Below, piece after piece: positions 1 to 44,452 of a stretch of 44,452 bases of DNA (positions are counted from its first letter, which is position 1; each line of letters opens with the position of its first letter). Made by a program: the position numbers and the translations under genes. Below the pieces are notes generated by a model, which was not told the origin of the DNA, made no database searches, and worked only from the letters and a program-made list of their open reading frames with translations. The DNA lies in NCBI GenBank assembly GCA_027336365.1, contig DAHWFY010000005.1, forward strand, positions 1 to 44,452, given 5' to 3'. The stretch comes from Bacillota bacterium. Its GTDB lineage: Bacteria; Bacillota; Bacilli; Alicyclobacillales; Alicyclobacillaceae.

Positions 1-335
1 ACATAGATGTTTACCCGGCCAACGTCCATGCCGACAGTGCTATTTAGAACATAGCGTACTTTCTCGCGGACATTTTGCGCCACCTCGTAAATATTGGTCC
101 CGTAACTCACAACGATATAAAGGTCTACAGCCACCTCGTCACCGGACATGTGCACTTCAACACCGCGCCCGGGATTGTCCCGACCTAACCACACACTCAA
201 ACTGTCTTTCACCTGACGGCGCGAAGCCATTCCTACCAAGCCGTAACTGTCCATGGCAGCCATCCCGGCGACGGTTGCAATGACCTCGTCTGCGATGGAG
301 ATTAGACCAAACTCCGTTTCCATCGTCTTTGGCAT
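1..335 (-). CDS. Asp23/Gls24 family envelope stress protein (YloU-like), partial; continues past the left window edge
   Basis: Minus-strand translation from the ATG at 335 reads MPKTMETEFGLISIADEVIATVAGMAAMDSYGLVGMASRRQVKDSLSVWLGRDNPGRGVEVHMSGDEVAVDLYIVVSYGTNIYEVAQNVREKVRYVLNSTVGMDVGRVNIYV, typical of Asp23. It sits next to rpmB as in Bacilli. Confidence 0.88.
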   Translation of the reverse strand, partial: MPKTMETEFGLISIADEVIATVAGMAAMDSYGLVGMASRRQVKDSLSVWLGRDNPGRGVEVHMSGDEVAVDLYIVVSYGTNIYEVAQNVREKVRYVLNSTVGMDVGRVNIY

Positions 336-641
336 ACGGGCACCCCCTGCGCATACTCCTGCTGTAAGTCATTGTACTATATTCCTGCTGCAATTCGAAA
401 CCGAACAGGGTACCCATAGAAGTTCACCGCGACATTGCGCCTTTGCAGGATGTTGTGATAGACTGACAGAGTCAGTCTGCGTCACTCGGAATGGCACGGT
501 CACGCTGTGGGCGTGGGCTTTTTTATGTATGGGCGGGCTCTCGTCCCAATATCATCAAGTCAGGCAACAAATGGACTGAATTAGGTCGTCGGTCACGGTT
601 GTTGCGACTGCGCGTCCCGCGCAAAGGAGGTGCAAAGCAAA

Positions 642-833
642 ATGGCAAGGCGTTGTGACATTTGCGGCAAAGGCCCACGAACTGGGAATATTGTGAGCCA
701 TGCGGAAAACAAGACAAGGCGTCGCTGGCTTCCAAACATTCAACCTGTGCGAGTCAACCTCAATGGTACCGTTCAGCGGATTCAAGTTTGCACCCGTTGT
801 TTAAAGTCTGGCAAGGTGAAAAGGGCCATTTGA
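642..833 (+). CDS. rpmB: 50S ribosomal protein L28 (Zn-binding CxxC form)
   Basis: [39 protein letters not shown]...; AAAGGAGG ribosome-binding site just upstream of the ATG at 642. Confidence 0.95.
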
Positions 834-963
834 AACACCGATTCGGTAGAATTGAGACAAGCGAACTCGGCAATTTTTCCCACGCTCCTGCCACTGATAT
901 CAGCGCTGACAGGAGACGTAAGTCCACAGCACAGTATTTACTAAAATATGCCAAACGAATCAT

Positions 964-998
964 GGCGGTGGATGATAAGTTCACGTTCATCCACCGCC
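964..998. terminator. Inverted repeat between convergent rpmB and spoVM, possible terminator
   Basis: GGCGGTGGATGA (964-975) and TCATCCACCGCC (987-998), a perfect 12-bp stem with an 11-nt loop; only a weak T-rich tract follows. Confidence 0.6.
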
Positions 999-1036
999 GT
1001 TTCTCGATTTGTAGCCAAGAAGATACAGGAGATATC

Positions 1037-1117
1037 TTAGTCTTTCGAAAAAACCCCAATGAATGCCTTAACAACCCCACCCAGAAACTTGGGTAACTTG
1101 ATTGTATAAAACTTCAC
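1037..1117 (-). CDS. spoVM: Stage V sporulation protein M (26 aa), GTG start, not in the ORF track
   Basis: Minus-strand translation from GTG at 1117: MKFYTIKLPKFLGGVVKAFIGVFSKD*. Near-identical to the SpoVM amphipathic peptide; purine-rich GGGGGGA ribosome-binding site upstream; conserved position next to rpe/rpmB. Confidence 0.93.
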   Translation of the reverse strand: MKFYTIKLPKFLGGVVKAFIGVFSKD

Positions 1118-1265
1118 TTTCCGTCCCCCCTCGCCATGGCAGCGGATGGGCATAGGCCCGTATCATCAATATATATATGCCTCACCGCTGCAGATGTGCT
1201 AAGTCAAGGACAAACGAAAGTCTGCCAATGCATCCCGCCGTTAGTCACCGATGCACTGGCTTCAG

Positions 1266-1955
1266 TTATGTGCCGCAGGAACCTGTAGAACCTGCTGCAG
1301 TTCTCAGTTCAGCAATCGCCCGTTGTCGGTCTTGCGCGCGAAATACCGCAGACCCAGCCACAAAGATCCGGGCACCTGCCAGCGCGAGTTTTCCGATGGT
1401 GTGGACATCCACTCCGCCATCCACCTCAATGGGCACCTCTGGTCTACCGAGGTGAATCAGACGCTCGTTGGCAGAACGAACCTTTTCCACCGTGGCTGGA
1501 ATCAAGGATTGGCCTCCAAAACCCGGATTTACGGTCATGACTAAAAAAAAGTCTAATTGATCATAAATGTAATCCAACGACGTTAAGCCTGTGGCAGGAT
1601 TGACGGCCACCCCCGCTTGCAACCCATAGTTGTGAATGATCTCAAGTGTCCGGTGCAGGTGAGGAGTGGCTTCTGCATGAACGGAAATTGAAGTGGCACC
1701 TGCCTGAGCAAACCAGGGAATCACCTGCTCCGGTTGCTCCACCATTAGATGAACATCCAAAGGACAGTCGGTTCGCGCCCGTAGGGCTTCAACCACCATA
1801 GGCCCCATGGTGAGGTTGGGCACAAAGTGCCCATCCATGACATCCACATGAATCCAGTCCGCTCCTCCCGCTAGCACAGAGTCCACCTCGGTCTGAAGAC
1901 AGGCGAAATCCGCCGCAAGAATGGATGGTGCAATATTTATCTTCATCCGTTCCAC
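1266..1955 (-). CDS. rpe: Ribulose-phosphate 3-epimerase
   Basis: MKINIAPSILAADFACLQTEV...DWIHVDVMDGHFVPNLTMG...MTVNPGFGGQ...EVDGGV motifs. Confidence 0.95.
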   Translation of the reverse strand: MERMKINIAPSILAADFACLQTEVDSVLAGGADWIHVDVMDGHFVPNLTMGPMVVEALRARTDCPLDVHLMVEQPEQVIPWFAQAGATSISVHAEATPHLHRTLEIIHNYGLQAGVAVNPATGLTSLDYIYDQLDFFLVMTVNPGFGGQSLIPATVEKVRSANERLIHLGRPEVPIEVDGGVDVHTIGKLALAGARIFVAGSAVFRAQDRQRAIAELRTAAGSTGSCGT

Positions 1956-1962
1956 CCCTGTT

Positions 1963-2027
1963 CAGTAAATCCAATGACGTAAATTTCCGTCCCTTGCTGG
2001 TGCCGCTATCAGCGGCATGAGGGTCTA
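1963..2027 (+). repeat. ~70-bp double-hairpin interspersed element, copy 1 (left end shorter/diverged)
   Basis: CAGTAAATCCAATGACGTAAATTTCCGTCCCTTGCTGGTGCCGCTATCAGCGGCATGAGGGTCTA; same architecture as copies at 34837, 38280 and 39276. Confidence 0.85.
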
Positions 2028-2881
2028 TCCTGCAACTCGCGGTACATGCTGCAGTAACTGTCATAACGGCTGCTTGCCAATGCTCCAGCAGCCACCGCCT
2101 GTTTCACGCCACAGTCCACCTCTGCCATATGTCGACATCCGCGAAAGGCGCAACCTTCTGCAAAGGGTGCAAAATCCGGAAAATAGGAACTCAATTGTGC
2201 GATTTTCACTTCAATATCTAATTGGCTAAATCCCGGAGCATCCACAACAAAGGTGTCCGCTGCCAAAGAAAACAACTCCACGTGACGAGTTGTGTGTTTC
2301 CCCTGTTGGGATTTTTCACTGACTTCTCCCATGCGCAGTCCTAGGAGCGGAGACAGAGCATTGCCCAACGATGACTTTCCCGCACCCGAAGGCCCTACAA
2401 AAACTGTCAACTCCCCCCACAGGAGATCCATCAATTTTGCTACCCCCTGACCCGTACGAGCAGACACCAGTAACACAGGAAACCCGGCCTGGCGATAAGG
2501 TTGTGCATGAGACTCAGCCAACGAAATATCTACCAGATCGCACTTGCTCAAAGTCACAATTGGATGCAACCCAGCAGCCAACGACGTAATCAAGGCACGG
2601 TCTAACAGCCCCGAATGAAAGGGCGGACTGACCAAGGAAAACACCAAGAGGGCTTGGGTGACATTAGCCACCGGTGGGCGGACCAACAATGTATTCCGCG
2701 GCAATACTCTGCGGATGGTCCCCTCCAGAGCGTCTAATGGCACATACTCCACTCGGTCTCCGACAAATACCTGCACCCCTTGCTTACGAAACACCCCCCT
2801 GGCCCGGCAGGTCAAGCGCTTGTCATGGTCCATCACATCATAAAATCCCGCCAGAGACCGGACAACCACCCCTTGTGGCAC
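2009..2881 (-). CDS. rsgA: Ribosome small subunit-dependent GTPase A
   Basis: GPSGAGKSSLGNAL P-loop, circularly permuted GTPase, C-terminal Zn-binding FAEGCAFRGCRHMAEVDCGVKQAV. Confidence 0.95.
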   Translation of the reverse strand: MPQGVVVRSLAGFYDVMDHDKRLTCRARGVFRKQGVQVFVGDRVEYVPLDALEGTIRRVLPRNTLLVRPPVANVTQALLVFSLVSPPFHSGLLDRALITSLAAGLHPIVTLSKCDLVDISLAESHAQPYRQAGFPVLLVSARTGQGVAKLMDLLWGELTVFVGPSGAGKSSLGNALSPLLGLRMGEVSEKSQQGKHTTRHVELFSLAADTFVVDAPGFSQLDIEVKIAQLSSYFPDFAPFAEGCAFRGCRHMAEVDCGVKQAVAAGALASSRYDSYCSMYRELQDRPSCR

Positions 2882-2975
2882 ACCTAATCCTCCCGCCTAC
2901 AACTCGTCCTTATGTGCAAACTCGATGTGCAAACTCGGAAACAGTGCATTAATCTTCGTCGTTCTTCCTTGCCAA

Positions 2976-5012
2976 CTACTGTGCTTGAGCCGATACCGGA
3001 TAACGACTCACCAGCTTGCCATCCTCATACACGGTGACCTCGCCGGACACGTCTGCCGTCACATAGACCGAGATGGTCCAAGACGTGGTGCTATAAATGA
3101 CCTGGTCCACCACCACCGCATTGTTGCTTACGGCATCCGATTTCAGTATTTGAACATGGATACTGTGCCCATTGGTATCGTTTACCTTCACCAACACTTG
3201 CTTATTGACCGCCCCAGACGGGGGTGTCCCTCCGCTTGTCGTGTTCCCCGGTTGCCCTCCAGACGGCGATGTACTCCCGGTAGTATTTCCACCGACAGCA
3301 TTACCAGAAGGCGAAGTCTGGCCAGAGTTATCCACCACATACAGACCAATCGCCGTCCCTGCAGGAACCGTGTCACCAGATTGATAAGGAGTCGTCTGAA
3401 ACACCGTCAGATCCTTGCCCGCATAAGGCATTCGGGTGACTTGTCCTGGTTGTAAGTGAGCCGACAACAGTGCCTTCTCCGCATCGGCCAAGGTCATGCC
3501 AATCACATTAGGTACCGTCACCGTGGCTCCCTGGCTCACTTGCAAGGTTATCGTATTACTGTCAGTCACTGGCTTTCCGGCGGCCGGTGTGCTGGACACT
3601 ACCTGTCCAGCCCCCACCTGGGTACTTTGCACCTGCTGGACTTTGATATGATTTGCAGCAATCCCCATGTTTTCTAAGTTTTGTTGCGCCTCTGCCAAAG
3701 GTACCCCAGACAGATCTGGCATGGTTAATTGCTGTGGCCCTTTGCTCACCCATAAGGTAATCTGACGAGTCTTTTTCACCTGAGTGGGTCCTGGCGGATC
3801 CTGCTCATAGACGATGCCAGCCGGAGCATTGTTGTTAGCTTGTTTCTCCGTAATCTGGCTGGTAGAGAAACCGTCTTGTGTTAAGATGGTGACCGCCTGT
3901 TGAACAGGGTTCCCCGTGACATTAGGCAAGTTTAAATTCGGCACCCGGACCAAAGCCATGAAAATGTAATAAGCAGCGGCCGCTCCTGCCACGACAATGG
4001 CTAGGGCCACTACAGACCAAACCACTTTCGTCCACCAATGCTTTCGTCGTGGTTTGGAGTCTTCCATTTTTTTGTCCGGATCTACAGACGATGAAGGCCT
4101 GGTCCCGGCATAATCACCAATACCTACCACAGGGACTGAAATGGTCCGTTCCAGGTTTTGATCTGGTGATACGAATTTTGGCACATCCGGGTATAGGAGT
4201 GCCTTGTTCAGATCTGCCTGCAATGCCCCCATGTCCGCATACCGATGCTCTGGAGATTTCACTAGACAGCGTAAAACGATGTTTTCCACACTTTGTGGAA
4301 TGTCGGGCACCAACACTCTCGGTTCTATGAACGGTTCACGCAAGTGTTTCAGTGCCACACTGACGGGTGAGTCTCCAGAAAAAGGAAGATTCCCGGTGAG
4401 CATCTCATACATCACGACACCAAGGGAATAAATGTCACTTTTTGCATCGACTGTAGCTCCACGAGCTTGCTCGGGCGAAAAATAGTGTACAGATCCCAAA
4501 ACAGAGTGGCTTTGGTGATGAGTAATGGTGGACCCGGAAACCGCTCTGGCAATACCAAAATCCGTCACCTTCACCTGACCGGTGCGAGTCAGCAAAATGT
4601 TGTGAGGCTTGATGTCCCGATGAATGATATTGTGGTCATGAGCATGCTCAAGGGCCGCAGAAATCTGTCGAACAATGTCGATAGTCTGTTGAACTGGCAT
4701 GCGCCCCTGTTGCCGAATAACCTCTTTCAATGTAGGCCCATCCACATACTCCATGACAATGTAGTACTCGTTTTCCGCCGTGATGCCCACATCGTATAGG
4801 TTTACAATATTTGGGTGAGACAGACTTGCGGCAGACTGAGCCTCCCGACGAAAACGGTTCACAAACTCCTCATCGTCGGCAAACTCTGACCGTAACATTT
4901 TGACAGCCACCTGCCGCCCCAGAGCCGTGTCCAAGGCTCGGTAGACCACAGCCATGCCGCCACCGCCAATTTCAGCTTGCAAGTCATACCGCCCGCCTAG
5001 CAGTTTCGTCAT
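2976..5012 (-). CDS. prkC: Stk1/PrkC-type Ser/Thr protein kinase with PASTA domains
   Basis: MTKLLGGRYDLQAEIGGGGMAVVYRALD..., HRDIKPHNILL, DFGIARA, transmembrane segment, then tandem PASTA repeats. The ORF-track start (5108) overlaps the phosphatase gene, so the start was moved to 5012. Confidence 0.93.
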   Translation of the reverse strand: MTKLLGGRYDLQAEIGGGGMAVVYRALDTALGRQVAVKMLRSEFADDEEFVNRFRREAQSAASLSHPNIVNLYDVGITAENEYYIVMEYVDGPTLKEVIRQQGRMPVQQTIDIVRQISAALEHAHDHNIIHRDIKPHNILLTRTGQVKVTDFGIARAVSGSTITHHQSHSVLGSVHYFSPEQARGATVDAKSDIYSLGVVMYEMLTGNLPFSGDSPVSVALKHLREPFIEPRVLVPDIPQSVENIVLRCLVKSPEHRYADMGALQADLNKALLYPDVPKFVSPDQNLERTISVPVVGIGDYAGTRPSSSVDPDKKMEDSKPRRKHWWTKVVWSVVALAIVVAGAAAAYYIFMALVRVPNLNLPNVTGNPVQQAVTILTQDGFSTSQITEKQANNNAPAGIVYEQDPPGPTQVKKTRQITLWVSKGPQQLTMPDLSGVPLAEAQQNLENMGIAANHIKVQQVQSTQVGAGQVVSSTPAAGKPVTDSNTITLQVSQGATVTVPNVIGMTLADAEKALLSAHLQPGQVTRMPYAGKDLTVFQTTPYQSGDTVPAGTAIGLYVVDNSGQTSPSGNAVGGNTTGSTSPSGGQPGNTTSGGTPPSGAVNKQVLVKVNDTNGHSIHVQILKSDAVSNNAVVVDQVIYSTTSWTISVYVTADVSGEVTVYEDGKLVSRYPVSAQAQ

Positions 5013-5776
5013 CCGCTGACCGTCCCCTCCTGGTGCACCACAATCGCCAAGGTAATGTTGTCTGGACCTCCCCGCTCTAAGGCAAGGTCCACCATGCGTT
5101 TTGCACACTCCTCGACCTCTGTCTCAGAATCCACCCCCACCAAGGGCCCTAGCAGATCCTGAAGTTCATGGCTATGCAACAGATTAGACAAGCCATCGGT
5201 ACACAACAACAGAATGTCCCCTGGTCCCCAGGAAAAACTGTGGATCTCCGGTTCACTGTCGCTAGCAGTACCCAACGACCTGGTGACAATGTTGCGCTGC
5301 GGGTGTGTCAATGCCTCTTCCTCCGACAACTGCCCCCGCCGAACCAATTCGGCAACCAAAGAATGATCTTGAGTGGCTTGTTGAAGCTCACCCGCGTGGA
5401 ATAAATAAGCCCGACTATCCCCAATATGAACGATGGTCACAGCATCCTGAGAGGCTAAGGCGGCCACCAATGTCGTTCCCATACCGGCATAGTCTTCGCT
5501 GGACTGAGCTGCTTCCCAGATTTTTCTGTTTGCCTCTTGTACTGCGGCCAGCAGTTCCTGTTCCGGATCTATGTGCGACTGTTTCACCTTGTCGGCCAAC
5601 TGGTCAAGCACCGTCTCCGTGGCCAACTTACTGGCCACCTCACCGGCGGACGCCCCTCCCATGCCATCGGCAATAACCGTGAGGTGCCACGGATCTTTTC
5701 GGTCATGCCAAAGCCCAAAACTGTCCTGATTCATTTGGCGGACAAGACCAATGTGAGACATTGCAGCAAACAGCAT
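5009..5776 (-). CDS. prpC: Stp1/PrpC-type PP2C protein phosphatase
   Basis: SHIGLVRQMNQDSFGL, VIADGMGGASAGEVAS, HIGDSRAYL, CTDGLSNLL motifs; overlaps the kinase start. Confidence 0.93.
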   Translation of the reverse strand: MLFAAMSHIGLVRQMNQDSFGLWHDRKDPWHLTVIADGMGGASAGEVASKLATETVLDQLADKVKQSHIDPEQELLAAVQEANRKIWEAAQSSEDYAGMGTTLVAALASQDAVTIVHIGDSRAYLFHAGELQQATQDHSLVAELVRRGQLSEEEALTHPQRNIVTRSLGTASDSEPEIHSFSWGPGDILLLCTDGLSNLLHSHELQDLLGPLVGVDSETEVEECAKRMVDLALERGGPDNITLAIVVHQEGTVSG

Positions 5777-5835
5777 CTTGACCCACCTCTCCGACCCCTC
5801 AACCTAACCCTCACCCGTACTCGTCCATACCATGA

Positions 5836-6933
5836 TTAGAGACGCCCAGCCTGCTCAGCCCGCAACTGTCCGCAGGCGGCCGAGATGTCGTCCCCCATCT
5901 CACGACGAATCGTCGCATTCACTCCCATAGCCTTCAACTCGTTCAAGAACTCCTGCACCTTGTGCGAGGGAGTTCTTGTATAACTGCGTTCAGGAACAAA
6001 GTTAACAGGGATTAAATTCACGTGAACTGGCATATCGCGCAACAGTTCCGCCAGACTTCGAGCCTCTTGCAAAGAGTCATTCTTGCCACCAATCAAGGCA
6101 TATTCGAAAGAAATTCGCCTTCCGGTTTTATGCACATAGTAGCGGCAGGCTTGCATTAACTCTGCAATGGGATAAGCCTTGTTGATGGGCATCATGGATG
6201 ATCTCAACTCATCAGTGGGTGCGTGCAGAGATACCGCGAGCGTGACCGGACGGCCTTCATCCGCTAAGCGAATAATTCCCGGCACCAGCCCCACCGTAGA
6301 GACGGTGATGTGTCGTTGCCCAATGTTTAAACCATTGGGATCGTTGACAATATCGATGAATCTCATCACTTCATCATAATTATCCATGGGTTCGCCGGAA
6401 CCCATCAGAACAATAGAGGAAACTCTTTCGTCCTGACTGTCTAGGAGGCGCTGACTATAGAGCACCTGTTCAACCATTTCACCTGCCGACATTTGACGAA
6501 TCATACCACCCAAGGTGGAAGCACAAAAATTGCACCCCATTTTGCATCCTACTTGACTTGAAACACAGACACTGTTGCCATAATCGTGTCTCATGAGAAC
6601 CGTTTCCACAGTGACCCCGTCGGGCCAACCCAGTAAAAACTTGGTTGTCCCGTCCACTCGAGAGACCTGCCGGGTGACCTCATGGGAAGTGGTCAAATGA
6701 GTGGTCTGTTGCAGTTGGTCCCGCAGTTTCTGAGGCAAGTTGCTCATCTGCATGACATCGGTCACGCGCCACTGATACAGCCACTGGAAGATTTGCTGGG
6801 CGCGGTAGCCCGGTTGCTGGAGTACTTTCAACCACGCCTTCATCTCATCAAACCGCATATCATACAAATGGCGCATAGAGACGGCTTCCTGGTCCCGCGT
6901 ATCCACTACCGGTGAGAGTTTCAGTTTGGGCAC
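5836..6933 (-). CDS. rlmN: 23S rRNA (adenine2503-C2)-methyltransferase
   Basis: Radical SAM CxxxCxxC (GCKMGCNFCAS), MGSGEPMDNYD, SLHAPTDELRS. Confidence 0.95.
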   Translation of the reverse strand: MPKLKLSPVVDTRDQEAVSMRHLYDMRFDEMKAWLKVLQQPGYRAQQIFQWLYQWRVTDVMQMSNLPQKLRDQLQQTTHLTTSHEVTRQVSRVDGTTKFLLGWPDGVTVETVLMRHDYGNSVCVSSQVGCKMGCNFCASTLGGMIRQMSAGEMVEQVLYSQRLLDSQDERVSSIVLMGSGEPMDNYDEVMRFIDIVNDPNGLNIGQRHITVSTVGLVPGIIRLADEGRPVTLAVSLHAPTDELRSSMMPINKAYPIAELMQACRYYVHKTGRRISFEYALIGGKNDSLQEARSLAELLRDMPVHVNLIPVNFVPERSYTRTPSHKVQEFLNELKAMGVNATIRREMGDDISAACGQLRAEQAGRL

Positions 6934-7011
6934 CCCTAATCCCCTGGATTTTCATTTATATATTGACATGACAAGCCTGGATGTACAACTATCAACGGTT
7001 ACCATGTGTTG

Positions 7012-8385
7012 TCACGGACGCCGCCGCAAACGCACCATGTAAAATCCGTCCGTTCCATACTGTTCAGGAGTAATGAGCCAACCGGGAAACTCCTGGCTGG
7101 CAGCATTCTGTAAAACTGTCGGCAGGTCCTCATTCAAATCATCCACCAACCAATCTCGTCCGTGTTGGCTGATAACCTCTTCTACCACTCGTTGATTTTC
7201 CTCAGGCAAAAGTGTACATGTAGCGTAAACCAAAGTCCCTCCAGGTTTCACCAATTGCAATGCGGCGCTAAGCAACTCTCGTTGCAATTGAGACAACGTA
7301 AGAACATCTTGCCACTGGCGCCGCCAGCGAATGTCTGGCCGCCGTCGTAAAACACCCAGACCACTGCAAGGAGCGTCCAACAGAACCCCATCGTAAGTCT
7401 GTTGAAATTCCGAACGGTAAGGCAAAGAACGGGCGTCTCCAAGCAGGGTTCGAATGGAATCAAGCTGCAGGCGTTTACTGCTTTCATCTAATTTATCAAG
7501 CTTATTGCTATAAATGTCACAAGCATCTACCCTTCCTGTCGGCCCCGCCAACTCTGCTAATTGAGTCGCCTTGGTGCCCACTCCGGCACACATGTCCAAC
7601 AATCGTTTTCCCGGCTGAGGCTGCAACAGGGGTGCCACCAGAGCAGATGTTTCATCCTGCACTGACACTTCACCGCGAATGAATGGTGGCCACGTTTCGA
7701 CATCCAGTCCGTGATGGAGACGCAGGCCTTGCGCAAAAACCTGAGAAAGCTCCACCTGAGACCGAAAGGCGGCGGGCTGGGTCTGTAGAAATTCTTCCGG
7801 CGTCCCCCGCATGGCATTGACCCGCAGACTTAAAAAAGGTGGTTCATTGCAGGAAATCAGCATTTGCTCTGTGCGGAAACGACCAAACTCCCGCTCCCAG
7901 CGCTCGACAAGCCAGTCTGGATAGGAATGCTGAATACCCATGGCCTGCGCCCAAGGCAATTTTGCAGTTATTTTCTGCAATTTCAGCGTAATATCCTGCC
8001 CACCTCGTACAATCGACCGTAACACTCCATTGACAAATCCGGAAGCCCGAGGTACATGCTGTTTGCACAACTCAACTCCATCATCCACCGCCGCATAAAC
8101 AGGCACTCTGTCTAAAAAATATACCTGAAAAGCCGTCATGCGCAGAATTGTCAACACACGTAAATCAAGTTCAGTCAGTGGGCGCGAAGAAACCGCGGAC
8201 AAAACAGTGTCCAGAGAACGGCGACGTTGCGATGTCCCGTAGACTATCTCTGTGACCAAAGCCTTGTCCCGTTCATCCATAGTTAATCCTCGCAACCGTT
8301 GACGCAATGCATGATTGATGTAACGTCCTCGCTGCTCCATGTCCAACAGAACGGCTAGAGCCAACTGACGAGAGATAGCAATCAT
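7012..8385 (-). CDS. rsmB: 16S rRNA (cytosine967-C5)-methyltransferase; ORF is open to 8658 but the likely start is near 8385
   Basis: MIAISRQLALAVLLDMEQRGRYINHALRQ..., DMCAGVGTKATQLAEL, LLDAPCSGLGVLRRRPDIRW. Confidence 0.92.
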   Translation of the reverse strand: MIAISRQLALAVLLDMEQRGRYINHALRQRLRGLTMDERDKALVTEIVYGTSQRRRSLDTVLSAVSSRPLTELDLRVLTILRMTAFQVYFLDRVPVYAAVDDGVELCKQHVPRASGFVNGVLRSIVRGGQDITLKLQKITAKLPWAQAMGIQHSYPDWLVERWEREFGRFRTEQMLISCNEPPFLSLRVNAMRGTPEEFLQTQPAAFRSQVELSQVFAQGLRLHHGLDVETWPPFIRGEVSVQDETSALVAPLLQPQPGKRLLDMCAGVGTKATQLAELAGPTGRVDACDIYSNKLDKLDESSKRLQLDSIRTLLGDARSLPYRSEFQQTYDGVLLDAPCSGLGVLRRRPDIRWRRQWQDVLTLSQLQRELLSAALQLVKPGGTLVYATCTLLPEENQRVVEEVISQHGRDWLVDDLNEDLPTVLQNAASQEFPGWLITPEQYGTDGFYMVRLRRRP

Positions 8386-9362
8386 GACAATCCCCTTAAA
8401 AAGTGCGGGGGCCGACTCCTCAACCCACGCCACCAATCTGCGGCATCCATGGCTTTCCCGCCGGCCGGCTGTACCGTCACTAATTCTACCCAACCATCTC
8501 CACAACGAACCCAGGGACGCCCCCCTGCCGCGGCCCGAATTTGTCCCGGGGTTACCGACAGTCCTTGCAACCCTGGCAACAATGAGTCCGCTGACAACCC
8601 CTGCACGCGCCAAACCTTCAGTTGACCCTCGGGCAACAGCGCCACAGAGCCTGGCCATGGTCGCAAGGCACAGACCTGTCTGGCCACTTGATGGCTGCTG
8701 TGAGACCAGTCAATGAATTCGTCGGTTCGTTCAATTTTACCCGCGTAAGTGACACCTTGTTCTGCCTGAGGTTGAAGCTCAAGCTCCCCCAAAACATAGG
8801 GAAACAGGACCTTCATGAGCAGTTGTGCCCCACTCTGGGCCAATTTGTCATGAAGGGTACCCGCATCATCGAGGTCCGTTATCGGTATTGGGTGCACTCC
8901 CAACACCGGACCTGCGTCCAAGTCCTTGACCATTTTCATCACCGTCACGCCGGTCTGCTCATCTTCCGCCAACAGTGCCCGCTGAATTGGAGCCGCACCA
9001 CGCCAACGGGGCAGCAAAGAAGCGTGGATGTTCAGGCAGCCATGAGCAGGAATATCCAGCAAACGTTGGGGTAACAATTGTCCGTACGCCGCGGTAACCA
9101 TCACATCTGGACGCAACTTTGAGATGGCAGCCAAGGTCTCTGGATGACGAACCTTTTCCGGTTGCAGCACCTCTATCCCGTATGCTTGCGCCACTCGTTT
9201 GACTGGCGGAGGGCATGGTTCTCGTTTGCGACCCACTGGGCGATCCGGTTGAGTGACCACACCCACCAGTTCAATCCGTTCATCTTCTGCCAGGGCGGTC
9301 AGTACGGGAATGGCGAAATCCGGAGTTCCCATAAACACAATGCGCACCTGTTTCTCCCTCAT
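8382..9362 (-). CDS. fmt: Methionyl-tRNA formyltransferase
   Basis: RIVFMGTPDFAIPVL, GCLNIHASLLPRWRGAAPIQRALLAEDEQTGVTVM. Confidence 0.95.
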   Translation of the reverse strand: MREKQVRIVFMGTPDFAIPVLTALAEDERIELVGVVTQPDRPVGRKREPCPPPVKRVAQAYGIEVLQPEKVRHPETLAAISKLRPDVMVTAAYGQLLPQRLLDIPAHGCLNIHASLLPRWRGAAPIQRALLAEDEQTGVTVMKMVKDLDAGPVLGVHPIPITDLDDAGTLHDKLAQSGAQLLMKVLFPYVLGELELQPQAEQGVTYAGKIERTDEFIDWSHSSHQVARQVCALRPWPGSVALLPEGQLKVWRVQGLSADSLLPGLQGLSVTPGQIRAAAGGRPWVRCGDGWVELVTVQPAGGKAMDAADWWRGLRSRPPHFLRGLS

Positions 9363-9862
9363 GAATGAGTCTCCTGTTTATTTTCATGGATGATTTCCGA
9401 TGGTTCCAAGTAGTCAATGAACAAAATTCCGTCCAGGTGATCTATTTCGTGCTGGATTGCTCTGGCAAACAAGTCTGTTGCCTCGAAATCCACCTTTTCT
9501 CCCTTGCGATTGGTTGCGCGAACCTTAATTCTCTGCGCCCGCGTCACATCCCCCTTCAAACCAGGTAAAGAAAGACACCCCTCAGCACCTGTCTGGCTCC
9601 CCTCTTTTTCTGCAATTTCTGGATTGATTAGCTCCACCAACCCGTCACCCACGTCTACCACAGCGATGCGTTTCAAAACTCCAATCTGTACTGCGGCTAA
9701 CCCCACGCCATCGGCATGATACATGGTTTCCGCCATGTCGTCCAACAATTTTTCAATTCCCCTGTTAATGACAGGTACCGTTTTGGCAACCTGACGCAAC
9801 ACAGGGTCATTCCCAGTGCGGATGATTCGTATGCTCAACGGAAATTCGCTCCTTTTTGTCAC
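9359..9862 (-). CDS. def: Peptide deformylase
   Basis: GVGLAAVQIGV, EGCLSLPG, QHEIDHLDGILF motifs. Confidence 0.95.
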   Translation of the reverse strand: MTKRSEFPLSIRIIRTGNDPVLRQVAKTVPVINRGIEKLLDDMAETMYHADGVGLAAVQIGVLKRIAVVDVGDGLVELINPEIAEKEGSQTGAEGCLSLPGLKGDVTRAQRIKVRATNRKGEKVDFEATDLFARAIQHEIDHLDGILFIDYLEPSEIIHENKQETHS

Positions 9863-9899
9863 AAAGTTTCATTACGGGAACATCCCCACATGATGACGG

Positions 9900-12365
9900 T
9901 CAGATCCGACCCGCGTTGACGTCGAGAGTACAGGTTCCATGCAGCGGTATCATCTTCCCGAGCACCAATCGATATGCTGAAACCATTTCCGTTCCCACCG
10001 CTTGCCAATGAGAATACTTTACCACAACTTGATACCGATAGTGGTCTCCAACTCGCAAGACACCTGCGGGTACCGCGGGAAGAATTTCTACACTTTGCCC
10101 GGTCAACCTGCGCAAAACCTCCCGTTCGAATCGAGCGGCCGCTCCATGTGCCACTTGTTCCTGCGGATGACTTGCCATAAAAACGGCCAGCTCGCAAAAT
10201 GGAGGGTAAACAAACTCTCGCCGCAATTCCATTTCCCGCATATAAAAGGCTCGTTGGTTGTGCTGTGCCGCGGCTACAATGGCATAGTGATCCGGCCGGT
10301 AGGTTTGTACCACGGTGCGGCCCGGCCGCTGTGCGCGGCCAGCTCGACCAGAAACCTGTGTCAAAAGTTGAAATGTCCGTTCTGCGGCTCGAAAATCCGG
10401 AACAGAGAACAACGTGTCTGCCGCAATCACTCCCACGAAAGTCACGTCCGGAAAATCCAGTCCCTTGGCCACCATTTGCGTGCCCACCAAAATGTCTGCC
10501 TCATGATGTAAAAAACTTTCAATCAAATCCCGATAGGACCCTTTGCGTCGAGTGGTGTCCACATCCATGCGCAACACCTTGGCCGCGGGAAACACCCGTC
10601 GCAATTCTGCTTCCACCTGTTGAGTTCCCAGACCAAATGAACGCATGGCAGGCTCTCCACAGTGAGGACAAACGGCTGGCATTCGAGTCTGATATCCACA
10701 ATAATGACAGTGCAATCCATCTGTTCCTTGGTCCCGATGGAGCGTTAAAGATATATCGCAGTGAGGACACTGCAATGTTTCCCCACAAGACCGACACAGT
10801 ACAAAAGCGGCATAGCCTCGACGGTTGAGAAATAAGATGGCCTGATTCCCTTCTGCGAGTACATCTGCAATACCCTGATTAACCGCTCTACTAAAAATCC
10901 CCTGCTGTCCTAAGCGCAACTCCTCTCGCATATCCACCACCTCTATCGGTGGCAGTGCGCGGCCGTGAAATCGTTCTGGCAGGACCAACAGATTCGCTTC
11001 TCCCTTTGTCACCCGATGCATGGCCTCAAGGGAAGGGGTTGCAGAACCAAGGATTACCGTTGCATGATGGAATTGCGCCCGCCACAAAGCCACATCTCTA
11101 GCATCATAATACGGAGTTTCTCCCTGTTTGTAAGAAGGCTCATGTTCTTCATCCACAACAATCAAACGTAAGTTGGTCAGGGGAGCAAAGACTGCTGAGC
11201 GAGCCCCTACAACAATCGGCGCCTCTCCCCGCAAAACCCGCAACCACTCATCTCTACGCTCCCCGTCCCCCAAACCAGAATGTAAAATTGCAACCCTATC
11301 CCCAAAACGCTCTTGAAAACGCCCCACCATTTGGGGCGTCAAGGCAATTTCCGGCACCAGTACCAAAGCACCACCGGATTCGTGCAAACCCTGCTCTATG
11401 CTTTGCAAGTAGACTTCCGTTTTGCCGCTTCCCGTCACGCCATGCAAAACAAGGATATGTTCCTCATAACTTTGCAAAGCCGCGCCAATGGCGTCGATGG
11501 CTCGTTGCTGCCACGATGTCAAGCTTATAGACTCTGCAGAATGGCTGACTGGAGCCACTGCAATCACCGTGGGGTCAGGACGACGTCCCTGTTCTACATA
11601 TACAATCTGAGCTAACCCCTCTCGACAAATTGCTTGAATGGCGGTGTCCTTAGGATGCAGGGTCAAGGCTCGCAAATCCAATGTGCCCTGTTCAGACAAT
11701 AACTGCAAAATAGAAGATTGCTTAGGCGCCCTTGCTTGCCTCTGCTGTGCCTGCGCTAACAATGATTCACGACCGTGTAAGGACCGCAAAAAGGCGGTCT
11801 TACGGGCGCCTACGCGAGATTGAACCCCCACGCGGCGTATGACCGCACCTCTTTCTTGCAGATAGGTCAAGATGGTTCCCACGTCGGGTCCAAAACGGCG
11901 ACGCAAAGCCCTACCGGAACGAGGCTGTTCCTGTAACCACCGCCAAACTGTTTGAGCTTCAACGTCAAAGGCCTCCGGAATGACCACTGCCGTATAGTAA
12001 AAATCTGTCTGTCCATGAAAGGGTGCAGGTAAAAGAGCACTCAGAGCCTCCGTCCACGTACACCCATAGCGTCCTTGCAACCACTGACTTAAATCCATCA
12101 GTTCCTTCGTCAGCAAAGGTATGTCGTCAATGATATCGAGGATGAATTTCAGTGGTTTGTCGTCATTTCCACAACTCCCTCTTCCCTCCTCGTCTCGTCG
12201 CAAAGCCACCACAAGTCCCTGTCTCGTCACTCTGCCGAATGGCACCTCCACCCGCTGTCCCACTTGCAACTGTGACTCCCATTGCGCAGGTACTTGATAA
12301 TCAAAAACCTTGTCCACCGCTTTACTCCGCAGTTCCACGGCAACCTCGGCCACCAGAATACTCAA
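9900..12365 (-). CDS. priA: Primosomal protein N' (replication restart helicase)
   Basis: LHGVTGSGKTEVYLQSI Walker A, VDEEHEPSYKQ, CxxC zinc motifs (CRSCGETLQCPHCD...CHYCG...CPHCG). Confidence 0.95.
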   Translation of the reverse strand: MSILVAEVAVELRSKAVDKVFDYQVPAQWESQLQVGQRVEVPFGRVTRQGLVVALRRDEEGRGSCGNDDKPLKFILDIIDDIPLLTKELMDLSQWLQGRYGCTWTEALSALLPAPFHGQTDFYYTAVVIPEAFDVEAQTVWRWLQEQPRSGRALRRRFGPDVGTILTYLQERGAVIRRVGVQSRVGARKTAFLRSLHGRESLLAQAQQRQARAPKQSSILQLLSEQGTLDLRALTLHPKDTAIQAICREGLAQIVYVEQGRRPDPTVIAVAPVSHSAESISLTSWQQRAIDAIGAALQSYEEHILVLHGVTGSGKTEVYLQSIEQGLHESGGALVLVPEIALTPQMVGRFQERFGDRVAILHSGLGDGERRDEWLRVLRGEAPIVVGARSAVFAPLTNLRLIVVDEEHEPSYKQGETPYYDARDVALWRAQFHHATVILGSATPSLEAMHRVTKGEANLLVLPERFHGRALPPIEVVDMREELRLGQQGIFSRAVNQGIADVLAEGNQAILFLNRRGYAAFVLCRSCGETLQCPHCDISLTLHRDQGTDGLHCHYCGYQTRMPAVCPHCGEPAMRSFGLGTQQVEAELRRVFPAAKVLRMDVDTTRRKGSYRDLIESFLHHEADILVGTQMVAKGLDFPDVTFVGVIAADTLFSVPDFRAAERTFQLLTQVSGRAGRAQRPGRTVVQTYRPDHYAIVAAAQHNQRAFYMREMELRREFVYPPFCELAVFMASHPQEQVAHGAAARFEREVLRRLTGQSVEILPAVPAGVLRVGDHYRYQVVVKYSHWQAVGTEMVSAYRLVLGKMIPLHGTCTLDVNAGRI

Positions 12366-13585
12366 GTTTCTTGCGCCCCCACCACAAAGTCCTGTGCTGT
12401 TCGCAAATTGATCACTTCATCCAATATGGCATCTGCCACCACCCTTTTAGAGACCAAGGGAATATCCTGCAGAGTCCCATTGCGGCGCAGCAAAATGACG
12501 TGATTTGTGTCTCCTGCAAATCCTGCTCCCGGCTCTGTGACATCATTTATCACCACAAGATCCAGTTTTTTTCGTTCCAGTTTATCCATTCCGTATTTAA
12601 CCAGATCCCGAGTTTCAGCAGCAAAGCCCACTACAGATTGCCCAATTTTTTTCACAGCCGTGGCGTTAGCAAGAATATCCGGTGTAGGCTCTAAAGCCAA
12701 AACCGGGACTCCATCGGACTTTTTCCATTTTTGAGCAAGAGGCGAAACGGGTCGGAAGTCTGCAGGAGCTGCCGCAGCAATTAGGACGTCTGCCTTTGAC
12801 CAGTGCTGCATCACTGCCGTCAGCATTTGCTGAGTAGAACGCACACCAATGACCCGTGCTCCCACTACAGGATTGAGATGAACTGGGCCAGAGACTAAAG
12901 TCACCTCGGCACCTCGAGCTATCCCTGCCTCGGCGAGTGCGTAGCCCATTTTTCCACTTGAAGCATTGCTCAAAAACCGCACGGGGTCCAGGTCTTCCAC
13001 TGTAGGGCCCGCCGTAATCAGTAGGTGCAATCCTACCAAATCTCTGCTGCGTCGAATTAAGTGGACCACTTGGGCGGCAATCTCTTCTGGTTCAGGCAGT
13101 CTGCCCGGACCGTTGTATCCGCAAGCCAGCGGTCCTGAATTGGGGGTTAGAACTAGTATCCCTCTTTTTTCTAATAAACTTATATTTTCTTTAACTGCTT
13201 TATTAAACCACATATGAACATTCATAGAAGGCGCAATCAGTATAGGAGCTTGCACGGCCAATGCCACCGTTGTCACCGGGTCATCCGCAATACCCGCAGC
13301 AAGTTTGCCAATCAGATCCGCCGTCGCCGGTGCAATGACATAGACAGATGCCAAGTCGGCCCAGGCAATGTGAGCAATTTCCTGTGCATTGGGTTCACTA
13401 AATACGTCGGTGAGCACGGGTTCATGGGTAATGGACTGAAAAGTCAATGGCTGCACAAACCGTTGTGCATTGGGGGTCATCACCACCCGCACCCTCAAAC
13501 CTTGTTTGACCAGCTGACTGCATAAGGATATGGATTTATAAGCCGCAATGCCGCCACCGACTCCCACCAAAACAGTCTCTGTCAC
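12362..13585 (-). CDS. coaBC: Bifunctional phosphopantothenoylcysteine decarboxylase / phosphopantothenate-cysteine ligase
   Basis: GVGGGIAAYKSISLCSQLVKQG, APSMNVHMW, ITAGPTVEDLDPVRFLSNASSGKMGYALAE. Confidence 0.95.
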   Translation of the reverse strand: MTETVLVGVGGGIAAYKSISLCSQLVKQGLRVRVVMTPNAQRFVQPLTFQSITHEPVLTDVFSEPNAQEIAHIAWADLASVYVIAPATADLIGKLAAGIADDPVTTVALAVQAPILIAPSMNVHMWFNKAVKENISLLEKRGILVLTPNSGPLACGYNGPGRLPEPEEIAAQVVHLIRRSRDLVGLHLLITAGPTVEDLDPVRFLSNASSGKMGYALAEAGIARGAEVTLVSGPVHLNPVVGARVIGVRSTQQMLTAVMQHWSKADVLIAAAAPADFRPVSPLAQKWKKSDGVPVLALEPTPDILANATAVKKIGQSVVGFAAETRDLVKYGMDKLERKKLDLVVINDVTEPGAGFAGDTNHVILLRRNGTLQDIPLVSKRVVADAILDEVINLRTAQDFVVGAQET

Positions 13586-13752
13586 GGTTGACCCTCCTCC
13601 ATGAAAACATGAACCTCACTGGACAGACTCTCATGTCGCTGTTAACGGCACCAGCAAGGAAAGTAAATCCACATCAGTGTAATTATTGGATAGAAAAACA
13701 GAACAACCTGGCGGCTGTTCTGCATCGTACCCACGGGTTCCAATCGGTCCGA

Positions 13753-13962
13753 CTACTTGATTCCCTCTTTCGTACGATAAAACCGCACCTTCTGACTGTG
13801 AATCTCCCACAGGGCCCGACTGACATTCCTGGTTGTGGAAGAACCGGGTTGACTCTGCAAACGGTCTTGGAGTTGCCTGGCTCGCTTGGACACTGCAACG
13901 ACTAAACCGTACTTGCTGTCCACCAGAGTCATCAGTTCGTCAATTGACGGATACAGTAGCAC
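13753..13962 (-). CDS. rpoZ: DNA-directed RNA polymerase omega subunit
   Basis: [33 protein letters not shown]; position between coaBC and gmk. Confidence 0.9.
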
Positions 13963-14002
13963 TCCATTTCACCTCCCGCAACCTCGCTACCCATTTTTCG
14001 AC

Positions 14003-14034
14003 AGCGTAGGTCCCACAAAGCGTAGGTCCCACAA
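14003..14034. repeat. Perfect 16-bp tandem duplication
   Basis: AGCGTAGGTCCCACAA repeated twice back to back in the gmk-rpoZ intergenic region. Confidence 0.9.
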
Positions 14035-14108
14035 ATTAATTTACACAACCTGAGAGACTTTGTACAACTGGCTTCACACCCGCTGTAGAAAGCATCAGGC
14101 ACGCCACA

Positions 14109-14723
14109 TTACCATTCACTGAGCAACTCCAGATTCCGATGCACACTGCAGTGTTCAGCACGTATAATGGCTTCTATTCGAACACAAGCCGAATCCACCA
14201 CATCGTTGACCACCACATAGTTGTATTCCTTCATCCGTTGTAACTCATGGCGAGCCGCGCCAAATCGTCGTTGGAACGACTCGTCCGTCTCACTGCCGCG
14301 TCCCAAAATGCGGGACTTGAGTTCCGTGGCCGATGGGGGAATAAGAAAAATAAATACACCTTCTGGATATGTATGTCGAACCTGCATCGCACCTTGAATA
14401 TCAATCTCCAGAAGTACGTCAACGCCTCGTTCCAGCTTTTCCTCGACAAAGTTTCTTGGCGTCCCATAAAAATTCCCGTATACCTCAGCCCATTCAAGAA
14501 GTTGATTGTAAGCTATCATGGCGTGAAATTCCTCTGGACTCTTAAAAAAGTAATTAACGCCATGTTGTTCGCCTTCCCGCGGCAACCGGGTGGTGGCTGA
14601 CACCGACAAGGACAGGTCTGGTTGACGCGCCATCAAAGCTTGACACACCGTTCCCTTGCCTGCCCCGGACGGGCCACTGAGTACGAACAAGATTCCCCGT
14701 TTGCCCTCTGTCATAAGACTCAA
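14109..14723 (-). CDS. gmk: Guanylate kinase
   Basis: [43 protein letters not shown]. Confidence 0.95.
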
Positions 14724-14986
14724 TCCTCGTCTTCAATAATTTGTTCCTTTGCCGTGAGCCGATGAGCCACGGTTTCCGGTTGAACTGCAGACAATATCAC
14801 GTGGTCACTGTCCATGATGATGACCGCTCGAGTGCGTCGGCCATAAGTCGCATCAATCAGCATGCCCCGGTCTCTTGCTTCCTGAATGATACGTTTGATG
14901 GGGGCAGACTCCGGACTGACGATGGAAATGATTCGGTTGGCCGACACGATGTTGCCAAATCCGATATTAATCAACTTAATATTCAC
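14720..14986 (-). CDS. remA: Extracellular matrix regulator RemA / DUF370
   Basis: [77 protein letters not shown]. Confidence 0.93.
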
Positions 14987-15149
14987 TCGCCAGCCTCCTT
15001 CTAGAGGTCATAATAACTCACCCTTCGCATTCTCACCTTATCTTAGCTCAAAACCATACTCTCTGCTGCACAGAGACTCACCTGCATGAAAAGACCCATC
15101 TTGCTCCATTTTGGACTTGTTCCCACAGTTGTTCAATCAATGTATTATA

Positions 15150-15389
15150 CAAAGGTATTATACCAAAAGCATTCGCCTCACGGCGAACGCCTTATATCCC
15201 CAGCGCTGAAGCGTGTTCAGCACTATTTTGTGGAACTTGTGGGTAATGCTGAGCGCTGAAACACGGGGTTTTACGGTGAAAATCCTTAGCGCCAACCCCA
15301 ACAATCCAGAGGTTGGCGCTAAGCCCCCATGCCCCTAACGGGGCACAATATGATGGTGAACATAGCCGGACGGTTATTTTCCCATCAAA
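15150..15389 (+). ncRNA. Highly structured non-coding intergenic region ending in family-iii core copy A (candidate omegaRNA-like / IS200-605 right-end remnant)
   Basis: No convincing ORF. Stems: TTCGCC/GGCGAA (15173-15188), TTAGCGCCAACC/GGTTGGCGCTAA (15286-15297/15311-15322), TGCCCC/GGGGCA, ATAGCCG-GA-CGGTTAT; ends CCCATCAAA. The core (15317-15389) recurs at 39790-39860. Confidence 0.5.
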
Positions 15390-15415
15390 GAGACAGGAAT
15401 GTGCACTACGGGGTT

Positions 15416-18214
15416 CTAATGGGAGGCAACCTTGGTTTTGAGAGCTTTGCGACCTGCCCGGCGCAACGACAAGGCCAGGGTAGGGACCAGTGCTGCCAGA
15501 ACGGTCAATCCCCATTCGAAGGAGGATGGTGTGATGGTACTGAATACTTTTGTCAACACAGGTACGTACAGGGTTAGAAGAAATAAGCCTAGAGAACTCA
15601 GTACAGCCAGCCAGAGCCAGACGTTTTCAAACAAGTTCCTTTTCAATATTCCCCCATCTATGCTACGGGAGTCAAAAACAAGAACAAACTGCGCTAAAGT
15701 CAAAGTGGTATACGCCAGCGTCTGGGCTCTCGTCAGGTTTCTGGGATCCGTTTGTAACGCCCAAACAAACACTGCCAGAGTAACCATTCCGACAAGAAAC
15801 CCTCGGCTGAGAATCTTAACCGTGAAACTGGGGGAAAAGATTCCTTCAGTGACGTTCCGGGGAGGTCGCTGCATAATATCCTTTTCGGCTGGGTCAACCC
15901 CCAACGCGATGGCTGGTAGCCCATCAGTCACCAAATTCACCCACAAAATTTGAATTGGCAATAAGGGCAATGGCAACCCCACCAACATGGCGACAAACAT
16001 TGTGACAATCTCACCCACGTTTGAGGCAAGCAGGTATCGAATGAATTTCTTAATGTTGTCGTAAATACCCCGTCCTTCTTCCACTGCAGCAACAATCGTG
16101 GCAAAGTTATCGTCTGCCAAGATCAAGGCTGAGGCTTCTTTCGCCACGTCCGTGCCACCCAACCCCATGGCAATGCCAATGTCGGCCTGTTTAATGGCAG
16201 GTGCATCGTTGACCCCATCTCCCGTCATCGCGACAACCTCACCTTGGGTCTGTAAGGCCTTCACAATTCGCAGTTTGTGTTCAGGGGTTACACGCGCGTA
16301 CACGTAAGTGTTCACAGCCTCTTTTGCCAAGATGTCATCCTCCATCAGATCCAAATCCCGACCCGTTAAGACCCGTCCCCCCTCTGGCAGAATCTGCAAT
16401 TGACGTGCAATGGCGGTGGCCGTCAACTGATGGTCTCCGGTAATCATGACTGTCCGAATTCCGGCTCGACGACAGCTTTCAATCGCTTCAAACACCCCTT
16501 CCCGAGGTGGATCCATCATCCCCACGAGCCCCACAAAAACCAGACAAGTTTCCGGCTGCGGTTCTGCCTTTGCCGTCTCGATACTGGTAAACTTTCGATA
16601 TGCAAAGGCTAAATTGCGAAGGGCACCCGCGGCCATTTGCTGGTTGGCTTGGAGTACATTTTTACGCACCCCTGCAGATAGCAGATCCTCTCGACCATGG
16701 CTGATAAAGTGAGTTGCCCGGTCAATCAACACTTCCGGGGCCCCCTTCACCAAAAGAAACACATCTTTCCCTTTACGAACCAGCACAGACATGAGCTTAC
16801 GCTCTGAATCAAAGGGAATTTCATCAACGCGCTGAAACTCCTCGTTCCAATCTGTGTACTTTCCCTTTCTGGCCAGCAACAGCAGGGCGGCCTCAGTGGG
16901 ATCCCCAGTGAACCCCCAACGAGGATTCCCATCCTCACCATGTACTCGTTCCATCTGAGCGTTATTGCAGACGGCCCCAATCTGCAATAGCCATTTCAGG
17001 TGAGTCCTCCGCAAGGGTTGCACCGGTCGTTGGTTGTAAATGAACTCTCCTTCATCACTATCACCGCTGCCGGTTACCCCGTACCACTCCCCATCCGCCC
17101 ACACCTGTTGAACAGTCATGCGGTTTTGTGTTAGAGTGCCCGTTTTATCCGAACAGATGACGGTGGCACAGCCCAGGGTTTCCACGGAGGGCAAGTTCCG
17201 AACGATGGCATGGCGCTTAATCATCCGCTGTACACCCAACGCCAAGGCGATGGTGACAATGGCAGGCAACCCTTCAGGAATGGCGGCAACTGCCAGACTG
17301 ACACCAGCCAAAAACATCTCGTACACTTTGTGTCCATGCAAAACTCCCGTGACAACCACCAGCAAGGTAATCGTCAATGCCACCCAGACCAGTGCCTTAC
17401 CTAACTGGTTCAAGCGTCTTTGTAAAGGAGTCAAGGTTTCTTCTGATTCCTCCATCAGTCCAGCAATTTTACCCATTTCCGTTGCCATTCCCGTAGCGCT
17501 AACCAAGGCCTCACTTTTCCCCCTGGTGACCATCGTCCCCATGTACACCATGTTGATTCTGTCCCCCAACGGTGCATCCGGTGTCGCCTGGAAAGAGGCA
17601 TTTTTACTCACAGGAACCGACTCTCCGGTTAAGGAAGACTCTTCCACTTCCATGCCCTGCACCCATAAAAGTCTTCCATCTGCTGGAACTCGGTCTCCCC
17701 CCTCCAACAAAATAATATCCCCAGGCACCAGTTCTCGGGCGGGAATACTTTTAACCTGCCCATCACGGCGGACTCTTGCCACGGGAGCAATCAATTCCTT
17801 AAGTGCCGCCAGAGACCGTTCCGCCCGTACCTCCTGAACAAAACCCAGGATGCCGTTGAGGATGATGATGGCAATGATGGTCACGGCATCGGTGTATTCA
17901 CTCAACAAGCCAGAGATGAGAGTTGCCGCCAACAGTACTAGAATCATGAAATCACGAAACTGGTTGAAGAAGATGGTTAACAGAGAGACCCTGCGCCCTT
18001 CTGTGAGCAAGTTTGCGCCGAATTTTTCCCGTCGCATCGAGGCCTGCTCATCACTCAATCCCGCAGTGGATACTTCGAGTGAATCGAGACATGCCGTCGC
18101 GGACAGCGCGTGCCAGTTGTTTTCCACTGGAGCCACCCTTTCGCCTCGCTTGTGTTTGTCTCGTAATTCGTATGCTTGTACGTCGGTAAACATGTCCAAA
18201 CCAGACACGCCCAT
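15416..18214 (-). CDS. Cation-translocating P-type ATPase (SERCA-type, calcium)
   Basis: ICSDKTGTLTQNRMT, MITGDHQLTA, AMTGDGVNDAPAIKQADIGIAMG, N-terminal cation ATPase domain (LSATACLDSLEVSTAGLSDEQA). Confidence 0.93.
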   Translation of the reverse strand: MGVSGLDMFTDVQAYELRDKHKRGERVAPVENNWHALSATACLDSLEVSTAGLSDEQASMRREKFGANLLTEGRRVSLLTIFFNQFRDFMILVLLAATLISGLLSEYTDAVTIIAIIILNGILGFVQEVRAERSLAALKELIAPVARVRRDGQVKSIPARELVPGDIILLEGGDRVPADGRLLWVQGMEVEESSLTGESVPVSKNASFQATPDAPLGDRINMVYMGTMVTRGKSEALVSATGMATEMGKIAGLMEESEETLTPLQRRLNQLGKALVWVALTITLLVVVTGVLHGHKVYEMFLAGVSLAVAAIPEGLPAIVTIALALGVQRMIKRHAIVRNLPSVETLGCATVICSDKTGTLTQNRMTVQQVWADGEWYGVTGSGDSDEGEFIYNQRPVQPLRRTHLKWLLQIGAVCNNAQMERVHGEDGNPRWGFTGDPTEAALLLLARKGKYTDWNEEFQRVDEIPFDSERKLMSVLVRKGKDVFLLVKGAPEVLIDRATHFISHGREDLLSAGVRKNVLQANQQMAAGALRNLAFAYRKFTSIETAKAEPQPETCLVFVGLVGMMDPPREGVFEAIESCRRAGIRTVMITGDHQLTATAIARQLQILPEGGRVLTGRDLDLMEDDILAKEAVNTYVYARVTPEHKLRIVKALQTQGEVVAMTGDGVNDAPAIKQADIGIAMGLGGTDVAKEASALILADDNFATIVAAVEEGRGIYDNIKKFIRYLLASNVGEIVTMFVAMLVGLPLPLLPIQILWVNLVTDGLPAIALGVDPAEKDIMQRPPRNVTEGIFSPSFTVKILSRGFLVGMVTLAVFVWALQTDPRNLTRAQTLAYTTLTLAQFVLVFDSRSIDGGILKRNLFENVWLWLAVLSSLGLFLLTLYVPVLTKVFSTITPSSFEWGLTVLAALVPTLALSLRRAGRKALKTKVASH

Positions 18215-18356
18215 TGCTTAGAGAAGCACAGGTTCGGTATACTCAAGATCCGGAATCTGATGAGATCGTTGGGGGGATAAAGACTGTTGACCCGCTCCCC
18301 CGGGGTCCGCGAGGTAGGGGATTATCCTGGATGGATTAGCCATTGCCGTTTTAGTC

Positions 18357-20117
18357 ATGAACTGGCAGCGCTTTGTGCATTCTCGCATCGAAAAAGTGCA
18401 CCAACCCGGCGACAGGGATCTTGTTCTCACTCTCCGATATGCCAGAGGTAGTACGAAAATTTTGCTTTCCGCAGACAGAGCCTCTCCTAGAGCTCACGTC
18501 CTGTCTCGGATCCGGCCAGAAAATCCGGAACAACCCCCAATGTTTTGCATGTTATTGCGCAAACACTTGGAAGGTGGCGAGATCTACGCCATCCGTCAGG
18601 CGCCGGAATGGGAGAGAGTCTTGCAGATCTACGTACAGTCTAGGAATGAACTAGGTGATCCCACTCGTTATGTGTTGTTACTGGAAATAATGGGTAAACA
18701 CAGCAACTTGCTTCTGTGTACGCTGAGTCCAGAGGAACAACCTGACCAAGTGGTGGACAGCATCGTCCACGTCACAGAACGCATGAGCAGAGTGCGACCC
18801 GTTTTCTCGGGACAGGCCTATACCCCGGTTCCACCTTTGGCGAAAAAAACGGTTCCTAACCTGACCACGCAGGACCTGATGGAAGTGCACCTATTGGAAT
18901 TGGCGCCCAAGCAGCAGATACGAAGCCTGGTACAACTTGCAGCGGGAATAGGGCCCGAAACCGCCCGCGAGGGGCTGTGGCGAGCTCGCGGTGAAATAAT
19001 GCAAGTCTGTCCACACAGCCAAGAAGAGGTCGTTCTGCGCGCCTTGCAGAACTTGTGGGAACGCACCTTAAGAAACCAAGAGCCTCCTTCCCTTGGTTTG
19101 AATGAACTAGGCTATCCAACGGCTGTCGCGCCTTTTGCTTTGACGTGTTGGACGCATTGGCAACAAGCCGACAGTCTGGACGATGCTTTGGAGTATTACT
19201 ACCAGAATCAGACCGCTCGTCTGCGCGATTCAGCCCGGTCCCAGTCGCTACGCCAAGTCTTGGCAACCCATATGGACCGCTTGCGGGGAAAACACGCGAA
19301 ATTGCAGACTCAATTGGAACAAGCTAAAGAAGCAGCGAATCTGCAGGTACAGGGAGAATTACTGACGTCCTATGCTCACCAAGTTCATAAGGGGATGCAA
19401 CTGGTTACATTACCCAACTATTATGATCAAGAAAGGCCCCTTGAGATTGCCCTGGACCCGGCGCGTACGGCCATTGAAAATGCACAGAGATACTACCGCG
19501 CAGCGGCAAAAAGGAAGCGAGCGGTGCCACTGGTAACCGCTGAACTAGAGCAGTGTGCAAAAGACATGCAATACCTGGAACACATTTTGTTGTATGCCGA
19601 AAACGCCACGGGTCAGGAATTGGAACAGCTTCGAGACGAACTGGAAAAACAGCACTTTATTACATTGAAGAATAAGTATCCAAATTCGGGCAACCGACAG
19701 CGTAAACAAAAAAGTCTAAGCAAAGCCACTGGCAGGCCCCACACCTTTCTGAGCAGTGATGGATTCATCATTCGGGTAGGCCGCAACAATTTACAAAACG
19801 ATCAACTCACCCTTAAACACAGCCAAGGGGATGACCTGTGGTTGCATGTGAAGGACGCTGCTGGATCCCATGTCGTCGTTTCCGCCTTACATCAAGCGGT
19901 GTCCGACCAAAGCTTGTATGAGGCGGCCCTTTTGGCAACGTACTTCAGCAAACTGCGCACGTCAGGCAATGTCCCCGTAGATTACACTTTAGTCCGCTAC
20001 GTGTGGAAAGCCAACGGGGCGAGGCCGGGAATGGTCCTCTATGACCATCAAAAAACCCTTTATGTTACACCAGATCAAGCGTTGATTGCCCCAATTTTGG
20101 CCCGGGAACAAACCTAA
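18357..20117 (+). CDS. rqcH: NFACT/Rqc2 (RqcH, fibronectin-binding A N-terminal domain) protein; the true start is probably upstream at a non-ATG codon (18321-18329)
   Basis: VHQPGDRDLVLTLRY, DGFIIRVGRNNLQNDQLTLKHSQGDDLWLHVKDAAGSHVVV (DUF814/NFACT-R). Confidence 0.92.
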   Translation: MNWQRFVHSRIEKVHQPGDRDLVLTLRYARGSTKILLSADRASPRAHVLSRIRPENPEQPPMFCMLLRKHLEGGEIYAIRQAPEWERVLQIYVQSRNELGDPTRYVLLLEIMGKHSNLLLCTLSPEEQPDQVVDSIVHVTERMSRVRPVFSGQAYTPVPPLAKKTVPNLTTQDLMEVHLLELAPKQQIRSLVQLAAGIGPETAREGLWRARGEIMQVCPHSQEEVVLRALQNLWERTLRNQEPPSLGLNELGYPTAVAPFALTCWTHWQQADSLDDALEYYYQNQTARLRDSARSQSLRQVLATHMDRLRGKHAKLQTQLEQAKEAANLQVQGELLTSYAHQVHKGMQLVTLPNYYDQERPLEIALDPARTAIENAQRYYRAAAKRKRAVPLVTAELEQCAKDMQYLEHILLYAENATGQELEQLRDELEKQHFITLKNKYPNSGNRQRKQKSLSKATGRPHTFLSSDGFIIRVGRNNLQNDQLTLKHSQGDDLWLHVKDAAGSHVVVSALHQAVSDQSLYEAALLATYFSKLRTSGNVPVDYTLVRYVWKANGARPGMVLYDHQKTLYVTPDQALIAPILAREQT

Positions 20118-20172
20118 CCCCCTGCCCTGAGTACGTTTGGGAAAGCTTTCTGTAGCGGTCAGGTCTTCAAGA

Positions 20173-21663
20173 TTACTTTACCGGGTCTTGCTTGTTCAGA
20201 TCCGGCAAGGGCCATCCGTCAAACAGATCATCCAACCAGGGTGTGAAGCCCACCCGTACCCGTTCCCTATGGTGAGTGCTGAGAGATGTCCCCCAGACCC
20301 ATGCCAGGGTTTGCACCACCTCCGTTCTATTCAGATGCATAGCTATCAGCAAAGCCAAAGACTGACCCAGTTCAGGTGCCGACATCCCATCTCGCCACCA
20401 TGTAGCCCAACGAGCCACGTCCCGAATCGAAGCCTTGCCGACAAACGATTTCCACAGTCCAAAGTACGATACCAGCCCCTCGGCCCGTTCTCCCGGAGTG
20501 GGAAATTCCGCAAGCGTTGCTTCAAAGCGTGGATGCATCAAGAAACCGCTCAACAACACTGGAATTGCCGGAGTTTGTGAGGCGAATGTAATCTCTCCCA
20601 CTGTACGTATCACAGACCATGTTCGCAAGGCGAATGCCCGTCCCCGCTCTCCTTCTCGACTGCAAGAATCGGCAATATCGTACAGATGCTCCACCACCCG
20701 CTCCATGTATGCCACCTGTCCCTCGTACAAGAGGTGACTGAAGGCTAGGTGACGATAGGCTCGCACCACCAACTCAGCCGCAGAAAAAGCCTGTTCTTTC
20801 ACGTAATGCAAGCTTTGCGCTTGAAGGTCATCTAGGACAATTCCAATTAGCCCTGCCTCGTTCTCTTTTACCGCGACACCCACAATTTCCACCCATTGGT
20901 CTACCAGATTACGGTGCACCTGCAATAAGGGGTCTTCTTTGTTCCTCGGCAAAGGCAATTGTTCGGCAATCTGTAGCATCACTTCCATGCAGCGGATTGC
21001 CGTCAAAGAATCAGCAAAGGATGCAGCGCGTTTGGCGATATCGCAAATCTGCTCAACACTGTCCAACGCCACCCGGTACCGCCTCTTGACAAATGCACGA
21101 TGATACTCGCGTTCAATCAATTCAATAATTCGTTCCGGTTTAAGCAATTGAACCACAGCATACATGTAAAGCAACAAACTGAGAAAGCAGATGACCACTA
21201 GCACCAAGTCTGCGCTCATCTCTGGCCGTAAGGATGCTGGTAATGGTTCCCTTAAGGGATCCCGAATTTTGGCCATCAGAAAAAAGCTGTGCACAATGGT
21301 GAACAAATAGAGAATAAACAGAGACGCGTTGTAGGGAAGTCTTACAAAAAAGTCCAATACTCGATGTGTATAATTTCCGGCAGTCATTTGAATAGCCACT
21401 AAAATCACAGATATAGACAGGGCTAAAATGGTAGACAGAGAGGACACAATCGTATTCAGGTAGTTCCGAGCCGTATCTGTGTCTCCGGAAAAGATTGCAG
21501 GGGGATGTAAAAAAACTAACACGATAATCACACTAGCAGCTACAAGGTGAAACAGCCAGGAGGACATCACAAACTTGACGTGGATCTTTACGCCTTGATT
21601 CCAGGACCGTGAACGTTCCCCTGAGGATAACACTCCAATGCCCCGCTTTCTACAATCGTCCAC
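20173..21663 (-). CDS. Predicted membrane protein, DUF2254-like; the start may be internal to the ORF
   Basis: Several N-terminal hydrophobic helices, LNTIVSSLSTILALSISVILVAIQMTAGNYTHRVLDFFV, then a soluble C-terminal region. Confidence 0.65.
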   Translation of the reverse strand: MDDCRKRGIGVLSSGERSRSWNQGVKIHVKFVMSSWLFHLVAASVIIVLVFLHPPAIFSGDTDTARNYLNTIVSSLSTILALSISVILVAIQMTAGNYTHRVLDFFVRLPYNASLFILYLFTIVHSFFLMAKIRDPLREPLPASLRPEMSADLVLVVICFLSLLLYMYAVVQLLKPERIIELIEREYHRAFVKRRYRVALDSVEQICDIAKRAASFADSLTAIRCMEVMLQIAEQLPLPRNKEDPLLQVHRNLVDQWVEIVGVAVKENEAGLIGIVLDDLQAQSLHYVKEQAFSAAELVVRAYRHLAFSHLLYEGQVAYMERVVEHLYDIADSCSREGERGRAFALRTWSVIRTVGEITFASQTPAIPVLLSGFLMHPRFEATLAEFPTPGERAEGLVSYFGLWKSFVGKASIRDVARWATWWRDGMSAPELGQSLALLIAMHLNRTEVVQTLAWVWGTSLSTHHRERVRVGFTPWLDDLFDGWPLPDLNKQDPVK

Positions 21664-21718
21664 TTTTCATCTTGCCCCGACTGGTCTATTATGAAACGGG
21701 CATTTCCTTTGTCCACAG

Positions 21719-23038
21719 ATGTTGAAGGCTGTCGAGAGGGGCGGAAACATGGAAGCAAAGATCAACAAACGCTTAGTTGCAGGGGCAAATATGCCAGCAC
21801 CGGACGACAACGTGTTAACCAACACACAGGAAGCGGTGTATCAAGCACTGTCACGCTTGGGGTATTCTGAATCCGTTTACGATGTGCTGAAAGAACCCTT
21901 GCGGGTGTTAACGGTTAGAATTCCGGTACGCATGGATGACGGCCATGTAGAAGTGTTTACGGGATATCGTGCGCAACACAACGACGCCATTGGCCCCATG
22001 AAGGGGGGAATTCGATTTCATCCCAATGTATCATTGGACGAGGTTAAAGCGTTGTCCATTTGGATGAGTCTCAAGTGTGGCATCTTCAACCTGCCATACG
22101 GTGGCGCAAAGGGTGGAATTATCTGTGATCCCCGCACCATGTCCTTAGGAGAACAAGAACGGTTGGCACGTGGCTACGTTCGCGCCATCAGCCAAATTGT
22201 TGGCCCTACGAAAGATATTCCTGCTCCAGACGTGTATACAAATCCACAGATTATGGCTTGGATGTATGACGAATACAGTCGCATCCGGGAGTACGATTCC
22301 CCCGGGTTCATCACTGGCAAGCCCATCGTTTTAGGCGGCTCACAAGGTCGAGAAAAGTCCACCGCATTGGGCGTATGCTTTTGTGCTCGAGAAGCGGCGG
22401 CAACCCAAGGACGTTCATTGAAAGATCTGCGCGTCATGATTCAAGGTTTTGGCAATGTCGGCAGTAATGCAGCCTTGTTACTGCATGAGATGGGCGTAAA
22501 GATTGTCGGCGTCAGCGACGCTGGTGGCGGTATTTATGATGAAAATGGACTGGATGTCCCGGAATTACTGGACAAACGGGACTCCTTCGGCATGGTAACA
22601 AACAATTTCTCCCACGTCATGTCGAACGACGAGTTTCTCATTCAACCTTGCGATATCCTGATTCCTGCCGCATTGGAAAACCAGATTACGGAAAGAAACG
22701 CGAATCAAATTCAGGCCTCCATCATTGTCGAAGCTGCAAATGGACCTACGACTCCAGAAGCAGACGAAATTCTTCACAAAAAGGGCGTTCTCCTGATTCC
22801 GGATGTGGTAGGAAATGCTGGCGGAGTGACCGTTTCCTACTTCGAATGGGTGCAAAACAATCAAGGCATGTACTGGACTGAAGAAGAAGTGAATCAACGT
22901 CTGGAGACCCTGATGGTCAACTCAATCCAAAATATTCTTCACACCTCCAAACGATACCAGGTCTCCACCCGCATGGCCGCTTACATGGTGGGCATCAAAC
23001 CTTTTGCCGAGGCTATACGCTGGCGCGGTTGGGTGTAA
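21719..23038 (+). CDS. NAD(P)-dependent glutamate dehydrogenase (Glu/Leu/Phe/Val family); start may be the Met at 21749
   Basis: GYRAQHNDAIGPMKGGIRFHPNVSLDEVKALSIWMSLKCGIFNLPYGGAKGGI, QGFGNVGSNAA. Confidence 0.95.
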   Translation: MLKAVERGGNMEAKINKRLVAGANMPAPDDNVLTNTQEAVYQALSRLGYSESVYDVLKEPLRVLTVRIPVRMDDGHVEVFTGYRAQHNDAIGPMKGGIRFHPNVSLDEVKALSIWMSLKCGIFNLPYGGAKGGIICDPRTMSLGEQERLARGYVRAISQIVGPTKDIPAPDVYTNPQIMAWMYDEYSRIREYDSPGFITGKPIVLGGSQGREKSTALGVCFCAREAAATQGRSLKDLRVMIQGFGNVGSNAALLLHEMGVKIVGVSDAGGGIYDENGLDVPELLDKRDSFGMVTNNFSHVMSNDEFLIQPCDILIPAALENQITERNANQIQASIIVEAANGPTTPEADEILHKKGVLLIPDVVGNAGGVTVSYFEWVQNNQGMYWTEEEVNQRLETLMVNSIQNILHTSKRYQVSTRMAAYMVGIKPFAEAIRWRGWV

Positions 23039-23179
23039 AAGGGGCCTAAAAGAGGTTATCAGAAACAACCCATTACCTGACGGCCCCCACCTTTGAAAAG
23101 AGCCACTCCCGACTCCCAGGCAATTTTCATCCTTGGTGGTGGCCATCAGGCCGTGGATATTTCTTACAACCGCTGGAAG

Positions 23180-23866
23180 TCAGTCCAAAAACCCGTCCAT
23201 CTGTCCCCAACGCTCGGGATGAGAGCGCCACTGCAACAGAGTCTCCTGATATTCATCGCTCACGGCCCCAGATTGTATTGCATAGCGAATCAGCGTATTA
23301 TAGTCCAGCAATCGGTAGACTGGTAGGTTGGCCTTATTTGCCCGTTCACTGGCCACAGAAAAATCGTAGGAAAAAATGACACAGACCGCAACCGGGAGCA
23401 AACCTTCTTCTCGCAAGGCCTCCACGGCTTCGAAGGCGGAGTTTCCCGTAGACAGTGTGTCTTCCACCACCAAGGTACGTAATCCGGAATTAAAATTTCC
23501 CTCAATGCGGCGTTTTTTACCATGTCCCTTGACACTTCCCCGGACGTAGACCATTGGCAAATTTAGCAAGTCCGCCACCCAAGCGGCGTGGGGAATGCCG
23601 GCAGTAGCCGTACCTGCAATCAAATCAATCTCTGGCATGTCGTGTTCCACCACCGCCGCCATTGCCTGGGCCACCCATTTACGCAAAAAGGGAGACCCAA
23701 GAACCAGTCGGTTGTCACAATAAATTGGTGCTTTCCAGCCAGAAGTCCAAGTAAAGGGCTCCTGCGGTCGTACCTCCACCGCCCCAATTTGCAACAATCC
23801 CGCAGCTAGTACCTTTGTGTCCAACCATGGCACATCGCGCAAGACAGTCTTTGTTGTCACACGGCA
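23180..23866 (-). CDS. pyrE: Orotate phosphoribosyltransferase; the ORF is open to 23956 and the exact start is uncertain
   Basis: PFTWTSGWKAPIYCDNRLVLGSP, GTATAGIPHAAWVADLLNLPMVYVRGSVKGHGKKRRIEG, TLVVEDTLSTGNSA. Confidence 0.92.
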   Translation of the reverse strand, partial: CRVTTKTVLRDVPWLDTKVLAAGLLQIGAVEVRPQEPFTWTSGWKAPIYCDNRLVLGSPFLRKWVAQAMAAVVEHDMPEIDLIAGTATAGIPHAAWVADLLNLPMVYVRGSVKGHGKKRRIEGNFNSGLRTLVVEDTLSTGNSAFEAVEALREEGLLPVAVCVIFSYDFSVASERANKANLPVYRLLDYNTLIRYAIQSGAVSDEYQETLLQWRSHPERWGQMDGFLD

Positions 23867-24684
23867 TCTCCCCTTCTTGGACCCTCGGGAGTGGGGTTTT
23901 GCACCGATAGATTGACATCCCCTTGTGCCTGAAGCACACCGTTCATCTCGTCCCAAATACCAGCCAGAGCCTTTTTCTTGTCTGCCACCAGAGTGACCGC
24001 CCTGCCCAGGACAAGCCGGTCAGCACCTAGATGCAGGGCTTCACCCGGAGTCAAACTGCGGGCTTGGTCGTGCTTTGCGCTGCCTAAGGGCCGAATGCCG
24101 GGTACCACCGTGATAAAGTGTGCTGGGGTCACCGTTCGAATGCGAGGCACATCAATAGCGGCGGCCACAACTCCATCCAAACCACAGTCGGCACTCAATC
24201 GCGCCATCACTGAAACCGTCTCCGATAAGCTGGTAAACCCCAACTCATGCCACAGATTCTCGTTAATACTGGTGAGCACCGTCACCCCAATCAGTAGCGG
24301 AGGTTCTTTTAAGATGTCCACGGCCTCTCTGGCGGCCAGCAACATTTCTCTCCCGCCAGCAGTATGCACATTTACCATTTCTACCCCAGGAACGCAGACC
24401 GAACGGATGGCGCCCGCCACTGTGTGCGGAATGTCGTGCAACTTGATGTCCAAAAATACCCGTTTACCTCGTCTATGCAACTCTCGCAGCGCCATTGGCC
24501 CATCCCCACAAAACAATTCCAAGCCAACTTTATAGCCGCGTACCGCATCCCCAAACAGTTCCACCAGGTCCTGCGCCTGGGTCCAGGTTGGTACGTCCAA
24601 AGCTAAGTAAGTTCGTCTCCTAACCCAATCAAACCGAGGGGATTGCAAGTATTCTTGCCATGAACCGGAGATTATATCGTTCAC
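23857..24684 (-). CDS. pyrF: Orotidine 5'-phosphate decarboxylase
   Basis: [49 protein letters not shown]. Confidence 0.93.
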
Positions 24685-27600
24685 CGCTTCATCCCTGCCT
24701 CTTTCGTTTTCCGCTGACTCTCACCGGTACTTAGAACTCCGTGAGCTTCACCCAGGGGTTCGGTACGAAACCGTAAGATAGACAACACCTCGAACAAGGA
24801 AGCTGCGGTATCAAGAGAAGTCAAGCAAGGAACCCCATGTTCCACCGCCGTGCGGCGAATACGAAACCCATCTCGCTCTGGTTTTGTTCCTTTTGTGAGC
24901 GTATTGATGACCAGTTGAATGCGTCCCTCACGAATATCGTCAGCCAAATTGGGAGTTCCCTGGGCGAGTTTATTGACCACCTGTACCGTCAAACCCCGTT
25001 CCCGCAAATACCGAGCCGTTCCTTCCGTGGCCGCCAGACGAAAACCCAGAGCGGACAACCCAGAAAGAATTGGAAAGGCCTCCTCTTTATCCTTATCCGA
25101 CACCGTTGCCAGAATGGTTCCGTGACTTGGAATGGTTGTGCCTGCCGCCTGAAGACCCTTGTATAAGGCTTTAGCAAGATTTCCCTCGATTCCCATCACC
25201 TCACCGGTGGATTTCATCTCCGGTCCGAGCGTAATGTCCACCCGGCGCAGTTTTGCGAAAGAGAACACCGGCACCTTGACGGCCACTCGTTGCGATTCTT
25301 TAACCAGACCCGAATTCCAGCCCAGGTCTATCAGACGTGTTCCCAAAACTGCTCGCATGGCCAAGTCTACCATCGGAATCTGAGTCACCTTAGACAAGAA
25401 AGGCACCGTCCGAGAGGCTCTAGGATTGACCTCCAGCACATATGCATCGTCACCTTGCACGACAAACTGAATATTCACGAGACCTTTGACCTGCAACCCT
25501 CGCGCAATCTGAACGGTGTAATCCACCAAGCGTTGCTTGACTGTAGCCGTCAAAGACTGAGGTGGATACACGGCAATGGAATCACCCGAATGCACCCCAG
25601 CCCGTTCTATATGCTCCATAATTCCAGGAATCACCACAGTCTCGCCATCACTGACCGCATCCACCTCTACCTCGGTGCCATGGACATACCGATCTACCAG
25701 AACGGGGTGATGGTTTGATACCTCCACAGCTTCTTCCATGTAGGTTCTCATGTCCTCGTCACTGTAAATAATCTGCATAGCCCGCCCTCCCAACACATAA
25801 GAGGGTCGAGCCAACACCGGATAGCCCAAGTCTGCCGCGGCCCCCAACGCTCCCTCCAGAGACGTAACAGCCCGTCCAGCAGGTCGAGGAATGTGTAGGT
25901 TGGCCAACAGATTATCAAACTTTTCCCGGTCTTCGGCCATGTCAATATCTTCCAAAGAAGTTCCATAAATTCGTACCCCAGCCGCCGCCAATGGTGCAGC
26001 CAAGTTAATGGCCGTTTGTCCACCAAACTGAACAATGACACCGTCGGGACGCTCCCGCTCAATGACGTGCAGCACGTCCTCTAGATGCAGGGGTTCGAAA
26101 TACAGTCGGTCTGAGGTATTGAAGTCTGTAGACACAGTTTCTGGATTGTTATTGATAATGATGGCCTTGTATCCTGCTTTGCGAATAGCCCACACCGCAT
26201 GCACTGAACAGTAATCAAATTCGATACCTTGACCTATACGAATGGGCCCAGACCCTAGAACCAACAATTTTTTCGTCGAGTCAGCCACTACTTCGTTTTC
26301 TTCCTCATAGGTGCTGTAATAATACGGTGTGACGGCGGCAAACTCCCCCGCACAGGTGTCCACCATCTTGTAAACTGGGCGAAGATTGAGATCTCTGCGC
26401 AATTCGGTCACCTCTGCCAAGGTGACGTTAAAGATTCTCGCTATGGCGCTGTCGGGCCAACCCCTGTTCTTGGCCTTCACAAACAACTCTCGTTGCCATG
26501 TTCTCAGCGCGGCGAGACCATCTTTGGCGACCTCTTGCAAGTCCTGTTCCAAGGTGATAATGTCGCGTACCTTGTGTAAAAACCACGGGTCAATGGCAGT
26601 CAGGTCCATTAGGGTCTCTAACTCATAACCTCGGCGCATCGCCTCGGCCAGTACCCACAGGCGTTCGTCGTCCGGTTGCGCCAGGCGTTTCTGAATTTCT
26701 CGATTCGACCAAGCAGATGCTTCTTTACACCACAGACTATCGCGACCGATTTCCAAGGAACGGACTGCTTTCAGCAAGGATTCCTCAAAGTTTCTGCCAA
26801 TGGCCATCACCTCACCGGTGGATTTCATCTGAGTGCCCAAGCGACGATTGGCACTGTTAAATTTGTCAAATGGCCAACGGGGTATCTTGGTCACGATGTA
26901 GTCCAGTGCCGGTTCAAAGGCTGCGTAAGTTTCTTGCGTCACTGGGTTGCGAATCTCATCCAAACGGTAACCAACGGCAATCTTTGTGGCCACTTGAGCA
27001 ATTGGATAGCCTGTAGCCTTGGATGCCAAAGCACTGGAACGACTGACTCGTGGGTTGACTTCAATCACATAGTAATGGAAACTATGTGGATCTAAGGCAA
27101 ACTGTATGTTGCATCCACCCTGAATTCCCAAAGCCCGAATAATCTTCAGGCTCGCGCTACGTAGCATCTGGTAGTCTTGGTCAGAAAGGGTCTGACTGGG
27201 AGCTACCACAATGCTGTCCCCGGTATGAATTCCCACTGGGTCAAAATTTTCCATGTTACACACCACAATACAGTTGTCTGCGCCATCCCGAATGACCTCA
27301 TATTCAATTTCCTTATATCCAGCTATACTCTGCTCAACTAAAATTTGATGAATCGGTGAAGAACCCAAACCCAAATCCACGATATCTTTGTATTGGTCCC
27401 AGTCCTCCGCTATGCCGCCACCGGTCCCCCCCAGGGTATATGCAGGGCGGACGATGACCGGAAAACCAATCCGCTGTGCAAACTCCTTCGCTCCCAGCCA
27501 ATCCGTGACAATTTCACTTTCTGGTACTGGCTGTTGCAATTCGGACATGAGTTCTCGAAACTTTTGTCGGTCTTCCGCCTTTTCTATGGAACTTATGGGC

Positions 27601-27983
27601 GTTCCTAACAACTCAACACCCTGTTCTGCCAACACTCCGGACTTCGCCAGTTGAACCGCTAAATTTAAACCCGTTTGCCCTCCGAGAGTGGGCAACACCC
27701 CGTCCGGTTGCTCCTTGCGCACAATTTGCTCCAGGAATTCCTGAGTCAAGGGTTCCAGATACACCTTGTCGGCAATGTCCGTGTCTGTCATGATGGTGGC
27801 CGGATTAGAGTTGACCAATATAACCTCGAACCCTTCCTCCCGCAGACTTTGACAAGCTTGAGTGCCAGCATAGTCAAACTCAGCCGCCTGCCCAATCACA
27901 ATCGGACCGCTGCCAATCACCAAAATCTTGTGCAGATCAGTTCGCTTCGGCACTCGACCGCCATCTCCCTTCCGCAAATGCAT
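24681..27983 (-). CDS. carB: Carbamoyl-phosphate synthase large subunit
   Basis: 1100-aa protein with duplicated ATP-grasp halves: [22 protein letters not shown] and [22 protein letters not shown]. Confidence 0.97.
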
Positions 27984-29145
27984 CCATCATTTCCATGAAA
28001 TCGTCAAACAGAGCGTCCGAATCATCGGGACCTGGACGGGCTTCTGGGTGGTACTGCACACAAAAAGCTGGCAAGCGGCGATGGGCAAGTCCCTCTACTG
28101 TGCCATCATTCTGGTTGATGTGAGTCAACTCCAAATCCGTATCCGCCAAGGAGGCAGCGTTCACCACGTACCCGTGATTTTGTGAAGTAATGGTCAAACG
28201 GCCCGTGCGCAAATTTTTTACCGGGTGATTCACTCCGCGGTGGCCAAACCTTAGTTTTTCCGTTGTTGCCCCGCAAGCTAGGGCCATCAACTGATGTCCC
28301 AAGCAGATGCCGAACACCGGTATCTTCCCCAACAACAGAGATATCGCCTCGACCGCGTAGGGGGCATCTTCAGGGTCTCCGGGGCCATTGCTGAGCATTA
28401 CGCCTGTCGGCTGCCAGCTCAACACCTCCTCCGCCGTGGTGTGAGCAGGAACCACAATCACGTCACAACGTCTGGCCAACAATGACCGCAACACCCCCGC
28501 CTTACTGCCAAAATCCATCAGAACCACTCGTCTGCCCTCGCCAGGACAGCGATACACCACCGGAGTCGTGACATGATCTATCTGGTCCGTGGGCCAAGGC
28601 CGCTCCTTAAGACGAGCCAGCAACTCTTCTTCAGGTGTATTCAACGTCGTCAAGACAGCTTTTAATGTGCCTTCACTGCGAATGCGTTTAGTCAGTTGAC
28701 GCGTATCCACCCCAGCGATGCCAACAATCCCATAACGCTTCAGGTAACTGTCTAAATCACCCAAACTCTTATGATGACTGGGTGCCTCAGCAAATTCTCG
28801 GACAACAAATCCAAACACGTAAGGACGCCGGGATTCCACATCATCCACGTTGATCCCATAGTTACCTATCAATGGGTAAGTCATAGTGACAATCTGGCCA
28901 TAATAGGATGGGTCTGTGAGCACCTCCTGGTATCCCACCATCCCCGTGTTAAAAACCAATTCTCCGAAAGACTCGCCGTCAGCACCAAAACCAATCCCGT
29001 GAAAAACCGTTCCGTCCGCCAACAGCAATCGTGCCGGGCGACGAGTGGTGTTGTCTAATGTCCTCAACTGGTTGTTCCCTCCGTTTCCCGGTAAATCACC
29101 TGTCCAGCCACCAGGGTCAGTCGTACCCTCCCGTTTACTGGCCAA
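27937..29145 (-). CDS. carA: Carbamoyl-phosphate synthase small subunit; start may be internal
   Basis: [64 protein letters not shown]. Confidence 0.96.
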
Positions 29146-30356
29146 CCCGCAAAGGGAGTATTCTGCCCCTTGCTGTGCATCTTTTTCGGATCAATATAAG
29201 TTTTGAAAGATCCATCAAAGACCGTCAAGTCGGCCGGACCGCCCACCCGCAGAACCCCTCCATGAAGGCCAAACACCTGTGCAGGACGTAGTGACATGGC
29301 GTGCATCAGCCGCTGCAAAGGCCATTGATGCAGCACAACCAGGTGGGTGTACAGCAAGGGCAGCACAAATTCGCTACCTACCATGCCAAAGGGAGATTTC
29401 CAAATTCCCTGGGCTTTCTCGTCGCGGGTGTGCGGCGCATGGTCCGTTGCAACCACATCCAGTGTGCCATCCAGCAGTCCTTCCCAACAGGCCATGCGAT
29501 CCCGCTCGCTGCGCAACGGTGGATTAACTTTGAATACCCCATCGTCCAGTCGCACCGCCTCCTCGCTGAGCAACAGGTGATGAGGTGTCACCTCGGCTGT
29601 AACCTGAACTCCCCTGGCCTTGGCAAACCGGATGAGGGCCACCGTGGGCTCTGCACTGACGTGGCAGACGTGCAAATGGGCTCCGGTCTCTTCCGCCAAC
29701 AGCAGATCTCGGGCAACCATAGCTGCTTCCGCTGAAGCCGACAGGGGTGGAACCTGAAACTTGGCTGCCGCCCCTGGATTCATCAACCCACCCCTGGCGA
29801 TACTGGCATCCTCGGCATGAATGGCCACTGGTAGATTCAGAGATGCGGCAATCACCAAGGCTTCTCGCATCAATCCACCATCCTGCACGCCCTTGCCATC
29901 GTCCGAAATGGCCACCGCTCCTGCCTCTTTCAGACCTGCGAAATCCGTCAACTCCTGCCCCTGTTGGTCTCTGGTGATGCAAGCAATCGGTCGAACCTGG
30001 GCGGCTCCGGCAGCCTTTCCACGCTGAACAACGTCCCTCACACGCTGAGGAGTATCCAGTGGGGGTATGGTGTTCGGCATACAGGCTACCTGAGTAAAAC
30101 CTCCAGCGGCCGCTGCCAGAGTTCCCGATGCGATGGTTTCTTTATGTGTCTGTCCCGGTTCGCGCAAGTGGACATGAAGGTCAATCAGCCCCGGCAACAG
30201 CCACTCTCCGTGTAGAAAAATCGTCTCGTCCGCTTCCGGCAAGTCGGTACCCAGAGCAAGCACTGTCCCCTGCACCGTATCTATCAACACCTCACAGGGT
30301 GTCAAACTGCCGTCGATTAAGTCCAGTAACTGACCTCCACTCAATTTTCGTTTCAC
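29064..30356 (-). CDS. pyrC: Dihydroorotase
   Basis: LLPGLIDLHVHLREPGQTHKETI, VVATDHAPHTRDEK. Confidence 0.96.
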   Translation of the reverse strand: MKRKLSGGQLLDLIDGSLTPCEVLIDTVQGTVLALGTDLPEADETIFLHGEWLLPGLIDLHVHLREPGQTHKETIASGTLAAAAGGFTQVACMPNTIPPLDTPQRVRDVVQRGKAAGAAQVRPIACITRDQQGQELTDFAGLKEAGAVAISDDGKGVQDGGLMREALVIAASLNLPVAIHAEDASIARGGLMNPGAAAKFQVPPLSASAEAAMVARDLLLAEETGAHLHVCHVSAEPTVALIRFAKARGVQVTAEVTPHHLLLSEEAVRLDDGVFKVNPPLRSERDRMACWEGLLDGTLDVVATDHAPHTRDEKAQGIWKSPFGMVGSEFVLPLLYTHLVVLHQWPLQRLMHAMSLRPAQVFGLHGGVLRVGGPADLTVFDGSFKTYIDPKKMHSKGQNTPFAGWPVNGRVRLTLVAGQVIYRETEGTTS

Positions 30357-31405
30357 AGCCCCTGTCCTCCCAGCAGTTGGTCTAAAATGGCCATCCGCAT
30401 GTACAGCCCATTCTCCACTTGGCGAAAATATGCCGCCCGTGGGTCTCCATCAATCGCTGGATCAATTTCTCCTACACGAGGCAAAGGGTGCAAAATCCTC
30501 GCATGTTCAGGCAAGAGTGCTAATTCCCTCGTTCCAATCCTAAGTTCGCTGTTCTCAGAACCAACCGTTGCCGCAATCACCGCAGCGCTGGGTGCTGCGC
30601 TGGTATCGCCAGGAAATCCTGACCCCGCATCGCCTTGCAACCTCTCTCGCTGGATCCGAGTCTGATATACCACATCAACCGTCGGCAATACTTCATCCAT
30701 TCTTGTTACTCCCTGAATAAGCAGGCCAGCTGCTGAAAGTGCCTGCATTTCCTCCTGGGGAAGTGAAAAACCAGGCTCTGGAAGTAAGCTGACCTGTACA
30801 CCGTGAAATTGGGTAAGTGCCCACAATAGGGAATGCACGGTACGACCATACTTTAAGTCCCCGAGAACAACGATGTGTAATCCATCAATTTTTCCCAGCT
30901 CCCGAAACATGGTGTAGATATCCAGCATGGCCTGAGTTGGGTGTTCCCCGTCTCCCGCTCCCGCATTGACCAGAGGAACGGGACTGAATCTCGTTGCTTC
31001 CTGGAAGGCCATTGCATCATGGTGGCGAATCACGATGATGTCCGCGTATGCCCCCACCACTCTCACTACGTCCGCCAGGGTCTCTCCTTTTTTTGCCGAT
31101 GAATTCTCTTTGGCATTTTCAGCACCAATCACCTGCCCACCCAATTGCAGTACCGCCGTTTCAAAAGACAACCGTGTACGAGTACTGGGCTCATAAAACA
31201 GAGTGGCCACCACCGCTCCGGGATGCAAGGCATTCCGATCTCGCCGTGTCATTTTACGCAGCGCCTCGGCTCGAGTCATCCACGTTTCCATTTGCTGTCT
31301 TGCCAAGTTGCGCACCGTCACCAGGTGTAACAAACCGCTCTGACCCACCCTTTGGAACTCAGGTGAGGGAATCATCGGGAGTGACAATCCAGACGCCATC
31401 TTCAT
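30353..31405 (-). CDS. pyrB: Aspartate carbamoyltransferase catalytic subunit; ORF is open to 31432
   Basis: FYEPSTRTRLSFETAVLQLGG, NAGAGDGEHPTQAMLDIYT. Confidence 0.95.
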   Translation of the reverse strand: MKMASGLSLPMIPSPEFQRVGQSGLLHLVTVRNLARQQMETWMTRAEALRKMTRRDRNALHPGAVVATLFYEPSTRTRLSFETAVLQLGGQVIGAENAKENSSAKKGETLADVVRVVGAYADIIVIRHHDAMAFQEATRFSPVPLVNAGAGDGEHPTQAMLDIYTMFRELGKIDGLHIVVLGDLKYGRTVHSLLWALTQFHGVQVSLLPEPGFSLPQEEMQALSAAGLLIQGVTRMDEVLPTVDVVYQTRIQRERLQGDAGSGFPGDTSAAPSAAVIAATVGSENSELRIGTRELALLPEHARILHPLPRVGEIDPAIDGDPRAAYFRQVENGLYMRMAILDQLLGGQGL

Positions 31406-31901
31406 GATCCACCTCCTGTAACCGCACGGCAATCATCTCGTTGCGTGAGGTAGGGACATTTTTCCCCACATAATCGGCCCGGATGGGCAATTCTCGATGC
31501 CCCCTGTCAATCAAGGCAGCAAGTTGTACGGTTCGCGCCCGTCCCGCCGACATCAGGGCATCAAGAGCTGCCCTGACTGTTCTCCCTGTGTAAAGCACAT
31601 CATCCACCAGAACCACTGCCTGATTCTGTACGGTCAAATTCACTTGACTGGGATGTGGCCGCCTCGCAGCGTCCACATCGTCCCGGTAAGGTCGCGGGTC
31701 CAAGTGCTGAACCGGTGGACGAGTTCCCTCAATACTGGCCATCTTGTCCGCAATTCGGTCCGCCAAAATGGCCCCCCTTGTCTGAATTCCTACCATGGTG
31801 AGCCCTTCCAATCCCTTGTTACGTTCAAGAATTTCATGGGCCATACGCGTAATCGACCTGTGCATCCCGACTTCATCCATAATTTGCGCCTTTGTTTGCA
31901 T
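31359..31901 (-). CDS. pyrR: Bifunctional pyr operon regulator / uracil phosphoribosyltransferase; ORF is open to 31931
   Basis: MQTKAQIMDEVGMHRSITRMAHEILERNKGLEGLTMVGIQTRGAILADRIA, VVLVDDVLYTGRTVRAALDAL. Confidence 0.95.
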   Translation of the reverse strand: MQTKAQIMDEVGMHRSITRMAHEILERNKGLEGLTMVGIQTRGAILADRIADKMASIEGTRPPVQHLDPRPYRDDVDAARRPHPSQVNLTVQNQAVVLVDDVLYTGRTVRAALDALMSAGRARTVQLAALIDRGHRELPIRADYVGKNVPTSRNEMIAVRLQEVDHEDGVWIVTPDDSLT

Positions 31902-31998
31902 GGTGCTCCCACCTCTCCGCCTGCACCCCATCCCTGACCGCAGACAGTGGGGGTGCTATTGCCGCGCCAATCCCATCGAACATCCTGCTGGAGCCACT

Positions 31999-32031
31999 AA
32001 AAAAGCGACCGTCCCGAATGGGAGCAGCCGC
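31999..32031 (-). terminator. Intrinsic terminator in the pyrR leader (pyr attenuator)
   Basis: On minus: GCGGCTGCTCCC-ATTC-GGGACGGTCGC, about 11 pairs with one bulge, followed by TTTTTT. Confidence 0.8.
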
Positions 32032-32088
32032 AAAGTTGACGAAATACACGAGTACACAGTCGTTGTCAACTTATCCTTACGACTCCTT

Positions 32089-32108
32089 ACCAATCTCACG
32101 GGACTGGT
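32089..32108 (-). promoter_or_regulatory. Candidate PyrR RNA-binding anti-antiterminator
   Basis: On minus: ACCAGTCCCGTGAGATTGGT. The loop AGTCCCGTGAGATT fits my recalled consensus ARUCCNGNGAGGYU with one mismatch; short closing stem ACCA/TGGT. Confidence 0.75.
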
Positions 32109-32185
32109 TTAAAGGCAGTAGATGAACCGACTTAACCATAGCAGTTCCCTTTTCCCTCGTCAAGTCATCGCTGCTCGGTTCGATT

Positions 32186-32268
32186 TTTGCTGAGAAAATA
32201 ACCGTCCGATTATTTTCATCGTAATTTTGTGTCTCATTTTGTGTCCCGTCAGAGGCATGTGGGTTGAG
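32186..32268 (-). repeat. Family-iii element copy C (diverged, with a ~13-nt internal duplication)
   Basis: On minus: CTCAACCCACATGCCTCTGACGGGACACAAAATGAGACACAAAATTACGATGAAAATAATCGGACGGTTATTTTCTCAGCAAA; aligns with copy A (CTAAGCCCCCATGCCCCTAACGGGGCACAATATGATGGTGAACATAGCCGGACGGTTATTTTCCCATCAAA). Confidence 0.65.
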
Positions 32269-32287
32269 TGATTTGACAAGGTTATGG

Positions 32288-33262
32288 TCACAAACGCAGT
32301 TCTTGCAGCAATCGCTCCATGTCGTCCGGCAAAGGAGCCGTGAAGTACAGTTCCTCTCCACCAACCGGATGGCGAAAACCCAACGTTGCAGCGTGTAAAG
32401 CCTGACCAACGATGCTCAAGGTGTGGCGAGGACCGTACACGGGGTCACCGGCCACGGGGTGCCCGCTGAAGGCCATATGAACTCGAATCTGATGAGTTCT
32501 CCCCGTCTCCAACTGCAAGTCTAGCCAAGTATAGGTCAGAAATCTCTCTATGACCGTAAAATGAGTGACGGCTGGTTTGCCTCGTTCCGTCACCGCCATT
32601 TTTTTTCGGTGGACCGGGTCCCGACCAATGGGCCCATCCACGGTCCCCAGGTCGTGCGAAACAACCCCGTGCACAATCGCCTGGTACCGACGTCGCACGG
32701 TATGTTCTCGAAACTGTTCTGCAAGACCATGATAAGCCTCATCTGTCTTAGCTAGAATCAGCAGACCCGAGGTATCTTTGTCAATGCGATGGACCACTCC
32801 AGGCCGCAATACACCCCCCAAAGGGGACAAGGAAACCCCTTGAAAGATGAGACCGTTGACCAAGGTACCACGGTCATGTCCAACGGCCGGATGAACCACC
32901 ACGCCACGGGGTTTGTTCACCACCACCACGTGTTCATCCTCATAGACCCTCTGGAAGGGGACCGGATCCCCCTGTAATTCCACCGGTTCTGGAGTTGGAA
33001 TCGACACCTCATAAGATTCTGCCGCCATCACTGGATCACTGGGATGTAGTTTAAGCCGATTGCCATTTACCAAGCCCTTCCGTATCCACTCTTGGACCTG
33101 GGTGCGTGACGCGTCCACCCCTTGTTCGGCGAGGGCATCGGTCAACCAGCGATCTAAACGAGTTCCCTGACTATTCGCATCTACACCCAGGTGAATACGC
33201 ACTCCAATCATCGTTTCACGTCCTTGGGCGGTCGTGCTTTGCGATGCCGATCTGTCCACCAA
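32288..33262 (-). CDS. rluD: RluA-family 23S rRNA pseudouridine synthase (RluD/YlyB-like)
   Basis: S4 domain, RPGVVHRIDKDTSGLLILAKTDEAY, LETGRTHQIRVHMAFSGHPVAGDPVYG. Confidence 0.93.
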   Translation of the reverse strand: MVDRSASQSTTAQGRETMIGVRIHLGVDANSQGTRLDRWLTDALAEQGVDASRTQVQEWIRKGLVNGNRLKLHPSDPVMAAESYEVSIPTPEPVELQGDPVPFQRVYEDEHVVVVNKPRGVVVHPAVGHDRGTLVNGLIFQGVSLSPLGGVLRPGVVHRIDKDTSGLLILAKTDEAYHGLAEQFREHTVRRRYQAIVHGVVSHDLGTVDGPIGRDPVHRKKMAVTERGKPAVTHFTVIERFLTYTWLDLQLETGRTHQIRVHMAFSGHPVAGDPVYGPRHTLSIVGQALHAATLGFRHPVGGEELYFTAPLPDDMERLLQELRL

Positions 33263-33678
33263 GAACCAATGAGAATAGCAATTACCCCCGCATCAATAGA
33301 TGCATCGGCCAAGTTAAACACGGGAAAGTGAATGGCCTGTACGTACACATAATCAACCACGCGGCCCGTTATGACACGGTCTGTCAGATTGCCCAATGCG
33401 CCACCCAAAACCAAACCCAATCCCATCCGAAACCAGGTATTCAGGTGCTTTGTGCGTTCGATGTAAAGGACTACTCCGATGACGGCCAAGGCCATTAGGA
33501 TCAAAAACCAACGGGCTCCTGGCAATATGCCCCAAGCAGCTCCTGGATTGCGAATGTAGTCAATCTCCAGTACCCCAGGAATTACGGGTATTGTCTGATT
33601 CAAAGCCATATGTGTGCGAACCAGCCACTTGATTCCTTGGTCTAACCCGTAAATCAGTACCGCCACCCAATAAACCAC
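33208..33678 (-). CDS. lspA: Lipoprotein signal peptidase II
   Basis: YIRNPGAAWGILPG, GGALGNLTDRVITGRVVDYVYV, FNLADASI. Confidence 0.94.
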   Translation of the reverse strand: MVYWVAVLIYGLDQGIKWLVRTHMALNQTIPVIPGVLEIDYIRNPGAAWGILPGARWFLILMALAVIGVVLYIERTKHLNTWFRMGLGLVLGGALGNLTDRVITGRVVDYVYVQAIHFPVFNLADASIDAGVIAILIGSWWTDRHRKARPPKDVKR

Positions 33679-33848
33679 ACTTCAATCTCCCTTCCAGCCG
33701 TTCTCTGCTCAGTCTACCACAAGCTTCCCGCGGTCCATAGAAATGCGCAGACAATGTACATTTCCCCGGCGAGTTGCCCAATGAGACAAAGCAAAGAACT
33801 GACGACAGAGCAGGAGTCTGGCGGTACACGGACATCGCAGCGTCATGA

Positions 33849-34466
33849 CTAGGGCAGTTGTCGCTTATACGCCTCGTTGGAAACCACGTCCATGGGGTCC
33901 ACAATGCCCTCATTGTCATCCATTTGCAGTCGCTCTCGATGACCTTGGGCATCCTCGTCATAGCCTGGTCTCTGATTAAACCGGGCAACTGCCTGCCAGG
34001 CATCTTCACCATCAAATTCCAGCGATTCTTGCCCGTCCGGGGAGGACCGCGCAAAAGCTGGTGCCAGGAACTCCTCTTCCACAGGACGACGCAAGTCCAC
34101 ATGGGTTTGCTCACTGAGTTGTTTGCATCGCACACATCGCGTGGTCAAAGGATTCGCTCGCAGCCTTTGCTCTGGAATTGGCGCTCCGCAGTCCTCGCAG
34201 ATACCGTAAGTGCCCACATCCATGGCCCGCAGAGCATGCTGCACCGCTGATAATTGCAACTCGTCCATGTGCCGTAGCCCTAAATCTTTTCCCCGTTCAA
34301 ACAGCTCATCGCCAATATCAGCCGGGTGATTATCGGCCAAAGACAGCTCTCCCAACGAATCTCGCATGGAATTGTTCAGCCCGTATCCATCTGTTGCCTC
34401 CAACCGCCGTGTGATCTCCTCGCGAATTCGCAGCACTTCTTTGCGATATAAGTCCCACTGCTCCAC
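33849..34466 (-). CDS. TraR/DksA-type zinc-finger protein (YlyA/YteA-like)
   Basis: DVGTYGICEDCGAPIPEQRLRANPLTTRCVRCKQ zinc motif with an N-terminal coiled-coil region. Confidence 0.88.
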   Translation of the reverse strand: MEQWDLYRKEVLRIREEITRRLEATDGYGLNNSMRDSLGELSLADNHPADIGDELFERGKDLGLRHMDELQLSAVQHALRAMDVGTYGICEDCGAPIPEQRLRANPLTTRCVRCKQLSEQTHVDLRRPVEEEFLAPAFARSSPDGQESLEFDGEDAWQAVARFNQRPGYDEDAQGHRERLQMDDNEGIVDPMDVVSNEAYKRQLP

Positions 34467-34522
34467 AAAAATCTCCCCTTTCCGGAATATAAACTTCCCA
34501 GTACCCGTCCAAAAGACTCATA

Positions 34523-34724
34523 GAGGTTGTCCGGAAAAGGGATAGAACTTCCCAGCGCATTCCTTCATCGTCATCCAAAATGCTCCTTCATCACGTACCG
34601 AAAACGTACGGCACGGGACTCACGTTTGTATAAACGCTCCCCACTGGGGAGCAGACCCTGTGCGCATTTTGGGCTGGCCTCCTCGCACTGCTTGGATCTA
34701 ACTTCACCCTTGTCCGGGTACGCA
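34523..34724 (+). mobile_element. MITE-like element copy 1 (~202 bp)
   Basis: Starts GAGGTTGTCCGGAAAAGGGATAGAAC and ends ...TTCACCCTTGTCCGGGTACGCA (inverted termini). Internal inverted pair around CCAAAATG/CATTTTGGGC and central GCTCCCCACTGGGGAGC. ACTCATA lies at both ends (34516-34522 and 34724-34730). Confidence 0.8.
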
Positions 34725-34836
34725 CTCATATTCTGCTTGTCAGTCGTGTTTCTTTCGGGGGTCTCCACTCGGGCATCGTCTTACATGAGGGATAGTGTCA
34801 CCCATCTGGGGCGGACAATACCTATGTGTGGTTTAC

Positions 34837-34906
34837 CTAACCAGTAAATGCAGTTGCGTGGATTTACATCCCTCGCTGGTGCCGCTAACAGCGGCATGGC
34901 GGTCTA
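34837..34906 (+). repeat. ~70-bp double-hairpin interspersed element, copy 2
   Basis: CTAACCAGTAAATGCAGTTGCGTGGATTTACATCCCTCGCTGGTGCCGCTAACAGCGGCATGGCGGTCTA. Confidence 0.9.
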
Positions 34907-34996
34907 TTGCTGATTGAAGTTCTCGAGCAACAATGCAGTTCTCAGGCAACAATGAGGCTTTCGGCAAACTGAGTTCAAAATTCTTTCAAGGATTTC

Positions 34997-35224
34997 TTGC
35001 AGCAACCAGTGTATGATGAAAAACAAACGAGGATTGGAGAAAAGTTCGTGCGCAGACAACAGTTTGTGGCCCTGTCATGGATACTCATGTGGATTGGCGC
35101 CATTGAAGTGGTAGCCAGCTTTCTGGGCCACTTCTGGTTCCAACTGCAATTTCAATTTACGTCGGTCTTTTTTCTCCTATTGCTGATTGGCTTAGCTATT
35201 TATTTGATAACTCGCATTGTCTAA
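34997..35224 (+). CDS. Small two-helix membrane protein of unknown function (TTG start)
   Basis: 75 aa with two hydrophobic stretches (FVALSWILMWIGAIEVVASFLGHFWF; FTSVFFLLLLIGLAIYLITRIV); AAGG upstream. Confidence 0.5.
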   Translation: MQQPVYDEKQTRIGEKFVRRQQFVALSWILMWIGAIEVVASFLGHFWFQLQFQFTSVFFLLLLIGLAIYLITRIV

Positions 35225-35227
35225 AAG

Positions 35228-35427
35228 GAGTTGTCTGAAAAGAGGTCAGAACTCTCCAGCGCATTTCCGCGTCGTCGCCCAAAATGTTCTCCCTCACGGT
35301 CCGAAAACGTACGGCACGAGGACTCACGCTGGTCTAAACGCTCTCCACTGAGGGTAGACCCAGTACACATTTTGGGCTAACCTCCTCGTACTGAGCGGGT
35401 CTGACCGGACCCCTTTCCGAACACGCA
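35228..35427 (+). mobile_element. MITE-like element copy 2 (~200 bp)
   Basis: Starts GAGTTGTCTGAAAAGAGGTCAGAAC and ends GGACCCCTTTCCGAACACGCA; flanked by CTAAAAG at 35221-35227 and 35428-35434; internal GCCCAAAATG/CATTTTGGGC. Confidence 0.85.
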
Positions 35428-35442
35428 CTAAAAGAAATACGT

Positions 35443-35494
35443 AACCGGAGTGCGATGTGCAGTTTTGAAAAACTCTGCACATCGCACTCCGGTT
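35443..35494 (-). terminator. Perfect 20-bp-stem hairpin downstream of divIVA, probable terminator
   Basis: AACCGGAGTGCGATGTGCAG (35443-35462) / CTGCACATCGCACTCCGGTT (35475-35494), 12-nt loop; on minus it is followed by the T-rich ACGTATTTCTTTTAG. Confidence 0.75.
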
Positions 35495-35539
35495 AATCCC
35501 CATCGAACCCACGAGACTAAGCTCACTTTGCAGACCGTT

Positions 35540-36082
35540 TCAGGAGCCATTCATTCCCTCACTCTTTCCTGCCTCTGCAAAAATACCGTTTGTGCCACTC
35601 TTCTTTTCCATGTCCTGACCGAACTCCTGCCAATCCCCCGATTCCAACATCTCCAGTTGTGCCTGAATGAGAGAACGAAAACGGGCTCGATAAATCGCAG
35701 CGTGTCTCTGCACTTCCTCGACTTCCATGGCGATTTTTCGCGACTTGTTCAGTGCCTCACTGACAATCCTATCCGCATTCTTCTCCGCTTCTTTGAGTAT
35801 CAACTGAGCCTCTTTGCGAGCGTTGTTTTTCACCTCCGTCGCCGTTTCTTGAGCCACAATGATGGACTTACTGAGACTCTCCTCGATATTGGTAAAGTGC
35901 TTCAGCTTTTCATTCACACTTTCAATCTGTTCTTCCAATTCTTTGTTTTGCCGAATTAAGGCCTCATAATCCTGGATAACTTGTTCCAGAAAGTCATCCA
36001 CTTGATCCTCATCATATCCTCGAAATGAACGTCCAAATTCCTTATTGTGAATATCAAGGGGTGACAACGGCATCCCCAACAC
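35540..36082 (-). CDS. divIVA: Cell-division protein DivIVA
   Basis: MPLSPLDIHNKEFGRSFRGYDEDQVDDFLEQVIQDYEALIRQNKELEEQI. Confidence 0.95.
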   Translation of the reverse strand: MLGMPLSPLDIHNKEFGRSFRGYDEDQVDDFLEQVIQDYEALIRQNKELEEQIESVNEKLKHFTNIEESLSKSIIVAQETATEVKNNARKEAQLILKEAEKNADRIVSEALNKSRKIAMEVEEVQRHAAIYRARFRSLIQAQLEMLESGDWQEFGQDMEKKSGTNGIFAEAGKSEGMNGS

Positions 36083-36188
36083 CTCCTAAGTTCGACAAAC
36101 CATACCGCGATATTTCGTGAATCGACAAAAATTCCCTAAATTGAATTCGACGTTTGGTCGATAATCTCCTGCTCAAACCCCGATTGAA

Positions 36189-36986
36189 TTAACCATCATC
36201 CGGTTCTAACCGCGCCAACAGCACCCCCACATTTACCCATTCCCGACCTTTTCGGGAAGTACCCGTTGCCTCTCGTACCAAAATTCGTCCAAATCCCCGG
36301 ACGGAAATCATGTCATTTTCCTGTACAATCTCATCCGGTTTTGTCCATTCTACAAAGTTGAGCTTCACTTTACCCTGTCTGACTGCGGTCTGAGATTGCT
36401 CCCTGGAGTAGTGGCAAACCTGAGCAAGAACCGCATCCAAGCGCAAAGACGCCACGTTCACCCGCTTCCATTCATACTCCGGCGGCAAAAACGCACCCCC
36501 TTTGGACAAACCCAAGAAAATCTCATGGCGTCCCACCTGTCGCCACTCGGTCATCAAAAAGGAGGTCAGTTCCTTGCATACTGCCACCAGAGCCCCTGAG
36601 GAGGAAACTTCGATATCACCCGTCTTCCGTCTGTCTACTCCCGTACCCAATAAAGCACCCAACACCGCACCGTGACTCAAGGTTCCCCTGTCTAATCGTT
36701 GCACCTGTAGAACATTTACCTCAAAGTCCGCTTCCTGTGGTTGCCAGTCGTCTGGCATAATGAGCCCCCGCTGCCGCTCTGCCCCCTCACCACCGCCAAA
36801 CCACGTCACCACCAGTCCGCTGTGACGGACAATGGCTTGCACCAAAAACCGCTCACGGGGATTTAAAAAATCTGTGCGGTACCACTGATGTCCACTGGCT
36901 ACCGTCTCGGTCCAGTCCATTATTCGTCGAATGAAACCCTGTTCTTCCCGACGCGCCCAGCCAAAATCCAAATGTGCATTGGTCAT
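36189..36986 (-). CDS. ylmH: S4-domain RNA-binding protein YlmH
   Basis: LASLRLDAVLAQVCHYSREQSQTAVRQGKVKLNFVEWTKPDEIVQENDMISVRGFGRI; located between divIVA and yggT. Confidence 0.9.
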   Translation of the reverse strand: MTNAHLDFGWARREEQGFIRRIMDWTETVASGHQWYRTDFLNPRERFLVQAIVRHSGLVVTWFGGGEGAERQRGLIMPDDWQPQEADFEVNVLQVQRLDRGTLSHGAVLGALLGTGVDRRKTGDIEVSSSGALVAVCKELTSFLMTEWRQVGRHEIFLGLSKGGAFLPPEYEWKRVNVASLRLDAVLAQVCHYSREQSQTAVRQGKVKLNFVEWTKPDEIVQENDMISVRGFGRILVREATGTSRKGREWVNVGVLLARLEPDDG

Positions 36987-37294
36987 GAATTAATCCTGAC
37001 GAGTAAATTCACCAACACAGCAAGCACACCCTGACGGATAAAGAAGTACGCGACAAGTGCTACGATGTAAGATAGATCCAGCATGATACCGCCCACTCGT
37101 AAAGGAGGAATGATGCGACGAAAAACCGCCAAATAAGGTTCGGTTAAGCGGTGTAACCAATGACCCACCTGTGTGGATTCCAGATCTGGAATCCAAGAGA
37201 TGATGGCAACCGCAATCAGTATGTACCCGTATAGCGCCAGAATAACTTCAATAATATTCAATAATACTGTGTACACGCCCACATCCGCCTTCAC
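36983..37294 (-). CDS. YggT family membrane protein (YlmG)
   Basis: Hydrophobic protein with duplicated YggT pattern (LYGYILIAVAIISWIP, RIIPPLRVGGIMLDLSYIVAL). Confidence 0.87.
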   Translation of the reverse strand: MKADVGVYTVLLNIIEVILALYGYILIAVAIISWIPDLESTQVGHWLHRLTEPYLAVFRRIIPPLRVGGIMLDLSYIVALVAYFFIRQGVLAVLVNLLVRINS

Positions 37295-37345
37295 ACAAGA
37301 TAAGTAGTTGCTGCCAACAAATCCCCAAAGTAAAGCATACCATCC

Positions 37346-38041
37346 TTATGACGACTCCGTACTGACCATCAAACGACGCCCGATACGAATCATAGTGGCG
37401 CCTTCCTCCACAGCGACAGAAAAATCCTCGGACATGCCCATGGACAGTTCTGTCAGTTGTGGATCTCCCAAATATTGTTGTAGCCGTTGCAACCATTGCG
37501 CCAGATCCCGAAATACGGGGCGCACCACACTAACATCCTCGCTGTGCGGAGCTATCGTCATTAATCCGCGTAAAACTACCCCTGGCAGTCCATGCACTCG
37601 TTCTGCAACTTCTACCAATTTCTCTTGCGGCAGACCAAATTTTTGCGCCTCGTCGGCGATGTTCACTTGCAACAGAAGCTGAATCTGTCTGCCTTGTTGG
37701 GCGCAGCGTCGACTGATCTCAGTCGCCAAGGCCACCGAATCCACCGAGTGAATCCAGGAAAACCGCCGCACCACATCTTTAACCTTGTTGGCTTGCAGAT
37801 GGCCGATAAAATGCCAAGTAAATTTTTCAGATTCTGCTGTTGAGAGCATTTCTCGAGCATGCTGCCAGCGATTCTCACCCAAGTCCGTAATTCCGGCCTC
37901 GGCCAGAGCCAGCAAAGTTTCCGGTCCCACCATCTTGGACACGCCAACGAGGTGTACCTGTCGAGGATCTCGACCCACTCTTTGACAGGCCCGCGCCACC
38001 TCGTTTCGAATCGATTGCAACCGCTCTTGATATCCAACCAT
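37346..38041 (-). CDS. YggS/YlmE family PLP-homeostasis protein
   Basis: LVGVSKMVGPETLLALAEAGITDLGENRWQ, WHFIGHLQANKVK, LSMGMSEDFSVAVEEGATMIRIGRRL. Confidence 0.94.
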   Translation of the reverse strand: MVGYQERLQSIRNEVARACQRVGRDPRQVHLVGVSKMVGPETLLALAEAGITDLGENRWQHAREMLSTAESEKFTWHFIGHLQANKVKDVVRRFSWIHSVDSVALATEISRRCAQQGRQIQLLLQVNIADEAQKFGLPQEKLVEVAERVHGLPGVVLRGLMTIAPHSEDVSVVRPVFRDLAQWLQRLQQYLGDPQLTELSMGMSEDFSVAVEEGATMIRIGRRLMVSTESS

Positions 38042-38100
38042 TCCTGCAACGACTCCCCACTTGCAAACCTAGGTGTCTGTCGAACAGCATTTGATAATAG

Positions 38101-38368
38101 AAGTTGCCCGGAAAGGGGTCAGAACTCCCCAGAGCTAGGCGTTATTGTCACCCAAAATGCTCCTTCATGGTCCGGAAACGTATGGCATGGGGGTCCCCAC
38201 CCGGTCTAAACTCTCCCCACTTGGGAGAGCAGCCCAGTGCGCATTTTGGGCTGACTTCCTCGTACTGCTTGAGTCTGACCTAACCAGTAAATACAGTTGC
38301 GTGGATTTACATTCCATGCTGATGCCGCTAACAGCGGCATGGCGGTCTAACCCCTTTCCGGACATGCA
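38101..38368 (+). mobile_element. MITE-like element copy 3, interrupted by the ~70-bp element
   Basis: Starts AAGTTGCCCGGAAAGGGGTCAGAAC and ends ACCCCTTTCCGGACATGCA; ~198 bp after subtracting the nested insert. Imperfect flanks TAATAG / TATTAG. Confidence 0.85.
38280..38349 (+). repeat. ~70-bp double-hairpin interspersed element, copy 3 (nested in MITE copy 3)
   Basis: CTAACCAGTAAATACAGTTGCGTGGATTTACATTCCATGCTGATGCCGCTAACAGCGGCATGGCGGTCTA. Confidence 0.92.
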
Positions 38369-38408
38369 CTATTAGTGAATTCCATAGCAGGACCGAAAAT
38401 CCTGCTTG

Positions 38409-39269
38409 TCAATCCTCTCTCACCAATCGTATGACGCTCACGAGGCGACCGGTTCGACCTGAAGACCGTCTGTAAGAAAAGAAATGATTGGGGTGACAGG
38501 CGGTGCACTGACCCACATCCTCAATCTGTTCTTCGGGAACGCCACAGTCCATCAAGTCAGAGCGAATGCAGGCCTGCAGACTAAGCAGAAAGTGTTCTGG
38601 TGTCCCAACAATCCGTCCACTGGGAATGAGGACGGAAGACCCGAACTCCTCTCTCACCTCATCAGCCACATCACTGCCTATTTCGTAGCAGCACTGGCGA
38701 ATGGATGGCCCTAGGTAGACATTGAGGTCGCTAGGCCTCGTGTCAAAGGACTGTTTCATAACAGACACCACCTCCCTGACAACGTGGCCGACCGTTCCCT
38801 TCCAACCAGAATGAGCGACTCCTACAGCCGCCCGGTGGGAGTCATAGAAGAGCACAGGAACGCAATCGGCCGCCAGAATGCCCAGTGTTAAACCAGGGAT
38901 ATTGGTCACCAGACCATCCGCTCCCGGTACGGAGTCTGCCGCAGTAAAAGCACCCCGTCCCCGGTCCTTGGCGGTGACCCGAACCACCTGTTGACCATGG
39001 ACCTGCTGAGCCATTACCCAGTCCTCCAAGTTTCCACCAAGCACTCGAGTACACCGCATACGGTTAACGGTCACCCTTGCCGGATCATCTTCAACGTGAA
39101 ACCCGGTATTCAGAGAATCCCAGGGTTTTTCGCTGACACCTCCGCTACGTCCAAAACAAGCGGCCCGCACCCGCCCATTTTGAGCCCATTTAGGGAACCA
39201 CAATTCCATCCCCCCCGGTCCCTCCCACCATGGTTCTGCCATTCTCTTCCCTCCCCATTCTAAAACCAT
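38409..39269 (-). CDS. pgeF: Peptidoglycan editing factor PgeF / YlmD laccase-domain protein; start may be internal (~39245)
   Basis: GILAADCVPVLFYDSHRAAVGVAHSGWKGTVGHV, LGPSIRQCCYEIG. Confidence 0.93.
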   Translation of the reverse strand: MVLEWGGKRMAEPWWEGPGGMELWFPKWAQNGRVRAACFGRSGGVSEKPWDSLNTGFHVEDDPARVTVNRMRCTRVLGGNLEDWVMAQQVHGQQVVRVTAKDRGRGAFTAADSVPGADGLVTNIPGLTLGILAADCVPVLFYDSHRAAVGVAHSGWKGTVGHVVREVVSVMKQSFDTRPSDLNVYLGPSIRQCCYEIGSDVADEVREEFGSSVLIPSGRIVGTPEHFLLSLQACIRSDLMDCGVPEEQIEDVGQCTACHPNHFFSYRRSSGRTGRLVSVIRLVRED

Positions 39270-39275
39270 CTTACC

Positions 39276-39345
39276 CTAATCAGTAAATACAATAACGTGG
39301 ATTTACATTCCCTGCTGGTGCCGCTATCAGCGGCATGACGGTCTA
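39276..39345 (+). repeat. ~70-bp double-hairpin interspersed element, copy 4
   Basis: CTAATCAGTAAATACAATAACGTGGATTTACATTCCCTGCTGGTGCCGCTATCAGCGGCATGACGGTCTA. Confidence 0.9.
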
Positions 39346-39370
39346 TTTTTATAAATTCATCCATTGCAAA

Positions 39371-39396
39371 AGAAAATCCCGCAGTTTTGCGGGATT
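39371..39396 (-). terminator. Rho-independent terminator downstream of ylmC
   Basis: On minus: AATCCCGCAAAACTGCGGGATTTTCTTTTG. Confidence 0.8.
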
Positions 39397-39410
39397 GGTA
39401 AAATTGCTTA

Positions 39411-39740
39411 TCAGTACCCTCCGGTTCCAGTCTTTCCCGAATGGGTGGGCAAGTAGTAACCCGTTTCTCGGTTAGAACGAAGGTCTACCAAAATCACATC
39501 TGATCCAATTTTCACGATTTGGTTCCACCCAATGACCCAATCCTGCCCCCCTCCTACCATGCCAAAAAAGCGACTTTGCCCAGGAATGATAATCGCCCGA
39601 ATCAGGCCGCTATCTGTATCAATCTCCAAATCACCAATGGAACCCAACCGTTTACCGTCACCAACATTAACCACGTCTTTTGCCTGCAGATCGGATATCC
39701 GCAATGTCAGGTTCCCGCCCTTCTCATCACGAATGCGCAC
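39411..39740 (-). CDS. PRC-barrel protein YlmC/YmxH family
   Basis: MRISDLQAKDVVNVGDGKRLGSIGDLEIDTDSGLIRAIIIPGQSRFFG, IGWNQIVKIGSDVILVDL. Confidence 0.9.
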   Translation of the reverse strand: MRIRDEKGGNLTLRISDLQAKDVVNVGDGKRLGSIGDLEIDTDSGLIRAIIIPGQSRFFGMVGGGQDWVIGWNQIVKIGSDVILVDLRSNRETGYYLPTHSGKTGTGGY

Positions 39741-39789
39741 CTCTATTCCATGATATGTTGAAACAACGAGAACTTGCCGTCTAATCTCA

Positions 39790-39860
39790 CGCTAAACCCC
39801 CGTGCCCCTGCGGGGCACAAGATTATGGTGAAAATAACCGGACGGCTATTCCCCATCAAA
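39790..39860 (+). repeat. Family-iii element copy B (omegaRNA-3'-end / IS200-605 right-end-like core)
   Basis: CGCTAAACCCCCGTGCCCCTGCGGGGCACAAGATTATGGTGAAAATAACCGGACGGCTATTCCCCATCAAA; aligns along its whole length with 15317-15389. Confidence 0.75.
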
Positions 39861-40680
39861 CCTGCACGTGCTTTTGCATGCGGTGAATGGCGGCCTTTTC
39901 CAAGCGGGAGACTTGAGCTTGTGAAATTCCAATTTCCTCAGCAACCTCCATTTGTGTTTTTCCCTCGTAGAATCTCATAGATAGAATTTTCCGTTCCCTA
40001 TCTGTAAGCTTACGCATCGCTTCTCGAATCGCAATCTCCTCTATCCACGACTTGTCCATATTTTTGTCGTCATGGATTTGGTCCATCACGTAAATTGGGT
40101 CCCCCCCATCATGATAAATGGGTTCGAACAGGGATACCGGGTCCTGAATGGCGTCCAAGGCAAACACCACTTCTTCTTTCGGCAGCGACAATTCCTCTGA
40201 GATTTCTTGTACCGTGGGTTCTCGTAAATTCCGATTGGTCAACTGATCTCTGACTTGAAGAGCCTTGTAAGCAATATCTCGCAAGGACCGACTGACGCGA
40301 ATGGGATTATTGTCACGTAAATATCTGCGAATTTCGCCGATAATCATGGGCACGGCGTAAGTTGAGAAGCGAACGTTTTGTCCCAAATCGAAGTTATCGA
40401 TGGCCTTCATGAGTCCAATGCACCCTACCTGAAACAAATCATCCACAAATTCTCCACGATTGTTAAACCTCTGAATGACAGACAATACCAGACGCAAATT
40501 ACCGTTTACCAACTTTTCCCGAGCCGCCCCGTCTCCTTGCTGTAATTGTGCGAACAATTGACGCATTTCCGCGTTGTTCAACACAGGCAGTTGAGAAGTA
40601 TTGACACCACAAATCTCTACCTTGTTGCGCTTCACGGCCGTTCCCCCTCGTGCTGACTGACGACGCAGCGAGCCAACCAA
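39856..40680 (-). CDS. sigG: Sporulation sigma factor SigG
   Basis: KRNKVEICGVNTSQLPVLNNAEMRQLFAQLQQGDGAAREKLVNGNLRLVLSVIQRF..., ISQAQVSRLEKAAIHRM. Confidence 0.95.
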   Translation of the reverse strand: MVGSLRRQSARGGTAVKRNKVEICGVNTSQLPVLNNAEMRQLFAQLQQGDGAAREKLVNGNLRLVLSVIQRFNNRGEFVDDLFQVGCIGLMKAIDNFDLGQNVRFSTYAVPMIIGEIRRYLRDNNPIRVSRSLRDIAYKALQVRDQLTNRNLREPTVQEISEELSLPKEEVVFALDAIQDPVSLFEPIYHDGGDPIYVMDQIHDDKNMDKSWIEEIAIREAMRKLTDRERKILSMRFYEGKTQMEVAEEIGISQAQVSRLEKAAIHRMQKHVQV

Positions 40681-40824
40681 AATACAACAACTGGCAGCCT
40701 AATGTCGTCCTCAGTATGTCCGAGAGATATGAAGTTATACGCCAGGTTTACCGCCGAATGGATTCACTTGAAAGAACAGGATAGTCCCTAAAACAAGGAA
40801 CGTTGAATTTAAATTTTTTCCCTC

Positions 40825-41583
40825 TCACATCAGGCGATTAAATTCCTTGCGCAACCGCTTAATGATTCTTTTTTCTAATCGGGAAATGTACGACTGGGAT
40901 ATCCCCAATAAATCTGCAACATCCTTCTGGGTCATCTCCTCAGACCGACCTAACCCAAAACGGAGCTCCATAATTTTCCGCTCACGTTCAGACAACTTTT
41001 CCAAAGCGTCGTAAAGCATTTCCTTGTCTACCTCATCCTCCAAGTCACGATAAATGGTGTCCGGTGCAGTTCCCAACACATCGGACAACAGTAGTTCATT
41101 CCCGTCCCAGTCCACGTTAAGAGGTTCATCAAAGGACACCTCGGATTTAAGTTTGTTACTCCTGCGCAAAAACATCAAAATCTCATTTTCAATGCACCGT
41201 GATGCATAAGTCGCCAGTTTAATCTTCTTATTTGGGTCAAAGGTGTTGACTGCTTTAATCAGTCCTATGTTCCCAATAGATACCAAATCCTCGATGTGCA
41301 GCCCCGTGTTCTCAAATTTTCTTGCAATATATACCACGAGACGCAAGTTACGTTCAATCAACATGGCCCTGACGGACTCCTCACCTCTGGGCAACAGACC
41401 AAGCAGATACTCCTCTTCCTCCTTGCTCAAAGGCGGTGGTAACGCTTCGTTTCCACCTATGTAATAAATTTCATCGGCGCTGCCTGCGATTTTCACCCGC
41501 ACTTGAATCCAGAGTAGGCGCAGCCGTATGCGCAACCGGGTGCTGAGTCCCGGATGGGTTACCGTGGTTTTCAAAGCTGTCAT
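40825..41583 (-). CDS. sigE: Sporulation sigma factor SigE (pro-sigma-E); ORF is open to 41727, start uncertain (41583, or TTG at 41535)
   Basis: [79 protein letters not shown]. Confidence 0.95.
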
Positions 41584-42490
41584 CTCCCATAAGTAAATCC
41601 GTGTGTAATATGGCGTCAAACGCCCCCTCCATAGACAGTGAATCGCGCTGCACCGCCAGTAAGCAGGGGGGGACTTGCTGCCACCGACCATTTTGTTCAA
41701 TAAATAGTTCATCGGGACGTAGTGCAATGGTCCACTGTTCCCTGCCTCCTGCAGGTCGATAAGGAATCACGGTCATCCGTTGACTGTAATCGTCGTTTAA
41801 GTCAAGTAACCAGTTTGTCAGGGATGGGGCACTCAGCAGCCCTTGCCCCATTTCAAACGGAAAAAGCCGGGCTATCACTCGACCATCCACCAAGCACACA
41901 GGCTTTCGAGAAACCGGGTCTCGCAAACGATTACCGGTATCTGCCAATCCGACGAACTCCACATTTTTACCTATGAAGCTTACCCGCACGCGATACAACA
42001 CAGTTGCCTCTCGTTGCTTGTGACGAGCCCAACCGATGGCGATATAAATGACCGCAACTCCAATTGGCATTGCAGCCATGAGCGTAAAACCACGGAGCCG
42101 TTCAACAAAATCGACACCGCCCGCAAGCACCATCGTGCCCCCCGCTAAGTTGGCCCCGGGTACCGCGAAATGCAACGCTAAAGTAGCCCCTGCCAAAACA
42201 AACGCGGCAAAGTAAAACAGAACGCAAGCCCGAATATATTCGAGCCAGGTGCGGAAGGGGATTGCTGCAGCCACCATGAACATGGACACTGTCACTTTAC
42301 CCGGCCAAGTTGTGAATAGAGAGAGTTCGGGAATAAATAAGAGCATGGAGTAACAGGCACCAATCGTCCCACCGCTTAAGATGCGGCCCCAACGCACAGG
42401 TCGTTTGGCCATCCAACTCGCAATAACCAGCAAAGCACAGTCCATGACGAAGTTGATAAACCACACCACGTCTGCGTAAATGACATGCAT
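41471..42490 (-). CDS. spoIIGA: Sigma-E processing peptidase SpoIIGA; ORF is open to 42529
   Basis: [74 protein letters not shown] aspartic protease-type motif. Confidence 0.94.
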
Positions 42491-42570
42491 GGCAACCCCC
42501 AAGGCGGTATTTGCCACAGTATAGTACATCTCTATTACGAATCCTGTCGGAACTTGCCTGCGAAATCATA

Positions 42571-42688
42571 GAGGTTTTGCAAAACCAGGGGGAGCCCTAT
42601 GCCGTACGTTTTCAGACTGTGAAGGAGCATTTTGGGCGACGACATTGCCTAGCTCTGGGGAATTCTGACCCCTTTCCGGACAACCTCT
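42571..42688 (-). mobile_element. MITE-like element copy 4, internally deleted (~118 bp)
   Basis: On minus: GAGGTTGTCCGGAAAGGGGTCAGAATTCCCCAGAGCTAGGCAATGTCGTCGCCCAAAATGCTCC... matches the 5' half of copy 3 (38102 onward), then ends ...CCTGGTTTTGCAAAACCTCT. Confidence 0.8.
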
Positions 42689-42865
42689 TAAACTCAAATC
42701 GCGGAAAGAAAAGAAAGATCCGGATGAACAGAAGTAACTAATACTCCCATTCCATCCAGACCCACGAATTACAGTACCTAGACAACCATTCTTCGTATGC
42801 GACCGCTGACTCCTCGATTCTCTGAAGTATTCCCCGGAGAGGAATTCACCCATTCAACCTATCGT

Positions 42866-43978
42866 CTAACGGTCTCGAGAAGGCTTGCCATCCCGTTGCT
42901 TGCGCATGAAGGCCGGTACGTCCCACGAATTTCCCGTAACAGCCGGAATATCATCCAATAGGTTGCCCCGTCGACCGCTAACTTGAGCACCCTGCCCGAT
43001 AACCGGTTGCGACCTTAACTTAGGTTGACTTTCGAATCCAGTTGCAATCACCGTTACCACAATTTCGTCACCCAGTTCGGGGTTAATATGCGCACCAAAA
43101 ATCATGTTCACCTCGGGGTCAGCAGCAGTGGACACCATATCTGCCGCCTCGTTGACTTCCCATAGACTCAGGTTAGAACCCCCAGCAATATGCATCAGCA
43201 CACCTAAGGCACCGTCGATAGAAGTCTCCAGCAGTGGACTGCTGATAGCGTTCTTAGCCGCATCAGCAGCCCGATTTTCGCCCGTAGCCACGCCGATACC
43301 CATCAACGCGGAACCTCGCTCCGCCATAATCGCCTTCACATCCGCAAAATCCACATTAATCAAACCTGGAACCGCAATCAAATCAGAAATCCCTGACACA
43401 CCTTGTCGCAAAACATTATCCGCCTCTCGAAACGCCTCTAACATAGGAGTGTTTCTGTCGACGATTTCCAGCAGTCGATCATTGGGAATGACGATGAGGG
43501 TATCAACCTTTTCCTTCAGGTTTGCCACTCCCACTTCCGCTTGCGACATGCGTCGTTTTTGTTCAAATCGAAAGGGTTTAGTCACCACACCAACGGTCAG
43601 AGATCCCAACTCTTTGGCAATTTCCGCAATCACCGGAGCCGCCCCTGTCCCAGTACCTCCCCCCATACCCGCTGTCACAAATACCAAGTCTGCTCCTTGC
43701 AATACACTCACCAGAGTTTCGCGACTCTCCTCGGCGGCTTTTTTACCTATCTCAGGATTTGCACCGGCTCCCAGCCCACGTGTCAGTTTTTCGCCAATCT
43801 GCAGTTTTACAGGTGCCTTAGACTGGTGCAATGCCTGAGCATCCGTGTTGACAACAATAAATTCGACCCCTTCAATGCCGGATTCAATCATCCGGTTGAC
43901 GGCGTTGCAACCCCCGCCCCCGACGCCGATGACTTTAATCTTTGCCAGCGGCTCATACTCGACATCAAATTCCAGCAT
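42866..43978 (-). CDS. ftsZ: Cell division protein FtsZ
   Basis: [54 protein letters not shown]-terminal [13 protein letters not shown]. Confidence 0.98.
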
Positions 43979-44066
43979 TGCCGTTCCTCCTCGTGCACGC
44001 AGTCTATCATCAGTCTATGGTTCATTGGTTCGAAAAACGGCGATTTGCGTCGGGCTGCATAAGAGC

Positions 44067-44452
44067 TTAAATAAAATCTCGTAACCAATCACGAATTCGG
44101 GTCCACATGCCACCACCCGTTTTCACGGACCTGGCCGAAGCTGCAGCTTCCAAATGACCGCTGCGCAGTTGTGCCCGCAAGGCATACCCAATCACGCCAA
44201 CTCCATTTACAAAAGACGGGTCACGTACGCCGAGAAATTCAGGAATGGCTACACGGACAGGCGCCTGCAACTCCTGTTCCGCCACCTCGGCCACTGCCGG
44301 TGTTGACATCACTCCGCCATGGAACACGTATCCACTCGGCAGGTCTTGATCAAACCCCATTTTTTCGATTTCTCGTCCGACCAGGGAAAAAATTTCCTGC
44401 ATTCGGGGCTCAATGATGGTTGCCAGATCATATTGATTGAATTCAATTTCTT
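44067..44452 (-). CDS. ftsA: Cell division protein FtsA, partial; continues past the right window edge
   Basis: Frame reads ...EFNQYDLATIIEPRMQEIFSLVGREIEKMGFDQDLPSGYVFHGGVMSTPAVAEVAEQELQAPVRVAIPEFLGV... Confidence 0.92.
   Translation of the reverse strand, partial: EIEFNQYDLATIIEPRMQEIFSLVGREIEKMGFDQDLPSGYVFHGGVMSTPAVAEVAEQELQAPVRVAIPEFLGVRDPSFVNGVGVIGYALRAQLRSGHLEAAASARSVKTGGGMWTRIRDWLRDFI

What the first reader, a model, noticed from the sequence alone, without database searches (positions are those of the whole stretch)
15150..15389. ~240-nt structured non-coding region around copy A, at the expected yicC locus
Seen: upstream of core A lie TTCGCC/GGCGAA, several CAGCGCTGAA / TTCAGCACT / GCTGAGCGCTGAAAC segments able to pair with one another, and a perfect 12-bp stem TTAGCGCCAACC/GGTTGGCGCTAA. 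Together with the core this could be one folded RNA of omegaRNA-like size. No convincing protein is encoded. Established: Bacilli often have yloC (YicC family) next to remA; it is absent here. Inference: this is the most complete copy of family iii.
Basis: partly seen in the sequence, partly recalled or inferred. Interest (0 to 1): 0.6.

Follow-up and report, generated by a model that had tools for sequence, protein, structure and literature searches.

The report
Miniature jumping-element ends, not guide RNA
The 240-base stretch between two housekeeping genes is not one RNA gene but the scar of a lost gene (yicC) where end fragments of two families of RNA-guided jumping elements have landed, one of them a roughly 70-base mobile miniature of an IS110 element that is scattered in about 25 copies over this genome.

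Summary
The region is a mosaic at the yloB-remA junction of an Alicyclobacillaceae MAG: (1) 15108-15146(-): 13 codons matching the extreme C-terminus of YicC, a fossil of the missing gene. (2) 15162-15282: degenerate terminal hairpins of IS200/IS605 (tnpA/tnpB) elements. (3) 15285-15323: a private perfect 13-bp stem. (4) 15319-15390 ("core A"): one of about 25 genomic copies of a 70-nt repeat made of the left end (about 45 nt) fused to the right end (about 25 nt) of IS110 elements of related genera, without recombinase and most of the bridge-RNA region. In a same-genus genome three orthologous sites lack the repeat, one precisely (CCCTAAA|CC), so it has moved. No IS110 of this subfamily was found in the 83%-complete host assembly. 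The whole 240 nt recurs nowhere as a unit, Rfam is silent, and base pairs of the 70-nt family do not covary beyond shuffles. Best reading: a bridge-RNA-dependent IS110 miniature beside IS605 end debris. An omegaRNA-type single RNA is not supported.

The parts
15108..15146 (-). fossil of the yicC 3' end, NTLIEQLWEQVQN (last codons of YicC, upstream of remA)
   Evidence: tblastn of relatives' YicC (E 0.004-0.009 in a 440-nt region), expected strand and place; 0 of 200 shuffles reach the score
15162..15282 (-). degenerate IS200/IS605 terminal sequence: left-end inner half 15162-15209, 51-nt insertion 15210-15260 containing the right-end tip motif AGCATTACCCA (minus strand, 15240-15250), left-end outer half 15261-15282
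   Evidence: covariance model R2, E 1.4e-11; same repeat is the left end of tnpA/tnpB elements; tip motif
15285..15323 (.). perfect 13-bp inverted repeat CTTAGCGCCAACC/GGTTGGCGCTAAG, not repeated elsewhere in this genome; its last 5 bases are the first 5 of the core
   Evidence: the repeat finder; no match of its own in the genome search
15319..15390 (+). miniature IS110 ('core A'): left-end part about 15319-15363, right-end part about 15364-15390
   Evidence: covariance model R1, E 2.4e-20; halves match the ends of IS110 elements
39792..39861 (+). second copy of the miniature IS110 in the window; absent at the orthologous site of G001
32185..32268 (-). third copy of the miniature IS110 in the window (with a 13-nt internal insertion); absent at the orthologous site of G001
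14720..14986 (-). remA (context gene downstream of the lost yicC)
   Evidence: ORF list; remA found next to yloB in relatives by tblastn
15416..18214 (-). yloB-type P-type ATPase (context gene; its stop codon is 26 nt from the core)
   Evidence: ORF list; relatives fetched by protein

Best explanation
The region is debris and insertions at the scar of a deleted yicC. Two kinds of end sequence lie there. The first (15162-15282) is a decayed mosaic of IS200/IS605 left- and right-end hairpins. The second (15319-15390) is a complete, about 70-bp miniature IS110 element: left end (45 nt, including what looks like the 5' stem-loop of the bridge RNA) joined to right end (25 nt), with the recombinase gene and most of the guide-RNA region deleted. 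The miniature most likely moved in trans: an IS110 recombinase carrying the bridge RNA of a full-length relative cut the miniature's two ends, joined them in a circle, and inserted it at sites resembling nCT-AAA, leaving the AA(A) core on both sides. SHOWN: homology of both halves to IS110 ends; multi-copy dispersal in intergenic DNA; three empty sites in a same-genus genome, one of them precise with AA(A) at both edges. INFERRED: transposition in trans, the circle, dependence on a bridge RNA, and loss of the helper from this lineage. At this locus it probably does nothing beyond folding into hairpins at the 3' side of yloB.
For: Region resolves into separate dispersed repeats. About 25 genomic copies of the core and about 11 of the IS605 left end in this genome. 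The left-end repeat lies directly upstream of Y1 transposase (PF01797) and TnpB (PF01385/PF07282/PF12323) genes, next to target TTAT/TTAC. The two halves of the core are the first and last stretches of IS110 elements (PF01548, PF02371, NF033542) in L198, L199 and L200. In G010, near-identical 1.54-kb IS110 copies with unrelated flanks end in the same architecture, and the LE and RE pieces occur only as pairs about 1.5 kb apart, never fused, so they belong to the IS and are not its target. Same-genus G001 lacks the core at three orthologous sites; one junction reads CCTCCCTAAA|CC against CCTCCCTAAA-[core]-AA-CCC. All 24 copies examined lie between, or reach only a few bases into, predicted ORFs. 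IS110 non-coding regions carry a copy of their own left-flank sequence, as expected for guide RNAs (4 of 40,320 permutations as good). Literature: bridge RNA and recombinase act in trans on short donor ends (PMC11208160; PMC11187229).
Against: No IS110 of this subfamily was found in the host assembly, so the helper is hypothetical; the assembly is only 83% complete. Left flanks of the copies share little beyond CT-AAA and a weak C at -2, whereas one guide RNA should favour a longer target. Solo copies in several genera share a central GCCG..CGGC hairpin that the intact IS110s examined lack, so the miniature is an old family of its own rather than a fresh deletion. The yloB-remA site itself has no precise empty-site alignment, because the sister's spacer is too diverged.
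Confidence: 0.78

Rival explanations
1. The core is an independent REP-like palindrome, and the IS110 elements of related genera inserted into its loop, so that its two halves flank them without being their ends, as IS1111 does in QMITE2 of Coxiella.
For: IS1111 splits a REP inside QMITE2 in Coxiella (PMC5896051); ISEc11 of the IS1111 family uses the target GTGAAAATACTG (PMC11187229), which resembles GGTGAAAATAACCGG in the core; solo copies have a tidy central hairpin.
Against: G010 carries the LE and RE pieces only as pairs round the IS, with unrelated flanks outside and no fused copy. The matches in G007, G018 and G008 all lie at IS110 units, with no solo core. Tandem IS110 junctions repeat the whole left piece each time.
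Confidence: 0.14
2. The 240 nt make one functional structured RNA (omegaRNA-like or another guide RNA) transcribed from the plus strand.
For: Strong folding on the plus strand; a promoter-like site at 15120-15148(+); the pieces are related to ends of RNA-guided elements.
Against: The unit is not conserved and splits into separately dispersed repeats; the minus strand folds better; no tnpB/iscB-like gene at the locus; absent from the sister I2511; no covariation signal in the core; no Rfam match.
Confidence: 0.04
3. The hairpins now serve the host as a bidirectional terminator or mRNA 3'-end stabiliser between yloB and the remA operon, whatever their origin.
For: The core lies 26 nt after the yloB stop; several stable hairpins follow on the minus strand; in co-directional gene pairs the core is antisense in 8 of 9 cases (predicted ORFs).
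Against: No T-run follows the strong stems on the minus strand; the only two terminator-like hits are weak and lie elsewhere; no excess covariation.
Confidence: 0.1

Closest known systems
IS110 family insertion sequences with bridge RNA / seekRNA (IS621, ISEc21)
   Same: Left end about 45 nt with a GC stem-loop, right end with CTATTTTCnCAT; the same ends flank DEDD/Transposase_20 recombinase genes in relatives.
   Different: Here only the two ends remain (about 70 bp); no recombinase and no target- or donor-binding loops.
[quoted passage not shown]
   Same: Short, non-coding, dispersed, intergenic, precise empty site, ends shared with a full IS.
   Different: The MITE paper read here that names a parent points to another family (MITEPye1 from IS1182, PMC11578231); IS110-type elements lack classical terminal inverted repeats; the core is unusually short.
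IS200/IS605 terminal hairpins and tnp-less derivatives (PATE-like)
   Same: 15162-15282 matches the left end of tnpA/tnpB elements, with the right-end tip motif AGCATTACCCA inside.
   Different: Degenerate, with a 51-nt insertion; no TTAT/TTAC target left; not a complete LE+RE pair.
REP / QMITE2 palindromes targeted by IS1111 (Coxiella burnetii, PMC5896051)
   Same: Palindromic intergenic repeats connected with IS110/IS1111 elements.
   Different: Here the repeat most likely consists of the IS ends themselves rather than being the target.

Membership tests
omegaRNA (TnpB/IscB guide RNA) | encoded at the right end, overlapping or next to tnpB/iscB | tested here: not met
   no tnpB/iscB reading frame at the locus; the IS605 piece is mostly left end, which lies upstream of tnpA in intact elements
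omegaRNA (TnpB/IscB guide RNA) | conserved covarying scaffold across loci | tested here: not met
   the 240-nt unit is unique; 70-nt family not above shuffles; no Rfam match
omegaRNA (TnpB/IscB guide RNA) | expressed as an RNA bound by TnpB/IscB | not testable with these tools
   needs RNA-seq or pull-down
IS110 element (autonomous) | DEDD + Transposase_20 recombinase gene | tested here: not met
   none at the locus, none of this subfamily in the assembly at E <= 1e-20
IS110-derived miniature element | both ends homologous to those of a full IS110 | tested here: met
   L198, L199, L200 and the G010 copies
IS110-derived miniature element | mobility: presence/absence at orthologous sites with a clean junction | tested here: met
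   three empty sites in G001, one precise; not resolvable at the 15319 copy itself
IS110-derived miniature element | movement by recombinase plus bridge RNA in trans | not testable with these tools
   needs an excision/insertion assay
REP-like target palindrome of IS110 | uninterrupted copies in genomes whose IS110s are flanked by its halves | tested here: not met
   no fused copy in G010; model matches in G007, G018 and G008 all lie at IS110 units
IS200/IS605 element | Y1 transposase and/or TnpB between LE and RE | tested here: not met
   only end sequences here; intact elements elsewhere
YicC family gene at this locus | YicC_N (PF03755) coding sequence | tested here: not met
   absent from the genome and from G001; 13-codon C-terminal fossil only

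The most novel reading that the evidence does not exclude
IS110 recombinases and their bridge RNAs are parasitised by ~70-bp miniature elements that keep only the donor ends (and the 5' stem-loop of the guide RNA); such miniatures have spread through several genera and two families of the order as a lasting, guide-RNA-dependent MITE family.
Probability: 0.45. Interest if true: 0.65.

Novelty: new variant of a known kind. Interest (0 to 1): 0.42.

Why it matters
Bridge-RNA recombinases were shown in 2024 to be programmable and to accept short donors with the guide supplied in trans (PMC11208160, PMC11187229). A natural ~70-bp donor family would be evolution's own example of that arrangement and would help define a minimal natural donor. 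It also warns that strongly folding intergenic DNA in IS-rich genomes is readily mistaken for a new guide RNA. Four searches of the open-access library turned up no report of an IS110-derived miniature among the titles, abstracts and passages read; subscription journals and ISfinder could not be searched, so the novelty is provisional.

Tried and rejected
Rfam scan at gathering thresholds: nothing. One RNA of 240 nt: rejected after the region split into separately dispersed repeats. Core as part of the IS605 elements: rejected, the core model finds no strong match in those loci. Core as IS256 terminal repeat, because core-like units lie about 100 nt before IS256 genes in genus g4: not favoured, since no core-like unit was found at the far end of the one IS256 locus checked (L208) and g4 also has units without an IS256 gene directly after them (L204 first copy, L207); a hitchhiking insertion in the IS256 leader is more likely. 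Core as IS110 target: considered seriously because of the Coxiella case, not favoured because of G010, G007 and the tandem junctions. Covariation of the core: not significant against shuffles. A precise empty site for the 15319 copy in I2511: spacer too diverged.

Full report
WHAT WAS CLAIMED AND WHAT IS THERE. The sequence features are as described: a TTCGCC/GGCGAA hairpin, mutually pairing CAGCGCTGAA-type segments, and a perfect stem that is 13 bp (15285-15297 with 15311-15323). The 240 nt fold much better than shuffles on the plus strand (-91.9 kcal/mol, z -5.05) and on the minus strand (-103.4, z -6.46). Strength on both strands is what inverted-repeat DNA gives. No credible ORF is present and nothing in the window reaches an Rfam gathering score.

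IT IS A MOSAIC. Searching the own genome (a 3.14-Mb, 366-contig, 83%-complete assembly, G000) with 15130-15430 found no second copy of the whole. The 24 matches (the query itself included) fall into separate query blocks: about 15160-15213, 15240-15276 and 15311-15401. Covariance models of two blocks gave about 25 genomic copies of the core (R1, 71 positions) and about 11 of the other (R2, 77 positions). The 13-bp stem is private to this locus; its last five bases are the first five of the core.

BLOCK 15162-15282: IS200/IS605 ENDS. In relatives the R2 repeat lies immediately upstream of a Y1 transposase (PF01797) and TnpB (PF01385, PF07282, PF12323; NF040570), on the opposite strand. Aligned left ends read TTAT|CAAATGCGCCGTAAAACCCC..hairpin..GGCGTTCGCC..GGCGAAT, with target TTAT or TTAC. 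In several genomes contigs break about 75-110 nt from the repeat, as expected for the end of a multi-copy element. The window copy has a 51-nt insertion in the middle that contains, on the minus strand, AGCATTACCCA, the right-end tip of the related element in L178/L179. It is a degenerate mosaic of left and right ends, not an intact element.

BLOCK 15319-15390: A MINIATURE IS110. The core model has matches in 18 of 61 genomes searched, which include two families of the order. In G007, G018 and G008 the first about 45 nt of the core lead into an IS110 element whose recombinase has PF01548 and PF02371 (tested for G007 and G008) and passes the IS110 RNA-guided transposase model NF033542 (tested for G008 and G010). 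In G007 and G018 the element ends in CTATTTTCTCATCAAA, the last part of the core. In L198 two 405-bp units without the recombinase gene follow in tandem, and each junction repeats the complete left piece. A more distant IS110 in G010 (43% identical recombinase), in near-identical copies with unrelated flanks, has ends of the same architecture (TAAGACATCCATG-hairpin-..ATGAAAATG and ..CCATTTTCTCAGTAG); in that genome the pieces occur only as LE/RE pairs about 1.5 kb apart and never fused. The halves of the core are therefore most simply the ends of the IS, not its target.

THE CORE HAS MOVED. In same-genus G001, the orthologues of the window copies 39792-39861 and 32185-32268 and of the copy at G000:C359:6417-6485 lack the core. 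The last is precise: G001 reads CCTCCCTAAA|CC where this genome has CCTCCCTAAA-[core]-AA-CCC, so CTAAA was in the target and AA(A) is present at both edges. All 24 copies examined lie between predicted ORFs or reach only a few bases into one (ORF-based). Flank information content drops to near background outside CTAAAC..CATCAAA, with a weak C at -2. A recombinase of this subfamily was not found in this genome or in G001; G001 has one IS110 left-end relic.

GUIDE-RNA SIGNATURE IN THE FULL ELEMENTS. The non-coding region of the intact IS110s has a 5' GC stem-loop (the one the core keeps), then a stem-loop with a variable centre, then a conserved part. In that conserved part each element carries a copy of the bases at its own left insertion edge (CTCTAAAC, CTTCTAAAC, CACTAATC, GCCCTAAAC, GACTAAAT); only 4 of 40,320 permutations do as well. 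The test was devised after seeing the pattern, so it is suggestive only. It fits a target guide of the bridge/seekRNA kind (PMC11208160, PMC11187229).

NO SUPPORT FOR AN RNA FUNCTION OF THE CORE. On 33 copies, 85.7% of cells pair, but shuffles reach the observed values in 34, 100, 23, 87 and 148 of 500 trials for the five measures. The alignment was fitted to part of this structure, which would favour it, and still no clear covariation signal stands out.

THE yicC LOCUS. YicC (PF03755) is absent from this genome and G001 but present in all 15 other relatives. In most of the Alicyclobacillus loci measured the yloB-remA gap is about 1.0-1.3 kb and holds yicC; in I2511, A. montanus and SP_1 it is 241-283 bp. 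Here, 15108-15146 on the minus strand encodes NTLIEQLWEQVQN, matching the last codons of YicC (..TIVEQLREQVQNIE) in the right strand and place; 0 of 200 shuffles reach the score. The IS-derived blocks lie next to this fossil, at the scar. Whether the insertions caused the deletion or came later cannot be told.

VERDICT. The structure is real, the single-RNA reading is not supported, and the most interesting part is the 70-bp IS110 miniature. Its movement by a recombinase-bridge RNA complex in trans is inferred from known biochemistry and awaits a direct assay.

Noticed in passing
window 15108-15146 (-): Fossil of the yicC 3' end (NTLIEQLWEQVQN) next to the repeats; yicC was not found in this genome or in the same-genus G001.
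   Followed up: yes
L198 3470-4288 (G007): Two tandem 405-bp IS110 derivatives without recombinase but with the whole non-coding guide region: larger miniatures that keep the guide RNA.
   Followed up: partly
L198, L199, L200, L201, L203: IS110 non-coding regions contain an 8-9 nt copy of the element's own left insertion edge, varying with it between elements (candidate target guide).
   Followed up: partly
L204, L206, L208 (genus g4): IS256-type elements (PF00872) carry a core-like unit in the leader about 100 nt before the transposase gene; left flank GATATCATGTGT shared among several G030 copies.
   Followed up: partly
L101-L121 (own-genome copies): Where both flanking predicted genes run the same way, the core lies antisense to them in 8 of 9 cases.
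   Followed up: no
window 39273-39347: Another dispersed repeat of about 70 nt with several copies in this genome (L107, L113, L121, L122, L127) and in G001.
   Followed up: no
L004 about 1003-1036: A 34-nt repeat with more than 20 copies, the best at 94-97% identity, in G001.
   Followed up: no
L158 and L142 (G052): Two copies of the core share about 60 nt of upstream sequence; in L158 the flanks form an inverted repeat (TCTAGGGGAACTGTGA.. / ..CACAGTTCCCTAGGGGA), as if the core had inserted into a larger MITE.
   Followed up: no
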